From Raoultibacter phocaeensis (lineage in GTDB: Bacteria > Actinomycetota > Coriobacteriia > Coriobacteriales > Eggerthellaceae): DNA of 64,000 nt. Positions within the stretch are counted from its first letter, which is position 1. The number at the start of each line of letters is the position of its first letter. The DNA is taken from contig NZ_CABDUX010000002.1 in NCBI RefSeq assembly GCF_901411515.1, forward strand, positions 806,001 through 870,000, given 5' to 3'. Under the pieces are notes generated by a model that was not told the DNA's origin, did not search any database, and saw only the letters and a list, made by a program, of their open reading frames with translations. A program made the translations under genes and the position numbers. Positions 1 through 64,000 of this stretch are shown piece by piece.

Positions 1-258
1 TTTCCGGGTGCGTACACGCTTGAGGTATCGTCGCCCGGCATCGACCGCCCGTTGCGCACGCTCGAGCACTTCGAGCGGTTCGCAGGTGAAACCGCTACCG
101 TCACGGCGGAGCCCCAAGACGGGCGCAGCAAATGGACGGGTACGCTTTCAGGCGTCCGCGGAAACGCTGTGCTGCTCGACGTCGACGGCGTTGAAGTGGA
201 GATCGAAATCAATACCATCAAGCGAGCCCGCCTCAAAGGCGTGGTGGACTTCGGTTAG
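1..258 (+). CDS. rimP: Ribosome maturation factor RimP, C-terminal part
   Basis: The reading frame is open from the first base of the window, so the gene's 5' end lies outside. The visible N-terminal stretch matches the conserved RimP segment around YTLEVSSPGIDRPL. After it comes a short beta-rich C-terminal domain ending in IEINTIKRARLKGVVDFG. RimP assists maturation of the 30S subunit in the cytoplasm. The gene is followed after 15 bp by nusA, the usual rimP-nusA-ylxR-infB order, and is presumably co-transcribed with it. The domain start cannot be judged because the gene is cut. Confidence 0.93.
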   Translation, partial: FPGAYTLEVSSPGIDRPLRTLEHFERFAGETATVTAEPQDGRSKWTGTLSGVRGNAVLLDVDGVEVEIEINTIKRARLKGVVDFG

Positions 259-273
259 GAAAGGAAAGGCATC

Positions 274-1482
274 GTGGCAAGTTCAGAATTGATCGAGGCC
301 CTGCAGGCGCTCGCGCACGAGCGTCACATCGACGAGTTCTATCTCATCGAACGGCTTGAGGCTTCGCTTGCGAAAAGCTACCAGCACATCCTCGACCTCG
401 AGTGGGATGCGCGCGTGACGATCGACCGTTCGACCGGCCAGATCTACGTGTACGAGCTCGTGCCCGTCGGCGAGCCCGACGAAGAAACCGGCGAGTACGC
501 CGAGTTCGAAGAGCGCGATGTGACCCCCGACGACGTGAGCCGCATCGCTGCGCAAAACGCCAAGGGCGTCATTTCGTCGATCGTGCGCGAAGCGGGCCGT
601 CAGAGCATCTACGAGGAGTTCTCGAACCGCGTAGGCGATCTCGTGACGGGTACGGTGCTTCAGGGAACGCCTGATTTCACCATCATCAAGATCCGCGACG
701 GCGTGGAGGCGGAGCTTCCGCATTACGATCTCAAGCGCAACCCGGGCGAGCGCAACGAGCGGCCCGGAAACGAGCACTACCGCCACAACCAGCGCCTCAA
801 AACGCTTATCATCGACGTGCGCGACCCGAACTCGGATGCGCCGAAAATGCGCGGCGAACAGGCGCGTCCCTCGATCGTCGTATCGCGTACGCATCCCGAT
901 CTCATCCGCCGTCTGTTCGAGATCGAGGTCCCCGAGATCTACGACGGCATGGTGGAGATCAAATCGATCGCACGCGAGCCGGGCGCCCGCTCGAAGATCG
1001 CGGTAGCCTCGCGCGAGCCGAACCTCGATCCGGTCGGCGCGTGCGTCGGTCCGAAGGGTTCGCGGGTGCGCATGGTGGTCGAAGAGCTGCGCAACGAGCG
1101 CGTCGACGTGATTCAGTGGAATGAGAATCCCGCAACCTACGTTTCCAACGCGCTTTCGCCCGCCAAGGTCACCCGCGTGACCATCGACGAGGATAACCAT
1201 TACGCCACCGTCGTCGTGCCCGACGACCAGCTTTCGCTCGCTATCGGCAAGGAGGGCCAGAACGCCCGCCTCGCCGCGCGCCTCACGGGCTGGCACATCG
1301 ACATCAAGAGCGCTTCGTTTGCCGGTGAGCCGCCTGCGGTCGATAACGTGCTTATCGACGAGGAATCCGCGATCGACGAGGAACTCGTCTGCGCCCATGT
1401 GAGCGAAGACGGCGTGAGGTGCCGCAACCATGCCCGGCCGGGCAGTCGGTTCTGCGGCATCCATGCGGACGACGAGGCGTAA
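274..1482 (+). CDS. nusA: Transcription termination/antitermination factor NusA with a Cys/His C-terminal tail
   Basis: The 402-aa protein binds RNA polymerase and nascent RNA to modulate pausing and termination. It has an N-terminal polymerase-binding domain (about 1-125), an S1 domain (about 130-200, starting near GDLVTGTVLQG) and two KH domains (about 225-350, with GPKGSRV and IGKEGQNARLA). A GTG start at 274 follows a GGAAAGG ribosome site. The odd part is the tail: C373, C383, H386, C394 and H397 form a C-x9-C-x2-H-x7-C-x2-H pattern resembling a small zinc knuckle, absent from well-studied NusA proteins. The gene lies between rimP and ylxR in the conserved operon. Confidence 0.96.
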   Translation: MASSELIEALQALAHERHIDEFYLIERLEASLAKSYQHILDLEWDARVTIDRSTGQIYVYELVPVGEPDEETGEYAEFEERDVTPDDVSRIAAQNAKGVISSIVREAGRQSIYEEFSNRVGDLVTGTVLQGTPDFTIIKIRDGVEAELPHYDLKRNPGERNERPGNEHYRHNQRLKTLIIDVRDPNSDAPKMRGEQARPSIVVSRTHPDLIRRLFEIEVPEIYDGMVEIKSIAREPGARSKIAVASREPNLDPVGACVGPKGSRVRMVVEELRNERVDVIQWNENPATYVSNALSPAKVTRVTIDEDNHYATVVVPDDQLSLAIGKEGQNARLAARLTGWHIDIKSASFAGEPPAVDNVLIDEESAIDEELVCAHVSEDGVRCRNHARPGSRFCGIHADDEA

Positions 1483-1496
1483 GAGGGCGTCGCGCG

Positions 1497-1784
1497 ATGG
1501 CTCAGGTGCAAAAACCCAAACGCGAACGCAGTTGCATAGCATGCGGCTGCAAAGCGACCAAGGGGGAGCTTGTGCGCATCGTGCGCAGAAGCGACGGAGC
1601 CGTGGCGTTCGATGCGACGGGCAAGGCAGCGGGCAGGGGCGCGTACGTGTGTTCGGAAGCCTGCTTCGAGAAGGCCGTTCGAACGAAACGGCTCGACCGG
1701 GCGCTCAGGGCATCGTTGACCGAAGAGGATTACGAACGGATCGCATCGGATATGGCGGGCGCGATCCGTGGAGCTACAGGATAG
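1497..1784 (+). CDS. ylxR: YlxR family RNA-binding protein (DUF448)
   Basis: This 95-aa protein shows the DUF448 signature: RSCIACG near the N-terminus, then ELVRIVR, a GRGAYVC motif and a distal cysteine followed by FEKA. Members bind RNA; the family is associated with RNase P activity modulation in some Gram-positives. I chose the ATG at 1497, which starts 15 nt after the nusA stop and follows an AAGAGG site overlapping the nusA stop codon. A longer reading frame starts upstream at 1419 inside nusA but would add residues with no family match. It sits between nusA and infB, as in most actinobacteria and firmicutes. Confidence 0.92.
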   Translation: MAQVQKPKRERSCIACGCKATKGELVRIVRRSDGAVAFDATGKAAGRGAYVCSEACFEKAVRTKRLDRALRASLTEEDYERIASDMAGAIRGATG

Positions 1785-1798
1785 AATGAGGAGAATGT

Positions 1799-4600
1799 AT
1801 GGCCAGCATGCGTGTACATGAGTTGGCGAAAGAGTTCGGCATGTCCAGCAAGGAACTGCTCGATCGGCTCCAGGAGATGAAGATCCCTGCGAAGAGCCAT
1901 GCGAGCATGCTTGCAGATGCCTACGTAGCCAAAATCAGGAAGAACTTGGAGCCTGAGATAAAGCAGCGCGCCGGTCAGCTTGAGGATAAGGAAGCAGCCG
2001 CACTCGCCGAGGAGCAGCGCGCTCAGGCTGAGAAGAAGGCCGAAGAGGAGCGCAAGCGCCGCGAAGCGGTCGAAGAGGAGCGCAAGCGCCGCGAGGCGGA
2101 GCGTGCCCGTCGCATGGGGGATGCGCCCGCATCATCGGATTCGCAGGGGGAGGCGTCTTCCGAGGATGCGTCGGATGAGCGTGCTGCGAACCCGGCTCCC
2201 GCATCTTCGGCGTTCCAGAAGCTCGCGAGCCAGATAGAAAGCGAAAAGGAACGCGTGGCGCGCGAGGCCGAAGAGGCCAAGGCACGTGCCCGTGCTGCCA
2301 TCGCTGCCAAGGAAGTCGCCAAAAAGCAGGCTGTCGCCGAGGCGCTTGCGGCACGCAAATCGGGCGGCAAGGGCGCGAAGCAGTCCGAAGGCCCCAAAAA
2401 GGCCCCGGTGCTCGGCGCGAAGCCCAAATCGTCCTTCGACTCGCTGCTTTCACAGATCGAAAGCGAGAAGGCCCGCATCGAGCAGCAGAAATCCGAGCGC
2501 CAAAGCGCTCCCAGGCAGGGTGCAGCGAACCAACAGCGGCAGAAGCCGCAGCGCACCGATGCCAAAAAGCAGGCGACACCTAAGCAGGGCCAACAGAAAC
2601 GATTTGAGCCCGAGGTTCCCGAGCTCGTCGACCAGGCATCCGGTGAGGACCGCTACGCCCAGATGGCCGTTCAGGCCGAGAAGCTCCAGCGCGACAAGGT
2701 GCTTGCCGAGGCGCGCGCCGCGGTTGAGGCCGCTACGCAGGAGGGCGGCGAAGGCCGCCGTAAGAAGCGCAAGGAGAAGCGCGAGGCTGAGAACCGCGAG
2801 CGCTTGGAGCTCGAAGCCATCGAAAAGGGCCTCGATCCCACGCTCGTGCTTGACGATTCGGTTGTCGAGGTTCCGCAGGGCACCACGGTGTCCAAGTTTG
2901 CCGAACTGCTCGGCGTCGCGCCCAACGACATCATCAAGCGCCTGTTCATGCTCGGCCAGGTGCTCACGCTCACCCAGTCGATGGGCGACGATCTCATCGA
3001 GCTCATCGCCGACGACATGGGCCGCAAAGTGCGCGTCGTGTCTCCCGAAGAGGAATACGCCGTCGTGTACCACGATCGCGACGAGGATCTGAAGCCCCGT
3101 CCGCCGGTCGTTACCGTCATGGGCCACGTCGACCACGGCAAAACCTCGCTTCTCGACGCGATCCGCCATACGGGCGTTGTCGAAAGCGAAGCGGGCGGCA
3201 TCACCCAGCACATCGGCGCTTCGGTTGTCGAGATCGACGGACGCCAGATCACGTTCATCGACACGCCGGGCCATGAAGCGTTCACCGCCATGCGCGCCCG
3301 CGGTGCGCAGGTAACCGACGTCATCGTGCTCGTCGTTGCCGCTGACGACGGCGTTATGCCGCAGACCATCGAGGCCATCAACCACGCGAAGGCTGCCGAA
3401 GTGCCCATCGTCGTGGCTGTGAACAAGATCGACAAACCCGGTGCGAACCCCGACCGCGTGCGCCAAGAGCTTACCGAGTACGGCGTTATCCCCGAGGAAT
3501 GGGGCGGCACGAACATGTTCGTCGAGGTTTCCGCGAAACAGAAGCTGCACATCGACGACCTGCTCGAAACGATCCTTCTGCAGGCAGACGTGCTCGAACT
3601 CAAGGCGAACCCCGATGCCTTCGCTTCGGGCTTCGTCATCGAGGCGAACCTCGACAAGGGCCGCGGCCCTGTGGCTACCGTGCTCGTGCATCGCGGCACC
3701 TTGAGACCCGGTGATTCTATCGTGGCGGGGTCCTCCTACGGGCGCGTGCGTGCGCTCGTGAATCCGCGCGGCGCCCACGTCGAGGCTGCCTATCCCGCTG
3801 ATCCGGTGGAGATACTCGGCCTCAACTCGGTACCGACCGCAGGCGACGAATTCCGCGTGTTCGAAGACGAGCGCGATGCCCGCAAGCTCGCCGAGGAACG
3901 TGCGCTGCGCATGCGCCTCGCTGAGCAGGAAACGAAGTCTCATATGAGCCTCGACGACCTGTTCAGCCGTATCGAGGAAGGCAAGCAGACCGACTTGAAC
4001 CTCATTGTGAAGGCCGACGTGCAAGGCTCCATCGAGGCGCTGCGCGATGCGTTCGACAAGATGGACCAATCCGAGGTGCGCATCAACATCGTGCACTCGG
4101 CCGTAGGCGGCATCACCGAGACCGACGTCACGCTCGCTTCGGCGTCCGACGCCATCATCATCGGCTTCAACGTGCGCCCGACGGGCAAATCGAAGGTCCA
4201 AGCCGAGAAAGAAAAAGTGGACATCCGCCTGTACCGCGTCATCTACCAGGCGATCGAGGAGATCAACGCGGCGCGCGTGGGCTTGCTTTCGCCCGACATC
4301 GTCGAAGAGGACACCGGCATCGCCGAAGTCCGCGAGACGTTCAAGGTGCCGAAGGCCGGAACCATCGCCGGATGCTACATCGTCGAGGGCGAGATCTCAC
4401 GCGACGACAAGGTGCGCGTGGTCCGCGACGGTACCGTGGTGTTCGAAGGCACGATCGATTCGCTGCGCCGTTTCAAGGACGATGTGAAATCGGTCCGCAG
4501 CGGCTATGAGTGCGGCATCGGCATCACCGGCTATCAGGACATCAAGATCGGCGATACGATCGAGGGCTACAAAATCGTCGAAGTCGAGCGTACGGAATAG
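1799..4600 (+). CDS. infB: Translation initiation factor IF-2
   Basis: The 933-aa GTPase delivers initiator fMet-tRNA to the 30S subunit. An IF2_N module lies at about 3-55. A long, highly charged Ala/Glu/Lys-rich low-complexity region (about 60-330) follows, in which the motif SQIESEK occurs twice. A second IF2_N module lies near 355-410. The G domain starts around residue 438, with GHVDHGKT at 442-449, then DTPGHE and NKID, followed by the beta-barrel and C-terminal fMet-tRNA-binding domains. ATG at 1799 follows GAGGAG. A strong hairpin downstream (4631-4663) may separate it partly from rbfA. Confidence 0.98.
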
Positions 4601-4630
4601 CACAGGTTCGCTACGATAGTGCGCTCATGT

Positions 4631-4663
4631 CGATGGCTCGGAGTATCATGTACCGGGCCATCG
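4631..4663 (+). terminator. Hairpin between infB and rbfA
   Basis: An 11-bp stem with one G-T pair (4631-4641 with 4653-4663) encloses an 11-nt loop, 30 nt after the infB stop. No long T run follows, so it may act as an attenuator or an RNA-stability element rather than a full terminator. The operon order continues into rbfA. Confidence 0.5.
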
Positions 4664-4704
4664 GCGTTTGACCTCACCTCTTCTTCCGAAAGGAGACGGA
4701 CATC

Positions 4705-5148
4705 ATGAAACAAGGTTCTTCCAACCGCAAGGTTAACGAGCAGGCCCGCGAAGTCATCGCGAGCATCCTTCTGTTCGAGATATCCGATCCGCGCCTTGCG
4801 CTCGTCACCATCACGGGCTGCGAAGTGAGCTACGACCGCAGCGTCTGCAACGTCTTCTACACGACCGAACCCGAGCGCTACGAGGCGGTTGCCGATGCGT
4901 TCTCCAAAGCATCCGGCCGCATCCGCTCGCTCATGGCCAAGCAGCTGTCATGGCGCGTGGCGCCCGAGCTGCGCTTCATGCTCGACAAGAGCGTTGACGA
5001 GGCGGAGCGCATCGCGTCTGCCCTGCAGCGCGACGCGGTGCGCAATACGGCGAGCGGCCATGCCGACGGCGATGCGACCGCCGACGCATCAGGCGATGCA
5101 GCAGCCGCAAAGGATGCAGTCGATGTGCGCGAAACGGACGGTGAATAG
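4705..5148 (+). CDS. rbfA: 30S ribosome-binding factor RbfA
   Basis: The 147-aa protein has the RbfA KH-like core: NRKVNEQAREVIASILLFEISDPRLALVTITG-type features near the N-terminus and ELRFMLDKSVDEAERI near residue 100. RbfA acts in late 30S assembly and cold adaptation. ATG at 4705 follows AAGGAG at about 4690. The C-terminal 30 residues are Ala/Asp-rich and likely disordered. The stop codon directly abuts the GTG start of the next gene, indicating translational coupling. Confidence 0.93.
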   Translation: MKQGSSNRKVNEQAREVIASILLFEISDPRLALVTITGCEVSYDRSVCNVFYTTEPERYEAVADAFSKASGRIRSLMAKQLSWRVAPELRFMLDKSVDEAERIASALQRDAVRNTASGHADGDATADASGDAAAAKDAVDVRETDGE

Positions 5149-6174
5149 GTGGCAGTAACCCCGCAGACCAACTCCGATCTTGCCGGTATCGCAGAAGCGC
5201 TCCGTACGGCTGAGCGCTTCGCGGTATGCGGACACGTGAGCCCCGACGGCGATTGCCTCGGCTCGCAGCTCGTCGTCTACCATGCCCTCAGGACGCTCGG
5301 AAAAGACGTGACCTGCCTGCTTGCGAAACCCGATCCGATCGAGGCTGGCCTGTTGTTTCTGCCCGGCATCGAAGACATGGTCCCCGCCGCTGATTACGAC
5401 GGGGCGCCCGACGTGTTCATTGCCGTCGACGTGCCGACTCCCGAGCGCATGGGGGCTGCGGCGGCTGCCGTGCAGGCGCGTTCGCAGACTACGGTTACGA
5501 TCGATCACCATGCAGCCGATGATGCGATGTCAACCTATACCTTCGTCGATCCCGACGCAGCGTCCACGACGATGCTCGTGTGGGAGCTTGCCGGCCTGCT
5601 CGGCATCGAGCGCTCGCCTGAGATGGCAACGTGCGCCTATACGGGGCTCGTCACCGACACGGGCCGCTTCCAGTTCCAGAACACCGACCAGGCGGCGTTC
5701 GCGGCGGCCTTCGAGATGGTGCAGGCGGGGGCTGATCCCGCCGCCGTTGCCCGCGAAGTGTTCCAGAACCGCTCGATCGCATCGCTCGAGCTCGAGGGCA
5801 TCGCGCTTGCGCGCATGCGCTTCGGCATGGACGGAGCTTACGTTGCGAGTTACCTCACGCGTGAGGATTTTGAGAAGACCGGTGCCGTGAAGTCGGATGC
5901 CGAGCCGCTCATCAACACCATCAGGGCTGTCGCGGGAATCCGCGTCGCCTGCATGCTGCGCGAAGAGCCCGAGCACGTACGGGGCAGCTTTCGCGCGAAA
6001 GACGATACCGACGTCGCCGCCATCGCGCGCACGATGGGCGGGGGAGGCCATAGGGCTGCGGCCGGGTTCACGCTCTACGACTCGCTCGATCAGGCAATCG
6101 AGCGAGTCGATGCGGCTGTTGCCGCCGCCCTCGGTGCGAGCGGTCCTTCAGGTGACGGGAGTGCGCAACGGTGA
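5149..6174 (+). CDS. nrnA: DHH/DHHA1 phosphoesterase (NrnA-like nanoRNase/pAp phosphatase)
   Basis: The 341-aa cytoplasmic phosphoesterase carries the DHH family motifs in order: HVSPDGDCLGSQ (about 27-38), a DVPTPER metal-site segment, IDHHAADD (about 123-130) and TDTGRFQF (about 168-175). A C-terminal DHHA1 domain has the GGGGHRAAAG motif. Family members degrade short RNA oligonucleotides and dephosphorylate pAp. The GTG start directly follows the rbfA stop, and the end overlaps the truB start as GTGA. Placement between rbfA and truB is standard for Gram-positive NrnA genes. Specific substrate preference is inferred from family. Confidence 0.9.
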   Translation: MAVTPQTNSDLAGIAEALRTAERFAVCGHVSPDGDCLGSQLVVYHALRTLGKDVTCLLAKPDPIEAGLLFLPGIEDMVPAADYDGAPDVFIAVDVPTPERMGAAAAAVQARSQTTVTIDHHAADDAMSTYTFVDPDAASTTMLVWELAGLLGIERSPEMATCAYTGLVTDTGRFQFQNTDQAAFAAAFEMVQAGADPAAVAREVFQNRSIASLELEGIALARMRFGMDGAYVASYLTREDFEKTGAVKSDAEPLINTIRAVAGIRVACMLREEPEHVRGSFRAKDDTDVAAIARTMGGGGHRAAAGFTLYDSLDQAIERVDAAVAAALGASGPSGDGSAQR

Positions 6175-7184
6175 AGCGGGGCACTTCGGGGATGTCGCTT
6201 GTCGTGGGAGTCAACAAGCCGGCGGGTATGAGCTCGCACGATGTCGTGAACCGGTGCCGCCGTATCTTCGGTGAGCGCCGCGTGGGGCATGCGGGCACGC
6301 TCGATCCTTTGGCGAAGGGCGCGCTGCTCGTATGCGTGGGTCCCGCTACGCGGCTCGATGCCTTTTTCACCGAGCATGACAAGCGCTACCGCTTCCGCGT
6401 GTCGTTCGGTGCGGGCACCGATACCGACGACGCCGCAGGCGAGATCATCAAAAGGGGCGATGCGCCCCCTCAGGTGTTCGATAGGGAGTTCGCCGAGCGT
6501 TTCGTCGGTGGTCTTACGGGCAAGCAGAAGCAGATGCCTCCCGTCTATTCGGCCATCAAGGTGGCAGGGCAGCGCTCCTACAAAGCCGCCCGTGCGGGTA
6601 CGATCATCGATCTGAAGCCCCGCGACATCGAGATTTACGAAGCGAGCCTCGAGCGCGTCGTCGAAGCGGGCGAAGACGGGCTGCCCGCGTGGGATATCTC
6701 CGTTTTCGTTTCGAAGGGAACCTATATCCGCTCGCTGGCGCGCGACATCGGCGCAAAGCTAGGGTGTCCCGCGTACGTGAGCGAGCTTGTACGAACGCAG
6801 GCGGGATCGCTTGAACTGTCGGAGTGCGTCACGCTCGAAACGCTTGAAGAACGCGGCGAGGCGGCGGCGCTCGATCCGGTACGTCTGCTCGGGTTCAGGT
6901 TCCTGTTTGCTGACGAAGCCGTTGCACGCGCGGTTTCGAACGGGACCGCTTTGCCTGCGGGTGCGTGCGAGATCTACGAGCGGAGAAGATCATCCGCTGC
7001 GCTCGAAATGTGCGCCTGTACGGCCGGCGTACTGAAGAGCTGTACACCGTTATCGTCCGGCGAAATCATCTCGGTGATTGCCGAGAACAAGCTGGTTGCA
7101 CTGTACGAGTACGATGAGGCACGCGGGGTACTGAAGCCCCGGTGCGTGTTTGCTGTGGGGGTTTCACGTGGCAGAGATTCTTAA
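6171..7184 (+). CDS. truB: tRNA pseudouridine(55) synthase TruB
   Basis: The 337-aa enzyme converts U55 of tRNA to pseudouridine. The N-terminal VNKPAGMSSHDVVNR motif is followed by GHAGTLDPLAKGALLV, which holds the catalytic Asp. KQMPPVYSAIKVAGQRSYKAAR and SKGTYIRSLARDIG are also conserved. GTG at 6171 overlaps the previous stop and has GGGAG 8 nt upstream. An in-frame ATG at 6192 is an alternative that would match typical TruB N-termini better. The C-terminal PUA-like region continues past 230. The 3' end overlaps the start of ribF. Confidence 0.95.
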   Translation: MKRGTSGMSLVVGVNKPAGMSSHDVVNRCRRIFGERRVGHAGTLDPLAKGALLVCVGPATRLDAFFTEHDKRYRFRVSFGAGTDTDDAAGEIIKRGDAPPQVFDREFAERFVGGLTGKQKQMPPVYSAIKVAGQRSYKAARAGTIIDLKPRDIEIYEASLERVVEAGEDGLPAWDISVFVSKGTYIRSLARDIGAKLGCPAYVSELVRTQAGSLELSECVTLETLEERGEAAALDPVRLLGFRFLFADEAVARAVSNGTALPAGACEIYERRRSSAALEMCACTAGVLKSCTPLSSGEIISVIAENKLVALYEYDEARGVLKPRCVFAVGVSRGRDS

Positions 7185-8091
7185 ATGCGATGAGTCGTTC
7201 GATCATTCGTTCTTCTCCGGTTCGTCATGCGCGTTCGGCGTGTTCGACGGCGTGCATCTCGGGCATCGCTACCTGCTTGACTGCGCGCAGAAGACGGCGG
7301 CAGAAAGCGGTGGCAAAAGCATAGCGCTCACTTTCGATATCGATCCCGACGAGGTGTTTCATCCTGAGCGTTTGAAAAAGCTCATGACCAATGACGAGCG
7401 CATCGGCGCGCTTGCGCACAGCGGCGTCGATGCGGTGGTGGTGCTTCCATTCACGAAGCGGTTCTCGGCTTCGAGTCCCGAAGAGTTCCTCGTGAATACG
7501 TTCAACGGCCATGCTCCTGCATACTTGCACGTGGGTTACGACTTCAGGTTCGGGGCCCGCGCGAAAGGGACGGTCAAGGAGCTTTCGAGCTGGGCCGAAG
7601 TAGCTCAAACGAATATCTGCGCGCACGATTTGGCAAGCGCGGACGGAGCGCCCATCACGGCAACGAGGATCCGTTTGCTTCTTGCAGACAACGATATCCT
7701 CGAAGCGAACAAGCTGCTCGGGCATCCGTACTACATCGTGGGCACGGTCGAGCAGGGTCGTGGTGAGGGTAAGGATTTCGGCTTTCGCACGGCGAACCTC
7801 AAGATGCCCTCGCAACTGCAGGCCCTCGGGGCCGGGGTGTACGGGGCATACGCCTACGTCGATGGCGTTCGCTACAAAGCGGCCGTATCGGTGGGGGTGT
7901 CACCCGTGTTCGAAGACCGTACCGACGCCACCTGCGAGGCGCACCTGCTCGATTTCGAAGGCGATCTGTACGGCAAGCCCATCAAAGTCGAGTTCCATCA
8001 CTTCCTGCGCCCCATGATCAAGTTCGACAACGTCGACGAGCTCATAGCAACCGTGATGGGCAACATCGCCTGGGTACGCGAATACCTGTAG
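7168..8091 (+). CDS. ribF: Bifunctional riboflavin kinase/FAD synthetase RibF
   Basis: The protein converts riboflavin to FMN and then FAD. The N-terminal adenylyltransferase part has FGVFDGVHLGHRYLL (HxGH-like nucleotidyltransferase motif) and DFRFGARAKGT. The C-terminal riboflavin kinase part begins near HPYYIVGTVEQGRGEGKDFGFRTANL and contains GVSPVFED. I chose GTG at 7168, preceded by GTGGGG and lying inside truB. The frame also stays open to a TTG at 7150, so the start is uncertain by six codons. It ends the translation-associated operon. Confidence 0.93.
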   Translation: MAEILKCDESFDHSFFSGSSCAFGVFDGVHLGHRYLLDCAQKTAAESGGKSIALTFDIDPDEVFHPERLKKLMTNDERIGALAHSGVDAVVVLPFTKRFSASSPEEFLVNTFNGHAPAYLHVGYDFRFGARAKGTVKELSSWAEVAQTNICAHDLASADGAPITATRIRLLLADNDILEANKLLGHPYYIVGTVEQGRGEGKDFGFRTANLKMPSQLQALGAGVYGAYAYVDGVRYKAAVSVGVSPVFEDRTDATCEAHLLDFEGDLYGKPIKVEFHHFLRPMIKFDNVDELIATVMGNIAWVREYL

Positions 8092-8159
8092 CCCGCATGA
8101 TGCACGTTGCGGGCTGTGTGCGGCAGGGATGCACAATGCCAACAGGCTTTCCTGCCGAC
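8091..8159. terminator. Two hairpins between convergent ribF and the LTA-synthase-like gene
   Basis: A 7-bp GC-rich stem (8091-8097 with 8108-8114) begins on the ribF stop codon. A second stem has CGGCAGG at its left base and CCTGCCG at its right base (about 8119-8159). They lie in the only gap between two convergent genes, so they probably form a bidirectional termination region, though no clear T run is present. Confidence 0.45.
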
Positions 8160-8193
8160 GAAGCCCTCCGCCTACGGTCAGAGCAGCTTGCCC

Positions 8194-10269
8194 TTATGAT
8201 CCGAACAGAAGGTTGTGTTGCACGATCGCGAGTTCGCCGAGCGTAGCGGCAATGCTTTCGGGGACGCCGTCTTCATCGCGGCCGTCCGACCAATGCCACA
8301 GGCCGCTGTCGTCCCGGTAGCCGTTGAGGTTGATGACCGGTATCGTCTGCTGCGCATCGAGTAGAAACTGCTGGTAGGCCGGAAGGGGAAGCTGGGCCGC
8401 CGCCAACAGATGCGCGCTCAGGTAGTTCAGGCTCATGTCGGTTCCGTCTTGGTACAACGGGCGCTCGAGCTCGTCGAGCACGGGTGCCATATCTTCGGCA
8501 AGAGCCGCCGCATTCGCCTTCGTTGCGCGGTCCGATTCGAAGTTCGTCCATATCAGGTAGGGAACCTCATAGCGCGCCTGTACTTCCTCGAGCGTGAAGT
8601 CCGAAACGTCCTTGCCGAAGGCGAGGCTTGCGAGCCAGTCCGAAAAGCCGGGCTGGTGGTCGCCGAAGATGCAGAGGACGACAGGACGATCCAGTTCGGA
8701 GAGGCCTTCGATCAGGTACTGCAGATCGAGGTCGGATTGGCGGATGCAGCTTACGAACTCTTCCAACTCGGCGGTGCGGTCGCTTTCGAGCGGCACCGAA
8801 ACGGCCATTTCGTTGGGAATGAGGCCCGTGTCGTACCCGCCGTGGTTCTGGAGCGTCACGTCGAAGATGAACTGGGGGTTTTCATCGGTAGCGAGGCGTT
8901 CGAGAATGAGGTCGTACGTGGCTTTGTCGGTGGTGAATCCGCGCAGCGTGTCGGCTCCCTCGAAATCGGTCACGTCGAAAAACTCGTCGAATCCGAGTTG
9001 GCTGTACACCGTGTCGCGCCGCCAGTTTGTCGCATCGGCGGGGTGGATGGCGGTGGTATCGTAGCCGAGATTGTTGAAGTATGAGGCGAGGTTGCCCGTG
9101 CCCTCGAGGTCGTAGAGCATGTAGGGGTACACGCCGTCTCCGAGGTTCGCCATGGTCGCGCCGGTGAGAAATTCGAACTCGCTGTTGCAGGTGCCTGCGC
9201 CGAGCGCCGAAGCGTAGGCGGTGCCCTTGAGGTAAGCGTCGGAAATCGAGTTGAAGTACACCGGTCCGTCGTAGATGTCGGCGAGGTTCGGGTAGAGCGA
9301 AAGGTCGGAGAACGTCTCGTTCATGATGGCCACGACGGCGGGCATTTCACCGTCCACGCCGTATCCGGTTTCGTCCGTTCCGCGCGCTTCGTCATCGCTC
9401 GTTTCGTAGCGCGAAAGGATCTCGGCTGCGGCATCGTGCGAGTAGCCTTCCGGGGCAGCGGGCGAGAGGTCCTGTACGCGCTTGAGGAAGCACAGAACCG
9501 ACCCTTGCTGCGAGTACGAGCTCGACGCGGCCCAGCCGTCGACCTGGACCCCGTAAGCGTGTTCGATATCGACGGACGAGAACCACGCGCCGAATCCGAG
9601 CACGCAGACGAGCGCAACCGCGCCGTTCGCCACGCCGCGTTTCAGGGCGAACTTCGTTTTCGGAAGGTAAGCGACTAACACGATGCCCGCCGCGAGGGCG
9701 GCGAACGCGGTTGCGATGTCGTCGTTTATGACGTAGGTGTAGCCGCCGCCGACCGCCGCCGCCGTGCTGAGTGCGAAGATATCGGCAGGCAGAACCGGCT
9801 GCCCCTTGAACGCGATGACGAAGTAGTTGGCCGTTCCCGCGATGAAGCACAGCGCGAGAAACGCGACGGCGGAGGCTTTGGTCTGCTGGAAGGCGAAGTA
9901 CACGATGGCGAACAGCACCGCGATCACGCACAGGTTCACGAAAGCGTAGAAGGCTCCGATGCCGAAGAGCCCGGGATTGTACGGCTTCTCGAACAGGTAG
10001 AACGCGAGCGCTACGAGGGCGACCAGCACGAACGGCTTCGCGCGCCTCGCAAGCGGCTCGAAGCGCTTGAGCAGGTAGGGCCTTGCCGCGAGGGCGCAGA
10101 GCGCGCAGGCGAGTGTGAGCGCGACGGCGGGCGTGGTCCAAGCGCTGTCGTGCGCGACGAACCCGGCGGCATCGAGGGCGAGGTAGGCGGCGAGAAGGAC
10201 GGCGAACGCGACGATGCTCGCAACCGTCGGCCTGTCCCACGCCGCCATGAGGGGCTTGAGGCGGTTCAT
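8194..10269 (-). CDS. LTA synthase/phosphoglycerol transferase family membrane sulfatase-fold enzyme
   Basis: The 691-aa protein has about six N-terminal membrane helices (residues ~15-230) and an extracytoplasmic alkaline-phosphatase/sulfatase domain. Recognisable motifs are NETFSDLSLYPN, the GTCNSEFEFLTGA segment around the nucleophile region, and the metal-binding FGDHQPGFSDW near the end. Relatives transfer glycerol-phosphate from lipids onto teichoic acids or glycans. ATG at 10269 has CAGGAG about 10 nt upstream; the frame is open 16 codons further, without a ribosome site. An extended -10 promoter lies at 10344-10352. The exact glycan acceptor is not evident. Confidence 0.87.
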   Translation of the reverse strand: MNRLKPLMAAWDRPTVASIVAFAVLLAAYLALDAAGFVAHDSAWTTPAVALTLACALCALAARPYLLKRFEPLARRAKPFVLVALVALAFYLFEKPYNPGLFGIGAFYAFVNLCVIAVLFAIVYFAFQQTKASAVAFLALCFIAGTANYFVIAFKGQPVLPADIFALSTAAAVGGGYTYVINDDIATAFAALAAGIVLVAYLPKTKFALKRGVANGAVALVCVLGFGAWFSSVDIEHAYGVQVDGWAASSSYSQQGSVLCFLKRVQDLSPAAPEGYSHDAAAEILSRYETSDDEARGTDETGYGVDGEMPAVVAIMNETFSDLSLYPNLADIYDGPVYFNSISDAYLKGTAYASALGAGTCNSEFEFLTGATMANLGDGVYPYMLYDLEGTGNLASYFNNLGYDTTAIHPADATNWRRDTVYSQLGFDEFFDVTDFEGADTLRGFTTDKATYDLILERLATDENPQFIFDVTLQNHGGYDTGLIPNEMAVSVPLESDRTAELEEFVSCIRQSDLDLQYLIEGLSELDRPVVLCIFGDHQPGFSDWLASLAFGKDVSDFTLEEVQARYEVPYLIWTNFESDRATKANAAALAEDMAPVLDELERPLYQDGTDMSLNYLSAHLLAAAQLPLPAYQQFLLDAQQTIPVINLNGYRDDSGLWHWSDGRDEDGVPESIAATLGELAIVQHNLLFGS

Positions 10270-10343
10270 AGGTCGGGTGCTCCTGTATATGGTATGCGCG
10301 CCGAGGGGCATGCGCACGGTAAGCTGTTACTTTGGTCATCGCC

Positions 10344-10352
10344 ATTATAGCA
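10344..10352 (-). promoter_or_regulatory. Extended -10 promoter of the LTA-synthase-like gene
   Basis: On the minus strand the sequence reads TGCTATAAT, a perfect -10 hexamer with the extended TG motif. It would give a leader of about 65 nt to the ATG at 10269. No good -35 is visible, as is normal for extended -10 promoters. Confidence 0.6.
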
Positions 10353-10439
10353 GACGCCTCTCGCCGTCCATGCGAATAACGCAATGGCGGGCGATGCTCG
10401 CCATCGGACGCCTCCTGCTCGCTCTTTATTGATAAGGTG

Positions 10440-10652
10440 CTTTTGTGTGAAAACGGCTCCCGGATGCAGGCCAATCGCCGCTTTGCGATCGGGAAGTGGT
10501 TCCATGAGGTCTCCGAAGTCGAAACGCCCCTGCATATCGCCTGTTCGCGGTAAGTCAAGGTGAACATTCAGGCGTTAAAGAGGCGCTGAAGCGCGATTGC
10601 GCGTCGCAAAGCGGCGATTGGCCTGCACTGAAAGGCTGTTTTCCGACAAAAG
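10440..10652. repeat. Long palindromic element with perfect 24-bp inverted arms
   Basis: Positions 10465-10488 are perfectly complementary to 10604-10627 (24 bp, starting TGCAGGCCAATCGCC). The outer parts, 10440-10464 and 10628-10652, are complementary over most of CTTTTGT and GAAAAC. About 115 bp separates the arms. It may be a MITE-like element or a structured RNA. No second copy was found in this window. Confidence 0.75.
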
Positions 10653-10743
10653 TATGGGCGGACGCGCCTTCGCGGCGCACTTTTGCGTAACCCGATAGGA
10701 TACTCATGCGCTTCGGTTTTCGTCGACGCTCGCGTTTGAGATA

Positions 10744-10921
10744 GGTAGTATATGACTGGTCAGTACGGGCACCATTTGCGAAGTTTTTAGCCGTCGCGTT
10801 CGGGCATGGAAAATCGAGGTTCGTGTATGCCCAGCTCACAGCCTCATGCCCTCGGATGAGCAGAAGTTAGCCAAAGGTACCCTTCTCAAATGATGCCCGT
10901 ACTGACCAGTCGTAGGTTACC
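10744..10921. repeat. 178-bp palindromic repeat, copy 1
   Basis: The ends are inverted repeats of about 40 bp. The left arm reads GACTGGTCAGTACGGGCA and the right arm is its complement. A core at 10826-10845 starting TATGCCCAGCTCACA and a block AGTTAGCCA at 10865 are shared at identical offsets with the second copy at 30083-30260. Both copies are exactly 178 bp and align without gaps over their conserved blocks. It contains no credible coding frame. Confidence 0.85.
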
Positions 10922-11007
10922 TTTTGCTTGTTTGCCCTCGTTGCGCTTGAAGCTCGAGGTTTGGGCGCCGAGGCCGACCGGCCCGCGACCGGCTAGGGTG
11001 CAGAGGT

Positions 11008-11088
11008 GCGCGATCGTGCGGGATGCATACCGTCGTGCGATCATGCAGGATGCCCACCGTCGCGCGATCACGCAAGTCGCCAGCCGTC
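11008..11088. repeat. Three 27-bp imperfect tandem repeats
   Basis: Three consecutive 27-bp units begin GCGCGATC, GTGCGATC and GCGCGATC and each end in CCGTC. Similarity decays toward the third unit. They lie about 110 bp upstream of the hppA promoter and have no clear function. Confidence 0.6.
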
Positions 11089-11197
11089 GCTGCCCGTCGC
11101 ATCCCGAACGCCCATGCTCCTTGCGGCTCGGCGCCCGCGCCCACGGGTTCTTCGCCGTGCTCTTGCCTCAAGCGGTCGAAAAATGCCGCATTCGCAG

Positions 11198-11226
11198 TTC
11201 ACGAGCGCGGGCAAATACCCTAAAAT
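11198..11226 (+). promoter_or_regulatory. Candidate hppA promoter
   Basis: TTCACG (11198-11203) and TAAAAT (11221-11226) are separated by exactly 17 bp, matching four and five of six sigma-70 consensus positions. Transcription would start near 11233 and give a leader of about 75 nt. Confidence 0.5.
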
Positions 11227-11307
11227 GGGCCAGGTGCGTTTTTCCGGCCCTAATGCCCGGCTCGAAGGGCGCACGAAACCGGTACGACAACACAAGGAGG
11301 AAAACAA

Positions 11308-13428
11308 GTGACCGTCCAAGTCGCATGGATGGCCCCCATCTGCGCCCTGATAGGCATATGCATGGCGGGCTACCTCGGTTCGTGGGTCCTGAAACAGGAT
11401 CCGGGTCCCGACAAGATGAACAACATCTCGCTGAAGATCCAGCAAGGTGCCAAAGCGTTTCTCATGAGCGAGTACAAGCTGCTCGTCATATTCATGGTCG
11501 TGGTCGCCATCGTCATGGCGATCGCCCTCTCGCCGATCACCGCCGTGGCTTTCGTCACGGGCGGCATCCTCTCGGCGCTAGCGGGCTACATCGGCATGCA
11601 CGTGGCAACGCGCGCGAACACCCGCACCACCTACGCCGCCGAGGAAAGCGTGGCGAAGGCCTTGAACATCTCGTTCAAATCGGGCCTCACGATGGGCCTT
11701 TCGGTCGCGTCGTTCGCGCTTCTGGGCCTGTCGCTGTGGCTCATCCTCATCGTGTTCGGCGTGGATACGTTCGACCTCATGCATGAGCACATCGGCATGG
11801 TCGAAGGCTTCGCAACCGGCGCTTCGGCTGTGGCGCTCTTCGCTCGTGTGGGCGGCGGCATCTACACGAAGGCGGCCGATGTGGGCGCGGACCTCGTGGG
11901 CAAGGTCGAGGCGGGCATTCCCGAAGACGACCCGCGCAACCCCGCAACCATCGCCGACAACGTAGGCGACAACGTGGGCGACGTGGCCGGCATGGGCGCC
12001 GACCTGTTCGAGTCCTATACAGGCTCCATCCTCGCACCCACCATCCTCGCCGTCACATTCGGCGCGCTCGGCTACTTCGGCGGCATCGGCTCGGTCGACG
12101 CGACGTGGGCCATCGTGGTTCCCGTTATGATCGCCGCCTGCGGCATCATCACTTCGATCATCGGTTTGTTCGCGGTCCGCACCAAAGAGGGCGGCGAACT
12201 GCATAAGGCGCTCAACCGCGGCACGTACGTGGCTGCTGGCATCGAGATCGTCGCCATCCTCGTGATCTTCTTCCTCTGGAACGGCCAGAGTGCCTCTCAG
12301 CCCATCTGGCTGTTCGGTTCGGTGCTTTGCGGTTTGGTTGCCGGCCTTCTCATCGGCAAGACCACCGAGTACTTCTGCTCCGACCACTACAAGCCGGTCC
12401 ATCAGATCGCCGAAGCGTCTGAGACGGGTGCGGCCACCAACATCATCCAGGGCCTCTCTACCGGTATGCTCTCCACGATCATCCCGATCCTGCTCGTGGC
12501 GTTTGCTATCATCGGCGCGTACACGTGCGGTAACATGGCGTTCGCGAACGTCGTCACCCCCGAGGGCGGCATCGCGGTGGGACTCTTCGGCGTCGCGCTT
12601 GCGGCAACGGGCATGCTCTCCAATACCGCCATCACCATCGGCGTTGATGCGTACGGTCCCGTGGCCGACAACGCAGGCGGCATCGCCGAGATGGCGGGCT
12701 TGCCTGAGGAGGTACGCGAGCGTACCGACTCGCTTGACGCGGTGGGCAATACCACGGCGGCCATCGCGAAAGGCTTCGCTATCGCCAGCGCCGGCCTCTC
12801 GGCCATCTCGCTGTTCGTATCCTACCAGGCCACCATGCATCATTCGATCGAGAACTTCGAGCTTACGCTTACCGATCCGCTCATCATCGCCGGCATCTTC
12901 ATCGGCGCGATGATCCCGTTCATGTTCGCGGCGCTCACCATGGGCGCGGTGTCGCGTGCGGCCCATGCGATGGTCGAAGAAGTGCGTCGTCAGTTCCGCG
13001 AGATCAAGGGCATCATGACCTACGAGGCCGAGCCCGAGTACGATAAGTGCGTGGCCATCTCCACCACCTCAGCGCTGCGCGAGATGATGCTTCCGGGCAT
13101 CCTCGCCATCGTGATCCCCGTCGTCATCGGCTGCTTCAACCCGGCCATGCTCGGCGGCTTCCTCGCCGGTGCGGTTGCAACGGGCATGCTGCTCGCCATC
13201 TTCATGTCGAATGCAGGAGGCGCATGGGATAACGCGAAGAAGTACATCGAGGGCGGTGCGCACGGCGGCAAGGGCTCCGAAGCCCATAAGGCTGCCGTTG
13301 TCGGCGACACCGTGGGTGATCCGTTCAAGGATACGTCGGGTCCGTCGATGAACATCCTCATCAATCTCATGACCATCGTATCGCTTACGTTCACCCCGCT
13401 TTTCATCTTCTTCCAGACGATGCTGTAA
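11308..13428 (+). CDS. hppA: Membrane-bound ion-translocating pyrophosphatase
   Basis: The 706-aa integral membrane enzyme couples pyrophosphate hydrolysis to cation export. Substrate-binding motifs are clear: [21 protein letters not shown]-type sequence near 190-215, [19 protein letters not shown] near 217-235, and C-terminal [15 protein letters not shown]. The motif [10 protein letters not shown] (about 481-490) has Ala where potassium-independent enzymes have Lys, indicating the potassium-dependent subclass; whether it pumps H+ or Na+ cannot be read with certainty. GTG at 11308 follows AAGGAGG at 11294-11300. A hairpin follows at 13510-13546. Confidence 0.96.
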
Positions 13429-13509
13429 GGGCGCGGCGCTCGCATACGTGCAAGAGAAGGGTAGGGCCTGTGGCAAAAAGCTGCAGGTCCTTTCCTGTTT
13501 CATGCGGCG

Positions 13510-13546
13510 CAACTGGCTTACGAGTAAGATACCCGTAAGCCAGTTG
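13510..13546 (+). terminator. Perfect 13-bp hairpin after hppA
   Basis: CAACTGGCTTACG (13510-13522) pairs perfectly with 13534-13546 across an 11-nt loop, about 80 bp after the hppA stop. It lacks a T run but is the strongest structure on the hppA side of the convergent gap. Confidence 0.5.
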
Positions 13547-13601
13547 CCTACGGGTATCCGCATCGACCCCCGCCAGTACGGTATACGGGAGTCCGCATCA
13601 G

Positions 13602-13632
13602 CCCCGCCTGCAGGCGCTTTATGCAGGCGGGG
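13602..13632 (-). terminator. GC-rich terminator hairpin after the giant repeat gene
   Basis: CCCCGCCTGCA (13602-13612) pairs perfectly with 13622-13632 around a 9-nt loop. It begins 7 nt beyond the minus-strand stop codon of the 2344-aa gene, as expected for its terminator, and may serve both convergent genes. Confidence 0.65.
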
Positions 13633-13639
13633 GATCGCA

Positions 13640-16600
13640 TCAGGCCTTCCGGCTGCGGCTGAGGAAGAACCTGCTTGCCATCACGGCGCCGGCTGCCAGC
13701 ACCGCTATCATCACCAGCACGGCCGCAGGGGCTGAAGCATCGCCAGTGGCGGGAGCCACAGAGAGGGGCTTGGCGCCCTCGCCGGTCAGGGCGATAGCCT
13801 GAGAACCCGCGCCCGCAGATTCGATCCAGAGCACGCCTGCATAGGTCTGGATCGAGGTGGGGGTGAACGTCACGACAAGCTCGCCGCCCGTGCGCGGGTC
13901 CCACCCCTCGCCGGGCTCGACGGCAAAGCCCTCGGGCGCCCGGAACGCTATCTCGGAGTCGAACCCTGGGGCGGCCACGTTCACCACCTGCGCGGCGCTC
14001 GTGGTGCCCACGTCCTGCGCGCCGAACGTCAGGCTCTTCGGCGTGGCTGAAAGCGCAAGCTCCCTGCCTTCTCCCGTGAGCGCCACTGCTGCGGCGTTCG
14101 CTTTGTTGGAGCCGATCCAGAGGATGTCGCCGTAGGCCCGCTCGTCGGTCGGATCGAACGTCACGAAAAGCTCGCCTCCCGTGCGCGGATCCCAGCCCTC
14201 GGCGCACTCGACGGTGAAGCCCTCGGGCGCGGCGAAGGCCATGTCGGCCGTGAGCCCGGAGGCCGTTACCCGCACGCGCTGCTCGGCGCTCTTCGTGCCC
14301 ACCTGGTGCGTGCCGAACGCAAGCAAGCCCGCGCTCGCCTTCACTGCCGGGCTGCGACCCTCGCCGGAAAGCGCCACCGCCGCCGCGTCGGCATCTCCGG
14401 ATTCGATCCACATGACCGACCCGTAAGCCCGCTCCTCGGTCGGGTTGAACCTCACGTGAAGCTCGCCTCCGGTTCGAGCATCCCAACCTGCAGCTGGCGT
14501 AACCGAGAAGCCCTCGGGTGCGGAAAAGGCCATATCGGCTCCAAGCCCCGAGGCGACAACCCGGATGCGTCGCTCGTCGCTCGTGCTTCCGAGCGGCTGG
14601 AAGCCGAATGCTGCAAGTCCCGGCACAGCCGCAATGGCCTTTTCGCGGCCCTCGCCGGTGAGCACCACCGACACCGCATCAGCCCCTTCGGCCTTGATCG
14701 ACAGGAGCGAACCGTATTCTTTGGCCTCGGCCGGGCTGAACGCCACGCGAAGCACGCCCCCCGCGCGCGCATCCCATCCCTCGGCGGGCGCGACCATGAA
14801 GCCGTCGGGCACCTCGAAGCTCATATCCCCCGAAAGCCCGTGCGCTCCTACTGTTATGCGCTGCTCGGCGCTCTTCGTGCCTACTGGCTGATTGCCGAAG
14901 AGAAGGGCGGAAGGCGCCGCCTTGATGGCCGAAGCGCGCCCCTCGCCGGTTAAGGTTACCGGCTGGGAGGTGGTGCCGTCGGCGTGTATCCACATGATGT
15001 CGCCGTAGTCTTTCGCTTCGGTCGGTTTGAACGCGATGCGCAGCTCGCCTCCGCTGCGTGCGCTCCAGTCATCGGCCGGGACTACCGTGAAACCGTCGGG
15101 AACGGTGAAGGAAAGATCGCTCGTCAAGCCTGCGGCGGATATCAGTATGCGCCTTTCAACGCTCTCGGTACCCACCGGTTGATAGCCGAACGCCGCCAAA
15201 GCGGGCTCAGCCTCGATGGAAGAGGCGAGTCCGCTGCCCGCAAGCGACATCGACGCCGTATCGGCTCCGTTGGCTTCGATGCGCATGAGGGCGTTGTACG
15301 CTCTGGCCTCGACGGGAACGAACGTCACGCGAAGCTCGCCGCCCGTGCGCGGGTCCCACCCCTCGGCGGGCTCGACGGCGAAGCCCTCGGGGGAGCGAAA
15401 CGAGAGGTCGCCCGTAAGCCCCGAGGCGGCCACCCGCACGCGCTGCTCGGCGCTCTTCGTGCCCGCAGCCCGGCCGCCGAACGACAGATGACCGGGCACG
15501 GCCTTGATGGTCGCGTCGCGGCCCTCGCCGGTGAGTACGACGGGTACGCCGTCGGCTCCAACGGCTCTGATCCACATGACGCCGCCATAGGACTTGACCT
15601 CGGTCGGGCTGAAGGTCACCCGCAAATCGCCGCCCGTACGCGGGTTCCAGGTATCGGCGGGCTCGGCGGCAAAACCCTGCGGAGCGGAATACGTCAGATC
15701 GCCGGTAAGCCCGTGCGCCTCAACATGCACGATCTGCTCTACGCTCTTTGTGGCAAGAGGCTGGTACCCGAACGCCATCAGCTCCTGCGAGGCCCCCACG
15801 GACGCGGCCACGCCCCGCCCGGTCAGCGTCACCGATTTCGCGTCGGCCCCGTCGGCCGACACCTCCATGACGCCGCCGTAGAGCTTCGACTCGGTCGGGT
15901 CGAACGTCACGCGCAGCGTGCCGCCGGTGCGTGCGTTCCAGCCGTAGGCCGGCGTCGCCGTGAAGCCCTCGGGCATGTCGACGACCAGATCGTTTTCAAG
16001 CGCGTACGCCTCGACCTTCACCAGCTGCTCGGCGCTCTTGGTGGCCACCGCCTGCTTGGCGAAGTCCAGGCGCGCGGGCGCGACCTCGATGTTCGCCATC
16101 CGGCCCTCGCCGGTCAACACCACCGGGACGGCGTCGACACCGCCGCCCGCATCAACCCACATGACGTCGCCGTAGGGCTTCTTCTCGGTGGGACTGAACG
16201 CCACCTTCAGGGCGCCTCCCAGCTTGCCGTCCCACCCGTCGGCAGGCGTGACGACGTACCCGTCCGGCACGTTGTAGGTGATGTCCTCGCCAAGGTTGTG
16301 ACCCCGCACCTCCACCCGCTGCTCGGCGCTCGTCGTGCCGATGGTCTGGAACCCGAAAACCAGCATGCCCGGCGAAACCTCAACGGATTGGGTCACACCC
16401 GTGCCGCGCAGCGGCACGGTAACCGCATCGGCGCCGTCAGCCTCGATGCGCAGCGTCTGGCCGTACGCCTTCGCCTCGGTCGGGTCGAACGTCACGCGCA
16501 GGTGCCCGCCCTTGCGCGCGTCCCAACCGTCGGCGTGCACGGTGAAGCCGGTTCCGACGAGATCGCTGTAGTAAAGGTCGCTTTCGACGTTGGCCGCGCG

Positions 16601-19600
16601 CACCTCGACAAGCTTCTCGAAGCTCTTCGAAGTCACGGCCTGCTTGCCGAAGTCGAGGTCGGTCGGCGCGACGTCGATCTTCGCCGCGCACCCCGTGCCG
16701 TTGAGCCCCACTGCGCATACCTCGGTGCCGTCTCGCTGCACCCGCAGGAAGTCGGCGTACTCCTTCTCCAAGGTGGGGTCGAAGGTCACGCGCAAATATC
16801 CGCCCAAGACCGGGTCCCAATCCTCGTGCGGCGTGACGGTGAAGCCGTCGGGCGCCGTGTAGGTCAGGCTTCCCGGAGCGTCGGCCGGCTCGATCTTCAC
16901 CAGCTGCTCGGCGCTTTTAGTGCCCACCAGCTGCGAGCCGAAGCTCAGGTATTCAGGCACCGCCTTCACCTTGTTCTCGAAGCCCTGGCCGGTCAGCGTC
17001 ACGGGCACCGGATCGGCCCCCTCGGCCGTGATCCACAGAACGCCGCTGTAGGACACCGCCTGGGACGGCTTGAACCTCACCTTCACCCAGCCGCCTTTTC
17101 GACCATCCCAATTCGTTGGCGTTTCCACCTCGAAGCCTTCGGGGGGCGTGATGACAAGGCTGCTCGCAGGCAGGTCGGCCTCCACGAAGAACTCCTTCGC
17201 CTGAGACGTCTCCCCTGCCTTCGTGAATCCAAACGGAATGTTACCCCTGTCGGACGTGATGATGTTCTTGCACCCCTCGCCGGTGATCACGACGGGCACG
17301 CGGTCCACCCCGGGCAGCTCGATCCATATGGTGCCCTGGTACGTTTGCTCGGTCTGCGGGGTGAACGAGACGGATAGCGTGCCTCCTTTTACGTTCTCCC
17401 AGCCAGGCATGGTTTGGGCGTTTATGCCGGAGGGAAGCCCGGTCTGATCTACGACTATGTTGCGAGTGGTGTTAGACCCGTGCGCCTTCACCTCGATTCC
17501 CGCCATGCGGCTATGGCCTATCGGCGCCTTGCCGAACGCGACCAGCCCCGTGCTCACCTCAAGGGACACGTCGCGGCCGGTGCCCGTGAGCGACACCGAT
17601 GCCCCGTCGGCCCCGTCGGCCTCGATGCGCAGCGTCTGGCCGTAGCCCTTCTCCTCCGTTGGGTCGAAGGTCACGCGCAGGGTGCCGCCCGTGCGGGGGC
17701 TCCACCCCTCGGCGGGCGTCACCGCGAAGCCCTCGTCGGGCTCGATGATGCGCATATCCTCGGCAAGGTCGTTCGCCTTCACCTCGACGAGCTTCTCCAA
17801 GCTCTTGGAGCCCACGGCCTGGTCGCCGAAGGACAGAAGCTTCGGGCTCACCTCGATGTCGGGCACCACGCCCTCGCCGGTGAGGGTGAGCGGCTCCGCA
17901 TCGGCGCCGTCGGCCTCGATCCACATGACCGCGCCGTAGGACCTCTCCTCGGTCGGGTCGAACGTGATATGCAGCTTGCCGCCCGACTTCGCATCGAAGC
18001 CCGCGTCGGGAACGACCGTGTAGCCGTCGGGTGCCGCGAAGGCCATGTCCTGGGCGAGGTTCGTGCCCTTCACCTCCACCACGCGCTCGGCGCTCTTCGT
18101 GCCCACCTGCTGGGTGCCGAACGCCACCGTCTGCGGGTCCACCTCGATGGACGAGCGCGTGCCCGTGCCGTCAAGCACGACCGTCGCCGCATCCGCGCCG
18201 TCGGCGTCGACCTGCAAGAGCTCGGTATAGTGCTTCTCGTCGGTGGGAGCGAACGTCACGCGCAGCGTGCCGCCCGTGAGGGGGTCCCAATCGGCGGCGG
18301 GATCGATCACGAAGCCGTTCGGCGCGTTGAGCTGCATGGTGCCGGTCAGGCCCGTCGCAACCACGTGCACGCGCTGCTCGGCGCTCTTCGTGCCCACGGC
18401 CTGCGAGCCGAATGCGAGGCGCTCGGGCGCGACCGTGATGGTGGCGGTGCGTCCCTCGCCCGACACAGCCACAAGAGCCTCGTCAGCCCCGTCGGCGCTG
18501 ATGCGCACGTGACCGGCGTAGGACTTGGCCTCGGCGGGGTCGAACGTCACGTGCAGCGTGCCGCCCGCTTGGGGATTCCAGTTCGCATCGGGCGCGGCGG
18601 TGAAGCCCGCGGGCGCGTCGACGGTCAACTCGCCCGCCAGTCCCGATGCCGTCACCACAACATCTTGCTTGGCGCTCGTCGAGCCCCTCGCTTGGGGTCC
18701 GAAGTCCAGATGATCGGGCACGGCTTGGATAATCGAAGCGCGCCCCTCGCCGGAAAGCGCTACGATTGCGGTTGCGTTCGCAGTCCCGATGCGCAAGGTG
18801 CCTTGGTACGATTTGGCTTCGACCGGGTTGAACGTCACGCGCAGCTCGCCGCCCGTGCGCGGATCCCAGGCGTCGGCGGGTACGGCCTCGAATCCTTCCG
18901 GCGCCTCGATGGCAAGCTCGCCCGCAAGCCCGACGGCGCTTACCCCTATGCGCATCTCGGCGCTTCTCGTGTTCGCCGCTTGAGCCCCGAAATCCACGTT
19001 CGGGGTCGAGGCTTTGACCGACGGGGTCACGCCCTCGCCGGTGAGTGCGACCGGCGCGGCATCGGCCCCGGCGGACTCTATCCACAAGGTGTCCGCGTAA
19101 CCGGCCGATGCGGTGGGTGCAAACGTGACGTACAGCTGCCCGCCGCGGAGCGGATCCCACGAGTTACCCGGTACTACCTTGAAGCCCGCAGGCGCCGCGT
19201 AGGTCAAATCAGAGGACAGGCCCGCAGCCGAAACCGTCACGGTCCTCGTCTCGCTCTCGGAGTTCACGCCTTGCACGCCGAACGCGAGAAGCCCCGGACC
19301 GGCCACTACGGCCACAGCGCGCCCTTCGCCGGTCAGCGCCACCACGGCTGCATCCGCACCGCCGGTTCCTATCGTGAGCACCGCGCCGTAGGGTTTCGCC
19401 TCGGCAGGGTGAAACGTCACGCGCAGGGTGCCGCCCGTGCGCGGACTCCACCCCTCGGTGGGCTCCACCGTGAAGCCCTCGGGATCGTTCCATGTCAGAT
19501 CGCTTGTAAGCCCCGACGCGGTTATCCGCACGCGCTGCTCTGCGCTTGCGGTGGCCACGGGTTGGTGCCCGAACGACAGGCGGCCCGCCGATGCCTTCAC

Positions 19601-20674
19601 CGTCGAGACGCGGCCCTCGCCGTTCACCGCCACCTGCGCGCTCACGTCTTTCGCCGATCCCTGCGCGCGGAGCCAGAGTATGCCGCCGTAGGGTTTCACC
19701 TCGGTGGGTTCGAACGTCACCAGCACATCGCCGCCGGTTTTCGGATCCCACTTTTCGCCGGGTACTGCGGAGAAGCCCTCCGGCGCTTCGATTGCAAGCT
19801 CACCGGTCAGGTTGGTCGCCTGCACCTGCACGCGCTGCACGGCGCTTTTCGTGGACACCGCCTGGTAGCCGAACGAAAGCAGGCTGGGGCCGGCCGTGAT
19901 GGCCGAATCGACGCCGTAGCCCTGAACCGCAATGGTTTCGAAGGGCGCGTCCCCCGAACGGAGTATCAGAAGGTCGCCGTAGGGCTTCGCCTCTGCGGGG
20001 GCGAACGTCACGCGGAGCTCTCCGCCCAAGCGCGCATCCCAACCTTCGGAGGGCGCAACCGAGAAACCTTCGGGCGCCTCGATGGTCATATCGATGAGAA
20101 GGCCGCTTGCCTTGACGGAGACGACCTTCTCGACGCTTGCGACGCCCACCGCCTGCGATCCGAAGTTGAGCAGATCCTGATCGGCTGCGATGAGGGGATC
20201 GGGAAGCGGGGTGCCGGCATCGTCGTACGGTTGGACTTCGGGGGGCGCGGCGCCGATCTGGATAGCGGCGTCCGATCCGCCCGAGGTGTTGTCGGCGGTT
20301 GGCGAGCCGGTGGGATCGGCGGAGTTCGGGGGGTTTGTGCCATCGGGGCCGACGGGAGCTACGCTGATCGAGGGAGTGCCGCTGCCGCCTTCGGGGTCGA
20401 CCGGCGAGATGCTGATCGAGGGGGAGTTGGAATCGCGGTTTTGGCCGTCGTCCGATCCGGCCTCCCGTGCGGGCCCCACCGTGATCGAGGGACCGTCCGC
20501 CGCGTTATCGGCGGTTGCATCCTTTATGCCGGCGGTGTCCTCATCCTGCTCTGCCTGCGCCGCCGCGGGGGGGGGCGAATCTTTTCCCGCAAGCGCAACC
20601 GGCGGAATTCCGGTTGTCACGGCCAACGCAACCGCGAGAAACACTGCTCCGAGCTTCCACCGGCGAGATTTCAT
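13640..20674 (-). CDS. Giant secreted protein of 22 tandem choice-of-anchor-D/HYDIN-like repeats
   Basis: The 2344-aa protein has a signal peptide (LGAVFLAVALAVTTG, cleaved near ALA-GK), a Pro/Ser/Asp-rich linker to about residue 165, and then 22 tandem repeats of about 97 residues. Each has the pattern LxFGxQxVGTKSAEQ, a central GWDPRTGGELRVTF and a closing VALTGEG. The C-terminus has APATGD, a hydrophobic segment and the tail SRSRKA, which resembles a sortase signal with Ala in place of Leu. ATG at 20674 follows AGGGGGCC. Repeats 10 and 11 are the most divergent. It is probably a cell-wall-anchored Ig-like stalk or adhesin; its ligand is unknown. Confidence 0.88.
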   Translation of the reverse strand: MKSRRWKLGAVFLAVALAVTTGIPPVALAGKDSPPPAAAQAEQDEDTAGIKDATADNAADGPSITVGPAREAGSDDGQNRDSNSPSISISPVDPEGGSGTPSISVAPVGPDGTNPPNSADPTGSPTADNTSGGSDAAIQIGAAPPEVQPYDDAGTPLPDPLIAADQDLLNFGSQAVGVASVEKVVSVKASGLLIDMTIEAPEGFSVAPSEGWDARLGGELRVTFAPAEAKPYGDLLILRSGDAPFETIAVQGYGVDSAITAGPSLLSFGYQAVSTKSAVQRVQVQATNLTGELAIEAPEGFSAVPGEKWDPKTGGDVLVTFEPTEVKPYGGILWLRAQGSAKDVSAQVAVNGEGRVSTVKASAGRLSFGHQPVATASAEQRVRITASGLTSDLTWNDPEGFTVEPTEGWSPRTGGTLRVTFHPAEAKPYGAVLTIGTGGADAAVVALTGEGRAVAVVAGPGLLAFGVQGVNSESETRTVTVSAAGLSSDLTYAAPAGFKVVPGNSWDPLRGGQLYVTFAPTASAGYADTLWIESAGADAAPVALTGEGVTPSVKASTPNVDFGAQAANTRSAEMRIGVSAVGLAGELAIEAPEGFEAVPADAWDPRTGGELRVTFNPVEAKSYQGTLRIGTANATAIVALSGEGRASIIQAVPDHLDFGPQARGSTSAKQDVVVTASGLAGELTVDAPAGFTAAPDANWNPQAGGTLHVTFDPAEAKSYAGHVRISADGADEALVAVSGEGRTATITVAPERLAFGSQAVGTKSAEQRVHVVATGLTGTMQLNAPNGFVIDPAADWDPLTGGTLRVTFAPTDEKHYTELLQVDADGADAATVVLDGTGTRSSIEVDPQTVAFGTQQVGTKSAERVVEVKGTNLAQDMAFAAPDGYTVVPDAGFDAKSGGKLHITFDPTEERSYGAVMWIEADGADAEPLTLTGEGVVPDIEVSPKLLSFGDQAVGSKSLEKLVEVKANDLAEDMRIIEPDEGFAVTPAEGWSPRTGGTLRVTFDPTEEKGYGQTLRIEADGADGASVSLTGTGRDVSLEVSTGLVAFGKAPIGHSRMAGIEVKAHGSNTTRNIVVDQTGLPSGINAQTMPGWENVKGGTLSVSFTPQTEQTYQGTIWIELPGVDRVPVVITGEGCKNIITSDRGNIPFGFTKAGETSQAKEFFVEADLPASSLVITPPEGFEVETPTNWDGRKGGWVKVRFKPSQAVSYSGVLWITAEGADPVPVTLTGQGFENKVKAVPEYLSFGSQLVGTKSAEQLVKIEPADAPGSLTYTAPDGFTVTPHEDWDPVLGGYLRVTFDPTLEKEYADFLRVQRDGTEVCAVGLNGTGCAAKIDVAPTDLDFGKQAVTSKSFEKLVEVRAANVESDLYYSDLVGTGFTVHADGWDARKGGHLRVTFDPTEAKAYGQTLRIEADGADAVTVPLRGTGVTQSVEVSPGMLVFGFQTIGTTSAEQRVEVRGHNLGEDITYNVPDGYVVTPADGWDGKLGGALKVAFSPTEKKPYGDVMWVDAGGGVDAVPVVLTGEGRMANIEVAPARLDFAKQAVATKSAEQLVKVEAYALENDLVVDMPEGFTATPAYGWNARTGGTLRVTFDPTESKLYGGVMEVSADGADAKSVTLTGRGVAASVGASQELMAFGYQPLATKSVEQIVHVEAHGLTGDLTYSAPQGFAAEPADTWNPRTGGDLRVTFSPTEVKSYGGVMWIRAVGADGVPVVLTGEGRDATIKAVPGHLSFGGRAAGTKSAEQRVRVAASGLTGDLSFRSPEGFAVEPAEGWDPRTGGELRVTFVPVEARAYNALMRIEANGADTASMSLAGSGLASSIEAEPALAAFGYQPVGTESVERRILISAAGLTSDLSFTVPDGFTVVPADDWSARSGGELRIAFKPTEAKDYGDIMWIHADGTTSQPVTLTGEGRASAIKAAPSALLFGNQPVGTKSAEQRITVGAHGLSGDMSFEVPDGFMVAPAEGWDARAGGVLRVAFSPAEAKEYGSLLSIKAEGADAVSVVLTGEGREKAIAAVPGLAAFGFQPLGSTSDERRIRVVASGLGADMAFSAPEGFSVTPAAGWDARTGGELHVRFNPTEERAYGSVMWIESGDADAAAVALSGEGRSPAVKASAGLLAFGTHQVGTKSAEQRVRVTASGLTADMAFAAPEGFTVECAEGWDPRTGGELFVTFDPTDERAYGDILWIGSNKANAAAVALTGEGRELALSATPKSLTFGAQDVGTTSAAQVVNVAAPGFDSEIAFRAPEGFAVEPGEGWDPRTGGELVVTFTPTSIQTYAGVLWIESAGAGSQAIALTGEGAKPLSVAPATGDASAPAAVLVMIAVLAAGAVMASRFFLSRSRKA

Positions 20675-20774
20675 AGAGGCCCCCTGTTCGTACTGTCATG
20701 CCTGCATCCTGTGCGGTCAACAGAGCGTCTTTCGGTTATCGGCACCGCTTTTACGAACCATTACCGAATAGCTC

Positions 20775-20783
20775 AGTGTAGCA
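20775..20783 (-). promoter_or_regulatory. Candidate extended -10 promoter of the giant repeat gene
   Basis: The minus strand reads TGCTACACT, an extended -10 element about 95 nt upstream of the ATG at 20674. It resembles the extended -10 sequences at 10344 and 20978. No clear -35 was seen. Confidence 0.4.
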
Positions 20784-20974
20784 GATCCGATCATGGTTCG
20801 CGCCCGGCCAAACGCAGACGCGCATCCTCGAATTCCCGCATACGGCCATGATTGCACAGACGGCAGCACCCGGCTCAACCATGACGATTTTGTCAGCTTT
20901 CCGCGTTTGCGCCCGCGCTTCGGCCGTGTGCGTTGGCTCGGCCCCGATAAAGGGCGCAAGGGCGCTTGCAGGTC

Positions 20975-20983
20975 TGCTAGAAT
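20975..20983 (+). promoter_or_regulatory. Candidate extended -10 promoter of the sensor kinase operon
   Basis: TGCTAGAAT provides an extended -10 element about 185 nt upstream of the kinase start at 21169. A -35 is not evident. Confidence 0.4.
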
Positions 20984-21168
20984 TTACGATGATGAAGCAA
21001 CGTAGCATTTAGCGCGCAAGGCGGCGCTTCGTGCAAAACGGCGGCTTTGCTGTATTCGCGTGCTTCGCCTACGGTCGTCAAGAGATTCGTGCGGTGCGCG
21101 CCGTGGCGTTGAAGCGCTGTTCGGCAGCCGTCGCGTCGTGCGGTGGCGATGAAGGAAGGGGTGCATAC

Positions 21169-23139
21169 GTGGAACGAAAGCGCGAGCTGCGATCGCTTCT
21201 GATCGTGCTTTCCGTCATTCTGCTCGTGTGCCTCTCGCTGCTCTACCTCAGAAACCCGTACCGCTACGACCTCGTCGACCTGGTGAAGGTCGAATCGGAA
21301 GCGGGCACGTGGGATTTGACCGAGGTGGATTTCTCGAACACCGTCGTCCAGCTTATGGGCGAGGTGGAATACGTAGACGACGCCATCCTCGACCCCGACG
21401 AGTTCGACTCGGCAGACGGGGTAGAAGTGGGAAGTCCCGGTTACGCGTACCAAGCGGCAACGAGCCGCATGCGCGTGCTTCTGCCCGAGGAGCGCACCTA
21501 CCTCATCGCCGATTCGAGCATCGATTTCGCGCACCGTCTGTTCGTGGACGGCGAGGAGCGCTATGCGGCGGGAACTCCCGCAGAGACGGCCGACGCGTTC
21601 GAGCCGGGCTACGGGCGGTTCTCTCTTGAGGTGTATGCGCAGGGCGGCAGCATCGAGATCGTACAGCAGGCGGCGAACTTCGTGCACCGCGAAAGCGGCG
21701 GCCACGACGGGATGCTCATCGGCTTGCCTGCGGTGGTGCATGCATTCAGCGACGTGAAGCCCGCCGTCGAGCTTGTCACGGTCGGCCTGTTCCTTGCGCT
21801 GTTCCTCGTCCATCTGGCGCTCTGGACGTTCTTCCGCTCGTACAAGAGCAACCTCGTCTTCGCGGCGCTCTGCCTCACGTGGGCCGTGCGGGCGAGCGTC
21901 ACCGGGTCGAAGGCGCTCTACTCCATCTTCCCCCTGCTTCCATGGGAGCTCGCGTTTCGGGCCGAATACCTCACGCTGCCGCTCGGGTGCATCCTCGTGC
22001 TGCTGCTTATCCAGGACCAGTTCCCGCACGTCATGCACGCGGCGGTGCGCCGTGCGGGCATCGCGGTGTCGGCGGCGTTCGCGCTCTCGTTCGTGCTCGC
22101 CGATACGCTTTGGATGAGCAACGCGCTCACGGCGTATTACGGCGTGTTCACGGCGATCATCGTCTACCTGATCGTGCGGTTCGCCCAGAAGGTGCCCTCC
22201 ATGGTGCGCGCCCGGACGCTCACGACGGGGCAGGCGGTCGCGCTCTTCGCGCTGGCCGTGTTCATGTACGCCGCCGTGCACGACGCGCTGTACTACCTCG
22301 GCATCTACCTGTTCGGCGTGAAGAGCTCGCTCGCCGAGGGCGCCATGCTCCTGTTCGCGCTGTTCCAGATGGTCGCGAACTTCTACGGCACCATGCGCGA
22401 GGTGGCCGACGCCCGCGAACGCGAGCGGCGCGCTGAAGACGAGCGGGCGGCCCTCGCCGAGATGAACCGCCTGAAAAGCGAGTTCTACGCCGACGTGTCG
22501 CACGAGATGAAGACGCCCCTCACGGTGATAGCGGCCAACGCGCAGTTCGCCGCACAGATGCTCGAAGCGGGCGAGGCCGATGGGGAAACCGTGGGCGATC
22601 TGCACGCCATCTCGTCGGAAGCGCGCCGTCTGACGGAGCTCGTGGCGGGCATGGTGGATGTGAGCCGCATGCAGCAGGGCGCTGCGCGCTGCGCGTCGGT
22701 GGACGCGGGCGAGCTCGTGCGCGATACGGCGCAGATGTACCGCTCGCTTCTGGCGCGGCGGAGAAACGAGCTCGTCGTGGAGGTCGGGGAAGGCGTGGGC
22801 GAGGTGGAGGCCGATGCCGACCAGCTGACCCAGGTGCTCGTGAACCTGCTCGCGAACGCGAACCGCCACACGTTGGGCGGCACGGTGAGCGTTTCGGCGA
22901 AGCGGGTCGAAGGCGGCGTGCGCGTGAGCGTGTCCGACACCGGCGAGGGCATCGACGGCGAGCTGCTTTCCCGCGTGTTCGAGCGGTCAAGCAGCGGGGA
23001 AGGGCGAAGGTCGGGGCTCGGGCTTCCCATCTGCAAGGCCATCGTGGAGCGCCACGGCGGGACGATGGAGATCGAAAGCGCGCCGGGCGCGGGCACGCAG
23101 GTGCGGTTCACCCTGCCCGTGCCGGACGAGACGAGATGA
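21169..23139 (+). CDS. 7TM-type sensor histidine kinase
   Basis: The 656-aa kinase has an N-terminal membrane helix (about 6-25), a ~150-residue extracytoplasmic domain resembling the 7TMR-DISM sensor module, seven membrane helices (about 195-400), a short coiled coil, a HisKA domain with the phosphorylated His in DVSHEMKTPLT, and a HATPase domain (NLLANANRH, DTGEGID, GLGLPICKAIVERHGG). I chose GTG at 21169 because GAAGGAAGG precedes it. The stop overlaps the ATG of the response regulator gene, so the two form one translationally coupled system. The signal sensed is unknown. Confidence 0.9.
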   Translation: MERKRELRSLLIVLSVILLVCLSLLYLRNPYRYDLVDLVKVESEAGTWDLTEVDFSNTVVQLMGEVEYVDDAILDPDEFDSADGVEVGSPGYAYQAATSRMRVLLPEERTYLIADSSIDFAHRLFVDGEERYAAGTPAETADAFEPGYGRFSLEVYAQGGSIEIVQQAANFVHRESGGHDGMLIGLPAVVHAFSDVKPAVELVTVGLFLALFLVHLALWTFFRSYKSNLVFAALCLTWAVRASVTGSKALYSIFPLLPWELAFRAEYLTLPLGCILVLLLIQDQFPHVMHAAVRRAGIAVSAAFALSFVLADTLWMSNALTAYYGVFTAIIVYLIVRFAQKVPSMVRARTLTTGQAVALFALAVFMYAAVHDALYYLGIYLFGVKSSLAEGAMLLFALFQMVANFYGTMREVADARERERRAEDERAALAEMNRLKSEFYADVSHEMKTPLTVIAANAQFAAQMLEAGEADGETVGDLHAISSEARRLTELVAGMVDVSRMQQGAARCASVDAGELVRDTAQMYRSLLARRRNELVVEVGEGVGEVEADADQLTQVLVNLLANANRHTLGGTVSVSAKRVEGGVRVSVSDTGEGIDGELLSRVFERSSSGEGRRSGLGLPICKAIVERHGGTMEIESAPGAGTQVRFTLPVPDETR

Positions 23140-23840
23140 GGACGGCTATGGGAACGAGCGCCGATACGGTATTGCTGATCGAAGACGATGAGAACGTGCA
23201 GCGGACGAACCGCCGGGTGCTCGAGTACGCGGGCTACGCGGTGCAGTGCGCCGCGACGCTCGACGAGGCGTGGCGGAGCCTGCGCGCGCGTCCGCCCGAC
23301 GCGATCGTGCTCGACATCCTCATGCCCGACGGCAGCGGACTCGATTTCTGCGAGAAGATCCGCCCTCTCACCCCGGCGCCGGTGCTGTTTCTGACGGCGC
23401 TCGACGAGAAGAGCGAGGTGGTGGGGGGCCTGAGGGCGGGCGGCAACGATTACATCACGAAGCCCTACGACGTCGACGAGCTTGTGGCGCGCGTGGACGC
23501 CCTGCTCTCGCTCGTGCGCATGAACCGCGTCGCCCAAAGCAAGACGCTCGTACGCGGGCCGCTCGTGATCGACCTCGTTGCCCACCGGGCCTACGTGAAC
23601 GGGCGCGACCTGCTGCTCACGGGCAAGGAGTACGCGCTTCTGCTCGTGCTCGCGCGCCGCGCCGGGTGCACGCTTGCGCCCGAGCACCTGTACGCCACCG
23701 TGTGGAACGAGCCGTACGCGACGGGCACCGCAACGCTGCGCCGCCACCTCTCGTCGCTGCGCCACAAGCTCGAAGAGGCGGGCGGCGGCTGCACGGTCGA
23801 GGCCGTCTACGGCAAGGGCTACCGGTTCGAAACGCCGTAA
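23136..23840 (+). CDS. OmpR/PhoB-family response regulator
   Basis: The 234-aa regulator has a receiver domain with acidic pocket LIEDDE, phosphoacceptor Asp in IVLDILMPDGSG, and the conserved Lys in ITKPYDVDE. A C-terminal winged-helix DNA-binding domain covers about 130-234 and ends in VYGKGYRFE. ATG at 23136 overlaps the kinase stop (ATGA); a second in-frame ATG at 23148 is possible. It is the cognate partner of the upstream 7TM kinase. The surface-protein gene starting about 140 bp downstream is a plausible target by position only. Confidence 0.94.
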   Translation: MRTAMGTSADTVLLIEDDENVQRTNRRVLEYAGYAVQCAATLDEAWRSLRARPPDAIVLDILMPDGSGLDFCEKIRPLTPAPVLFLTALDEKSEVVGGLRAGGNDYITKPYDVDELVARVDALLSLVRMNRVAQSKTLVRGPLVIDLVAHRAYVNGRDLLLTGKEYALLLVLARRAGCTLAPEHLYATVWNEPYATGTATLRRHLSSLRHKLEEAGGGCTVEAVYGKGYRFETP

Positions 23841-23860
23841 GGCGGCTTCGGGATTCGGGC

Positions 23861-23880
23861 GCGCGGCGGTGTAGCCGCGC
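23861..23880 (+). terminator. Hairpin after the two-component operon
   Basis: GCGCGGC at 23861-23867 pairs with GCCGCGC at 23874-23880 around a 6-nt loop, 20 nt after the response regulator stop. It is not followed by a T run. Confidence 0.4.
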
Positions 23881-23980
23881 CGACACCGCGAGATTGTGAA
23901 ATTCCCGTAATCTTTTCTTTATGCAGATGCGTTCGTGGTTCGATACGACGATAGGTAAAAAGGCGCGAGAAGGGCTGTTC

Positions 23981-25759
23981 ATGTTGGGATGTGCACCAAG
24001 TAAGCAGGTAGGACGAATGGTGTTTGCGGTGGCGATCGGAGTATTGCTCTGCGTTGGTGCGGGCTTACTCGCAGCGATGCCCGCAACTGCCCACGCCCAA
24101 CCGGTCCAGCACACGATCACGATCACTGCCGATGACAATGTGGCGACCGATCCTGCCGGGTCGCCTCTCCACTCTCCCACGAGAACGCTACAGGTGAACG
24201 AAGGCGACGACGTAACGTTCATGATCATGCCGCTATCTGGCTACGCCATCAAAGAGGTGAAGGCAGACGGCACGAACGTGCCCATCAGCGATCTCGTGAG
24301 CGGCACCTACACGTTTCGCGACGTGCGCGCAGACCACACGTTCGAAGTGTCGTCCAAAACGAGCACTCAGAATATAGAGAATTTTCCAACCATATATTCT
24401 ATAGTGGAGGGCGATACGGTGAGCTGGACGCCTTCGATCTCGGGCGGCACGTGGTGGATATCCGATCCGTCGTATATTTCGTATCGGGAGACCAGTCCCG
24501 GCACCTACGAGTTCACGGCCCTCAAAGTCGGTTCTCCCTATGCCATGTACGCTGTGGGCGACTTGACAAGACGGGTGTCTTTCGGAATCACCGGCGTACC
24601 GTTCGATTCGGGCGACTTGAAATACGAGGTGACCAGCGAGCGCGCTACCGGGGGTGCGGGTGCGCCCGGCGAGAACACGGTGATGGTGAAAGGTCCCGCT
24701 GACGGAAAAACTCCGACCGACATCGTCATCCCGGCGCAGGTTTCCGGAAACCCGCGCAGTCCGGGTACCGTGTACGAGGTGACGAGGATTGCATCGAGCG
24801 CTTTTTCGGATAACGGTGCGCTCGAGACCGTCGATTTCTCGAACGTGACCCTTACTCCCAACTTCGTCGGGAATGACGCTTTCTGGACGTGCGGCAACCT
24901 CAACGCGCTCGTATTCGGGCAGCTCACGGCGCCCGAGATCGTCAACGGTTTCTATAACTCGGGCCCAAGCGGCGGCACGGTCTACTATCCCAAGGGGGCA
25001 ACAGGCTACGTGCCATCCATGTTCAAGCCTGGCGACCCTAGCGATCCGTACCATCTCGCTGGTTGGGACTACGAGCCCTATCCCGCTCCCAGCGCGCCGC
25101 AGAGCTTTGCCGTTGCGGCGGGTAACGGCACGGCCGATCTTGCGTGGCAGGCTCCGGCCGAAGGGATGGGAATCTGGAAGTACCAGTATTCCGTCTCGTA
25201 CGACGGCGTGGACGCCTGGCAAGACGTTCCCGATTCCGACCGCTCGACCACGAGCATCGCGCTTTCGGGTCTTGAGAACGGGAAGACCTACGAATTCAAG
25301 GTGCGTGCCGTGAACGGCGCGGGCGAGGGAGAGGCAGCGCTAGCATCGGCTGTGCCCGCTGCCAGGCTCCTCAGCATCCAGGCGCCGAGCGCGATCACGG
25401 GCATCTCGCACGCAACGTCTCTGGCCGACATCCTGCTGCCGGGCCAGCTGACCGTTGCCGCCGAAGACGGGGAGTACAAAGCCGATGTCACCTGGGACCG
25501 GAAGTCGGCAAAGCCCGCCTACGATCCCGAAAAAGCGGCCGAGCAGACGTTCGTTCTCAAAGGCGTGGTAACCCTGCCCCCGAACGTGACCAACCTTGAC
25601 AACCTTCCCCTTGAAACGAGCATCTCGATAACCGTGGAGGCGGCCCCGGCGAAGCTGGCTACCGTGGGCGATACGGCGCTGCCGCTTGTCGCGCTTGCGG
25701 TTGCAGCGCTTGCCGCGTTCGTTGTCCTGGCCGCACGGAAGAAGCTGAGCCGCCGGTAG
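23981..25759 (+). CDS. Secreted surface protein with LRR_5, fibronectin type III and Ig-like regions
   Basis: The 592-aa protein has a signal peptide (FAVAIGVLLCVGAGLLAAM, cleaved near AHA-QP) and an N-terminal beta-rich region. A short BspA-type leucine-rich motif follows (RIASSAFSDNGALETVDF, near 270). A fibronectin III domain spans about 375-470 (LAWQAPAEGMG, LENGKTYEFKVRAVN), with a bacterial Ig-like region after it. The end is a membrane helix plus KKLSRR tail, without an LPxTG motif. I chose ATG at 23981, preceded by AGAAGGG; an in-frame ATG at 23921 adds 20 residues without a ribosome site. It follows a two-component system that may regulate it. Confidence 0.82.
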   Translation: MLGCAPSKQVGRMVFAVAIGVLLCVGAGLLAAMPATAHAQPVQHTITITADDNVATDPAGSPLHSPTRTLQVNEGDDVTFMIMPLSGYAIKEVKADGTNVPISDLVSGTYTFRDVRADHTFEVSSKTSTQNIENFPTIYSIVEGDTVSWTPSISGGTWWISDPSYISYRETSPGTYEFTALKVGSPYAMYAVGDLTRRVSFGITGVPFDSGDLKYEVTSERATGGAGAPGENTVMVKGPADGKTPTDIVIPAQVSGNPRSPGTVYEVTRIASSAFSDNGALETVDFSNVTLTPNFVGNDAFWTCGNLNALVFGQLTAPEIVNGFYNSGPSGGTVYYPKGATGYVPSMFKPGDPSDPYHLAGWDYEPYPAPSAPQSFAVAAGNGTADLAWQAPAEGMGIWKYQYSVSYDGVDAWQDVPDSDRSTTSIALSGLENGKTYEFKVRAVNGAGEGEAALASAVPAARLLSIQAPSAITGISHATSLADILLPGQLTVAAEDGEYKADVTWDRKSAKPAYDPEKAAEQTFVLKGVVTLPPNVTNLDNLPLETSISITVEAAPAKLATVGDTALPLVALAVAALAAFVVLAARKKLSRR

Positions 25760-25762
25760 GCG

Positions 25763-25805
25763 CTCCCGCGCGGCCGCCTCGTCGGGCGAGAGCTTCGCGC
25801 GGCGG
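25763..25805. repeat. 43-bp exact direct repeat, copy 1 (remnant of the OPT gene)
   Basis: These 43 bp are identical to 27409-27451 inside the OPT transporter gene, in the same orientation. On the minus strand they would encode RRAKLSPDEAAARE, the cytoplasmic segment of that transporter. Here the sequence is downstream of two convergent genes and belongs to no intact gene, so it looks like a duplicated fragment. Confidence 0.8.
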
Positions 25806-25878
25806 GTAACCTTGCTGCCGTCCGCGGCCTCCGAGCTTTCTCGCGTGTTGGGTACGCGGTGCCGGAGCGAGGCGCCTT

Positions 25879-27099
25879 TCAAAGGTAGGAAACGGGCAGC
25901 GCCCAGGCATCGTCGGGAAGCGGAAGCGGGCTATTCGTTCTGCAGACGACGACGCCGGGTTGCCGGTGGTATCCTTTGAATGCGTCGAGCGCCGCGAATG
26001 CCCGCGTATCGGCGGGTCGTGCGATCTCGGCCTTCTTTATCTCGATGGGGAACAGCTGGCTCCCGCGCTCGATGACGAGATCGATTTCGCGGCCGTTCGA
26101 GTCGCGATAGAAGTAAAGCGAGGGTATGGATCCGCTTGCGTTCAGGAAGCTTTTGACGATTTCGGACAGCACGAATCCTTCGAAGAAGGCCCCCGCTTGC
26201 TGGCTGCGTTCGAGTTCTTCAGGGCTTTCACATTCGCAGAGGCGCGCCGCAAGGCCCGAATTGAGGAAATAGAGCTTCGGTGTTTTAACGAGCCGTTTCG
26301 TGGTGCTCGCGGTAAAGGGTCTGAGCAGATAGACGATGCTCGATGCTTCGAGTACGGAAAGCCACCGGTCGACGGTGTTGAAGCTCGCATCGATTTTGTC
26401 GGCGAGGTCGCTTTTGTTGAGCATCTGCCCGTGGGCGCGGGCGACGATTCGTATGAACCGGTTGAACTTCGCAAGGTCTCCCACATGCGCGAGATCGCGC
26501 ACGTCCCGCCGAAGGTACGTTTCGATGTACGAGTCGTAGTAGCGCGTGATGCTCATAGCCGGGTCCACGGCCAATTCGGGAAGGTCGCCCCTGAATATCG
26601 TCGTCCAGATATCTTCGGTTTCCCGTTTTGGCTGGCGGCCTTCAATATAGTCTACGGTCGGAACGAAGGGCTTGTCGAACGGGTCGCGACGAAGCTCGCG
26701 AAGCGAGAGCCCCAGCATTTCGACGATACCGGCGCGCCCGGCGAGCGATTCGTCCACGCCCTGCATCATCTGAAAACGCTGCGATCCGGTAAGGAGGATG
26801 CGTCCCTTGCTTCGGGGGTGGGCATCGCTCTCGAGCTTGATGTAGCGAAAGAGATCGGGGGCGTATTGCACCTCGTCGATGACTGCGGGCTTCGGAAGCG
26901 CTCGCAGAAAGCGTTCGGGTTCCTGCTCGGCAGCCTCGAGCGCGTCGAGCCGATCGAGGGTGGTGTAGGAGGCGTCGGGCGCGACGTGCGAGAGCAGGGT
27001 GGTCTTGCCTGCTTGTCGTGGTCCGGTCACTAAGGTGACGGGGAAGGTTCTCGCCGTTTCTTGCACGACGGATGCGAGGTGGCGGGGTATGTAGTCCAT
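25879..27099 (-). CDS. AAA ATPase with DUF4143 C-terminal domain
   Basis: The 406-aa protein has an N-terminal ATPase domain with Walker A GPRQAGKTTLL (about 26-36), a hydrophobic strand ending PAVIDEVQYAP (Walker B), and LTGSQRFQMM. A C-terminal DUF4143 domain includes FFEGFVLSEIVKSF and an EIDLVIE nuclease-like motif. Members are common in gut bacteria; their role is uncertain, and links to mobile or toxin-like loci are speculative. ATG at 27099 has AGGAG 7 nt upstream. It is a single-gene unit with its own AT-rich promoter. Confidence 0.9.
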   Translation of the reverse strand: MDYIPRHLASVVQETARTFPVTLVTGPRQAGKTTLLSHVAPDASYTTLDRLDALEAAEQEPERFLRALPKPAVIDEVQYAPDLFRYIKLESDAHPRSKGRILLTGSQRFQMMQGVDESLAGRAGIVEMLGLSLRELRRDPFDKPFVPTVDYIEGRQPKRETEDIWTTIFRGDLPELAVDPAMSITRYYDSYIETYLRRDVRDLAHVGDLAKFNRFIRIVARAHGQMLNKSDLADKIDASFNTVDRWLSVLEASSIVYLLRPFTASTTKRLVKTPKLYFLNSGLAARLCECESPEELERSQQAGAFFEGFVLSEIVKSFLNASGSIPSLYFYRDSNGREIDLVIERGSQLFPIEIKKAEIARPADTRAFAALDAFKGYHRQPGVVVCRTNSPLPLPDDAWALPVSYL

Positions 27100-27151
27100 A
27101 GAAAGCTCCTAGCCTATGAAAATCATTCAGTAGAAGTATGAAATAGCATAA

Positions 27152-27180
27152 AATATAGTGATGAATTTGCATAAAGTCAA
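27152..27180 (-). promoter_or_regulatory. Sigma-70-type promoter of the DUF4143 ATPase gene
   Basis: On the minus strand TTGACT (27175-27180) and TATATT (27152-27157) are separated by exactly 17 bp. The surrounding 60 bp are strikingly AT-rich for this chromosome. This is one of the best consensus promoters in the window. Confidence 0.75.
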
Positions 27181-27297
27181 GGATGCTTGGGTAACGGTTC
27201 ACCATCTTAGAGGCTGGGAGCGTACCGCTATTGGATCAGGCAACGATATAGTTTCGGGCTGGTTGGGCTGCCCTGAAAGAGAATCGCGCCCGGCAGA

Positions 27298-29001
27298 CTA
27301 CAGCGAAAGCCCCATCGCCACCGAGGCGAAGGCGATGAGCACGCCCACGATCGATTCGCCCCCGAGCAGGCCCGACGCTACGACGAGCCCCGTTTCGCCT
27401 TGGGCCTTCTCCCGCGCGGCCGCCTCGTCGGGCGAGAGCTTCGCGCGGCGGCGTTTGCAGACAGCATCGTAGCCCACCTTCGCCATCGCGCCCAAAAACG
27501 CGGTGAGCGACATGTAGAAGGGCAGGTAGATGCCCAGCCCGAGCATCATGACGGGCAGGCCGAGCATATACAGCGCGCATCCGGCGACAAGACCTGTGGC
27601 GAAGGCCGGAACCGATGGGATGCCGCTCACCATGGTGGCCACCACGTTCGCCTGGGCGGCCACGAACGCGCCTTCGATGCCGAACGCGTCGGCGCCGTAG
27701 GCGGTCACGAGGACCACCATCACGGCGACCGCCACGAGCGCGCCGAGCACGCCGCCGATGGCCTGCCCGATCCACTGCGCCTTCGGATCGGTGCCGAGCA
27801 CATGCCCCGCCTTGAAGTCGTTCATCACGTCGCCCGCAAGGCCGCACGCCACCGCGATGATGCCTGCGACGAAGAAGAGCTGCACCTGCGCCACGTTGGA
27901 TGCGGCGGCCACGATCAGAAGCACGATGAGGCCGAATATCTCCATCGGATCGATGCCGGTCTGCCCGACGCTCTGCGCGCTCATGGCGCAGGTCACCCAT
28001 GCGAGCAGCACGACGATGACGCTTGCGAGCGGGTCGAGCGAAAGGCCGATCGAGACGATGAGCGCCACGGCGGCCACGGCCAGCGCCGCGAGTCCGGCGG
28101 TGAGTCGCATGCGGCGCTTGTTCGGCTGCACGCCCTCGTGCACGACGGGTGCGGCGACGAGGCGAAACGTCGATGACGCGGCGCCCGCTTTGAGCATGCG
28201 GGCGGCCTTCGGCAGGATGTTCTTGAGGATGACGCCCACGCCGCAGCCCATCATCACGCCCATGCCGGCACTCGAGGTGATGCCCTGTCCGGTCGCTGTG
28301 TCCCAGAAACCGAGCGCCGATCCGCCCACGATGATGCCGAAGTTGCCGATGAGCGCCCCTAAGAACCACACGGACACCGCAACGGTTCCCACCAAGAACC
28401 CGACCGCGAGCAGCATGGGGGAGAGGTAGACGCCGAACGCGACGCCCGGGATGGCCGCATTGCCGAACAGCATGGCGGGGATCGCGCCGAACCAATCGCG
28501 CAGCGCGCAGAACGCGCCCGCAAGGCCCATCGAGCCGAAGAGCTTCGCGCCCGTTTTCCCGCCCGTATCGCCCGCGATGAGCGTTTGGGCGGCGGCTTCG
28601 CCGATGGGGAACTCGAGCGCTGCGTCCTCGATGAAGTGCTTGCGGATGGCCGCGGTGCACACGAGCCCGAGGATCACGCCCGCAAGCGCCACGATGAGCA
28701 TCTGCCACCAGTCGACGACGGGGGCCTTGTTGATGATCCAGATGCCCGGGATGGTGAAGGCGAGGCCGCCCGCAACCATCGCGCCCGCCGACATGATGGT
28801 GTGCGTGACGTTCGCCTCGTTGAGGTTGGTTTTGCCGAGCGCCTTGAGGAAGAACAGGGAAATGATTGCGGCGAAGATGATGGGCCAGGGAAGCGCCCCC
28901 ATCTTGAGGGCCGTGTAGGCCGATGCAGCCGTGATGATTGCGCAGCCGATGCATCCGATGACGATGCCGCGCACGGTCAACTGACCTTTCGCAGGGTTCA
29001 T
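27298..29001 (-). CDS. OPT family oligopeptide/metal-chelate transporter
   Basis: The 567-aa membrane protein has about 14 helices and OPT-type features such as SAYTALKMGALPWPI near residue 25-40, NLNEANVTHTIMSAG near 60, and LEFPIGEAAAQTLIAG near 135. OPT carriers import peptides or metal chelates by cation symport. ATG at 29001 follows AAAGGAGC. Near the C-terminus the cytoplasmic segment RRRAKLSPDEAAAREK is encoded by the 43-bp sequence duplicated at 25763. The gene is divergent from coaX with about 130 bp between them. Substrate is not predictable. Confidence 0.88.
   Translation of the reverse strand: MNPAKGQLTVRGIVIGCIGCAIITAASAYTALKMGALPWPIIFAAIISLFFLKALGKTNLNEANVTHTIMSAGAMVAGGLAFTIPGIWIINKAPVVDWWQMLIVALAGVILGLVCTAAIRKHFIEDAALEFPIGEAAAQTLIAGDTGGKTGAKLFGSMGLAGAFCALRDWFGAIPAMLFGNAAIPGVAFGVYLSPMLLAVGFLVGTVAVSVWFLGALIGNFGIIVGGSALGFWDTATGQGITSSAGMGVMMGCGVGVILKNILPKAARMLKAGAASSTFRLVAAPVVHEGVQPNKRRMRLTAGLAALAVAAVALIVSIGLSLDPLASVIVVLLAWVTCAMSAQSVGQTGIDPMEIFGLIVLLIVAAASNVAQVQLFFVAGIIAVACGLAGDVMNDFKAGHVLGTDPKAQWIGQAIGGVLGALVAVAVMVVLVTAYGADAFGIEGAFVAAQANVVATMVSGIPSVPAFATGLVAGCALYMLGLPVMMLGLGIYLPFYMSLTAFLGAMAKVGYDAVCKRRRAKLSPDEAAAREKAQGETGLVVASGLLGGESIVGVLIAFASVAMGLSL
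27409..27451. repeat. 43-bp exact direct repeat, copy 2 (inside the OPT gene)
   Basis: It is identical to 25763-25805. This copy is in frame within the OPT coding sequence, encoding the charged cytoplasmic loop, and so is likely the parent copy. Confidence 0.8.
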
Positions 29002-29131
29002 GCGTGCTCCTTTGAGTATATCCGCTTCCTCGAGGAAGTCGGGTTACCAGACGGACTCGTACAGTATAATCGCCCTAACGCGCGATTGCACGGGGCAATT
29101 GCGCAGACGTGAGGAAGTACGGACGGTGCGT

Positions 29132-30025
29132 ATGATGAAGGCAAGCGAAGGCGGGCGGGGCGATACCGGGCGGTCGGACGAGCGGGCGGTCGTGCTCGCG
29201 GTGGACGTGGGGAACACCGTGACGCGTTTCGGCTTGCTCGCGGGCGGGGAGCTTGCGGCATCGTGGGAATTCACCACGCCGGGCGCGATGACCGCCGACG
29301 AGGCCCGGCTTCACATCGCGAACTTCCTCTTCATGCTCGAGCACGAGGGGCATGCGGGCGACCGAGGGTTCCATGGGCGATCGGCACCTGGCGATGCGGC
29401 TTGTGTCGGCCCCGTCGCTTCGCCCGCCGATGCGATCCTCTCATCGGTCGTGCCCGACTTGACCGACGTGTGGGTGCGCGCACTCTCGATCGAGTGCGGA
29501 CGCAAGCCGTTCGTGGTGGGGCCGGGGCTCAAAACGGGGCTCAAAATGCACTACAACGATCCGTCGGAGGTGGGCTCGGACCGCGTCGCCACGCTGGTTG
29601 CCGCACGCGAGACGTACGGCTACCCGCTCATCGTAGTCGATTTCGGCACGACGACGAACTTCGACGTGCTCGACGCGGACGGCGCGTTCGCGGGCGGCGT
29701 GATCGCGCCGGGCATCGCGCTTGCGGCCCGGGCGCTCGCGCAGGCCGCCGCGCGCCTCCCCGTCATCGAGATCAAGGTGCCTGCGTCGGTGATCGGGAAG
29801 AGCACGCGCGAGGCCATGCAGGCCGGAGTGGTGCTCGGGGAAGTCGCCCGCATCGACGGCCTCGTGGACGCGATCTGGGCCGAACTCGGCTGCACGACGA
29901 AGGTTGTCGCGACAGGTGCCCAGGCGGCGGCCGTCGCCGCGCTTTCGCAGCGGATCGAGAGCGCCGACGAATCGCTCGTGCTGCGCGGCCTCGGGATGCT
30001 GTACGCGCTCAACGCCAAGCGCTGA
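29132..30025 (+). CDS. coaX: Type III pantothenate kinase
   Basis: The 297-aa enzyme phosphorylates pantothenate in CoA synthesis. It has the N-terminal phosphate motif AVDVGNTVTRFG, the DPSEVGSDRVA segment, the DFGTTTNFDVLD motif and GGVIAPGIALAARAL, all typical of CoaX. ATG at 29132 is the first in-frame ATG with conserved sequence soon after; the N-terminal 20 residues (Gly/Arg-rich) are not conserved and a later start is possible. An 18-residue insert around GDRGFHGRSAPGDAACVG makes it longer than the usual ~255 aa. It is divergent from the OPT gene and followed by a hairpin at 30026-30041. Confidence 0.93.
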   Translation: MMKASEGGRGDTGRSDERAVVLAVDVGNTVTRFGLLAGGELAASWEFTTPGAMTADEARLHIANFLFMLEHEGHAGDRGFHGRSAPGDAACVGPVASPADAILSSVVPDLTDVWVRALSIECGRKPFVVGPGLKTGLKMHYNDPSEVGSDRVATLVAARETYGYPLIVVDFGTTTNFDVLDADGAFAGGVIAPGIALAARALAQAAARLPVIEIKVPASVIGKSTREAMQAGVVLGEVARIDGLVDAIWAELGCTTKVVATGAQAAAVAALSQRIESADESLVLRGLGMLYALNAKR

Positions 30026-30390
30026 GCAGGCAGCCGCCTGCGGGATTCGAGGTTGCGCCTCACGGCTTGGCGATAAAGGATTGGTAACCTATGACTGGTC
30101 AATATGGGCACGGTTTGCGAAGTTTTTGGAAGCCGCGCGCTTGGTTGAGAAATCGGGCTGCGAATATGCCCAGCTCACAACCTCGTCCGCTTCGGCGACC
30201 AAAAGTTAGCCACTAGCGACCTTCGCAAATGGTGCCCATATTGACCAGTCGTAGGTTACCTATCGGTGTGGGAGCCCGTGCAGGGCTCGGGCGGCTGCGG
30301 GGGCGAGGCGCACTAACAACCATGCGCCTCCGGCGCGCAACCGAGCCGTACGGGGGTCGGCCGGTGCCGAGGAACGGGGTGGCGAAAGGC
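30026..30390. other. Intergenic region containing palindromic repeat copy 2
   Basis: This 365-bp gap between convergent coaX and the C39-like peptidase gene has no gene. It contains a 6-bp hairpin just after coaX (30026-30041), the 178-bp palindrome (30083-30260) and a GC-rich stretch with small stems (about 30272-30340) near the minus-strand gene's end. Confidence 0.65.
30083..30260. repeat. 178-bp palindromic repeat, copy 2
   Basis: The 40-bp terminal inverted repeats match at 37 of 40 positions; the left end starts GGTAACCTATGACTGGTC and the right end mirrors it. The element has the same length as, and aligns without gaps to, the copy at 10744-10921. The shared core is at 30165-30184. Two positions in the arms differ between copies on both strands of the stem, preserving pairing. 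Confidence 0.88.
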
Positions 30391-31179
30391 CTACCGATCC
30401 GATACGTGCTCGCAGAAATCCCCGTACAGGGAGTACTTCTCGCCCGCGACGATCTCGGCTCCGTCGTAGGGGTCGAGCGCGATGAAGTTCGCGAGATCGA
30501 GCGCATCGGGGTCTTCGACGTCGCGGTATCCGATAAGCGTGATCCAGTGCTCGTTGTAAGCTCCCATGACGTGGATGACCGTCGGCTTTCCCGAAGCGAT
30601 CTGGTCGTAGGCTTCCCTCAGCAGCGCATCGTTCGAGCCGAGCGAGCGAAACGACGAGTTGCCGCCGCCCCATCTGGGCCAGGTGCACATGCCGCATCCG
30701 TAGACCGCGTGGTCGTTCGCGACTCCCTGCACGATCGCATCGCCGTACGCGCACGCGAATCCCGGGCAGCAGATCGTGTGACCGCTTTCAGCCTGGTTGC
30801 CGATGGCGGCGATGAGGGCCGGGTCGTACGCGAGCCGTTCGTCGCGTGCTTCGCGGGCGAGCTTCTCCTGCTCTTGCTCGTAGGCCTGCCTGAGCTCGGC
30901 GAGCGGATCGCTCGTGTCGAGGGAAAACGCCGAGAAGGGGAGCGTCGAGGAAAGCGACTGTACGGCCGCGTGCGCATCGGCGAGTGGCGCGGGCTCGTCC
31001 GGATCGACGGGGCCCGCCGCCTCGTCAGCAGGTGCGATGGCGAGCGCGGCTGGGGGCAGCGCTTCCGATTGCGCGGCGGGTTCGGGTAAGGGGGCTGCGA
31101 AGGCGGGCGCGGCGAACAACGGGTACGCCGCAACGGCGGCAAGGGCGATGGCTGCCCCGAGGTAACGACATTTCAGCAA
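30391..31179 (-). CDS. Secreted C39-like cysteine peptidase domain protein
   Basis: The 262-aa protein has a signal peptide (YLGAAIALAAVAAYPLF, cleaved near AFA-AP), a Pro/Ala/Asp linker, a short helix and a C39_2-like papain-fold domain. Candidate catalytic residues are a Cys in the segment CCPGFACAYGDAI, His in NEHWITLIGY and Asp in ALDPYDG. GCGMCTWPRWGGGNSS resembles C39-type cell-wall or peptide hydrolases. I chose the TTG at 31179 because AGGAAAG precedes it and it begins directly before the signal peptide; the frame is open 43 codons further with no signal peptide at its start. Target is unknown. Confidence 0.72.
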   Translation of the reverse strand: MLKCRYLGAAIALAAVAAYPLFAAPAFAAPLPEPAAQSEALPPAALAIAPADEAAGPVDPDEPAPLADAHAAVQSLSSTLPFSAFSLDTSDPLAELRQAYEQEQEKLAREARDERLAYDPALIAAIGNQAESGHTICCPGFACAYGDAIVQGVANDHAVYGCGMCTWPRWGGGNSSFRSLGSNDALLREAYDQIASGKPTVIHVMGAYNEHWITLIGYRDVEDPDALDLANFIALDPYDGAEIVAGEKYSLYGDFCEHVSDR

Positions 31180-31329
31180 GAGGCTTTCCTGCCTTTCGCG
31201 ACCGGGTAGTGGATAGATGGCTGTGTTTCCGGTCTCAAAACGCGCTCGATGGTACCGCACCTGCGATCTCGAAGCGCACTGATCCGCCATCCTGCAGCGA
31301 AGCGCCACACGTGATGCATGAAACCTTCA

Positions 31330-31351
31330 TAACGGTTCGGTAACGGTTCGG
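31330..31351. promoter_or_regulatory. Two adjacent 11-bp direct repeats
   Basis: TAACGGTTCGG occurs twice head to tail at 31330-31340 and 31341-31351. One helical turn of spacing makes it a plausible dimeric regulator site for one of the flanking divergent genes. The regulator is unknown. Confidence 0.45.
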
Positions 31352-31395
31352 CGGGCTCGGCGGCTGGCGGGTGCTACCGTCTGCGGATTCGGTAG

Positions 31396-31554
31396 GCGGC
31401 CGGTGCAGAGCCCTGCCGCAGACTCCGGCGGCAAGGCATGCGCTCTGCGGCCGGTGCAGGGCCCCTATCGCAGAGCCAGCGGCAAAGCATGCATGCGCTC
31501 TGCGGCCGGTGCGGGCCCCTACCGCAGACCCCGGCGGCAAGGCATGCGGACGCT
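31396..31554. repeat. Three ~51-55 bp tandem repeats with internal hairpins
   Basis: Units start at 31396, 31447 and 31502 with GCGGCCGGTGC and contain GGCGGCAAGGCATGC or a close variant. Each unit junction contains CTGCGG followed about 20-35 nt later by CCGCAG or CGCAG, so each can fold into a stem (for example 31379-31386 with 31416-31423, and 31443-31449 with 31469-31475). Confidence 0.7.
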
Positions 31555-31687
31555 CGCCCGTTCGCTCACGCGTTTTCTCTCTTTCACGTCACCAAGACCT
31601 TCCCTTTGTGGCACAATTTGAAAGATTGGTTCGGGGTAGGGCCCGAACTGCCGCTTGGGCGGTATCGGATAGAAAAGGGGATGACAC

Positions 31688-33103
31688 GTGAGCAAAAACA
31701 AGCCAGTGCCCACCATGGGGGCTCAAGACAGCCCGGATGCCGTGTACGATGCACGCACGCTCGGCGCGCCGAAGATGACCGTATTCGGTTTGCAGCACAT
31801 GTTTGCCATGTTCGGCGCGACGATCCTGGTGCCTACGCTGACCGGCCTTTCCGTTTCAGCTACGCTGCTGTTCGCCGGCGTGGGAACGCTTCTCTTCCAT
31901 TTTCTCTCGAAAGGGAAGGTGCCGGCGTTTCTCGGGTCGTCGTTCGCGTTCATCGCGGGCTATGCCGCCATCGCCCCCAACGGTGAAGTGGACTTGCTGC
32001 CCTACGCCTGCTTAGGCGTTGCCTGCGCAGGCCTTCTCTACCTTGTGCTGTCGGCGCTGTTCCGCGTGTTCGGACCTGCGCGCGTCATGCGCTTCTTCCC
32101 GCCTGTAGTGACCGGTCCCATCGTCATCGCGATCGGGCTCATCCTCGCAAGCTCAGCCATCGGAAACGCGTCGACGAACTGGTTCATCGCCATCGTTGCC
32201 ATTGCGGTTATTGTCGTATGCAACATCTGGGGCAAAGGCATGATCAAGATCATCCCCATCCTGATGGGCGTCGTCATCTCCTACATTGTCGCTGCGGTGG
32301 CGGGCGAGGTCGACTTCACGCCGGTGGCTGAAGCCGCATGGATCGGTGCGCCGTTTTTGTGGGATAATACGGTGTTCTCTCTCTTCGGAGCCGACTTCAA
32401 CGCGGGGCTTGCCATCACGGCCATCATCACCATCATGCCGCTTGCCTTCGCCACTATGATCGAGCACATCGGCGACATGACGGCCATCTCATCGACCGTC
32501 AACCGCAACTACATCGCGGAGCCGGGCCTGCATCGCACGCTTCTGGGCGACGGCCTTGCAACCATACTCGCCTCGCTGTTCGGCGCTCCGGCCAACACCA
32601 CCTACGGCGAGAACACCGGCGTACTCGCGCTCACTCGCGTGTTCGATCCGCGCGTGATCCGCATCGCCGCGCTGTTTGCCATCGTGTTCTCGTTCTGCCC
32701 GAAATTCGCAGCCGTCATCGCAGCCATGCCTGCATGCGTGATTGGCGGCGTGTCGCTTGTGCTTTACGGCATGATATCGGCCGTGGGCATCCGCAACCTC
32801 GTCGAAAACCACGTCGACTTCATGAAGAGCCGCAACGTCATCATCACGGCGCTCATCCTCGTGCTCTCGCTCGGCATCGCGTACAGCGCTGCCGGAGGCA
32901 TCATCATCTTGGTAGGCGGCATCACGATCTCGCTTTCTGGGCTCGCCGTCGGCTCGGTCGTGGGCATCGTCTTGAACATCATTTTGCCGGGCCATGAGGA
33001 TGTGCCGGGCGAAGAGCCGATAGCCCTCGAAGAGTTTGACGATCTCGAGGGGCCGCTGCCGCTCGAGGGATCGTACGAGGGGATTTTGAAACAGAAAGAT
33101 TAG
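31688..33103 (+). CDS. NCS2 family uracil/xanthine permease
   Basis: The 471-aa membrane protein has 14 predicted helices and NCS2 features: FGLQHMFAMFGATILVP near residue 35-50, GSSFAFIAGYAAI, a QSMT-like region replaced by MIEHIGDMTAISSTV, and the substrate motif GAPANTTYGENTGVLALT near 300. It resembles the uracil permease branch more than the purine branch. It imports nucleobases by proton symport. GTG at 31688 follows AAAAGGGG. The gene ends at a strong bidirectional terminator at 33110-33164. Confidence 0.92.
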   Translation: MSKNKPVPTMGAQDSPDAVYDARTLGAPKMTVFGLQHMFAMFGATILVPTLTGLSVSATLLFAGVGTLLFHFLSKGKVPAFLGSSFAFIAGYAAIAPNGEVDLLPYACLGVACAGLLYLVLSALFRVFGPARVMRFFPPVVTGPIVIAIGLILASSAIGNASTNWFIAIVAIAVIVVCNIWGKGMIKIIPILMGVVISYIVAAVAGEVDFTPVAEAAWIGAPFLWDNTVFSLFGADFNAGLAITAIITIMPLAFATMIEHIGDMTAISSTVNRNYIAEPGLHRTLLGDGLATILASLFGAPANTTYGENTGVLALTRVFDPRVIRIAALFAIVFSFCPKFAAVIAAMPACVIGGVSLVLYGMISAVGIRNLVENHVDFMKSRNVIITALILVLSLGIAYSAAGGIIILVGGITISLSGLAVGSVVGIVLNIILPGHEDVPGEEPIALEEFDDLEGPLPLEGSYEGILKQKD

Positions 33104-33109
33104 CGCGCG

Positions 33110-33164
33110 GCCGATGGGCGCGCCGCTCTCGTTCGTGCGTCTCGGTGCACCCATCGGCTTTTTT
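33110..33164. terminator. Bidirectional intrinsic terminator
   Basis: GCCGATGGG (33110-33118) pairs perfectly with CCCATCGGC (33150-33158) and is followed by six T residues on the + strand. It terminates the permease gene and lies immediately downstream of the convergent DUF2268 gene. Confidence 0.85.
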
Positions 33165-33165
33165 G

Positions 33166-34074
33166 CTAGTCCCAAAAACTCTTTGTGGCCTCGAGGATGT
33201 CGGAGGCGGGAAGCACCGTCGCATCCGCGATGTCGGTGCCCGTTTCGATAAGGAACTGTTTGACCAGATGATAGCCGCATGCATATCCGGCGCAGTAGGG
33301 AAGGCCCGCCGTCGGATAGCCTTGGAGCGCGGCTATCTCGTCGCCGTACAGGTAGGCCGAAAGCGCCGCCATCCCCTGGACGCCCAGGGCCTCGCGCAGC
33401 TTCGGCTTGATCGCGTGCCTCAACGTCTCCTCGCTCGTCTTGGTCACCCAAGGGCCCACGTTCTTTTTTCCGAACAGGCTTTCCGCAAAGTTCTCGGCCA
33501 ACCCCTCGCTCACGAGCATCTCGGCTAAGGTGATGTCGTTGGACCATTCGATGAACTGGAAGCGAACGTTGTGGTTCGCTTCGTGGGCGAGCGCTGCGGG
33601 CATGCGTGAAAGCGTGAGGTCGTTCGGGTCGAGCCAGACGAGGATAAAACCGGGAATGCCCCCGTCGCCCGCGTATCCTTCGCTTGCCATGACGGAGGGA
33701 TTTGCGGGGTTCGCAAGCAGTACGGTGAAGCGGTACTCCCAAACGGGCAGCTCAATGCCGCGTTCGGCGAACCGGGACAGCGACCGCTCGACGGCGACTT
33801 GGCACGTGTTCCAAAATCCGTCGTCCGATATGAGCGCAATTTTTTCGAGGAGGCTTTCATCGACTGAGGACGGCGCGAGGATGCCGAGCATATCGCTTGC
33901 CATGACGACGTCGTAGCCGCCCGGTCTCGACGCCTTGACCGGAACGTGATAGCAATCCCATTTCTTCTTGAGTGGAGTCATGAGCTCGTATCGGTAGATG
34001 TCGTCGCGCTTGCTTTCCGGTGCGAGCGCCATGGCACGGTAGGCATCGTCTGACCTGATGGACTGTACGTTCAT
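33166..34074 (-). CDS. DUF2268 family putative zinc metalloprotease
   Basis: The 302-aa protein contains HEANH (an HExxH zinc motif) in a segment reading LAHEANHNVRFQFIEW and a downstream glutamate in LVSEGLAENFAESLFG, the arrangement of DUF2268 putative metallopeptidases. No signal peptide or membrane helix is present, so it is probably cytosolic. I chose ATG at 34074 with GAAAGGA upstream; the frame extends 13 codons further to 34113. Substrate is unknown. It is convergent with the NCS2 permease gene and preceded by a long intergenic region. Confidence 0.8.
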   Translation of the reverse strand: MNVQSIRSDDAYRAMALAPESKRDDIYRYELMTPLKKKWDCYHVPVKASRPGGYDVVMASDMLGILAPSSVDESLLEKIALISDDGFWNTCQVAVERSLSRFAERGIELPVWEYRFTVLLANPANPSVMASEGYAGDGGIPGFILVWLDPNDLTLSRMPAALAHEANHNVRFQFIEWSNDITLAEMLVSEGLAENFAESLFGKKNVGPWVTKTSEETLRHAIKPKLREALGVQGMAALSAYLYGDEIAALQGYPTAGLPYCAGYACGYHLVKQFLIETGTDIADATVLPASDILEATKSFWD

Positions 34075-34257
34075 TGCCGGTATCCTTTCTCGTGAAGCTT
34101 GCTGTGTGCTCATCGTAAACTCTGACGTTGCGTGAGGGTCAAGCCAGGATTCCGCAAGCAGCCGTGGCTTTCTCGGCTACCGACCCAAGACGGCGATCGG
34201 CGATGGGATTGAACTCGCCGATGTCCGAAGGTTTCGTGGGCGACCGAGCCCCACGCC

Positions 34258-34407
34258 AGAAATCGGCCAAATGGATGATTTCTGCCATTGCTGCGCGCGC
34301 CGTTCCGAGCGCTTCGAAGAGCCGTGAACATCGTGCCTGTTCAGACGATCGACAGCGCAGGGCCCGCCGGTTATCCTCGCCAAAGATCATCCATTTGGCC
34401 GATTTCT
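34258..34407. repeat. Palindromic element with 22-bp perfect arms, related to 40163-40333
   Basis: The sequence 34258-34279 (AGAAATCGGCCAAATGG and following bases) is the exact complement of 34386-34407. The interior contains a smaller TGAACA/TGTTCA stem. Its arm aligns with the arm of the element at 40163-40333 through AAATCG, GCCA, TGG, ATGATTT and TGC. Confidence 0.75.
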
Positions 34408-34550
34408 GGTACGCGCACGCCGCCGTCGCCGTTGAGGCAGGGGCAGCTGCCGTTCGGAGCGCTCGAGCACTGGACCGCCATCCGGCGCTCTGCAAGGCTG
34501 TGCCGATCCCGGTTTTTTGGGCGGAAGCGGGGCCGCTGTCCGCCAACCGT

Positions 34551-34642
34551 CGCTACACGACATTTTCTGGGGTCGGTTTTCAAATTAGAAATTTCTGAAC
34601 AGGCTTTATTCAGATTATGAATACCTGAAATGTCGTTTAGCG
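34551..34642. repeat. AT-rich imperfect palindrome
   Basis: CGCTACACGACATTT (34551-34565) is complementary to 34628-34642 with one mismatch. The 62-bp interior is AT-rich and contains further short inverted repeats such as TTCAG and CTGAA. It lies between the palindrome at 34258 and the operator at 34689. Function is unknown. Confidence 0.5.
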
Positions 34643-34688
34643 GACCTTGACGGACATCGCGCGATCGACGTTCGTATTAAAAGTTAGA

Positions 34689-34702
34689 TTTAGTTAACTT
34701 AT
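34689..34702 (+). promoter_or_regulatory. AT-rich operator-like palindrome, site 1
   Basis: TTTAGTTAACTTAT lies about 40 bp upstream of the ATG at 34743 and overlaps a possible -10 (TATGAT at 34700-34705). The same 14 bases occur in inverted orientation at 35271-35284, in front of the next transcription unit. The shape resembles DtxR/MntR-type metalloregulator boxes; that assignment is inference. Confidence 0.55.
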
Positions 34703-34742
34703 GATATCATAGTTGGCGGCAATACGACGAAAGGCGGTTTCT

Positions 34743-35228
34743 ATGGTGGTTGGCGTGCGCAAGTCGCTTGAAGAAGGCCGGGTTTACACCTACGACGCTT
34801 TGCGCGATCGGTTCGGGCTTACGGGCGGGGATTTCGAGCGAATACTCGATCTTCTCGTCGAACGCGATTGTTTGAAGCCCATGGTTTTCGATTGTTCGGC
34901 GCGCGCCGACCGAGCCGCATTCGTGTACGCATCGCGTGAAAACCATCTCAGATGGAAGGCGGCCCATCGCTCGACTGATCGGCATTTGCCTGCCTGCCGG
35001 CGTATGCGATTGCGGCATACCGAATTTATTGAGAGGTTGCTGCGGGGCTACGCAACGCGCGTGGAGGATGGAGCGCCGCTTTCGGGCGTCGGCCGTCGGG
35101 CGTCGGACGACGGCGAATCGTCACCGCCCGCGCCATCAAACGGAAGCTCGGCGGACGCGAGGCGGCTGCGGCGGGGTAAAGCGATGCGGACCGCCTCGCC
35201 TCGGCGGCCCTCGTCGTTAATAAATTAA
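34743..35228 (+). CDS. Small winged-helix-like protein of unknown function
   Basis: The 161-aa protein has an N-terminal ~65-residue segment (KSLEEGRVYTYDALRDRFGLT, FERILDLLVERDCLKPM) that looks like a winged-helix domain, perhaps similar to FeoC. The C-terminal half is basic and Ser/Pro-rich and likely disordered. ATG at 34743 follows GAAAGGCGG; an upstream TTG at 34713 is less likely. It shares a 14-bp operator-like motif with the DUF454/ABC exporter unit immediately downstream, suggesting common regulation, possibly by a metal. I do not recognise a family with confidence. Confidence 0.55.
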   Translation: MVVGVRKSLEEGRVYTYDALRDRFGLTGGDFERILDLLVERDCLKPMVFDCSARADRAAFVYASRENHLRWKAAHRSTDRHLPACRRMRLRHTEFIERLLRGYATRVEDGAPLSGVGRRASDDGESSPPAPSNGSSADARRLRRGKAMRTASPRRPSSLIN

Positions 35229-35234
35229 CTACGG

Positions 35235-35263
35235 TTTACATTTTGCATGGATTTCGGTACTAT
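35235..35263 (+). promoter_or_regulatory. Sigma-70 promoter of the DUF454-ABC exporter unit
   Basis: TTTACA (35235-35240) and TACTAT (35258-35263) are spaced by exactly 17 bp. The operator-like site at 35271-35284 falls at the expected transcription start, ideal for repression. Confidence 0.7.
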
Positions 35264-35270
35264 GTACGGT

Positions 35271-35284
35271 ATAAGTTAACTAAA
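35271..35284 (-). promoter_or_regulatory. AT-rich operator-like palindrome, site 2
   Basis: The minus strand reads TTTAGTTAACTTAT, identical over 14 bases to the site at 34689-34702. It overlaps the predicted start site of the promoter at 35235-35263. Confidence 0.6.
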
Positions 35285-35322
35285 GCGAACAAAATGATAC
35301 GAACCGATGCGAGGAGATACGT

Positions 35323-35841
35323 ATGCCACTAGGCGAATTCGAACTGGCTGGAGATGTGGCCAAGGGCGCGGGATGCGGTTCTACTGTGCGGGATACCCGA
35401 CGGGAATCCGCCGCGCGGGATAGCCGATGCGCTTCGCAGAGCGCCCCCGAGCCCCAAGGGCGCACGAGCGCAACCAAGGCGCTGTGGGCAGTCGGCGGTT
35501 TCGCGTGCTTCGGGCTCGGTGTGCTCGGAGCCGTCCTGCCCATCATACCGACGACGCCGTTTCTCCTGGCAGCTGCGTTCTTCTTTGCACGTTCGTCCGA
35601 CAAGCTCAACGCGTGGTTCAAATCAACCGCGCTCTATAAGCGGGTGCTCGAGGGCTACGCAACCAAGCGGAGCATGACCGTCAAGGCGAAGCTCGCAATT
35701 CTCGTACCCGTGACGGTTCTGCTCGCCATCGGATTCATGCTCATGGCGAACGTGCCTGTCGGCCGGGTGGTGCTCGCCGTCGTGTGGATTGCCCATGTCA
35801 TCTACTTCGGGTTCGTCGTTAAGACGGAAAGGGCTTCGTAG
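35323..35841 (+). CDS. DUF454 (YbaN-like) membrane protein
   Basis: The 172-aa protein has a non-conserved polar N-terminus of about 50 residues. The DUF454 core follows: a helix GFACFGLGVLGAVLPIIPTTP, then FLLAAAFFFARSS, and two C-terminal helices ending VIYFGFVVKTERAS. DUF454 proteins are small inner-membrane proteins of unknown activity. ATG at 35323 lies about 55 bp downstream of a good promoter and operator-like site. About 100 bp downstream begins the fused CydDC-like ABC transporter; DUF454 next to an ABC exporter suggests a joint role in thiol, heme or metal handling (inference). Confidence 0.85.
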   Translation: MPLGEFELAGDVAKGAGCGSTVRDTRRESAARDSRCASQSAPEPQGRTSATKALWAVGGFACFGLGVLGAVLPIIPTTPFLLAAAFFFARSSDKLNAWFKSTALYKRVLEGYATKRSMTVKAKLAILVPVTVLLAIGFMLMANVPVGRVVLAVVWIAHVIYFGFVVKTERAS

Positions 35842-35946
35842 CGTCGAAGCGTCCGCTTGAATCCTTCGGCGAAAAGTTGACCGAATCTAACCGCAATGTG
35901 TTAGGCTTGGATAACAACTTTTTCAGGACTGCGGAAACGGGGATAC

Positions 35947-38900
35947 ATGTTCAATAAACGGCTTTTGGCCATGGTGCCGACGGCCATGCGCTATATTCTA
36001 GCCAATGTGCTGTTCCAATGGATCGCTCTTGTCGCCAACATCGCAGTGATGGTAACCATCGGGTTGTTCATCTACGACACGCTCGGTCGCACCGAGGCAG
36101 CCATGCCGCTCGTCCAGGTGCTCGCCGTAGCCGCCGTAGCTATCGCGGTTCGGATGCTCTGCACGACGTTTGCGCAGTCCATGAGTTTCAAGGCAGCGTC
36201 GATTGCGAAAAAGACGATGCGTCAAGCCGTCTACGACAAGCTTGCACGCCTCGGGCCTTCCTACGCCGAAAACGTGTCGACGAGCGAAGCGGTGCAGATG
36301 AGCGTCGAGGGGACCGAGCAGCTCGAAGTGTACTTCGGATCGTATCTCCCTCAGGTGCTCTATGCGATCGCGGCACCCGTCACGCTGTTCTGCTTTCTTG
36401 CACCCTGGAGCTTCCCTGCGGCTGTCGTGCTGTTCGTGTGCGTGCCGCTCATCCCCGTATCGATCATAGCCATCCAGCGCATCGCGCGCCGTGTCGTTCG
36501 CACGTACTGGGGTAAATACGCCGATTTGGGGGCGACGTTTCTTGAGAACCTGCAAGGCCTCACCACGCTCAAGATATACCGAGCCGACGGCGCGCGCCAC
36601 GAGCGCATGAACGAAGAGGCCGAAGGCTTCAGGCAGGCGACCATGAAGCTGCTCTCGATGCAGCTCAACTCTATCAACGTGATGGACCTGCTTGCGTACG
36701 GCGGCGCTGCGGCGGGCATCATCGTCGTGTTGTTCCAGTTCGCGGGCGGCGCGGCTTCGCTTGCGGCGGCCTTCATCATTGTGTTCCTCTCGGCCGAATT
36801 CTTCATACCCATGCGTACGCTCGGCTCCTTCTTCCATACCGCGATGAACGGCATCGCGGCGGCGGAGAAGATGTTCGATCTCCTCGATACGCCTGAGCCC
36901 GAGCGCGGAAACGAGCGGATCGATCCGGCGAACTGCTCGATCAGCTGCCGCAGTCTCACGTATTCGTACGACGGTAAGCGCACCGTGCTCGATCACATCT
37001 ATTTCGATGTGAAACAGAATCGTTTCACGGCGATCGTCGGCGAGAGCGGCTCGGGTAAATCGACACTCGCGGGCATTCTTTCGGGGAAGAACGCGGCGTT
37101 TAGCGGAACGGTGACGATAGGCGGCACCGATGTGAACGCCATTTCGCGCGAATCGCTCATGGAATCACTCACCACTGTCTCGTTTTCGAGCTACCTGTTC
37201 AAGGGCAGTGTGCGGTCGAACCTACTTATGGGAAACCCCGAAGCGACCGACGAAGAGCTGTGGGCCGTCCTCGACCGATGCCGCCTCGGCCAGTTCGTGC
37301 GCGCTTCGGGCGGACTCGATATGCCGCTTGCGGAGCAGGCGGCGAACCTCTCGGGCGGGCAACGCCAGCGCCTCGCCATGGCGCGGGCGCTTCTGCACGA
37401 CAGCGCCATCTACCTGTTCGACGAGGCCACCTCCAACATCGATGCCGAAAGCGAGGCGGCTCTGCTCGAGGCGATCGACGAGCTTGCGCGTACGAAGACC
37501 GTCATCATGATCTCGCACCGTTTGGCGGCCATCAAAGGTGCCGATTGCATCTATGCGATGGAGGACGGGCGCATTGCCGAGGTGGGCACGCACGACGAGC
37601 TCCTTGCGCACGGTTCGGTGTACGCGCGGCTGTGGAACCAGCAGGCGAGTCTCGAGGCGTACGTCGCGTCTGAAGAAGCCGCGTGCGGAGCTGCTGAGCA
37701 TGCGGTGTCGCTCGGGGGCTCGGCAGCTTCGTGCGGCGTTCAGGAAACGGACGGTTGCGGCGTAGGGGACGAACGCCGCCAGAGCGGCGCCCCCGCGGTC
37801 AGCGAATGCGGCTCTGGGGTCGGTGGTGCCGCGGTCGGCCTTCGCGCGGACGACCTCGTTGCGCGCGGAACCGTTACCGCCGCCCCCGACGCCGCCGTGT
37901 CCGCAGAGGCGCCGCGGCGCAAGCGCTCGAACCTCTCGATCATGCTGCGCCTCATTGCGCTCGTGGGACCGCTGCTGCCGGTCATGGTGCTCGCCATCGC
38001 GCTCGGCGTCGGAGGTTTCCTCGCAGCCATTTTCCTCACCACCTTCGGCGCGTACGGCATCACCGATGCGGCCGGCATGCCCGCGGGCATCGGCTTCGCG
38101 ACGGCGTGCGTGCTCGTGACGGTGTGCGGTATCGTGCGCGGGCCCCTTCGCTACGGCGAGCAGCTCTGCAACCACTTCATCGCCTTCAAGCTGCTCGCGC
38201 TCATCCGCGACAAGGTGTTCGGGGCGCTAAGATCGCTCGCCCCGGCGAAGCTCGAGGGACGCGACAAGGGCAACCTCATCTCGCTCATCACTTCCGACAT
38301 CGAGCTTCTCGAAGTGTTCTACGCGCACACGATCTCGCCGATCGCCATCGCGATCATCGTCTCGCTTGTCATGGCGGCGTTCATCGGGTCGTTCTCGGTG
38401 CCGCTCGCTCTGCTCGCGGTGCTCGCGTACGCGGTTATCGGCATCGTCGTGCCCCTTGCGGCCTCCCGCGCTTCGGGAAGATCGGGCCGCGCGTTTCGCG
38501 ACCAGGTGGGCGATATGAACACGTTCGTGCTCGACAGCCTGCGGGGGCTTCGCGAGACGCTCCAGTACGGCTTCGATCGGAAACGCTCCGTCGAGCTAGG
38601 CGCGCGCACCGAAGGTCTCGCATCGGTCGAAGCGGGCCTCAAGCGCTCGACTGCGCGGTTCATGGCGCTCACCGGCGCGCTCGTGCTCGCTTTCGACGCA
38701 GGCATGGTGGCGGTTGCGTTTTCGCTGTACCAGGCGGGTTCGGTGGGCTTTTCGGGCGCGCTCATCTGCACGATGGCGTTCATGTCTTCGTTCGGACCGG
38801 TGATCGCCGTTGCGAATCTGGGTTCCACGCTTCAGCAGACGTTCGCTTCGGGTGCGCGCGTGCTCGACGTGCTCGATGAGGATCCGGAGGTACGCGATGT

Positions 38901-39573
38901 GGAAGACGGCGTCGATATCGCGTTTGACGGAGCCGAAGCGCGCCATGTCTCGTTCTCCTACGGCGCCGAACCCATTCTCGACGACGTGACGCTCGCGATT
39001 CGGCCCGGGTCTGTTGTGAACATCGCCGGGCGCAGCGGCTCGGGAAAATCGACGTTCCTCAAGCTGCTCATGCGGTTCTGGGATGTATCGGACGGCTCGA
39101 TCGTGCTGTCCGATACCGACATTCGCCGCATCAACGCCGAGAGTTTGCGCGATTCCGAAAGCTACATGACACAGGAGACGCACCTGTTCTCCGGTACGGT
39201 GCGCGAAAACCTTACGCTCGTCAAGCCGGACGCAACCGATGAGGAGCTCGATGATGCGTGCCGCAAGGCGGCGATCCTCGAATTGATCGAGCGTTTGCCG
39301 AAAGGCTACAACACGCCGGTCGGCGAGCTGGGGGATACGCTCTCGGGCGGCGAGCGGCAGAGGATCGGCCTTGCGCGCGTGTTCCTCTACGATGCGCCGT
39401 TCGTGCTCCTTGACGAGCCCACCTCGAATCTCGACAGCCTGAACGAAGCTGCCGTGCTCTCTGCGCTCGAAGCGAGCAAGGTGGGCAAGACGATCGTGCT
39501 CGTGAGCCATCGCGCTTCGACCTGCCGGTTCGCCGATGTCGTGTATTCGGTCGAGCGGGGAAGGGTGAGCTAG
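35947..39573 (+). CDS. Fused CydDC-like ABC exporter (two TMD-NBD halves in one chain)
   Basis: The 1208-aa protein joins two complete half-transporters. The first has six helices (about 15-300), Walker A GESGSGKST (365-373), signature LSGGQRQRLAMARA (about 469) and Walker B IYLFDEATSNID. A Gly/Ala-rich linker (about 575-650) follows. The second has its own membrane domain, Walker A GRSGSGKST (about 1028) and LSGGERQRIGLARV with LLDEPTSNLD. CydDC in other bacteria exports cysteine/glutathione and supports cytochrome bd and heme maturation; usually it is two genes. The stop overlaps the start of the DUF523 gene. Confidence 0.88.
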   Translation: MFNKRLLAMVPTAMRYILANVLFQWIALVANIAVMVTIGLFIYDTLGRTEAAMPLVQVLAVAAVAIAVRMLCTTFAQSMSFKAASIAKKTMRQAVYDKLARLGPSYAENVSTSEAVQMSVEGTEQLEVYFGSYLPQVLYAIAAPVTLFCFLAPWSFPAAVVLFVCVPLIPVSIIAIQRIARRVVRTYWGKYADLGATFLENLQGLTTLKIYRADGARHERMNEEAEGFRQATMKLLSMQLNSINVMDLLAYGGAAAGIIVVLFQFAGGAASLAAAFIIVFLSAEFFIPMRTLGSFFHTAMNGIAAAEKMFDLLDTPEPERGNERIDPANCSISCRSLTYSYDGKRTVLDHIYFDVKQNRFTAIVGESGSGKSTLAGILSGKNAAFSGTVTIGGTDVNAISRESLMESLTTVSFSSYLFKGSVRSNLLMGNPEATDEELWAVLDRCRLGQFVRASGGLDMPLAEQAANLSGGQRQRLAMARALLHDSAIYLFDEATSNIDAESEAALLEAIDELARTKTVIMISHRLAAIKGADCIYAMEDGRIAEVGTHDELLAHGSVYARLWNQQASLEAYVASEEAACGAAEHAVSLGGSAASCGVQETDGCGVGDERRQSGAPAVSECGSGVGGAAVGLRADDLVARGTVTAAPDAAVSAEAPRRKRSNLSIMLRLIALVGPLLPVMVLAIALGVGGFLAAIFLTTFGAYGITDAAGMPAGIGFATACVLVTVCGIVRGPLRYGEQLCNHFIAFKLLALIRDKVFGALRSLAPAKLEGRDKGNLISLITSDIELLEVFYAHTISPIAIAIIVSLVMAAFIGSFSVPLALLAVLAYAVIGIVVPLAASRASGRSGRAFRDQVGDMNTFVLDSLRGLRETLQYGFDRKRSVELGARTEGLASVEAGLKRSTARFMALTGALVLAFDAGMVAVAFSLYQAGSVGFSGALICTMAFMSSFGPVIAVANLGSTLQQTFASGARVLDVLDEDPEVRDVEDGVDIAFDGAEARHVSFSYGAEPILDDVTLAIRPGSVVNIAGRSGSGKSTFLKLLMRFWDVSDGSIVLSDTDIRRINAESLRDSESYMTQETHLFSGTVRENLTLVKPDATDEELDDACRKAAILELIERLPKGYNTPVGELGDTLSGGERQRIGLARVFLYDAPFVLLDEPTSNLDSLNEAAVLSALEASKVGKTIVLVSHRASTCRFADVVYSVERGRVS

Positions 39574-40088
39574 TGGACGGTGCGGCGCTCACCGCTTCTG
39601 CGCAGTCGGGCGAATCGGGCGCGTTTTCCGGCAGCATGGCGCGGCCCGCTGTTCTCGTGAGCGCGTGCTTGCTCGGCGAGCCGTGCCGCTATGACGGGCG
39701 GGCGTGTGCCTGCGAGGGCATCGGGGCGCTTTCTGCCGCCGTCGAGATCGTGGCCGTATGCCCCGAGGTTGCGGGCGGTCTCCCGATTCCACGCGAACCA
39801 GCCGAACTGTCAAGGGGCCGCGCAACAACCCGAAGCGGCGTCGACGTCACCGAAGCGTATCGTCGCGGAGCCGCAGAGGCGGTTCGCCTGGCTTGCGAGC
39901 GGGGCTGCCGCTTCGCCGTGCTCAAGGAGCGCAGCCCTTCCTGCGGATACGGCGAAGTGTACGACGGCACATTTGCGGGCATACTTGTCGAAGGCGACGG
40001 TATAGCCGCAGCTCAGCTTGCGAAAGCGGGTATCGAGGTGTTCGGTGAATCGCGTATCGACGAGCTGATTACCCTGGTCAAGCGGTGA
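39573..40088 (+). CDS. DUF523 family protein
   Basis: The 171-aa protein has the DUF523 hallmarks SACLLGEPCRYDG near residue 31-43, VAVCPEVAGGLPIPREPAEL near 63-82, and VLKERSPSCGYGEVYDG near 126. The conserved cysteines suggest metal or Fe-S binding; function is not established. GTG at 39573 overlaps the preceding TAG by one base, implying translational coupling; an ATG at 39636 is an alternative start. It completes the DUF454-ABC unit. Confidence 0.85.
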   Translation: MDGAALTASAQSGESGAFSGSMARPAVLVSACLLGEPCRYDGRACACEGIGALSAAVEIVAVCPEVAGGLPIPREPAELSRGRATTRSGVDVTEAYRRGAAEAVRLACERGCRFAVLKERSPSCGYGEVYDGTFAGILVEGDGIAAAQLAKAGIEVFGESRIDELITLVKR

Positions 40089-40162
40089 GGTTGCCTGATT
40101 CGTCTACTCTTAGTACGTGATGGCCGACTGGCCGAGCGTTGGGAGCCGGACCAGCCGGTCAC

Positions 40163-40333
40163 AGCTCGACCAAAATCGTGCCATTTGGCATGATTTTTGC
40201 TCTGCTTCCCTCTGCATTCATGAGCAGAATGAAAGCGTCTCTGCGTAATACCAGATCAGAAGCGTATATCACTTTTTGAGGATATTGTCTCACGATGAGG
40301 ACCATGCCAAATGGCACGATTTTGGTCGGAGCT
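40163..40333. repeat. Palindromic element with 25-bp perfect arms, related to 34258-34407
   Basis: The sequence 40168-40192 (GACCAAAATCGTGCCATT and following bases) is the exact complement of 40303-40327, and pairing continues through AGCTC at the outer ends. The interior holds a TTCAT/ATGAA mini-stem. Arm sequence is similar to the 34258 element with matching changes in both arms. Confidence 0.78.
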
Positions 40334-40402
40334 CGCCCGCTGGGTTGCTCCACCGATCCGGGATCTTTTTGCACTCGCCGAGCCGGTTCGCGGCGAACGA
40401 GA

Positions 40403-40426
40403 AAAACCGGGCCGAAGCCCGGTTTT
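40403..40426. terminator. Bidirectional terminator with CGAA tetraloop
   Basis: AAAACCGGGC (40403-40412) pairs with GCCCGGTTTT (40417-40426) around a CGAA tetraloop. With A and T runs on both sides it can terminate the aquaporin transcript (-) and readthrough from the + strand. Confidence 0.85.
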
Positions 40427-40500
40427 CGCTTGGATCCGTTTGCTTGCTGCGGGAGGCACATGCGCACGATGCGCCTTTGAAGCGACAAACGAGCAGGCGC

Positions 40501-41205
40501 TTACTTCGCCGACTTGAAGAACCTCCAGATGAGGGCAGCCAATGCGGCACCGACGAGCGGGGCTGCGATGAATACCCACACCTGCGAGATGGCTGTGGCG
40601 TCGATCGGCGCCATGAAGAGCGCCGGACCGAAGCTGCGGGCGGGATTGACCGAGGTGCCGGTCAGCGGGATGCCCATGATGTGCACGAACGTAAGCGTGA
40701 GGCCGATGATAATGCCCGCGTACGGCGCGGTCTTCTCGTTGGCCGTAGAACCGAGCACCGAAAGCACGAAGATGCAGGTGAGGATGACTTCGACCACGAG
40801 CGCGCCCGCAAGGCCGAGGCCCACCGATGAAGCGGCGCCGTAGCCGTCGCAGCCGAGCCCTGTTGCCGCAACGCCGCCGAGGGCGGTGCTGCTCGAGATG
40901 ATGAAGTAGAGGATGCCCGCGCCGACGATGCCGCCGATGAATTGCGCGATCCAGTATCCTGCGAGGTCTTTGCCCGACAAGCGCTTGTCGAGGAACAGAC
41001 CGAAGGATACGGCGGGGTTGATGTGGCAACCCGAAACGTTTCCGATGACGAACGCCATGGCGATGATCGACAGTCCGAACGCGAATGCGATGCCGAGCGT
41101 GCCGAGCACCGCCCCCGCAACAGCAGCGCTTCCGCAGCCGAACAGGGTGAGCACGCAGGTGCCGAACGCTTCGGCGGCGTACTTCTTGATGGAAGATGCT
41201 TCCAT
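40501..41205 (-). CDS. MIP family aquaporin
   Basis: The 234-aa protein has six membrane helices and the two half-helix motifs of aquaporins: HINPAVSFGL in the first half and SVNPARSFGPAL in the second, the latter with the selectivity-filter arginine. The sequence resembles AqpZ-type water channels more than glycerol facilitators (no long GlpF-type insert). ATG at 41205 follows AAGGAGG. It is a monocistronic unit bounded by the terminator at 40403-40426. Permeant is inferred from family. Confidence 0.92.
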   Translation of the reverse strand: MEASSIKKYAAEAFGTCVLTLFGCGSAAVAGAVLGTLGIAFAFGLSIIAMAFVIGNVSGCHINPAVSFGLFLDKRLSGKDLAGYWIAQFIGGIVGAGILYFIISSSTALGGVAATGLGCDGYGAASSVGLGLAGALVVEVILTCIFVLSVLGSTANEKTAPYAGIIIGLTLTFVHIMGIPLTGTSVNPARSFGPALFMAPIDATAISQVWVFIAAPLVGAALAALIWRFFKSAK

Positions 41206-41454
41206 GCTTTGTCCTCCTTGCTAGATGATGGTGTGCAACCGCACATGCTACCACCCAAGCAGGGGATACGTTCTTGGTTCATCTAATAGTTGCGCCCCAT
41301 TGCGGGGCGGTTCGGGCTGGGTGCACGGTCGGGCGCCGGCCTGCTGTCGCACGGCGCGGCGGAGTCGACACGGTTGCGCTTTACATGGCCCGCAGTGCGG
41401 CGCATGCGCCCGCCCGATCCGCCGGTCGAGGCTTTTGCCCGGGCGCCGACCTTC

Positions 41455-42006
41455 TTACCGGGCGGGTGGAAGCGCTCTCTCGGCAAGCGTTGTCCCGTCG
41501 AGCCCCTTGAGGGCGAACGCACCGTCCTTATAGACTGCGTAGCTCGCCGATCCGTCCTTCGGGATCGAGATGCTGCCGGGGTTCACGAGCAGGATGCCGC
41601 TTTGCTCTTCAAGCAGCTTTACGTGCGTGTGTCCCGAGATGAAGGCGCTGCCGGGCGCAAGGTAGGGAAGTTCGTCGGCATCGAAGAGGTGCCCGTGGGT
41701 TGCGAACAGCGTGCGCCCCCGGTCGATCAGCTCGATGTAGTCGCCCCCGCAGGGAAACTCGAGCACCATCTGATCCACCTCGGCATCACAGTTTCCGCGA
41801 ACGGCGATGATGCGCTCTTTGAGCGCGTTCAGCATCTCGGCTACGGCCATCGGATCGTAGCCTTCGGGCAGGGCGTTGCGCGGGCCGTGGTACAGAAGGT
41901 CGCCGAGCAGAAGGATGCGGTCGGGTTCTTCTGCGTCGATACGGCAGACGAGCTCGCTGCAGAAACGGGCCGAGCCGTGCAGATCGGATGCGATGAGCAG
42001 TTTCAT
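41455..42006 (-). CDS. YfcE-type metallophosphoesterase
   Basis: The 183-aa protein has the calcineurin-like metal motifs ASDLHGSARF (D and H), LLGDLLYHGPRN (GD), VRGNCDAEVD (GNCD), ATHGHLFD and ISGHTHVKLLEE. YfcE/MJ0936-type enzymes hydrolyse phosphodiesters; the physiological substrate is unknown. ATG at 42006 is the natural start because MKLLIASDLHG begins the fold; the frame is open ten codons further. It lies 8 bp downstream of the HD hydrolase gene and is probably co-transcribed. Confidence 0.9.
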   Translation of the reverse strand: MKLLIASDLHGSARFCSELVCRIDAEEPDRILLLGDLLYHGPRNALPEGYDPMAVAEMLNALKERIIAVRGNCDAEVDQMVLEFPCGGDYIELIDRGRTLFATHGHLFDADELPYLAPGSAFISGHTHVKLLEEQSGILLVNPGSISIPKDGSASYAVYKDGAFALKGLDGTTLAERALPPAR

Positions 42007-42014
42007 GGGCTGCC

Positions 42015-43280
42015 TTACTTTCTCAGATCGGCGCAATAGTCTTGCGTGATGATGTGCTTGTCGCTTTTCGGGAAGAGGAACGCGTAGAGCGTCGTGAAGT
42101 AGCTGTCGGTCATCGACGCCATGTAATCGACGACGATCTGGTTCGGTTCTTCCTCAAGGTACTCCTCGGCGCGCACCGTGCGCGATTTTGTTACGAGGTT
42201 TGCGATGTGGTGCTTGAATATGGGTGACTCCTCGTTGTGCGCAAGCAGGTCGGATAGCAGCCGCTCGTACATTTCGGAGAACATCTCGCCGACGATGTTG
42301 CCGTATCCGGAAATCACGCCCTCGTTGTAGTAAATCTGCTCGTAGTTCTGCCGCTTCGCGCGCTTGAGGTCGTCGAACACCGCCTTGCTCATGGCGATGC
42401 GATCGGTTCCGTAGCTGTTGTTGACGATATCGACGGTGAGGTTATTGATGATCTGGGCATTTCCCCGTCCGATTACGTCTGAGTCGAACGACGAGAGCGA
42501 TCCGAGCACGCCCATATCGATGGCGTCCTGGCGGTCTTTGCCCACGTACGCGATCATATCGCTCACGCGCACGACGCAGCCTTCGAGCGTCGAGGGCCTG
42601 AGTGTCTTGATCGTCGACTCGTCGACGTAGCAGCGCTCGACGGTTGCATCGAAGTCGTCGAAATTCGAAAGTTCGCCCATGACAAGTACCTGCTGGGCAA
42701 ATTCGCCGTTGTGGCACAGCACGCCGTCGAGCGTTTGCAGGCTGATGTTGCGGCGGAAGAGCTTGTCGAGCACGCGCACCGAGTGCACGTTGTGGTTGAA
42801 AAAGCGCCCGGTGTTGCCGCGGTAGAGCTCATTCAGGAATTTCTCGCCCGCATGGCCGAACGGGGTATGCCCCACATCGTGGCCGAGTGCGATGGCTTCG
42901 ATGAGGTCGATGTTGAGTCCGAGTATGCCGCCGATGTTGCGGGCGATGCGGCTTACGAGCTGGACGTGCAAGCCGCGCCGCGAGATGTCGTCGTTTTGTA
43001 TGAACGAGAACACCTGGGTCTTGTCGGCGTAGCGGTTGTACGCGGGGACGTTGATGATCTTCTCGATGTCGCGTCCGAACGCAGGGCGCGTGAGCGTGGC
43101 TTCGTCGTGGTCGTTGCCGAGGCGGCGCATCACGTTTCCATCATCGAAGCGGTACGGGTTGCGTGCGCCGCTTTCCCGATCCTCGCGGATCGCATCGGCG
43201 ATGTGCGGATCGAGCGAAAGGTAAGGGATGGTGCTTCGGGTACGTGCCGCCTCATCCGAAGCGGTTTTTTTGGATTCCAT
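42015..43280 (-). CDS. dGTP triphosphohydrolase-like HD domain protein
   Basis: The 421-aa protein has a dGTPase-type N-terminal segment (RPAFGRDIEKIINVPAYNRYADKTQVF), the HD signature ALGHDVGHTPFGHAGE (about 122-137) and a distal metal-site Asp in RVSDMIAYVGKDRQD. Such enzymes hydrolyse dNTPs to nucleoside and triphosphate in the cytoplasm. ATG at 43280 follows GAGGAG about 11 nt upstream. The frame remains open far upstream to 43970 but that part overlaps rpoN on the other strand and is not credible. It precedes the phosphoesterase gene in one operon. Confidence 0.9.
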   Translation of the reverse strand: MESKKTASDEAARTRSTIPYLSLDPHIADAIREDRESGARNPYRFDDGNVMRRLGNDHDEATLTRPAFGRDIEKIINVPAYNRYADKTQVFSFIQNDDISRRGLHVQLVSRIARNIGGILGLNIDLIEAIALGHDVGHTPFGHAGEKFLNELYRGNTGRFFNHNVHSVRVLDKLFRRNISLQTLDGVLCHNGEFAQQVLVMGELSNFDDFDATVERCYVDESTIKTLRPSTLEGCVVRVSDMIAYVGKDRQDAIDMGVLGSLSSFDSDVIGRGNAQIINNLTVDIVNNSYGTDRIAMSKAVFDDLKRAKRQNYEQIYYNEGVISGYGNIVGEMFSEMYERLLSDLLAHNEESPIFKHHIANLVTKSRTVRAEEYLEEEPNQIVVDYMASMTDSYFTTLYAFLFPKSDKHIITQDYCADLRK

Positions 43281-43532
43281 AAATCGTGTGCTCCTCAGCG
43301 AGTGTCCGGGTGCAGGTTGCCGTGCGTGTTGTTCGCCGCTATTGTATCGCATTGCGGATGCACCGTCTTTCCGCGTCTGCAATGCGGTGCGCCCTGACAC
43401 TCTGCGGTATCGCGGTTTGTTGCGTTTCGCGGGTGCCGTCGCGCCGCATTCTCGTGGTACCATTGAAAAGGCGCACCGAAACGCCTGTTCCGGCTTGCGT
43501 TTACCCGCCTTGAGAAAAAGAGGTATGTCAGT

Positions 43533-44918
43533 ATGAAGCTTGACCAACGATCCGACCTCTCGCTCCAGCAGCATTTGCACCTTACGACCGAACTGAAGCA
43601 GGGCATTGCCATTTTGCGCATGTCCGCATCCGAATTGAGCGAATACGCGCGTAAGTGCGTCGAGGAGAATCCGTTTTTCGACGAGGACGATTGGATCGAG
43701 CCGCGTCACCCGATGGTTCCCGAGCGCTACGAGCAGGATGTGAGCGCCGACGCGCTTTTCGAGAAGCGCGGGCACGGCAGCCCTGAGAACTTCGACCGGG
43801 AGCGCGGCGATATGTCGCAGCGCCAGTTCTCGTTCGACCGGTACCTCACGGTGGGGGATTCGCTTGACGAGCATCTCATCGACCAGCTGCGCATGCAGTC
43901 GGATTGCGAACGCACAACGGTCATCGGTTCGTACCTTATCGGCAACGTCGATGGAAACGGGTATCTGCAAGTTTCAATCGAGCAAGCTGCGGAAGCGCTC
44001 GGCGTACCCGCCTGCGACGTTGCTTCGGTGCTTGCGCTCATCCAGCAGTTCGAGCCGACCGGCGTCGGCGCGCGCAACCTTGCCGAGTGCCTCGAGCTGC
44101 AGTTGAGGAAAAACGGCGATTTGACCGCGACGCTCGAGCGTCTGATCAAAAACTACCTTTCCGATTTCGAGACGCGCACCCCGGCTTCCATTGCCAACAC
44201 GATGGGCATCACGCTTGCCGAGCTCAACGATGCGCTCGATGTCATCCGCACCTGCAACCCCCGCCCCGCGAGCCAGTTCGGCAGCCCTTCGCGCCCCGTT
44301 TGGCCGGAAGTGGTCGTGGAACTGCTTCCGGGCGGCGAGTACACGGTGAGCCTCCAGGATTTCTATCTGCCCCACATGAAGATCAACCCCACGTATCGCG
44401 CGCTTGCGTCGAGCACGAAAGAGCGCGAAACCCAGACCTACCTCAACGAGAAGCTCAAAGAAGCCGAAGGCCTCATCAACGGCGTCGCGTTCAGGCACGC
44501 GACGCTGTACAAGATCGCCTGCTGCATCGTGCAGATGCAGATCGAGTTCTTCGAGAAGGGCTACGATTGCCTGAGACCCCTTACCATGGCTCAGGTCGCC
44601 GAGGCCACAGGCGTTTCCGAATCGACAGTGAGTCGCGTGGCGAGCGACAACTACATGCAGACCCCGCGCGGCGTGTTCGAGCTGAGGTTCTTCTTCCACT
44701 CGTCGGCCTACCAGGCGGCCGATCGCGTAGTGTCGTCGGTGAGCGTGAAGCACCGCATCAGCGAGCTCATCGCAAAGGAAGATCCGTCGAATCCCCTGAG
44801 CGATCAGGCCATCTCGGAGCTGCTGGCCAAAGACGGCGTTGCGGTGTCGCGCAGAACGGTTAACAAGTACCGCGACGAGCTGGGTTTTCCCGCCCGATCG
44901 GCGCGTCGGCGCAGCTAG
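43533..44918 (+). CDS. rpoN: RNA polymerase sigma-54 factor
   Basis: The 461-aa factor directs RNA polymerase to -24/-12 promoters and needs an AAA+ activator. Region I is the Gln/Leu-rich N-terminus (LQQHLHLTTELKQGIAILRMS). The core-binding region covers about 110-300, a helix-turn-helix lies near MAQVAEATGVSESTVSRVAS (about 351-370), and the RpoN box is RRTVNKYRDE at 440-449. Next to it are two consensus sigma-54 promoters and one sigma-54 activator gene, so its regulon may be small and local. ATG at 43533 follows AGAGG. The gap to the dgt-like gene is a divergent promoter region. Confidence 0.96.
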   Translation: MKLDQRSDLSLQQHLHLTTELKQGIAILRMSASELSEYARKCVEENPFFDEDDWIEPRHPMVPERYEQDVSADALFEKRGHGSPENFDRERGDMSQRQFSFDRYLTVGDSLDEHLIDQLRMQSDCERTTVIGSYLIGNVDGNGYLQVSIEQAAEALGVPACDVASVLALIQQFEPTGVGARNLAECLELQLRKNGDLTATLERLIKNYLSDFETRTPASIANTMGITLAELNDALDVIRTCNPRPASQFGSPSRPVWPEVVVELLPGGEYTVSLQDFYLPHMKINPTYRALASSTKERETQTYLNEKLKEAEGLINGVAFRHATLYKIACCIVQMQIEFFEKGYDCLRPLTMAQVAEATGVSESTVSRVASDNYMQTPRGVFELRFFFHSSAYQAADRVVSSVSVKHRISELIAKEDPSNPLSDQAISELLAKDGVAVSRRTVNKYRDELGFPARSARRRS

Positions 44919-45010
44919 GGTGCCTCATCGGGCGAGTATATCCCGTCTTATTTTGGTACTAATCTCATACATTCTCATATCGCGACGAGTGCGGCGCGGC
45001 TTCGGCGACC

Positions 45011-45034
45011 GTGCGCTCAACTGTGCGCTCAACT
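45011..45034. repeat. 12-bp tandem direct repeat upstream of the sigma-54 promoter
   Basis: GTGCGCTCAACT occurs twice in tandem, 30-50 bp upstream of the -24 element. It may be an activator or IHF-like site, or incidental. Confidence 0.5.
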
Positions 45035-45062
45035 GACCTGCTTTTTCCTCCGCGTCAAAAAG

Positions 45063-45078
45063 TGGCACGGTTTTTGCA
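45063..45078 (+). promoter_or_regulatory. Consensus sigma-54 promoter of the MFS operon
   Basis: TGGCACGGTTTTTGCA matches the -24/-12 consensus (TGGCACG-N4-TTGCA) exactly, with GG and GC spaced by 10 bp. It lies 185 bp upstream of the first MFS gene and is immediately preceded by rpoN itself and possible upstream sites. Confidence 0.88.
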
Positions 45079-45104
45079 TTGATGGGTACAAGGCGTTTTT
45101 CGGT

Positions 45105-45127
45105 TCGGCTGAAAAGGGATCAGCCGA
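45105..45127 (+). promoter_or_regulatory. Hairpin in the MFS operon leader
   Basis: TCGGCTGA (45105-45112) pairs perfectly with TCAGCCGA (45120-45127) across a 7-nt loop, just downstream of the expected transcription start. It may stabilise the leader or act in attenuation; no T run follows. Confidence 0.4.
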
Positions 45128-45250
45128 GTGAGGGGGCGCGCAGCTTCGCGGGGGATCGTGGGCTGCTATCCCTGTGTCCGCTCAAGTCGAGTGCGCTTCG
45201 AAACCGGTTTCATGCATAGACGGGTATTGCCGGAATAAGGAGGAATCGGA

Positions 45251-46495
45251 TTGACTAAAAAACAGAAGACGGCGGCCGCATGGGTCGTCGTGATCATCGC
45301 GTTCTTCGGCGGCTTCGCACTCGCCAATGTCCAAAACAAGACCCCACCGTGCCTCGATGTCATCATGCTGTACTTCAATATCGGCGAGACGGATGCGGGA
45401 TGGCTCACGTCGATATTCACCATTATGGGCATGGTCACCGCCATTCCCGCTTCCATGCTCATGCGCAAGCTCGGCCCGAAGAAGATCGGCGCCATATCGC
45501 TTGCATGCGCGGCCGTCGGCGGCATCATCGGCGCGTTCGCGACCGACCTGTCCGTGCTCATGGCAACCCGCGTGCTCGAAGGCGTCGGCGTCGGCATGAT
45601 CGCCGTCGTCGGTCCTGCGGTCATCGCGATGTGGTTCCCTGCCGAGAAGCGCGGTCTGCCCATGGGCCTGTGGGGCTCGTGGATGATGTGCTCGCAAACG
45701 CTTCTGTTCTTCATCGCGGGCGGTCTCACCACGGCGTTTGGCTGGCAGGGCGTATGGTGGTTCTGCGTCGCGTTCTGCGTCGTCGTGCTTGTCCTGTACA
45801 TGTGGAAGGTCGACGCGCCGCCCGAGGGCACCCCGAACTACGCAGAGGGCGAAGATGAGGAAGAATTCAAATTCGGCGACGGCTTCAAATCGGCTTCGAC
45901 CTGGATCCTCACGCTCGCCGGCACCATCTTCACGTTCTGCTGCTTCGGCTTTGCCACCTACATCTCGCTGTACTGGGCGCAGACGTTCTTCGGTGGCGAC
46001 ATGAACCAGTCAAACTGGTGGGTTTCCATCATGTACGCCATCGAGATCCCCGTGGTCATCCTGATCGGCTGGTTCCTGAACCATATTAAGATCAACAACC
46101 GCCGCTTCGTCGGCGTGGTCGGCTTCGCGCTGTACACGTTCATCCTGTTCTTCTGCTTCAGGATGAACGAGCCCGGCTTGCTGATCCCGTTCATCATCCT
46201 GTATCCGTTCCTCGAGGGCTCCATCCCGACCGTGTACTGGACGTTGATCGCTTCGACGGCGAAGAAGCCTGAATACTCCGGCACCGCCATCGGCATCCTG
46301 AACGTGGGATTGAACGTCGGCACGCTGCTTGGCCCCCCGGTAACCGGCTACTTCATCGAGTTCCACGGATGGGAAGCCGCTACCGTTCCTTTGGCTATCG
46401 CCTCCATCGTCGGAGCGATCCTGTTCATATTCGTGAAGACGTACGATCACGATTCGAGCAAGGCGACCTCGCGTGCGGAGAAGGCGAACAGCTAG
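45251..46495 (+). CDS. MFS transporter, first of a tandem pair
   Basis: The 414-aa carrier has 12 predicted membrane helices, a central cytoplasmic loop rich in acidic residues (EGEDEEEFKFGDG) and MFS motifs RKLGPKK between helices 2 and 3 and MWFPAEKRGLPMG around helix 4-5. TTG at 45251 follows AAGGAGG at ideal spacing. It is transcribed from the sigma-54 promoter at 45063-45078. It is clearly paralogous to the next gene (both share AxVQNK near helix 1, RVLEG/RVIEG and GPxxIAMWFP), consistent with import/export or exchange of related compounds. Substrate may be that of the downstream molybdoenzyme (inference). Confidence 0.88.
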   Translation: MTKKQKTAAAWVVVIIAFFGGFALANVQNKTPPCLDVIMLYFNIGETDAGWLTSIFTIMGMVTAIPASMLMRKLGPKKIGAISLACAAVGGIIGAFATDLSVLMATRVLEGVGVGMIAVVGPAVIAMWFPAEKRGLPMGLWGSWMMCSQTLLFFIAGGLTTAFGWQGVWWFCVAFCVVVLVLYMWKVDAPPEGTPNYAEGEDEEEFKFGDGFKSASTWILTLAGTIFTFCCFGFATYISLYWAQTFFGGDMNQSNWWVSIMYAIEIPVVILIGWFLNHIKINNRRFVGVVGFALYTFILFFCFRMNEPGLLIPFIILYPFLEGSIPTVYWTLIASTAKKPEYSGTAIGILNVGLNVGTLLGPPVTGYFIEFHGWEAATVPLAIASIVGAILFIFVKTYDHDSSKATSRAEKANS

Positions 46496-46542
46496 CACAG
46501 TATAGTGAGCAAGCGTATCAGTAATCGGAAGGATTGGGTTTT

Positions 46543-47766
46543 ATGAAAACGAAACGAGCCTGGATCGTCGCTTTTGCGACCATCTTCGCAGGAGTCTCCC
46601 TGGCGCTCGTGCAGAACAAAGTTGCACCCAGCATGACCACCTTGATGGAAGCGTTCAGCATCGACATGGCTACGGCCGGTTGGCTGAGTTCGCTCTTTTC
46701 CTTGGTGGGTATCGTGATCGCGATTCCGGCAGCCGTCATACTCAACAAGGTCGGACCGAAAAAAGGCGGCATCATCGCGCTTGCGTGCGCCGTCGGCGGC
46801 TCCCTCATCGGCATTCTCTCCGGGGGCAGCGTCGCGGTCCTCATGGCGAGCCGCGTCATCGAGGGCATGGGCGTCGGGCTGATGTCGGTCATCGGGCCAT
46901 CGCTCATCGCGATGTGGTTTCCCGAGGCGAAGCGCGGCTTGCCCATGAGCATTTGGGCAGCGTACCAGATGGGTGCGCAGGCCGTCATGTTCTTCTTGGG
47001 TGCCGTTCTCACCGCGAACTTCGGATGGCAAGGCGTGTGGTGGTTCGGGCTCGTTGCGTGCGTTGTCGCGCTCGTGTTCTACGTTGTCTGCGTGAAGAGT
47101 CCGCGGCCCGAAGACAGCTACGCGGATGTGGAAAGCGAGAACGTGTCCATTGCCGAGGGCATCAAATCCCCGTCGGCGTGGGTGCTTGCGTTGGCGACGA
47201 TGCTGTTCTGCATCGGCTGCTTCGGCTTCGTCAACTGGATAGCCACGTGCTGGGCTCAAACGTTCAGCTGGTCTGAGGGCGAGGCCAACATGTGGGTCGG
47301 CTACTTCTCCATATTCGGCGTCGTAGCGGCGGTCATCATCGGTGCGCTGCTCAACCGCGTCAAGAACCGCAAAATATTCGGCGTGGTCATGCTCGTGGCC
47401 TACGGTGCGGCATCGGTGTTCGGCATGTTCATGGACAATCCGAGCTTGCTCATCGGATTCGTGATCATTTACGGATTCGTCGATGCGGGTTTTCCGTGCG
47501 TGCTGTGGACCATGGCGGCCCAGACGGTCAAAAAACCAGAGCTTGCAGGCGTTGCTCTGGGCGTCGTATCGATCGGGTTCAACGTGGGTATCCTGCTCGG
47601 CCCCCCGATCATCGGAGCCATCGTGGAAGCTGCAGGCTGGCATGTGGGCGCACTCGCCATCTTCGCCTCCTGCGCGCTCGGTGCCGTGGTGCTGCTGTTC
47701 ACCAAGCTCTACAGTGCCGATGACGAACCGGCTCAAGAAGAATCTGTTGCACCTGCGCTCTCATAG
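46543..47766 (+). CDS. MFS transporter, second of a tandem pair
   Basis: The 407-aa carrier has 12 membrane helices and the same architecture as its upstream paralogue: NKVGPKKGG between helices 2-3, IEGMGVGLMSVIGPSLIAMWFP, and an acidic central loop. ATG at 46543 follows GGAAGGA; a TTG at 46534 is an alternative. Only 47 bp without a promoter separates it from the first MFS gene, so both share one transcript, which ends at the terminator at 47831-47866. The pair may form an exchanger set for the substrate and product of the nearby oxidoreductase (inference). Confidence 0.88.
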   Translation: MKTKRAWIVAFATIFAGVSLALVQNKVAPSMTTLMEAFSIDMATAGWLSSLFSLVGIVIAIPAAVILNKVGPKKGGIIALACAVGGSLIGILSGGSVAVLMASRVIEGMGVGLMSVIGPSLIAMWFPEAKRGLPMSIWAAYQMGAQAVMFFLGAVLTANFGWQGVWWFGLVACVVALVFYVVCVKSPRPEDSYADVESENVSIAEGIKSPSAWVLALATMLFCIGCFGFVNWIATCWAQTFSWSEGEANMWVGYFSIFGVVAAVIIGALLNRVKNRKIFGVVMLVAYGAASVFGMFMDNPSLLIGFVIIYGFVDAGFPCVLWTMAAQTVKKPELAGVALGVVSIGFNVGILLGPPIIGAIVEAAGWHVGALAIFASCALGAVVLLFTKLYSADDEPAQEESVAPALS

Positions 47767-47830
47767 GGTGCCCAGCGACACCTCAGCGTCTTCAGAGCGT
47801 GCTTACGCGGAGGCGCCGGGTTCCAAGCAA

Positions 47831-47866
47831 GGAAGCGGACACGTGCTCAGCGCCGTGTCCGCTTCC
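47831..47866 (+). terminator. Intrinsic terminator after the MFS operon
   Basis: GGAAGCGGACACG (47831-47843) pairs perfectly with 47854-47866 and is followed by TGTTTTGC. It ends the MFS transcript and insulates the second sigma-54 promoter. Confidence 0.8.
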
Positions 47867-47948
47867 TGTTTTGCTTCCTTGCAAAGCACGCGCGATACGA
47901 CTGCGCGTGGCCGAATGGATTCTCAAAACGAGCAAGGATACGCGATCG

Positions 47949-48005
47949 TCTCAATATGCGAGCAGCTTCGCGCCGTGGTCGCGGCATGCGAGAAGCAAAT
48001 TGAGA
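47949..48005. promoter_or_regulatory. Candidate enhancer (UAS) pair for the sigma-54 activator
   Basis: TCTCAATATGC (47949-47959, +) and TCTCAATTTGC (47995-48005, -) form an inverted pair with 46-bp centre spacing, 110-170 bp upstream of the -24 element. This is the usual position of sigma-54 enhancer sites. A related TCTCATATCGCG sits at 44973-44984 upstream of the MFS promoter. Confidence 0.5.
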
Positions 48006-48114
48006 AAGCGCGTGCGACGGACGGCATACGCGTGCGGACGCTTTGCGGTTAAAAAATTAATCACAAGCGTTTGAACAGGGAAAATAAGAAATTTTCAGTT
48101 AGTTTAGCCCCTGT

Positions 48115-48130
48115 TGGCACGGTGCATGCA
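48115..48130 (+). promoter_or_regulatory. Consensus sigma-54 promoter of the molybdoenzyme operon
   Basis: TGGCACGGTGCATGCA carries the -24 TGGCACG and -12 TGC with the required 10-bp spacing between GG and GC. It lies about 110 bp upstream of the first gene of the operon. Confidence 0.82.
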
Positions 48131-48242
48131 ACTACCTATAGCAGAGTGTGCGTGCGGTGGGAAAGCCGCGGGGGCGCATTCAATTCACGGTTAAGGCCAT
48201 GCTGCAGGCATGGCAGAAGAAAGTCGGAAGGAGGGCATGTAC

Positions 48243-48416
48243 ATGGCAGAGAAGAAGAGGCTGGATTTGGACAAGGACTTCCAGGAGAAGCGCAAGACGC
48301 AGCACCTGGCCGATCCCGACAAGAACAAAGAGGCATGGGAGCAGAAGGCACAGGATGCTTCGGGGCGCGATTGGACGAAGCCTCGTCGTCCGACGTTGAA
48401 AGACGGAGAAGTGTAG
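48243..48416 (+). CDS. 57-aa charged protein at the head of the molybdoenzyme operon
   Basis: The protein is highly charged (Lys, Asp, Glu; about 45 percent) without cysteines or membrane helices, with RLDLDKDFQEKRKTQHLADP and PRRPTLKDGEV. I recognise no family. ATG at 48243 follows GGAGG at ideal spacing; in-frame ATGs at 48210 and 48237 are less well placed. It is the first gene after the sigma-54 promoter and 43 bp upstream of the oxidoreductase. It may be a dedicated chaperone or small subunit, but that is only inferred from position. Confidence 0.7.
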   Translation: MAEKKRLDLDKDFQEKRKTQHLADPDKNKEAWEQKAQDASGRDWTKPRRPTLKDGEV

Positions 48417-48459
48417 ATCCGCCAGACGAGGAGAATCAGAGAGAGAGGGATAGCAAGTT

Positions 48460-50799
48460 ATGCTTACCAATGAACTCGAAGGCGTCAACAAAGACGTCTA
48501 CAAAACCGATTGGCAATGGCAGGAAGGCGAGTACACGGTCACGCGTACGAACATGTGGACTGCCCCCGGTTGCCATAACGGTTGTTCCGTTCTGTACTAC
48601 ACCAAAGACGGCAAAGTCGAGAAAATCGAAGGCGATCCGCTTTCGCCGTACAACCAGGGCCGCCTTTGCATGCGCTGCCTGGACGTCGTTGAGACGTTCT
48701 ATCATCCGGACCGCTTGAAGTACCCCCTGAAGCGCGTCGGCGAGCGTGGCGAGAACAAGTGGGAGCGCATCACGTGGGACGAGGCGTACGACGACATCGC
48801 CGAGCATGTCCGCGCGATCTGGGACGAGTACGGCCCCGAGAGCATCGTCTCCATGCAGGGTACCGGCCGTAACATCTGCTGGCAGACCCCGTATCTGAGC
48901 TACGCCGCCTTCGGCAGCCCGAACTTCGTGCTCGGCTTCCTCTCCGGCGACGCCTGCTACCTGCCCCGTACCACTATCGGCCACTGCTTCATGGGCGACT
49001 TCTTCGTAGCCGACTGCTCGCAGCACCTCGAGAAGCGCTTCGCCGATCCCGAGTACGTGTTCCCCGACTACATGCTCATCTGCGGCAACAACGCGCTTGT
49101 CTCCAACGGCGACGGCTTCTTCGGCCACTGGATCGTCGACGTCATGAAGGAAGGCGGCACGAAGCTCATCGTGCTCGACCCCTCGTGCACCTGGCTCGCC
49201 TCCAAGGCAGAGCACTGGCTGCAGGTTCGTCCCGGCACCGACGCTGCGGTTGTCATCGCCATGCTCGGCGTTATCATCGAAGAAGACCTCTACGATCATG
49301 ACTTCGTTGAGAACTGGTGCTACGGCTTCGACGAGCTTGCCGAGCGCTGCAAGGAGTACAGCCCCGAGCGCGCTGCCGAAATCGCCGGCATTGACGCTGA
49401 GGCCATCCGCGCCGCCGCCCGTGCCTACGCAAGCGGCAACCCCTCCACCATCCAGTGGGGTCTCAAAGTCGACCAGACCGTCTGCGGCATCCCGCTGGCT
49501 CAGGCTCTGCTGTCCCTCGGTGCCATCTGCGGCGACATCGACGTGCCCGGCGGCATGATGATCCCGCGTTGCGCTTACGACATCCCCGACTCCTACGGCT
49601 GCGGCATGTGGAACCTCTCCGACGAGATGCTCGGCAAGATGCTCGGCGTCGACACCTCGCCTCTGCACGCCCTCGGCTTCGACCCGACGGCCAACGGCGA
49701 CACGGTCCTCGAGGCCATCGAGACCGGCGAGCCGTATCCGATCCGCATGCTGTTCATCCAGTCCACGAACCCGATCGCCAACATGGCCGCCGACGCCCCC
49801 CGCGTGTACCGCGCCATGCGCTCGGTCGACTACAACGTGGTCGTTGACGTGTTCATGACCCCCACGGCCGTTGCCTGCGCCGACATCGTGCTGCCCTGCG
49901 GCATGAGCTGCGAGCGTAACTCTGCCCGCGTGTGGTGGTGGCCGCTGCGCTCCATCGTCAAGGTCGCCGATTACTACGAGGCCAAGTCCGACGAGCAGAT
50001 CATCCTCGAGCTGGGCAAGCGCCTCAATCCCAGACTGTTCCCGTGGGAGACCGACGTCGAGCTCATGACGTGGTGGATCCAGTCGGGCAACCGCTTCCAT
50101 GCCGGTTGGCCGCACAAGACCGACCAGACGTTCCTCGATCTGACCGAGAAGGTCATCGACTGGCCGGACGACTGGGCGTACCGCAAGCACGAACTCGGCT
50201 GGCTGCGCGACGACGGACAGCCCGGATTCAACACGAATACCGGCAAGTGCGAGCTGTACAACACCCTGTTCGACGCGTGGGGCTTCGATCCGCTGCCGTA
50301 CTACGAGGAGCCGCCAGAGAGCCCGATCTCTACGCCCGATTTGTTCGCCGAGTATCCCTACGTGCTCACCACCGGTGCCCGTACGTGGGAGTACTTCCAC
50401 TCGGAAGAGCGTCAGGTTCCGCGTCTGCGCGAGTCGCATCCCGATCCGCTGACCGATCTGCATCCCGATACCGCCGCCAAGATCGGCGTCTGCGAGGGGG
50501 ATTGGATCTGGGTTGAGAACATGCGCGGCAAGTGCAAGCAGCGCGTGCGCTTCAACGCCTCTCTCAAGCCCGACACCGTGCGCTCCGAGCACGGCTGGTG
50601 GTTCCCCGAGACGGACGGCGCAGAGCCCAACCTGTTCGGTGTGTTCGATTCCAACATTAACAACCTGACGGTTCAGGGCGTAACCGGACCCACGCTCTAC
50701 GGTGCTCCGTACGCCAACCAGATCTGCAAGATATATCCGGTCACGGAGGAGAACGATTGCTCGCCGAGCGAGATCGTGACCCGCAAGGGAGGTTTCTAA
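48460..50799 (+). CDS. Molybdopterin oxidoreductase (DMSO reductase family) catalytic subunit
   Basis: The 779-aa enzyme has the bis-MGD fold: an N-terminal Cys motif with C38, C42, C70 and C73, the molybdopterin domain (TWDEAYDDIAEHVRAIW, MQGTGRN), a likely metal-ligand Cys166 in SGDACYLPR, and the C-terminal MoPterin-binding domain (VLTTGARTWEYFHSE, HPDTAAKIGVCEGDWIWVEN). It lacks a Tat signal, so it is probably cytoplasmic. The canonical first cysteine (CxxC) is absent: the motif reads CX3C-X27-CX2C. Gut Eggerthellaceae use relatives as catechol dehydroxylases and transhydroxylases. The substrate here is unknown. Confidence 0.92.
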   Translation: MLTNELEGVNKDVYKTDWQWQEGEYTVTRTNMWTAPGCHNGCSVLYYTKDGKVEKIEGDPLSPYNQGRLCMRCLDVVETFYHPDRLKYPLKRVGERGENKWERITWDEAYDDIAEHVRAIWDEYGPESIVSMQGTGRNICWQTPYLSYAAFGSPNFVLGFLSGDACYLPRTTIGHCFMGDFFVADCSQHLEKRFADPEYVFPDYMLICGNNALVSNGDGFFGHWIVDVMKEGGTKLIVLDPSCTWLASKAEHWLQVRPGTDAAVVIAMLGVIIEEDLYDHDFVENWCYGFDELAERCKEYSPERAAEIAGIDAEAIRAAARAYASGNPSTIQWGLKVDQTVCGIPLAQALLSLGAICGDIDVPGGMMIPRCAYDIPDSYGCGMWNLSDEMLGKMLGVDTSPLHALGFDPTANGDTVLEAIETGEPYPIRMLFIQSTNPIANMAADAPRVYRAMRSVDYNVVVDVFMTPTAVACADIVLPCGMSCERNSARVWWWPLRSIVKVADYYEAKSDEQIILELGKRLNPRLFPWETDVELMTWWIQSGNRFHAGWPHKTDQTFLDLTEKVIDWPDDWAYRKHELGWLRDDGQPGFNTNTGKCELYNTLFDAWGFDPLPYYEEPPESPISTPDLFAEYPYVLTTGARTWEYFHSEERQVPRLRESHPDPLTDLHPDTAAKIGVCEGDWIWVENMRGKCKQRVRFNASLKPDTVRSEHGWWFPETDGAEPNLFGVFDSNINNLTVQGVTGPTLYGAPYANQICKIYPVTEENDCSPSEIVTRKGGF

Positions 50800-50800
50800 G

Positions 50801-51145
50801 ATGGCGGAGAAATACGGACTTTTGATCGACTACCAGTGGTGCACCGGCTGCCACTCCTGCGAAATGGCCTGCAAGGTCGAGCATGGCTGGCAAGCGGGCG
50901 AGGCCAACGGCATCGTCTTGTTCGAAGATGGCCCGCGCTTGATGCCCAACGGTAAGTTCGAGTACAACTATCTGCCCGTTATGACGTCGCTGTGCGATCT
51001 GTGCGCCGATCGTACGGCTGCCGGCAAGCTTCCGACGTGCGTGCATCACTGCCAGGCGGCTTGCATGAAGTATGGTACGGTTGACCAGTTGGCCGAGATG
51101 GCCAAGGATATGCCCCGTAGTTGGGTGTACGTACCTGAGCAGTAA
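50801..51145 (+). CDS. Two-cluster [4Fe-4S] electron-transfer subunit
   Basis: The 114-aa protein carries CTGCHSCEMAC (CX2CX2CX3C) near residues 14-24 and a second set, CDLCADR plus CVHHCQAAC, towards the C-terminus, fitting two [4Fe-4S] clusters. It is much shorter than typical DmsB or NrfC subunits (about 200 aa, four clusters). It starts one base after the oxidoreductase stop with AAGGGAGG overlapping the stop region, so synthesis is coupled. It likely passes electrons to or from the molybdoenzyme; the outer electron partner is not encoded here. Confidence 0.9.
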   Translation: MAEKYGLLIDYQWCTGCHSCEMACKVEHGWQAGEANGIVLFEDGPRLMPNGKFEYNYLPVMTSLCDLCADRTAAGKLPTCVHHCQAACMKYGTVDQLAEMAKDMPRSWVYVPEQ

Positions 51146-51214
51146 ACCTGATCGTTCGTCGGTGCCCCGTATCGCCGCGGGGCACCGACCTCGACTGTGC
51201 ATAAGGAGATTGAG

Positions 51215-51481
51215 ATGTGTTACAGACCGGCTAATACCGTTACCATTGTCAAATGCCTCGAGTGCGGCGCGTTCAACAAGCCCACGAACGAGACGTGCCA
51301 GAAGTGCGGAGCGGACTTGAACGAGTCGCGTAAAGCCGCCGACGAGGCCGTAGCGCCCCCCTCGGGCAAACCCAAGGAGATTTCCCTTACGCCGCAGGGC
51401 CTCGACAACGCCCCGAAGGCTCCCGGAGGAGCACCGTCGGCCCCAAAAGCGCCCGGCGCCCCGAAACCTCCGACGAAGTAA
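51215..51481 (+). CDS. Small zinc-ribbon protein, operon accessory 1
   Basis: The 88-aa protein has one zinc ribbon, CLECGAFNKPTNETCQKCGA (CX2C-X10-CX2C), followed by a linker and a Pro/Ala/Lys-rich tail (GAPSAPKAPGAPKPPTK) that is likely disordered. ATG at 51215 follows AAGGAG 6 nt upstream. It is 69 bp after the Fe-S subunit gene without an intervening terminator, so it belongs to the operon. I know no function; a metal or cofactor delivery role is a guess. Confidence 0.72.
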   Translation: MCYRPANTVTIVKCLECGAFNKPTNETCQKCGADLNESRKAADEAVAPPSGKPKEISLTPQGLDNAPKAPGGAPSAPKAPGAPKPPTK

Positions 51482-51535
51482 GCACGCTGAGCCCGACGGC
51501 ATACAGCGCCTGTTTCAGAATGAGGCGAAACGCTC

Positions 51536-51868
51536 ATGCCTAACTGCAGGACATGCAGCCCGTGGTGTCGTCGTTGCCACAAGAAAGCCGAATACAAGTT
51601 TCCCATCGAGTGTCCCGAATGCGGGTGGTACAACCCCTACGAGCGGGAAACCTGTAAGAAGTGCGGGGCGCCAGTAGCTCATGATGAAGAAAAGGCGGTT
51701 ACTCACCTCAACACCGAGGTGAAGAAATCCTGCTTCTTCTGCACGCCGTTCGAAAGGCCGCTGTGCAACGAATGCGTCGAAAGGGGTCGAACGAAGGTGT
51801 GTCCGGAATGCGGCAGCTACGCGTTGAGTACGCGGACTGTCTGCAAGAAATGCGGACACGTGTTCTGA
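51536..51868 (+). CDS. Cys-rich double zinc-ribbon protein, operon accessory 2
   Basis: The 110-aa protein contains at least three CX2C-type ribbons: CPECGWYNPYERETCKKCGA, CFFC with CNEC, and CPECGSYALSTRTVCKKCGH. An extra N-terminal group reads CRTCSPWCRRC. Its first ribbon resembles that of the upstream protein. ATG at 51536 follows GAGG. It is the last gene before the terminator at 51958. The density of zinc sites is unusual for a molybdoenzyme operon, and no known maturation factor looks like this to me. Confidence 0.72.
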   Translation: MPNCRTCSPWCRRCHKKAEYKFPIECPECGWYNPYERETCKKCGAPVAHDEEKAVTHLNTEVKKSCFFCTPFERPLCNECVERGRTKVCPECGSYALSTRTVCKKCGHVF

Positions 51869-51957
51869 GCGATTGACGAGCGCATGCAAAGCGAGCCGCG
51901 GTTGGTTTTCGGATACCACAGGGCGGCGGATGCAGTACCGTGCCGTATTGACTGATC

Positions 51958-51996
51958 GGGCTGGGAAGTGGATACCGCTTGTCCCAGCCCTTTTTT
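51958..51996 (+). terminator. Intrinsic terminator of the molybdoenzyme operon
   Basis: GGGCTGGGA (51958-51966) pairs perfectly with TCCCAGCCC (51982-51990) and is followed by TTTTTT. It ends the operon and sits 32 bp from the convergent activator gene's stop codon. Confidence 0.9.
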
Positions 51997-52027
51997 CTTT
52001 ATACGCTCGCGATGCTGCGCACGGCGC

Positions 52028-54211
52028 TTACGAATCTTTGAGTTTGCGGTACAGCGTCGCCTTGCTGATGTTGAGAATGCCAGCCGCTGCCGCAATGTTG
52101 CCGCCGGCTTGCTTGATCGCCTCGTCGATGGCGATGCGCTCGAGTTCGCCGAGCGAAAGCGTCGGCAACGTCGTGCTCTGGCCGGCACTGGCAGGCACGG
52201 ACGGGGCGGACGGATGAGAATCGTGTACCTTGACAGATGAAGACGATTCTGGGGAAGATGCCGCATCGGGTGTCGGGGGGGGGTTCAACGCCTTGTCTGC
52301 CGGTGCGTGATAGCTGCCGTTCTGCGCGATGTAGAGCGGGAAGTCGTCGATGGTAATGATTCCGTTTTCGCACGTGTAATACGCCGAGTATATGGCGTGC
52401 TTGAGTTGGCGCACGTTGCCCGGCCACGAGTAGGTGCGCACGAAGTGCTCGGCGTCGTCGGAAAGGGCGACCTTGCCGTTGCCGGTTCTTACTTGGCATT
52501 CGTTGAGGAAGAATCGGGCGAAGTAGAGTGCGTCGTTGCCGCGTTCGCGCAGGGGCGGAAGGTTGACGGTGAGCACCGAGATGCGGTAGAGGAGGTCTTC
52601 GCGGAACCGATGCTCGCTTACGAGCAAGGGGAGGTTCTGGTTCGTTGCGGCGATGAGGCGGAAATCGATCTGCTTGTACGATTTACCGCCCACGCGGATG
52701 ACGCGCTTGTTCTCGAGTACGCGCAAAAGCGTTGCCTGGAGTTCGAGGGGCATGTCGCCGATTTCGTCCAGAAAAAGGGTGCCGCCTTCGGCGAGCTCGA
52801 TCTTGCCGGGCTTGCCTCCTTTTTCCGCGCCGGTGAAGCTGCCGCTCTCGTATCCGAACAGCTCGCTTTCGATGAGGCGCGGCGGAATGGCTGCACAGTT
52901 GATAGACATGAACGGACCGTTCGGACACGCCTGGTTATGGATGGCCTGGGCGAACAGCTCCTTTCCCGTACCGCTTTCTCCGACGAGCAGGATGTTCTCG
53001 CTCGATCGGGCGAAGCGCGAAGCGAGCGTTTTCGCCTTGGTGATCTGCTCGCTCTCCCCAAGAATGTCCTTGAACTGGATTTCCGCAGCGTCGCCGACTT
53101 TGCCGCGCGAAGCCCCGAGCGTCGCGCGCTTGGTTTCCTTCAGCGATATGATGTAGCCTTCGAGATCGTTCTCGGAGCCCGATATTTGCGAGATCTTCGT
53201 ATCGTGCAGCTCGTCGCCGATGATGGCTGTGGTCGAGCCCCCTTGCTCGACGATCTCCCTGAACGACCGACCGTCCCCAACGAGGGATCGCGCGTCGGTG
53301 CCGAGCAGGTCTTCGGGCGGTACCTTGAACAGGTGGGCGGCCTCAGGTGTGGCAAGGGTTATAAAACCCTCGGTGTTGCAGATCAGAATACCGTCTTTCA
53401 CCGTGTTGATGACGGTGCGCGAAATGCTCTCGAACCGCTGGGCCTCAAGCGACGCTTCGCTGTACTTCTGCTCGGTTTCGGCGAGTTTCGCATCGTATTG
53501 GTTGAGGCGCAGCTGGTCGCTTAAGGCGATGGCGATCGAAGAAGCGAGGCTCATCGCGTGGACGAGGATCTTCTCGTCGGACGACGAGAGGGGCCCTTCG
53601 GGAATCGACTGGGTGAGCGTGATCGCGGCGACGCCCGTGTCGAACTGGTCGATGACCGGTGCTGCGCACGCTATGAGGCCTTGCAGGCCGAAGCAGTAGT
53701 GCTCGGGACCGACGACGACGAACGGTTTTTTGTGGCGCATGCACAGGCTGTGCGCGTTCGTGCCGACGTTTGCCTCGTCGCAGCGGTAGTTCGGGCCGAC
53801 GAACTGGTGCTGTTCGAGATTTCCCACCTGCACGAGCGCGATGCCGCTCGCGTCGAGCAGCTCGAAGATGTAGTCGTTCTGCAAGTTGAGCGATTCGATG
53901 TTCCTGATGAGCGATCGGGCCGTTTGCACGATCTCGGCATGGTCGGAAAGCGAGCGCTCGAGGTCTTCTTCGGTGATGTGCTCGCCGAGGTTCGCATCGT
54001 CGGCTTTAAGGCCGCTGTTATACGAGCGGATCCATGACTCGGCGATCTCGGGCCGCACGCAGCTGTGGAGGCGCGGGTCGGTGCCGTTGTTGAGGAAATC
54101 GAGCTTCGCATCGAAGATGCAATCCCAGAAAGAATCGTCTTCTCGTATGGATCTGATCAACTGGAGGTCTTCCACGTAATCAGAATTCATGGTACCTGCA
54201 GCGTTGTCCAT
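52028..54211 (-). CDS. Sigma-54-dependent transcriptional activator (AcoR-like: GAF, PAS, AAA+, Fis HTH)
   Basis: The 727-aa activator has an AcoR-type N-terminus (RPEIAESWIRSYNSG) and a GAF domain (about 85-230, GTNAHSLCMRHKKPFVVVG, CAAPVIDQ). A PAS domain follows (about 265-345), then an AAA+ domain with Walker A GESGTGKE near 407, GSFTGA (a GAFTGA variant) near 455 and FRLIAATN. A Fis-like helix-turn-helix ends the chain (GGNIAAAAGILNISKATLYRKL). It probably senses a small molecule through GAF/PAS and activates the two nearby -24/-12 promoters (inference). It is convergent with the molybdoenzyme operon. ATG at 54211 is weakly supported; 54190 is possible. Confidence 0.94.
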   Translation of the reverse strand: MDNAAGTMNSDYVEDLQLIRSIREDDSFWDCIFDAKLDFLNNGTDPRLHSCVRPEIAESWIRSYNSGLKADDANLGEHITEEDLERSLSDHAEIVQTARSLIRNIESLNLQNDYIFELLDASGIALVQVGNLEQHQFVGPNYRCDEANVGTNAHSLCMRHKKPFVVVGPEHYCFGLQGLIACAAPVIDQFDTGVAAITLTQSIPEGPLSSSDEKILVHAMSLASSIAIALSDQLRLNQYDAKLAETEQKYSEASLEAQRFESISRTVINTVKDGILICNTEGFITLATPEAAHLFKVPPEDLLGTDARSLVGDGRSFREIVEQGGSTTAIIGDELHDTKISQISGSENDLEGYIISLKETKRATLGASRGKVGDAAEIQFKDILGESEQITKAKTLASRFARSSENILLVGESGTGKELFAQAIHNQACPNGPFMSINCAAIPPRLIESELFGYESGSFTGAEKGGKPGKIELAEGGTLFLDEIGDMPLELQATLLRVLENKRVIRVGGKSYKQIDFRLIAATNQNLPLLVSEHRFREDLLYRISVLTVNLPPLRERGNDALYFARFFLNECQVRTGNGKVALSDDAEHFVRTYSWPGNVRQLKHAIYSAYYTCENGIITIDDFPLYIAQNGSYHAPADKALNPPPTPDAASSPESSSSVKVHDSHPSAPSVPASAGQSTTLPTLSLGELERIAIDEAIKQAGGNIAAAAGILNISKATLYRKLKDS

Positions 54212-54289
54212 GAGAACCCCCGTACGCTGGTAAGGAATATGCAGTACGTCAAACGGTTTTATCGTTAAACGACATTATAGGATATTACG

Positions 54290-56551
54290 GTGATACAAGC
54301 TGGTAAAGAATATCATTTTGAGAAAAGCTCCTCGGATGGCGGCGCATCGGCGCACGACGATCTGGCGCGGGAATTCGCCGGACGCAGGCCCTGGGGTCTG
54401 GATGCGAAGGGCGCCGACGAGGACTGCGTGCCGCTCGCGTTCGACCACGGCATCCGCCGCTCCCCAGCAGAGAAGCTCGTCTCGAAAGGATATTCGGTGT
54501 CGCCGCGACCCGTGCGCGGCGAAGAGCTAGGACCGGAGCGCTGCGCGGGCGCGTACCGCTACCGTACGGCACGCTCGGGCGGCGTGCGCCTGCTTTCCTA
54601 CGAGGGTGATACTCCGTGCGTCGACATCCCGGCGCGCCTCGACGGCGTCGAAGTCGTATCGCTTGCGACGAACCTGTTCCGAGGCCACGGGGAAATCGAG
54701 GCCGTCTCGATGCCCGATTCGATCGAACATGCGGGCAACCACGTGTTCGACGGCTGTGAAAACCTCAAACGCGTGCGGCTTTCGGCCTCGCTAAGCGAAG
54801 TGAACCCGACGATGTTTCTCGGGTGCTCCTCGCTCGCCGAAGTCGAGCTCTCCCATCCTTCGGTGCACCTCGAAGGCAACTCGTTTTCCGAGGCGCCGGT
54901 CGAATGCATCGCGTTCGGCCCCCGGGTGCGAACGCTCGACGCGCTGCCGTCGAGCCTGCCGCATCTCAAGCGCATACGCGTCGATGCCGAAAACGAGTGC
55001 TTCGCCACCGACGGCAAAGCACTCGTTTCGAAGGACGGGAGCCTCTTCTATCGCCTCGTCGTTTCGTGCGGGTCCTACGCGGTTCCCGAATGCTGTACGG
55101 CTATCGCCGAGCACGCTTTCGATTCTCACGCGAAGCTCGACACGATCGTGCTGCCGCGATCGCTTGAGCGCATCGGCAGAATGGCGTTCGCGAAAACGGG
55201 TCTGACCGAGGTACGGTTTCCTGCAGCCCTGGTGTCGATTGGAGAAAAGGCGTTCTTCCACTGCGCGAAGCTCCTTTCCGCAGATCTGCCGAGCGGGTTG
55301 AAGGGTATCGGAACGGAGGCGTTCGCGTTCACGGGCCTTCTTGCCGCATGTTTGCCCCATACGCTTGAAGAGCTGGGACATCGCGCTTTCGACCATACGC
55401 CGGCTCAGGCTCGGGTGGGCGAGGGGGCGCTTCGCATCGCACACGAAAACGGCCGGCTCTCTCTCGACGATGCGGGCGGTCTGTACCGGGAAGACACGTT
55501 CGTCGAGCTGATCGGGCAGGTCGAACACTACCGCGTGCGCAACGGCACCCGCATGATCGCCGACGGGGCCTTCAAGCGCCATGCGAAGGTACGCGAGGTC
55601 GTCGTGTGCGAGGGAGTCGTGTCGATAGGCCGCGAGGCGTTTAGGGGAGATCGCCATCTTGTGCGCGTCGAGCTCCCCGAAAGCCTCGAGCGCATCGGTG
55701 AGGGAGCGTTTCTCGATACGTCGCTTGCAACGCTTCGGCTGTCGAAGAACGTACGGTTCATCGGAGACGACGCCCTTCTGGTCCAAGGCGGAAACCAGCT
55801 TATGCCGAGAAGCCCGCTTGCATCGCTCGACCTCGATCCAGAAAACCCGGAGTTCTACGTGGAAAACGGCCTTCTGTGCCGCCGCGGCGGCGGCAGGCTT
55901 TCGGGGGATGCGTGCATCCTCTACGTCGGACCCGATGCCGTGGTGCGGATTCCCGAGCGCGTGACGCACATCGCCAACCTCGCGTTCTGCGGTGCCGACG
56001 GCATCGACGAGTTGTACGTGCACGGACACCTGCACAGCATCTGCGCAGGCGCGTTTTCCACCGCGCGCACCATCCCTTTGGTGCATGTGCGGTTTCCCGA
56101 GCCGATCGACGGCTGCGAGTCGGCGGACTTCTTCGTGCCCGACCTGTCGGCGAGATACCGCTCGCCGTCGTATCTGTTCGAAGCGGGTCCGGCGGGAACC
56201 GTTTTCGACTTCGAGTACTACGACTCGTGGGTAAGCCATACATCCGATATGGGCCAGTTCGCGCCTGCTGCGCTGGGGCGGCTTATGAACCCGATACGCC
56301 TGTCCGAGCACATGCGCGAGATATACTGCAACATATTTGCGCGAAAACCCCGCCAAGCCTGCCGTGTGTTCGCTGATAAAGGCGATATTCAGGCGCTTGC
56401 GTGGTTGAGCGCACACGGCTTGCTCGACGCTTCTGCCGTCGAGGCGGAACTGGACGCATCGTCGCACGAAGGGAGGACGCAAGCTACCGCCTGTTTGCTC
56501 GAGCTCAAGCACCGCTTTATGCCGAGCACGGGCGTGGATTTCAGCTTGTAG
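54290..56551 (+). CDS. BspA-type leucine-rich repeat (LRR_5) protein without signal peptide
   Basis: The 753-aa protein has many LRR_5 units, for example ISEHAF-like CCTAIAEHAFDSHAKLDTIVLP, LERIGRMAFAKTGLTEVRFP and VSIGREAFRGDRHLVRVELP, in two blocks (about 100-390 and 410-530). A C-terminal non-repeat region (about 600-753) contains AHGLLDASAVEAELD. There is no signal peptide or membrane helix, unlike the usual secreted BspA proteins. GTG at 54290 is the first start and is weakly supported. Only 5 bp separates it from the VWA gene, so it is in one operon with a VWA protein and a MoxR-type ATPase. Function is unknown. Confidence 0.82.
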   Translation: MIQAGKEYHFEKSSSDGGASAHDDLAREFAGRRPWGLDAKGADEDCVPLAFDHGIRRSPAEKLVSKGYSVSPRPVRGEELGPERCAGAYRYRTARSGGVRLLSYEGDTPCVDIPARLDGVEVVSLATNLFRGHGEIEAVSMPDSIEHAGNHVFDGCENLKRVRLSASLSEVNPTMFLGCSSLAEVELSHPSVHLEGNSFSEAPVECIAFGPRVRTLDALPSSLPHLKRIRVDAENECFATDGKALVSKDGSLFYRLVVSCGSYAVPECCTAIAEHAFDSHAKLDTIVLPRSLERIGRMAFAKTGLTEVRFPAALVSIGEKAFFHCAKLLSADLPSGLKGIGTEAFAFTGLLAACLPHTLEELGHRAFDHTPAQARVGEGALRIAHENGRLSLDDAGGLYREDTFVELIGQVEHYRVRNGTRMIADGAFKRHAKVREVVVCEGVVSIGREAFRGDRHLVRVELPESLERIGEGAFLDTSLATLRLSKNVRFIGDDALLVQGGNQLMPRSPLASLDLDPENPEFYVENGLLCRRGGGRLSGDACILYVGPDAVVRIPERVTHIANLAFCGADGIDELYVHGHLHSICAGAFSTARTIPLVHVRFPEPIDGCESADFFVPDLSARYRSPSYLFEAGPAGTVFDFEYYDSWVSHTSDMGQFAPAALGRLMNPIRLSEHMREIYCNIFARKPRQACRVFADKGDIQALAWLSAHGLLDASAVEAELDASSHEGRTQATACLLELKHRFMPSTGVDFSL

Positions 56552-56556
56552 CGCAT

Positions 56557-58236
56557 ATGAAAGATCTGACACCCATTGCAGAAGGCGACGTGGTTTTGCA
56601 GGAGCGGGAGCTGAAGAGGGCTCAGGGCGCACCAGCGCCCGCGGTGGGCCTTGCTTCCGAGAAGCGCATGGCCGAAAAGCGCGAGCGCTACGAGCGCTGC
56701 CTGCCGGTGGCCCTCGACATCCTCGAAGAGGCGCGCACCTCGCTCGCGGTGCGGTTCCGCTTCCTCGACCGGGCCCTGTGGCGCATGCCGCTTCAGCCGA
56801 GCTTCGAGATATACGGCATCGCGAGCGACGGCGTGAAGCTGTACTTCGACCCCGAGTACGTGGTGGCGCGCTTCAAGCTTTCTCCGAACGAAGTGGTGCG
56901 CGATGTCATACATTGCCTGTTCCACTGCATATTCCGCCATCCCTTCATGCTGTACTCAGTGCTCCGCACGCCTTGGGACGTCGCCTGCGACATAGCCATC
57001 GAGACGCTTTTGCTCGATCTGGTGGGCGAAGCGTTTCCCTGCAACATGGACAGGCGGGCCAAAGAATCGCTCAAGGTCATTCGCGCCCAGCTCGACGGCG
57101 TAGTCACGGCCGAGCGCCTGTACCATTTCTTCGCCAACGAGGGAAACCAGATCGATCTTCGCTCGCTTTCTCCCTTGTTCTTCCGCGATACGCACGGTCT
57201 GTGGTACGGCGAGGGCGAGGGGGGATCTTCGCAGGGCGCACGGGGCGCGGCCCGTCAGGTTCCCGAGGAGCGCGAGGGCGGAGCGCTGCCCGAAACATCG
57301 GGAAGCGAATCGCTCGACGATGCGCTCGATGCGGGCGAGGCTCCCTCGGGCGGAGGCGACGAGGGCGATGCGTCGTCCGATGCACAGGATGGAGCCGGGG
57401 AAACGGGAGCCGATCGCGACGAGGCGGACGAGGAAGCCTGCGAAAGCGGAGAGACGGGCGAGAGCGCCGAAGCGCCGCGCGACGAGCGGCAGGTGGACAA
57501 GGACGCCATGGATGCGTGGGAGGATATCAGCCGCCGTATCCAGATAGAACTCGAGGCGCATCTCGTGCGCCAAGGCGCGGGTGCGGGATCCTTTGCTGCG
57601 GCGCTCGAGGCGGTCAACCGAGAAACCTACGACTATGCCCGGTTTCTCGAACGGTTCGCGACGCTGCACGAGCGCATGCGCGTCAACCCCGACGAGTTCG
57701 ACTACATCTACTACGTCTACGGGCTCGATCACTACGGCAACATGCCGCTCATCGAGCCGCTCGAATACCGCGAGGCACGCTCGGTGCACGATTTCGTGAT
57801 CGCCATCGATACGTCGGAATCGGTGTCGGGCGAGCTCGTGCAGGCTTTCATCCGCAAGACGTACAACATCTTGAAGCAGGTCGAAAATTTCACCGAGCGC
57901 GTGAACATCCACATCATTCAATGCGACGCGCGCGTGCAGGAGGATACGGTGATCACCTCGCTCGAAGAGCTCGATCTCTACATCGATTCGATGGAGCTCA
58001 AGGGGTTCGGCGGTACCGATTTCCGTCCGGTGTTCGAGTACGTGAACCTTCTGGTTGCGCGGGGGGCATTCGCCGATCTGCGGGGACTCGTGTACTTCAC
58101 CGACGGACAGGGCACCTTCCCGAGCAGAAAGCCGCCTTACGACGCGGTGTTCGCGTTTATCGACGACGGGTACTCCGATCCGAGCGTACCCCCGTGGGCG
58201 CTCAAGGTGATCTTAGACGAAAGGGGACTGACATGA
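56557..58236 (+). CDS. VWA domain protein (DUF2201-like)
   Basis: The 559-aa protein starts with a helical region containing VIHCLFHCIFRHP. It lies where DUF2201 proteins carry an HExxH-type site, but glutamate is missing (HCLFH), so it is probably not a protease. An acidic, low-complexity spacer runs from about 220 to 310. The C-terminal VWA-like domain has a complete MIDAS: DTSES, the Thr in GFGGTDFRP and the Asp in YFTDGQG. ATG at 56557 is 5 bp after the LRR gene stop; the open frame upstream overlaps that gene. The MoxR ATPase follows; such pairs act as chaperones (known for the family). Confidence 0.82.
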   Translation: MKDLTPIAEGDVVLQERELKRAQGAPAPAVGLASEKRMAEKRERYERCLPVALDILEEARTSLAVRFRFLDRALWRMPLQPSFEIYGIASDGVKLYFDPEYVVARFKLSPNEVVRDVIHCLFHCIFRHPFMLYSVLRTPWDVACDIAIETLLLDLVGEAFPCNMDRRAKESLKVIRAQLDGVVTAERLYHFFANEGNQIDLRSLSPLFFRDTHGLWYGEGEGGSSQGARGAARQVPEEREGGALPETSGSESLDDALDAGEAPSGGGDEGDASSDAQDGAGETGADRDEADEEACESGETGESAEAPRDERQVDKDAMDAWEDISRRIQIELEAHLVRQGAGAGSFAAALEAVNRETYDYARFLERFATLHERMRVNPDEFDYIYYVYGLDHYGNMPLIEPLEYREARSVHDFVIAIDTSESVSGELVQAFIRKTYNILKQVENFTERVNIHIIQCDARVQEDTVITSLEELDLYIDSMELKGFGGTDFRPVFEYVNLLVARGAFADLRGLVYFTDGQGTFPSRKPPYDAVFAFIDDGYSDPSVPPWALKVILDERGLT

Positions 58237-58296
58237 TCGATAGGGTGGGAACCGACGTGCGCACGATAGGCGCCCGAGTGATGCGAGGAGCATGAG

Positions 58297-59799
58297 ATGA
58301 ACATAGCGGAAGCGAAACAGCAGGTGAAAGATACGATCGAAGCGTACTTGGCACGCGATGCGCACGGATGCGCCCTCTTGGACACAGCAAGGCAGCGCCC
58401 GGTGTTTCTCGTGGGTGCGCCCGGCATCGGCAAAACGGCCATCATGGCGCAGATCGCCCAGGAGCTCGGGATGGGGCTCGTGTCCTACTCGATGACGCAT
58501 CATACGCGGCAAAGCGCGCTCGGGCTCCCGTTCATCGTGCACGAAACGTACGACGGGGTCGAGTACGCCGCATCCGAGTACACCATGAGCGAGATCATCG
58601 CATCGGTGTACGATTACATGAAGCGCACCGGGGTCAAACAGGGCATCCTGTTTCTCGACGAGATCAACTGCGTGTCCGAGACGCTCTACCCCTCGATGCT
58701 CCAGTTCCTGCAGTTCAAAACGTTCGGCCGCCATGCGGTTCCCGAGGGTTGGATCATCGCGTGCGCGGGCAATCCGCCCGAGTACAACAAGTCGGTGCAC
58801 GAGTTCGACATCGTCACGCTCGACCGTGTCAAGAAGATCGCCGTCGAGCCTGATTTCGGGGCATGGAAGGCCTATGCTCTGTCGAAGGGCACGCATCCCG
58901 CCATCCTCACCTTCCTTGAGATCAAGAAGAACCGATTCTACTCCGTCGAAACGTCGCTTGAGGGCAAAGCGTTCGTCACGGCGCGCGGCTGGGACGATCT
59001 GTCCGACATGATGGCCGTGTTCGAAGAGCTGGGCAAGACGATCGACTACGATCTGATCGTGCAGTACGTGCAAGACGATACGATCGCCCGCGAATTCGCC
59101 GCGTACTTCGATCTGTTCAACAAGTACAAAGACGATTACCGCATCGACGAGATTCTCGACGGCGGGGATGTCGCAGACGTTGCCGAGCGGGCGCGCGGTG
59201 CGCAGTTCGATGAGCGCCTCTCGCTCATCGGTCTTCTGCTCGATGCCGTCGTCGGCGATATGGCGGACGTTGTGGGTGCTACCGACGTGCTGGTTGCGCT
59301 GCGCGACGATCTGCGCTGCGTGAAGCAAGCCGTCAGCGAAGGCGGCGATGCGCTTGCGCTGCTCGAAGACGTCGAAAGGCGCAAAACGGCTCAGCTCGAA
59401 CTTGCGGCAGCCGCAGGCACGCTGTCGAAAGCGCGGCGGAAAACGGCCGAGGGCGAGCTTGAAGAGCTTGCCGAGCTTGCGCTCGCCGCGGCCGGGGCCG
59501 CCGATTCGCAGGAAGCATACGAGATCGTCTCCCAAGAGTTTTCGGCTAAAGCCGAAGCTTTGCAGAGCCGTGCCGCCGAGGTGGAAGAGCGCCTTGCCCG
59601 CGCGTTTCGTTTCGTGGACCAGGCATTCGGCGACCAACAGGAGCTGCTCGTGTTTACGACCGAGCTCACTTCGCGCACGCACTCGGCACGCTATATTGCC
59701 CAATACGGAAGCGAATCGTATTTCGCTCACAACGAAGACATGATACTCTCGGAACGCCAACGCGATCTCAGGCGGCGCGTCGAGGATCTGGACCTATAG
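58297..59799 (+). CDS. MoxR-type AAA+ ATPase
   Basis: The 500-aa ATPase has Walker A GAPGIGKTA (about 40-48), Walker B ILFLDEINC, a sensor segment IIACAGNPPEYN and the long insert helices of the MoxR clade. A coiled C-terminal region rich in Ala/Glu follows (about 340-440). It is expected to remodel or load a partner with metal-ion-dependent VWA function, here the upstream gene. ATG at 58297 follows GGAG. The operon order LRR-VWA-MoxR is unusual. The C-terminal coiled region is longer than typical MoxR. Confidence 0.88.
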   Translation: MNIAEAKQQVKDTIEAYLARDAHGCALLDTARQRPVFLVGAPGIGKTAIMAQIAQELGMGLVSYSMTHHTRQSALGLPFIVHETYDGVEYAASEYTMSEIIASVYDYMKRTGVKQGILFLDEINCVSETLYPSMLQFLQFKTFGRHAVPEGWIIACAGNPPEYNKSVHEFDIVTLDRVKKIAVEPDFGAWKAYALSKGTHPAILTFLEIKKNRFYSVETSLEGKAFVTARGWDDLSDMMAVFEELGKTIDYDLIVQYVQDDTIAREFAAYFDLFNKYKDDYRIDEILDGGDVADVAERARGAQFDERLSLIGLLLDAVVGDMADVVGATDVLVALRDDLRCVKQAVSEGGDALALLEDVERRKTAQLELAAAAGTLSKARRKTAEGELEELAELALAAAGAADSQEAYEIVSQEFSAKAEALQSRAAEVEERLARAFRFVDQAFGDQQELLVFTTELTSRTHSARYIAQYGSESYFAHNEDMILSERQRDLRRRVEDLDL

Positions 59800-59848
59800 G
59801 AAAAACGCATCGAAATCGACTACGAAAGAACGAAAAAGGAGACATGCT

Positions 59849-60688
59849 ATGAAGAAGTACACGCTCACCTCGTACGACCCGATCGAACTGGATTTGCCGA
59901 AACCCCAGGTTCCCCCCTCGCTCGTCGACGCGCAGATCGAAAAGCTGCTTGAGCCTTTGGCCGAGTACCATGAGATCGCCGAAGACCGCGAGGTCGCCTT
60001 GGGCGATCACGCGGTCGTAACGACCGTCGATGCGTGCATCGACGGCAACCCGGCTTCGAACTTCGTTTTGGAGCACTCCCTCTACCATGTGGGCGGAGGC
60101 GAGATGCCACGCACGTTCGACGAAGAGCTTCTCGGCATGGCCGCAGGCGAGACGAAGGATGCCGAAGCGAAGATCAAGCTCCCGCTTTCGCAGGACGGCG
60201 AAGCGTCGCTGCTCACCATGAAGGTGACCGTCGAGAAGATCCTCAGCTGCCGCATACCGGAGCTCACCGACGAGTTCGTGAAAGAGCACTTTTCGCCTGC
60301 GACGACGATTGAAGAGTTCCGCGACGGCGTAGCCAAGCAGTTTGGTAAGCCCGATATGGCGAAAGACGACGCGCAGTTTCCCGACCTCGTGCTCGACGAG
60401 CTTGCCAAGCGTCTGGTGGAAGAACCCGACCCGGTCGACCTTTTGCCCGGCCAGCCCTTGGAGGCACTGAAGGTCACCTGTGCGATCGATGCGCTCGCCG
60501 AGCATCTCGATATCGAGCTTTCAGACGACGAGATCACGGCGCAGATGCCCGGAAACGATCTCGAGCAGCGTATCAAGATTCGCAAGCAGCTCGAAGATCA
60601 GGGTCTAGGCGACGAAGCGGTCGTGTTCGCCCGCCGCGAAGCGGCCCTTTCGTGGCTCGTGAACAATTCGCGCGTGTCGTACAAGTAA
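59849..60688 (+). CDS. Trigger-factor-like protein lacking the ribosome-binding domain
   Basis: The 279-aa protein matches the trigger factor PPIase plus C-terminal domains: GDHAVVTTVDACIDG and FDEELLGMAAGETKDAEAKIKLP correspond to the FKBP-like region. The C-terminal helical part (LTDEFVKEHFSPATTIEEFRDGVAKQ, DALAEHLDIELSDDEITAQM) resembles Tig_C. The N-terminal ribosome-docking domain with its GFRxGxxP motif is absent, so it cannot bind ribosomes in the standard way. ATG at 59849 follows AAAGGAG. It may be a specialised chaperone for the preceding gene products or a remnant paralogue. Confidence 0.78.
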   Translation: MKKYTLTSYDPIELDLPKPQVPPSLVDAQIEKLLEPLAEYHEIAEDREVALGDHAVVTTVDACIDGNPASNFVLEHSLYHVGGGEMPRTFDEELLGMAAGETKDAEAKIKLPLSQDGEASLLTMKVTVEKILSCRIPELTDEFVKEHFSPATTIEEFRDGVAKQFGKPDMAKDDAQFPDLVLDELAKRLVEEPDPVDLLPGQPLEALKVTCAIDALAEHLDIELSDDEITAQMPGNDLEQRIKIRKQLEDQGLGDEAVVFARREAALSWLVNNSRVSYK

Positions 60689-60713
60689 CGGGCTCGGGCT
60701 AAGGCGGTTTGCC

Positions 60714-61433
60714 ATGGAAACGCACCATCCGATTGACGAGCGGATTCTGAAGGAGCACTACGAGCGGCTGCCCCAGGAATACGGGTTTGCAAGCCAGTGC
60801 AAGATGGTTCTTTTGGGCGATCTGAAGCACAAGCGCGTCCTTGACATCGATTGCCGGAGGGGCAAGGGCGTCGTGAAGCTCTCCGACTACGTTGGGGCGC
60901 GCGGACATGTTGTGGGAGTCGATCCGAACCCGGAGTGGATAGCCGTTGCGGAATCGTTCATGGAAGACGCATGGCGCAGAAACGGTCTGCCTGAGAACAA
61001 CATGGAGTTTCGCCATGCTTATCCGGAAGATCTCGCTTCTGCGGGTTTGGCGGACTCCTCGTTCGATCTCGTGTTCGCGAACAGCAGCATCGCTCTCGAT
61101 TACAGCCCCGAAATGATTGTGCGCGAGGTGTTTCGCGTGCTGCGACCGGGAGGCGTATTCGTCTTTGACGGGGTTGTCGCCGAATCGCTGCGGGATGCTG
61201 ATACGTTGGCGTGGGCGCGCGCGATCGGCAACGCGGTGCAGGCGGCGTTTTACCGCAAAGCGTTCGAGCAGATGGTTGCGGATGTGGGGTTCGACCGGCC
61301 CGAGTACTACGAAGAGTCGGACGTGCGGCCCGAAACGGGCTCTGCCGACGGGATCGAAGTGCCGGTTGCCGAGACGGGCGAAGAGGTCCGCTTCGTGAAG
61401 ACGACGGCGCGCATCTGCAAGCCGCGCCGGTAA
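60714..61433 (+). CDS. Class I SAM-dependent methyltransferase
   Basis: The 239-aa protein has a Rossmann-like methyltransferase fold: VLDIDCRRGKGVVKLSDYVG (motif I), VVGVDPNPEWIAVAESFM (motif II acidic residue) and SFDLVFANSSIALDYSPEMIVREVFRVLRPGGVFVFDG (motifs IV-VI, Methyltransf_11-like). Motif I is degenerate: the usual GxGxG is replaced by DCRRGKG. Target is unknown. ATG at 60714 lies 25 bp after the trigger-factor-like gene with a weak ribosome site. A GC-rich hairpin follows (61447-61467). Confidence 0.8.
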   Translation: METHHPIDERILKEHYERLPQEYGFASQCKMVLLGDLKHKRVLDIDCRRGKGVVKLSDYVGARGHVVGVDPNPEWIAVAESFMEDAWRRNGLPENNMEFRHAYPEDLASAGLADSSFDLVFANSSIALDYSPEMIVREVFRVLRPGGVFVFDGVVAESLRDADTLAWARAIGNAVQAAFYRKAFEQMVADVGFDRPEYYEESDVRPETGSADGIEVPVAETGEEVRFVKTTARICKPRR

Positions 61434-61446
61434 ACCGAACAGACGA

Positions 61447-61467
61447 GCGCGCGGGGTTTTCGCGCGC
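61447..61467 (+). terminator. GC-rich hairpin after the methyltransferase gene
   Basis: GCGCGCG (61447-61453) pairs with CGCGCGC (61461-61467) around a 7-nt loop, 14 nt after the methyltransferase stop. It lacks a downstream T run but is a plausible terminator. Confidence 0.45.
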
Positions 61468-61526
61468 GGACGAGAAGATACGGCTGGGGGACATCGCTTC
61501 GCCAGCTTTGGACGTAAGGGGACGCT

Positions 61527-62108
61527 ATGAACTACGAGGAATTGAAGGCGCAGATCGGGGCTTTAGACGGTGCGCAGGCGAAAGACTATCGGGAGCTTTT
61601 GGCCGTAGCGAGCATCGCGGGCGGCGTGTGGCCCCAGTTCGCGGGGCATCTGAGCGATGCGCAGGATTACAAGGGTTTTTTCAAGGCCATTTACGACGAC
61701 GATGCCTGCCGTTTCGAGAACGCCTGGGCTTTGTGGGCGAAGATGCACAAAGAGCCTTGGGCCGACCGGTTCGAGCCCGAGTGCGCGCTTCGGGGCGTGC
61801 TGCTGGAAAACAAAGGCATCTTCCTCGAAGGCGGCGGCAACGAGCTTCTGATCCCGCTTCACGGGCGCGGGCACGGAGCGAACGTGTACGTGTTCGCCGA
61901 CAACGGGTTCAACGCGAAGGCCGCGGAGTTCTACGGCTCCATCAACGGGTCGTTCACCTGCGTCGGGATCGAGCTCGAAGGTGCGTTCGACATCTTCCGC
62001 GCGCACCGTGCGCTCATCTTCGAGCGGTGGACCGTCGATAAGCTGAGGAGGCGTGCCCACGGGAAGGGCCAGATCCGCACGGGGTGCGACTGTTCCGCTC
62101 AGTGGTAA
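61527..62108 (+). CDS. Hypothetical protein, 193 aa
   Basis: The protein has a helical N-terminus (YEELKAQIGALDGAQAKDYRELLAV) and a beta-rich middle (GIFLEGGGNELLIPLHGRG, VYVFADNGFNAKAAEFYGSING). A C-terminal helix reads AHRALIFERWTVDKLRRRAHG. It lacks signal peptide, membrane helices and metal motifs. I recognise no family. ATG at 61527 follows AAGGGGA. It sits between the methyltransferase and dnaG genes, probably as its own short unit. Confidence 0.7.
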   Translation: MNYEELKAQIGALDGAQAKDYRELLAVASIAGGVWPQFAGHLSDAQDYKGFFKAIYDDDACRFENAWALWAKMHKEPWADRFEPECALRGVLLENKGIFLEGGGNELLIPLHGRGHGANVYVFADNGFNAKAAEFYGSINGSFTCVGIELEGAFDIFRAHRALIFERWTVDKLRRRAHGKGQIRTGCDCSAQW

Positions 62109-62290
62109 TGCCTGGCTGCCGGTAAAACCCCGCTGCGCTCAGGGGCCTTGCTCGCGTGGGCGTGGCTTTGCGTGCGGCGCGTCGGCGTCTGTTTCGGTGC
62201 GGCGCACGTGCGAGAGCGCCGCGCCGCTTATCTGATGGCAATTTCGGCGAACGCGCCGATGCGCGAACGCCTCGGCGGTGCGCGATAGGG

Positions 62291-62296
62291 TATACT
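62291..62296 (+). promoter_or_regulatory. Possible -10 element of dnaG
   Basis: TATACT lies about 55 bp upstream of the dnaG start in the 238-bp gap after the hypothetical gene. No matching -35 was found at the right distance, so the call is weak. Confidence 0.3.
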
Positions 62297-62346
62297 GGGC
62301 GCGGATCATACAGGCGCAGGTATCGCGGCAAAGGAATGCATCGGCA

Positions 62347-64000
62347 GTGGCAGGGTTCAGCGAGGAAGACATCCGCAAGGTCAGAGAGGCGAACGATGTG
62401 GTCTCCGTCATTGGCGACCGTGTTCCCGTGCGTCAGCGCGGGCGCGATTTCTGGTGCTGTTGTCCCATCCACGACGAGAAGACGCCGTCGTGCAAGATCG
62501 ATCCAGCGGCTCAGCTGTGGCACTGTTTCGGGTGCGGCGCAGGCGGCGATGTGTTCAGCTTCGTCATGCAGGTTGACGACCTCGATTTTCCCGATGCCGT
62601 GCGCAAACTCGCCGAGCGGGGAAACGTGCAGATCACCGAAAGCGGCAAACCTGCCGTAGCCCACGGCTACAAAGCACGGCTCAAAGAGATATGCAAGGAA
62701 ACCGCAGCGTTTTACCACACGCAGCTCATGCGCGGGAAAGAGGCGGGGGCCGCGTCAGCGCGAAGCTACCTTGCCGGGCGCGGGCTCGGCGGCGAGGTGC
62801 CTAAGCGCTGGGAGCTCGGGTACGCTCCGGGCGGCGGCCAGCTCGTCCGTCATCTCAAGGCGAAGGGCTTCAAGGATAAAGAGCTCGTCGATGCGAATGT
62901 CGCGCTCGACGGATCCTCCGACGGGCGGCGCGGCGGTTTGAAAGACCGTTTCTACAACCGCATCATGTTTCCCATCTACGATGTGCAAGGGGAGTGCATC
63001 GCGTTCGGCGGCCGCATCATCGGCGACGGGCAACCCAAGTACCTTAATTCGCAGGAAACCCCCGTGTTCCATAAATCGGAGGTGCTGTTCGGGCTCGACA
63101 AGGCGAAGGCGGCTATGGCGTCAAGCGGCGTGGCCGTCGTGGTCGAAGGGTATACCGATGTGATCGCGCTCTCCGAAGCGGGCATCAAAAATGCGGTGGC
63201 AACGCTTGGCACCGCGCTTACCCATCAACACATCCGCGCGCTTTCGCGCCACGCGAAGCAGCGGATCATCTACCTGTTCGACGGCGACGAGGCGGGGCAG
63301 CGCGCTGCGGATCGGGCACTCGGGTTCATTGACAAGTCCATGACGCCCGAAGCGGGCCGCACGAAGATCGAGCTTGCCGCCGTTACACTTCCCGACAATC
63401 TCGACCCTGCCGACTTCGTCGAACAGCGCGGGGCCGCTGCGCTGTCCGAGCTTTTGGCTTCGGCGCGGCCGCTGCTCAAATACGGTATCGAGCGCCGCAT
63501 CGCAAAACATGATCTTTCTTCGGCCGAGGGCCGTGCTACAGCTCTTGCCGACGCACTTTCGGTGCTTGCGCCCATCAAGGATTCTATCCTAGCGAAGGAT
63601 TACGCGATTCAGATAGCGGGTATGGTGCGGGCGCGCGAGAACGACGTGCTCGATCAGCTGGCGGCCCTCGAAGCGCCGCGGGCGCAGGGGGATCGCGACG
63701 AGGCCGAAGCGCAGCCGCACCTGCGGCGTGCGCCGCAGACCTCAGGGCTTTCTCAAAGCGAGCTTTCGCGCCGCCGTTACGAGCGGGAATTTTTGAGTTT
63801 GATCGTGCGCCATCCCGAGGAGGGCTTGCGCTTCGCCGATGCACTCGCGCAGACGCAGTGGCACGAACAGGTGCACGGCCTGCTTGCGCATAGCATTCTC
63901 GATACGCTGGCCGCAAACCCCGATGCCAAAGGCCCCGAGCTTGTCACAAGGGCGCAGGCGACCATTCCCGCTGCAGCGAACATTCTCACGGCGGGTTCGA
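62347..64000 (+). CDS. dnaG: DNA primase DnaG, truncated by the window end
   Basis: The visible ~551 residues include the CHC2 zinc finger (CCCPIHDEKTPSC and HCFGCGAGGDVFSFV, about 35-70), the RNA-polymerase domain with DRFYNRIMFPIYD, and the TOPRIM motif VVVEGYTDVIAL near 260 with a DGDEAG acidic pair. DnaG makes replication primers with DnaB. The GTG at 62347 follows AAAGGA about 11 nt upstream; there is no closer in-frame ATG. The 3' end lies outside the window. A TATACT element at 62291 may be its promoter. Confidence 0.95.
   Translation, partial: MAGFSEEDIRKVREANDVVSVIGDRVPVRQRGRDFWCCCPIHDEKTPSCKIDPAAQLWHCFGCGAGGDVFSFVMQVDDLDFPDAVRKLAERGNVQITESGKPAVAHGYKARLKEICKETAAFYHTQLMRGKEAGAASARSYLAGRGLGGEVPKRWELGYAPGGGQLVRHLKAKGFKDKELVDANVALDGSSDGRRGGLKDRFYNRIMFPIYDVQGECIAFGGRIIGDGQPKYLNSQETPVFHKSEVLFGLDKAKAAMASSGVAVVVEGYTDVIALSEAGIKNAVATLGTALTHQHIRALSRHAKQRIIYLFDGDEAGQRAADRALGFIDKSMTPEAGRTKIELAAVTLPDNLDPADFVEQRGAAALSELLASARPLLKYGIERRIAKHDLSSAEGRATALADALSVLAPIKDSILAKDYAIQIAGMVRARENDVLDQLAALEAPRAQGDRDEAEAQPHLRRAPQTSGLSQSELSRRRYEREFLSLIVRHPEEGLRFADALAQTQWHEQVHGLLAHSILDTLAANPDAKGPELVTRAQATIPAAANILTAGS

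Follow-up and report, generated by a model that had tools for sequence, protein, structure and literature searches.

The locus raises the question of what a 2344-aa repeat protein with a sorting-like tail does at the surface of Raoultibacter phocaeensis, and how so long a gene came to be assembled. The window, i.e. the whole stretch of 64,000 nucleotides analysed here, encodes this protein on its minus strand, and we consider it quite likely that the product is a sortase-anchored surface rod of 22 domains that lacks a head and derives from a mosaic gene. The open reading frame starts with an ATG that is preceded by GGGGG (read from the sequence), and its product was read as exported, with a signal-peptide-like start (MKSRRWKLGAVFLAVALAVTTGIPPVALA). 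No promoter-like site was found over the rod gene region, and the large plus-strand ORFs that overlap the gene (e.g. 17414-20851) have the look of shadow ORFs. An 18-nt inverted repeat (window 13509-13547, 94% complementary, 3-nt gap) lies just downstream of the gene and is possibly a terminator. The parts of the gene referred to first are as follows, G021 being a genome of another genus of the same family.

13640..20674, minus strand: gene of the 2344-aa rod protein (ORF, repeat HMM).
20588..20674, minus strand: signal peptide (aa 1-29), assigned by visual inspection of the sequence.
20195..20587, minus strand: acidic low-complexity N-terminal linker, aa 30-160, at the place where the G021 relatives have a ~2000-aa head containing Cthe_2159 domains.
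13766..20194, minus strand: 22 HYDIN/ASH-type (choice-of-anchor D) Ig-like repeats (HMM, Pfam, NCBIfam, predicted fold).

An HMM built from the protein's own copies recovered exactly 22 full-length repeats at aa 161-2303 with a period of 96-101 aa and scores of 86.8-130.4 bits per copy, far beyond chance, in agreement with the 22 repeats of about 97 aa counted in the original prediction. Its description of the repeats as near-regular holds for period and protein motif and fails for the DNA, in which adjacent repeats are only 48-65% identical (mean of all repeats 58%, best pair 69%). The NCBIfam model choice_anch_D matched the whole protein with an E-value of 3.8e-89 (294.4 bits, cut-off 45) and stayed below its cut-off on single repeats (best 34.2 bits). 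Pfam matches fell to the CFAP65, ASH and HYDIN Ig families, with curated cut-offs exceeded for PF22544 (40.7 vs 25.5) and PF15780 (83.1 vs 27), and the repeat profile matched Hydin chains in the PDB at the sequence level. The structure prediction that had been proposed at the outset, carried out with AF2 on repeats 19-21, gave an Ig fold with a pLDDT of 93.5; the top Foldseek matches of this three-repeat model were ciliary central-pair proteins, with TM-scores over the three domains so low that the likeness is one of single domains and not of the array. By profile match and predicted fold, the repeats are Ig domains of the HYDIN/ASH type with an Ig-like beta sandwich, consistent with the long array of about 22 Ig-like domains first proposed.

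Matches to the rod were confined to the window genome and G021 among 138 genomes of the family (window genome included). In G021 two neighbouring genes encode a 5008-aa protein with 28 repeats and a 5786-aa protein with 36. Both share with the rod a similar signal peptide and linker, the same repeat and an xPxTGD tail, and the N-terminal 107 aa of the rod share 49.5% identity with the start of the 5008-aa protein. The two giants differ from it in repeat number, in their neighbourhood (uvrB lies beside them) and in a head of ~2000 aa containing carbohydrate-binding Cthe_2159 domains, which the rod lacks. A search with the repeat profile at strict E-value limits in 396 genomes of the class and 396 of the phylum returned nothing beyond the window genome and G021, and part of the G021 head used as a query in the 138 family genomes matched G021 only. 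Protein searches of phage, viral contig and genome contig collections found no relative, and a plasmid search gave only distant choice-of-anchor D proteins (22-25% identity). A separate Cthe_2159 (PF14262) protein is encoded elsewhere in the window genome (G000:C1:481288-482106, open frame of 750 aa).

The rod is the counterpart, without a head, of a giant fibrillar adhesin that bears carbohydrate-binding head domains in the genus of G021. Most window repeats have positional counterparts in the 5008-aa protein: in a tree of all 86 repeats, window repeats 1-2 pair with its repeats 1-2, 6-17 with 9-20, 19 with 25 and 22 with 28, while repeats 3-5, 18, 20 and 21 show no such simple pairing. It is possible, if rather doubtful, that the short form is ancestral and that the G021 lineage acquired the head, with no loss in the lineage of the window; the family occurs in only two genomes, so that polarity is read from few data, and recombination confounds it. 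However, both G021 paralogues are headed, and the head is probably old because the two long matches between their heads are only 39% and 49% identical. Since most window repeats, moreover, pair with the 5008-aa and not with the 5786-aa paralogue, loss of the head is the simpler account.

The headless gene lies in a segment that is missing from the same site of G001, a genome of the same genus.

13430..27297, no strand assigned: ~13.9-kb block, missing at the same site of G001 (genome comparison).
21031..23840, plus strand: two-component system of the block (sensor histidine kinase, response regulator), divergent from the rod gene.
23921..25759, plus strand: putative surface protein of 612 aa, the second in the block (fn3 domain, tail).

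In G001, ~150 bp separate the H+-PPase gene from the sequence that corresponds to window 27298 and beyond. The block missing there comprises the rod gene, the two-component system, the gene of the fn3 surface protein, whose tail reads LATVGD, a hydrophobic stretch and RKKLSRR, and an AAA/DUF4143 gene. No tRNA was found in the window, and no direct repeats were found within either flank region of the block when each was searched by itself. The absence of the block from the sister genome may reflect gain here or loss there, both of which are compatible with the comparison.

Two repeats in the middle of the array stand apart from the remainder.

16973..17566, minus strand: repeats 10-11, a divergent pair (GC3 0.81; the two longest terminal branches of the 86 repeats).

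Repeat 10 (aa 1037-1137) and repeat 11 (aa 1138-1234) have mean identities to the others of 29% and 33%, against 40-48% for the remaining 20, and so are as strongly divergent as had been noted. A frameshift was rejected as the cause, the other two frames giving no match. Repeat 5 (aa 552-647, window 18734-19021) is also accelerated, with 39 vs 2 changes on the window side against its nearest G021 counterpart, at least equal to repeats 10-11. For the latter, relative-rate counts gave a window-side excess of 27:5 (p 1.1e-4) and 15:2 (p 0.0023), respectively, and together with the long terminal branches these suggest that the pair diverged mainly in the window lineage, which argues against the ancient core that it had been thought to mark. 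A hinge, the other role suggested, finds no favour in the predicted structure, as repeats 9-12 were modelled as all-beta domains with the layout of the other repeats (pLDDT 89). A more tentative idea, to which we give only limited credence, is that repeats 10-11 form a rapidly evolving functional site in the middle of the rod (for ligand binding, or as a phage or immune target) within a conserved scaffold. The branch lengths and the rate excess would fit such a site, as would dN/dS values of 0.79 and 0.66, the highest among the ortholog pairs compared; yet dN/dS is below 1 throughout, the excess in repeat 10 is not significant with a second outgroup (20:10, p 0.099), repeat 5 is no less accelerated, and part of what makes the pair conspicuous is that replacement seems to have affected its neighbours and not the pair itself.

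At its C-terminus the protein ends as originally described.

13643..13756, minus strand: sorting tail of APATGD, a hydrophobic stretch and SRSRKA (sequence, anchor HMM in genome scan).

With APATGD at aa 2307-2312, the tail has the layout of a sorting signal (LPXTG-like motif, hydrophobic stretch, basic end) in which the motif is APATG. The LPXTG_anchor HMM was borderline, reaching 17.7 bits against a cut-off of 15.9 in the genome scan and falling below it, at 13.4 bits, in a plain protein scan. The original prediction had been staked on the presence of a sortase in the genome, and six were found: five at two pilus-type loci, of which the two scanned are both class C, and a sixth, of class B, on contig C2. 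Two loci, at C1:1079-1085k and C1:1499-1504k, combine sortases (those scanned being class C) with pilin-like LPXTG proteins. At the pilus loci the tails are IPQTGG, LPVTGG, LPITGG and LPKAGG, while anchor-like tails elsewhere mostly end in TGD (FAQTGD, LAATGD, WAATGD, LAETGD, LVQTGD, FPKTGD and LPKTGD); among these tails, which were chosen by eye from a permissive scan and may be an incomplete list, A at the first motif position is unique to the rod. Because the non-pilus anchors mostly end in xxxTGD, anchoring of the rod to the wall by a sortase is likely, with the class B enzyme as the probable one. In G021 and in G001, one sortase looks homologous to this enzyme by eye. The G021 homologue scores as class B and the second G021 sortase, which falls slightly short of the cut-off, is class B-like, so that G021, whose rods end in TPITGD, has sortases of class B type only. 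In G001 the sortase search found only two. The non-leucine first residue, already pointed out in the original prediction, is no obstacle, because the class B enzyme SrtB of C. difficile cleaves (S/P)PXTG (PMC4155245); publications on APXTG and sortase, by their titles and abstracts, concern sortase engineering or protein modification. That the rod is instead a membrane protein held by its hydrophobic C-terminus and never processed by a sortase seems improbable: the initial A of the motif and the sub-threshold score in the protein scan would suit it, but the complete sorting-signal layout, the class B sortase in the genome, the retention of an xPxTGD tail in the relatives and the precedent of SrtB all speak for anchoring.

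On either side of repeats 10-11, the array carries tracts of high identity to the G021 genus.

17567..18442, minus strand: repeats 7-9, an imported-looking tract (84-95% DNA identity to the G021 genus; GC3 0.92-0.95).
15803..16972, minus strand: repeats 12-15, a second high-identity tract (82-92% DNA identity; GC3 0.88-0.95).

Repeats 8, 9, 14 and 15 are 90-95% identical to G021 in DNA, with dS values of 0.12, 0.18, 0.20 and 0.18, respectively, while four reference genes gave 0.63-1.05 against G021 and 0.49-0.99 against the same-genus G001. GC3 is 0.84-0.99 in the G021 repeats (0.95 in G021 uvrB, 0.96 in its H+-PPase gene), 0.69-0.87 in window repeats outside the two tracts and 0.72-0.91, mostly 0.72-0.86, in window genes; it correlates with pS (rho -0.81), in part mechanically. 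The array is thus a mosaic in comparison with the one relative genome, G021, and repeats 7-9 and 12-15 look like recent imports from a high-GC3, G021-like donor in more than one tract, a single import being too simple for a pattern with dips inside repeats 7 and 13. Codon or sequence constraint in place of transfer is very improbable, since high GC3 on both sides would lower synonymous distance there but paralogous repeats of similar GC3 (W8-B21, W9-B25, W15-B12) still have a dS of 0.54-0.76 and there are sharp differences between neighbouring repeats that share the fold. Import into an older native gene that spared repeats 10-11 is the simplest reading. We regard as unlikely the more elaborate scheme in which exchange between genera swaps single Ig domains while selection keeps repeats 10-11 species-specific because a headless adhesin makes its functional contact there.

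In the model that we favour, the rod protein would be exported, cut between T and G of APATGD and joined to peptidoglycan, most likely by the class B sortase. Its 22 Ig domains would form a stalk of perhaps 70-100 nm, if each is taken to span 3-4.5 nm, and the acidic N-terminus at its tip is probably disordered. In vivo the protein is probably rod-shaped, and without a head its probable role is that of a spacer, a surface brush or a binder of ligands through the rod itself. When DNA of a high-GC3, G021-like donor replaced repeats 7-9 and 12-15, repeats 10-11 and both ends of the gene would have retained older, native-like sequence. These findings suggest that giant HYDIN-type surface rods, a family of very narrow distribution, are anchored by a class B sortase through non-leucine motifs. 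They also provide a repeat protein in which mosaic evolution between genera can be read domain by domain, and with both headed and headless forms at hand, the rod's own role can be tested directly.

Several known systems resemble the rod in part. HYDIN, CFAP65 and ASH Ig domains belong to the same domain family by HMM and predicted fold, but occur in eukaryotic ciliary or centrosomal proteins and not in surface rods. Fibrillar adhesins (PMC8286594, PMC9210967) have in common with the rod an export signal, a long stalk of tandem folded domains (here seen by repeat HMM and AF2 model) and a sortase-type tail. Unlike them, the rod has no recognised adhesive domain: Pfam found no known one, and the Cthe_2159 head is present only in the relatives. 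Neither HYDIN nor ASH is named in the main text of either publication. Like periscope proteins (PMC8201768), the rod consists of tandem domains whose number varies between relatives (22, 28, 36), and it is apparently wall-anchored. In contrast to the highly similar DNA repeats of that class, its own copies (best pair and mean as given above) are too divergent for easy length variation by recombination, and most of them keep their positional identity between genera. The rod is therefore ordinary in kind, probably a wall-anchored Ig rod, and unusual in its narrow distribution, its missing head and its mosaic history.

Follow-up and report, generated by a model that had tools for sequence, protein, structure and literature searches.

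In Raoultibacter phocaeensis a molybdoenzyme without a Tat signal is encoded together with two small cysteine-rich proteins of 88 and 110 aa which, judged from their sequences, belong to two so far unnamed zinc-ribbon families. As these proteins are conserved, are linked to molybdoenzymes of the cytosolic type and are absent near the Tat type, we take them as accessory proteins: with somewhat less than even confidence, we suggest that both are dedicated to the cytoplasmic maturation or assembly of the non-Tat molybdoenzymes of the Coriobacteriia. The window that we analyzed is a stretch of 64,000 nucleotides (contig NZ_CABDUX010000002.1, positions 806,001 to 870,000) of a genome of 3.86 Mb. 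It contains an operon of five genes on the forward strand (48243–51868) which code, in this order, for a 57-aa protein, the 779-aa enzyme, a 114-aa 4Fe-4S protein, the 88-aa ribbon protein and the 110-aa ribbon protein. The features of the operon and its surroundings, in window coordinates, are:

43533–44918, forward strand: rpoN (sigma-54), with the sole PF04552 match in the genome (C2:850436-850912, which is 44436–44912 of the window)
45251–46495, forward strand: MFS transporter 1 (PF07690, E 1e-54), a neighbor of the cassette in other loci too
46534–47766, forward strand: MFS transporter 2 (PF07690, E 1.8e-49), likewise a neighbor of the cassette in other loci
48114–48130, forward strand: candidate sigma-54 (-24/-12) promoter TTGGCACGGTGCATGCA, a pattern match with a similar site in homologous loci
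48243–48416, forward strand: 57-aa charged protein, a conserved open reading frame with dN/dS of 0.06–0.22
48460–50799, forward strand: catalytic Mo-bisMGD enzyme of 779 aa that lacks a Tat signal and has acetylene hydratase (2e7z) as its best solved relative
50801–51145, forward strand: small 4Fe-4S partner of 114 aa, conserved, PF13247 barely over the cut-off
51158–51189, forward strand: RNA hairpin at the boundary between enzyme genes and ribbon genes, with a strong stem in 13 of 14 loci and covariation
51215–51481, forward strand: 88-aa MC[FY]RP zinc-ribbon protein with Pro/Ala tail, with residues invariant in 33 sequences
51536–51868, forward strand: protein of 110 aa with C-x2-C-x3-C-x2-C at the N-terminus and ribbons after it, eight CX2C pairs in all, conserved in orthologues
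about 51958–51996, forward strand: terminator-like hairpin followed by T6, from reading the sequence and folding
52028–54211, reverse strand (convergent): sigma-54-dependent activator with PAS, AAA and HTH_8 domains (PF00158, E 1.6e-62)

An earlier note on this DNA had placed three small open reading frames in the operon, and all three are found where it had put them. It had also described their ribosome binding sites as strong, which is true for the 57-aa gene (GGAGGG before the ATG at 48243) but not for the 110-aa gene, where GAGG ten bases before the ATG makes a moderate site. The single terminator that it had proposed is only part of the picture: a terminator-like hairpin does follow the last gene (it is absent from the list of our pattern scan, as its loop exceeds the limit of the scan), but a further hairpin parts the ribbon genes from the enzyme genes. 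The strong stem of this second hairpin folds in all loci but L056. In the alignment 90% of the cells are paired and 17 cells have changed on both sides, and the covariation score is 0.374 compared with 0.06–0.17 in slid controls. In locus L055 the hairpin is followed by T6 and looks like a terminator. We infer that the hairpin could lower the expression of the ribbon proteins relative to the enzyme.

Among the relatives with solved structure, and only among these, acetylene hydratase is the closest to the 779-aa enzyme (2e7z, E 2.8e-93); pyrogallol transhydroxylase is matched with E 4.8e-8 (4v4c). In passages of the literature, acetylene hydratase is also described as the closest characterized relative of the catechol dehydroxylases, of which the Gordonibacter ones have no Tat signal and are accompanied by genes for a small 4Fe-4S protein and for MFS transporters (PMC7028382). 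The enzyme of the window has the Mo-bisMGD fold and, as far as these sources describe them, Dodh, Cldh, Gp Hcdh and Gs Vadh share with it the missing Tat signal, a length of about 770–780 aa, the adjoining small 4Fe-4S protein, the MFS transporters nearby and the relation to acetylene hydratase (PMC7028382, PMC11585353, PMC11887054). It thus resembles the Gordonibacter-type catechol dehydroxylases, the likeness being one to published descriptions and not to sequences. Nevertheless, there are differences. In the passages considered Gordonibacter-type enzymes are called two-subunit enzymes (PMC11887054), and Gp Hcdh, which was purified natively, is described with two subunits (PMC11585353), whereas the operon described here adds two zinc-ribbon proteins and the 57-aa protein; the word "zinc" is absent from the main texts of both papers. 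In addition, Gp Hcdh and Gs Vadh are described with regulators of the LuxR or LysR type, whereas our operon is probably controlled by sigma-54. Gs Vadh is active when it is expressed in a Gordonibacter host from a cluster that is described, in the part of the source considered, without ribbon proteins (PMC11887054), and this host may supply them.

The 88-aa protein, whose gene starts with the ATG at 51215, has one ribbon (C-x2-C-x10-C-x2-C) and a Pro/Ala tail, as the earlier note had described, and a fifth cysteine at position 2. It shows every feature of a family, here family A, with an MC[FY]RP head, one ribbon and then a tail of Pro, Ala and Gly. In the 33 sequences of this family M1, C2, R4, P5 and the four ribbon cysteines are invariant, the invariance of the head being partly a matter of choice as the sequences were gathered by it. 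The 110-aa protein had rightly been called rich in cysteines; the earlier note counted at least three CX2C pairs, and there are eight (16 cysteines), with all 16 cysteines invariant in 14 orthologues. It represents a second family (B) with two close CX2C pairs as head, followed by ribbons, in which eight cysteines are invariant in 26 sequences, which were likewise gathered by their head. Similar small ribbon proteins recur beside paralogous enzymes. A third small ribbon kind (C), with GGFRPPP before a single ribbon, accompanies some of the enzymes, often with an MC[FY]RP gene as well (loci L072-L074, L078, L079, L084-L087, L091, L097, L098).

In the profile searches the ribbon proteins fall outside the curated families, as Pfam and NCBIfam give generic zinc-ribbon models only. 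At the Pfam cut-offs the 110-aa protein is just over for PF13248 and PF13240, and the 88-aa protein is under for all models (DZR, Zn_ribbon_3 class). The zinc-ribbon model DZR matches 32 of the 33 MC[FY]RP members, and RUBY_RBDX, the rubredoxin-like domain of rubrerythrin and as such of an iron-binding kind, weakly matches five of them. Compared with solved structures, the ribbon profiles find mostly generic ribbons and zinc fingers such as those of the ribosomal proteins L40e and L32, LysW and subunits of RNA polymerase. An AlphaFold2 model of the 110-aa protein built with 14 orthologues is too poor to use (mean pLDDT 62, pTM 0.34). Under the terms searched we found no description of the ribbon families in the main texts of the literature, supplementary files being outside this search; by their titles, the matches listed for "MCFRP" concern Babesia, materials and immunology.

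The cassette is well conserved. Of the 138 genomes of the family, 14 contain a full-length homologue (E below 1e-30) of the 110-aa protein and 13 contain one of the 57-aa protein, at the same loci and with a gene order that is constant across the homologous loci; in the one locus without a 57-aa gene the contig stops inside the enzyme gene. Three further genomes carry the cassette with an enzyme that is 84–85% identical and a 110-aa protein that is 48–52% identical, and two of these three show a trace of the 57-aa protein. The cassette is thus kept across genera and families. Against eight loci the dN/dS values are 0.06–0.22 for the 57-aa, 0.05–0.19 for the 88-aa and 0.04–0.17 for the 110-aa protein, calculated from usable dS only, as dS is saturated for the 88-aa and 110-aa proteins in the comparison with locus L055. 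The three small proteins of the cassette are under strong purifying selection, and these values rule out that they are chance open reading frames. The identity of the enzyme is 94–99% within Raoultibacter and Gordonibacter and at least 85% in the orthologue group, followed by a gap down to the paralogues at 60%, in a ranking with at most seven candidates scored per genome.

The 57-aa protein has a different distribution from the ribbon proteins. It has no match in Pfam or NCBIfam and carries a conserved GRDWTKP motif near its C-terminal end. This motif was found only beside this enzyme, and no relative of the protein was found beside the paralogous enzymes. Its earlier description as a molybdoenzyme partner is therefore borne out as far as its conservation goes but has to be narrowed, as it is confined to this one enzyme. 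It is probably a further partner, private to this enzyme.

The linkage of the ribbon proteins to molybdoenzymes can be seen best in the genome itself, which has 86 distinct genes for molybdoenzymes (molybdopterin oxidoreductases), about 30 of them Tat-exported and 56 non-Tat (the Tat type was called with a regular expression, and one protein that it had missed, C2:914623, was reassigned by eye). Two of these genes, C2:153321-154598 and C2:914623-916329, each contain one in-frame TGA, possibly a selenocysteine codon. When the whole genome was searched with the profile of family A, 32 matches were obtained, including all 22 proteins with MC[FY]RP head that were seen in the extracted stretches. 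Of these 22 genes, 18 lie less than 3 kb from a molybdoenzyme gene (17% of the genome lies within this distance, which sets the expectation), 16 of the 18 on the same strand, and 21 lie within 5 kb. When only the MC[FY]RP genes outside the profile-building set are counted, 12 of 16 are within 3 kb (p 6e-7). The neighbors are not drawn evenly from the two types of enzyme: an MC[FY]RP gene is found within 3 kb of 20 of the 56 non-Tat enzymes and of none of the 30 Tat enzymes (Fisher 8e-5). The other 36 non-Tat enzymes either use an MC[FY]RP protein in trans, in common with other enzymes, or have no need of one.

The same picture is obtained beyond this genome. Among the 138 genomes of the family, family A (E up to 1e-10) is present in 49, a close relative of the enzyme in 57 and both in 47. 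A class-wide sample of 396 genomes has family A in 50, including 14 that do not belong to the family, and a phylum-wide sample of 396 has it in three, all inside the family. We also inspected 20 further MC[FY]RP loci which were chosen blind to enzymes, namely the 12 best-listed matches from outside the family and eight matches inside the family that had not been seen beside an enzyme: 16 of them have a molybdoenzyme of the cytoplasmic type within about 6 kb and none has one of the Tat type. Recurrence of the homologues beside molybdoenzymes had been set beforehand as the test of a molybdoenzyme partner, and the proposal has passed it both in this genome and in the further loci.

When counted from the enzymes, 65 of the 95 that are present in the extracted loci and align over at least 600 aa have a ribbon gene within 2.5 kb; family A is found beside 53, family B beside 34 and kind C beside 14. 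The 12 orthologues all have families A and B and none has kind C. At 50–62% identity there are 60 enzymes, 28 with family A, 19 with B, 14 with C and 38 with any of these; among the 23 enzymes below 50% the numbers are 13, three, none and 15. The 60 paralogue regions were taken from the enzyme ranking, with loci of the own genome preferred in the third batch, and were picked after ribbon proteins had already been seen beside some of them, and the counts should be read accordingly. Ribbon and enzyme have also diverged together, as their distances correlate with a Mantel r of 0.81 (50 pairs) and, after thinning, of 0.38 (18 pairs; three of 2000 permutations as high). This co-divergence, modest after thinning, would fit a partner adapted to its enzyme, and shared descent as an operon predicts the same.

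The partnership of MC[FY]RP proteins with molybdoenzymes is strong, yet it is not exclusive. Four MC[FY]RP loci have no molybdoenzyme in the extracted stretch (L252, L253, L255 on a 4.4-kb contig, and L266), and neighbors other than molybdoenzymes were inspected only at these four. At L253 a gene for a Tat flavoprotein (3854-5809, reverse strand) has the MC[FY]RP gene directly upstream. In this genome one of the 22 MC[FY]RP genes is a fusion: at L191 (4501-6153, forward strand) the head is joined in frame to what seems to be a C-terminal flavoprotein half, and the N-terminal half of this flavoprotein, which carries the Tat signal, stops at 4488. From the fusion, the neighboring Tat flavoprotein and the loci without molybdoenzyme it is possible that the role of MC[FY]RP proteins is wider than molybdenum and that other redox enzymes, too, make use of the head.

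The operon is likely under the control of sigma-54, as -24/-12 sites, rpoN and an activator are found alongside. Seven of 12 homologous loci have such a site 99–153 bp before the 57-aa gene, or eight of 13 when the window is included; at L054, one of the five loci without it, the sequence before the gene is only about 80 bases long. Over the whole genome the pattern is no more frequent than in the reversed control (two forward matches against two and two), and it is the conservation upstream of the cassette which makes the site a candidate. A search for sigma-70 promoters gave one consensus match, which equals the chance expectation. The gene rpoN adjoins the cassette also in L046-L050, L059 and L259, and does so in several other genera; the position of the only rpoN of this genome next to the operon could mean that sigma-54 is retained mostly for this pathway. 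Eight of the 14 extracted loci have a near-complete relative of the activator and a ninth has a fragment, and at L050, L055 and L056 the cassette is present and the activator was not found in the extracted stretch.

How the ribbon proteins act on the enzyme can be approached by weighing the accessory role against its main rival, according to which they are small stable subunits or parts for scaffolding or electron transfer, possibly iron-binding mini-rubredoxins, that link the enzyme to its donor or to a larger assembly. We regard this as possible but doubtful. That they share an operon with the 4Fe-4S protein and co-diverge with the enzyme would be natural for subunits, and the weak RUBY_RBDX matches would suit a rubredoxin; on the contrary, the DZR model, which fits nearly all members, speaks for a zinc ribbon. 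In addition, a subunit should accompany its enzyme, and the 4Fe-4S gene indeed adjoins 76 of the 84 enzymes that have at least 1 kb of sequence on both sides, whereas a same-strand MC[FY]RP gene is near only 41 of these 84. These numbers rule out that the ribbon proteins are obligate subunits encoded beside every such enzyme, and they suggest that many enzymes share an MC[FY]RP protein in trans or do without. Taken together with the description of Gp Hcdh as a purified two-subunit enzyme, in the passages considered (PMC11585353), and with the hairpin just before the ribbon genes, they lead us to favor a helper over a subunit.

The same hairpin, being conserved and lying just upstream of the ribbon genes, might also point to nucleic-acid-binding regulators which tune the transcription or translation of the molybdoenzyme operon, and ribosomal and RNA-binding proteins are among the generic ribbon matches. 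This appears improbable to us, as the ribbon genes follow the type of enzyme, with none at the 30 Tat enzymes, and not the sigma-54 activator, which was not found in the extracted stretches of L050, L055 and L056; generic ribbon models aside, the proteins of the window match no DNA-binding family in Pfam or NCBIfam. Least probable are general zinc-ribbon proteins of the cell that stand beside molybdoenzymes by chance or because these enzymes are so abundant. It is true that the genome holds 86 molybdoenzyme genes and that Pfam recognizes nothing but generic ribbons, but 18 of 22 MC[FY]RP genes fall into 17% of the genome, none is near the 30 Tat-type enzymes, and the cassette is conserved across genera and families.

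As accessory proteins, the ribbon proteins might work as follows. A ribbon protein would bind the nascent or apo form of the catalytic subunit in the cytosol through a ribbon adapted to this enzyme, and would keep the bound subunit competent for the insertion of the 4Fe-4S cluster and of Mo-bisMGD. The subunit would then be passed to the shared cofactor machinery, perhaps by means of the uniform MC[FY]RP head and the Pro/Ala tail. A uniform head and tail combined with a variable ribbon suggests an adaptor that connects many different enzymes to a single common partner. The ribbon proteins, which presumably hold zinc as their metal, are probably made below the level of the enzyme, given the hairpin preceding their genes, and would then be sub-stoichiometric to it.

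Many Tat-exported molybdoenzymes have chaperones of the TorD/NarJ type, and TorD-type proteins are larger helical proteins which bind Tat signals. The ribbon proteins described here are different in that they are small and rich in cysteines and are encoded beside enzymes without Tat signals. In agreement with the earlier note, which had seen no resemblance to chaperones of the TorD/DmsD type, no match to the TorD or DmsD families was found in Pfam or NCBIfam, and FdhE was not matched either, neither in Pfam (E up to 1) nor with sequence profiles among the solved structures (E up to 10). On these searches we reject relatedness by homology to FdhE or TorD. There are nevertheless parallels in the parts of the literature considered: TorD, DmsD and NarJ as well as DadhD-H, the accessory proteins of Dadh, are enzyme-specific and encoded beside the molybdoenzyme, as are the ribbon proteins, and the Tat-type catechol dehydroxylases need enzyme-specific accessory proteins, one of them TorD-like (PMC11887054). 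For formate dehydrogenases there are FdhD and FdhE. The second of these is rubredoxin-like, with four conserved CX2C motifs that are needed for activity, and resembles our proteins in bearing CX2C motifs and in its dedication to particular molybdoenzymes (PMC10609526). The formate dehydrogenases served by FdhE are periplasmic and exported by Tat, whereas the ribbon proteins go with cytosolic enzymes, and for dehydroxylases of the cytosolic type no accessory proteins are described in the passages of literature examined. By analogy, the ribbon proteins are best read as functionally parallel to TorD/NarJ or FdhE, though unrelated to them.

The catechol dehydroxylases of the gut determine what becomes of dietary polyphenols and of neurotransmitters. 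How much their production may depend on accessory proteins can be seen from Dadh, whose expression failed in several hosts until the accessory genes were supplied in Gordonibacter, according to the passages considered (PMC11887054). Should the accessory factors that the cytosolic type is still missing be these ribbon proteins, the MC[FY]RP signature would flag molybdoenzyme clusters that have so far gone unrecognized, and molybdoenzymes that lack a Tat signal would have a class of chaperones of their own. A bolder proposal, which we consider rather unlikely and put forward as speculation, is that a maturation system dedicated to cytosolic Mo-bisMGD enzymes has arisen in the Coriobacteriia, in which very small zinc-ribbon adaptors, each with a ribbon that fits its enzyme, dock with their uniform Cys-(Phe/Tyr)-Arg-Pro head and uniform Pro/Ala tail on one shared cofactor-insertion machine. 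If this were true, zinc-ribbon adaptors would replace the chaperones of the TorD/NarJ type for enzymes without Tat signals, and this would help to explain how dozens of molybdoenzymes run side by side in these genomes.
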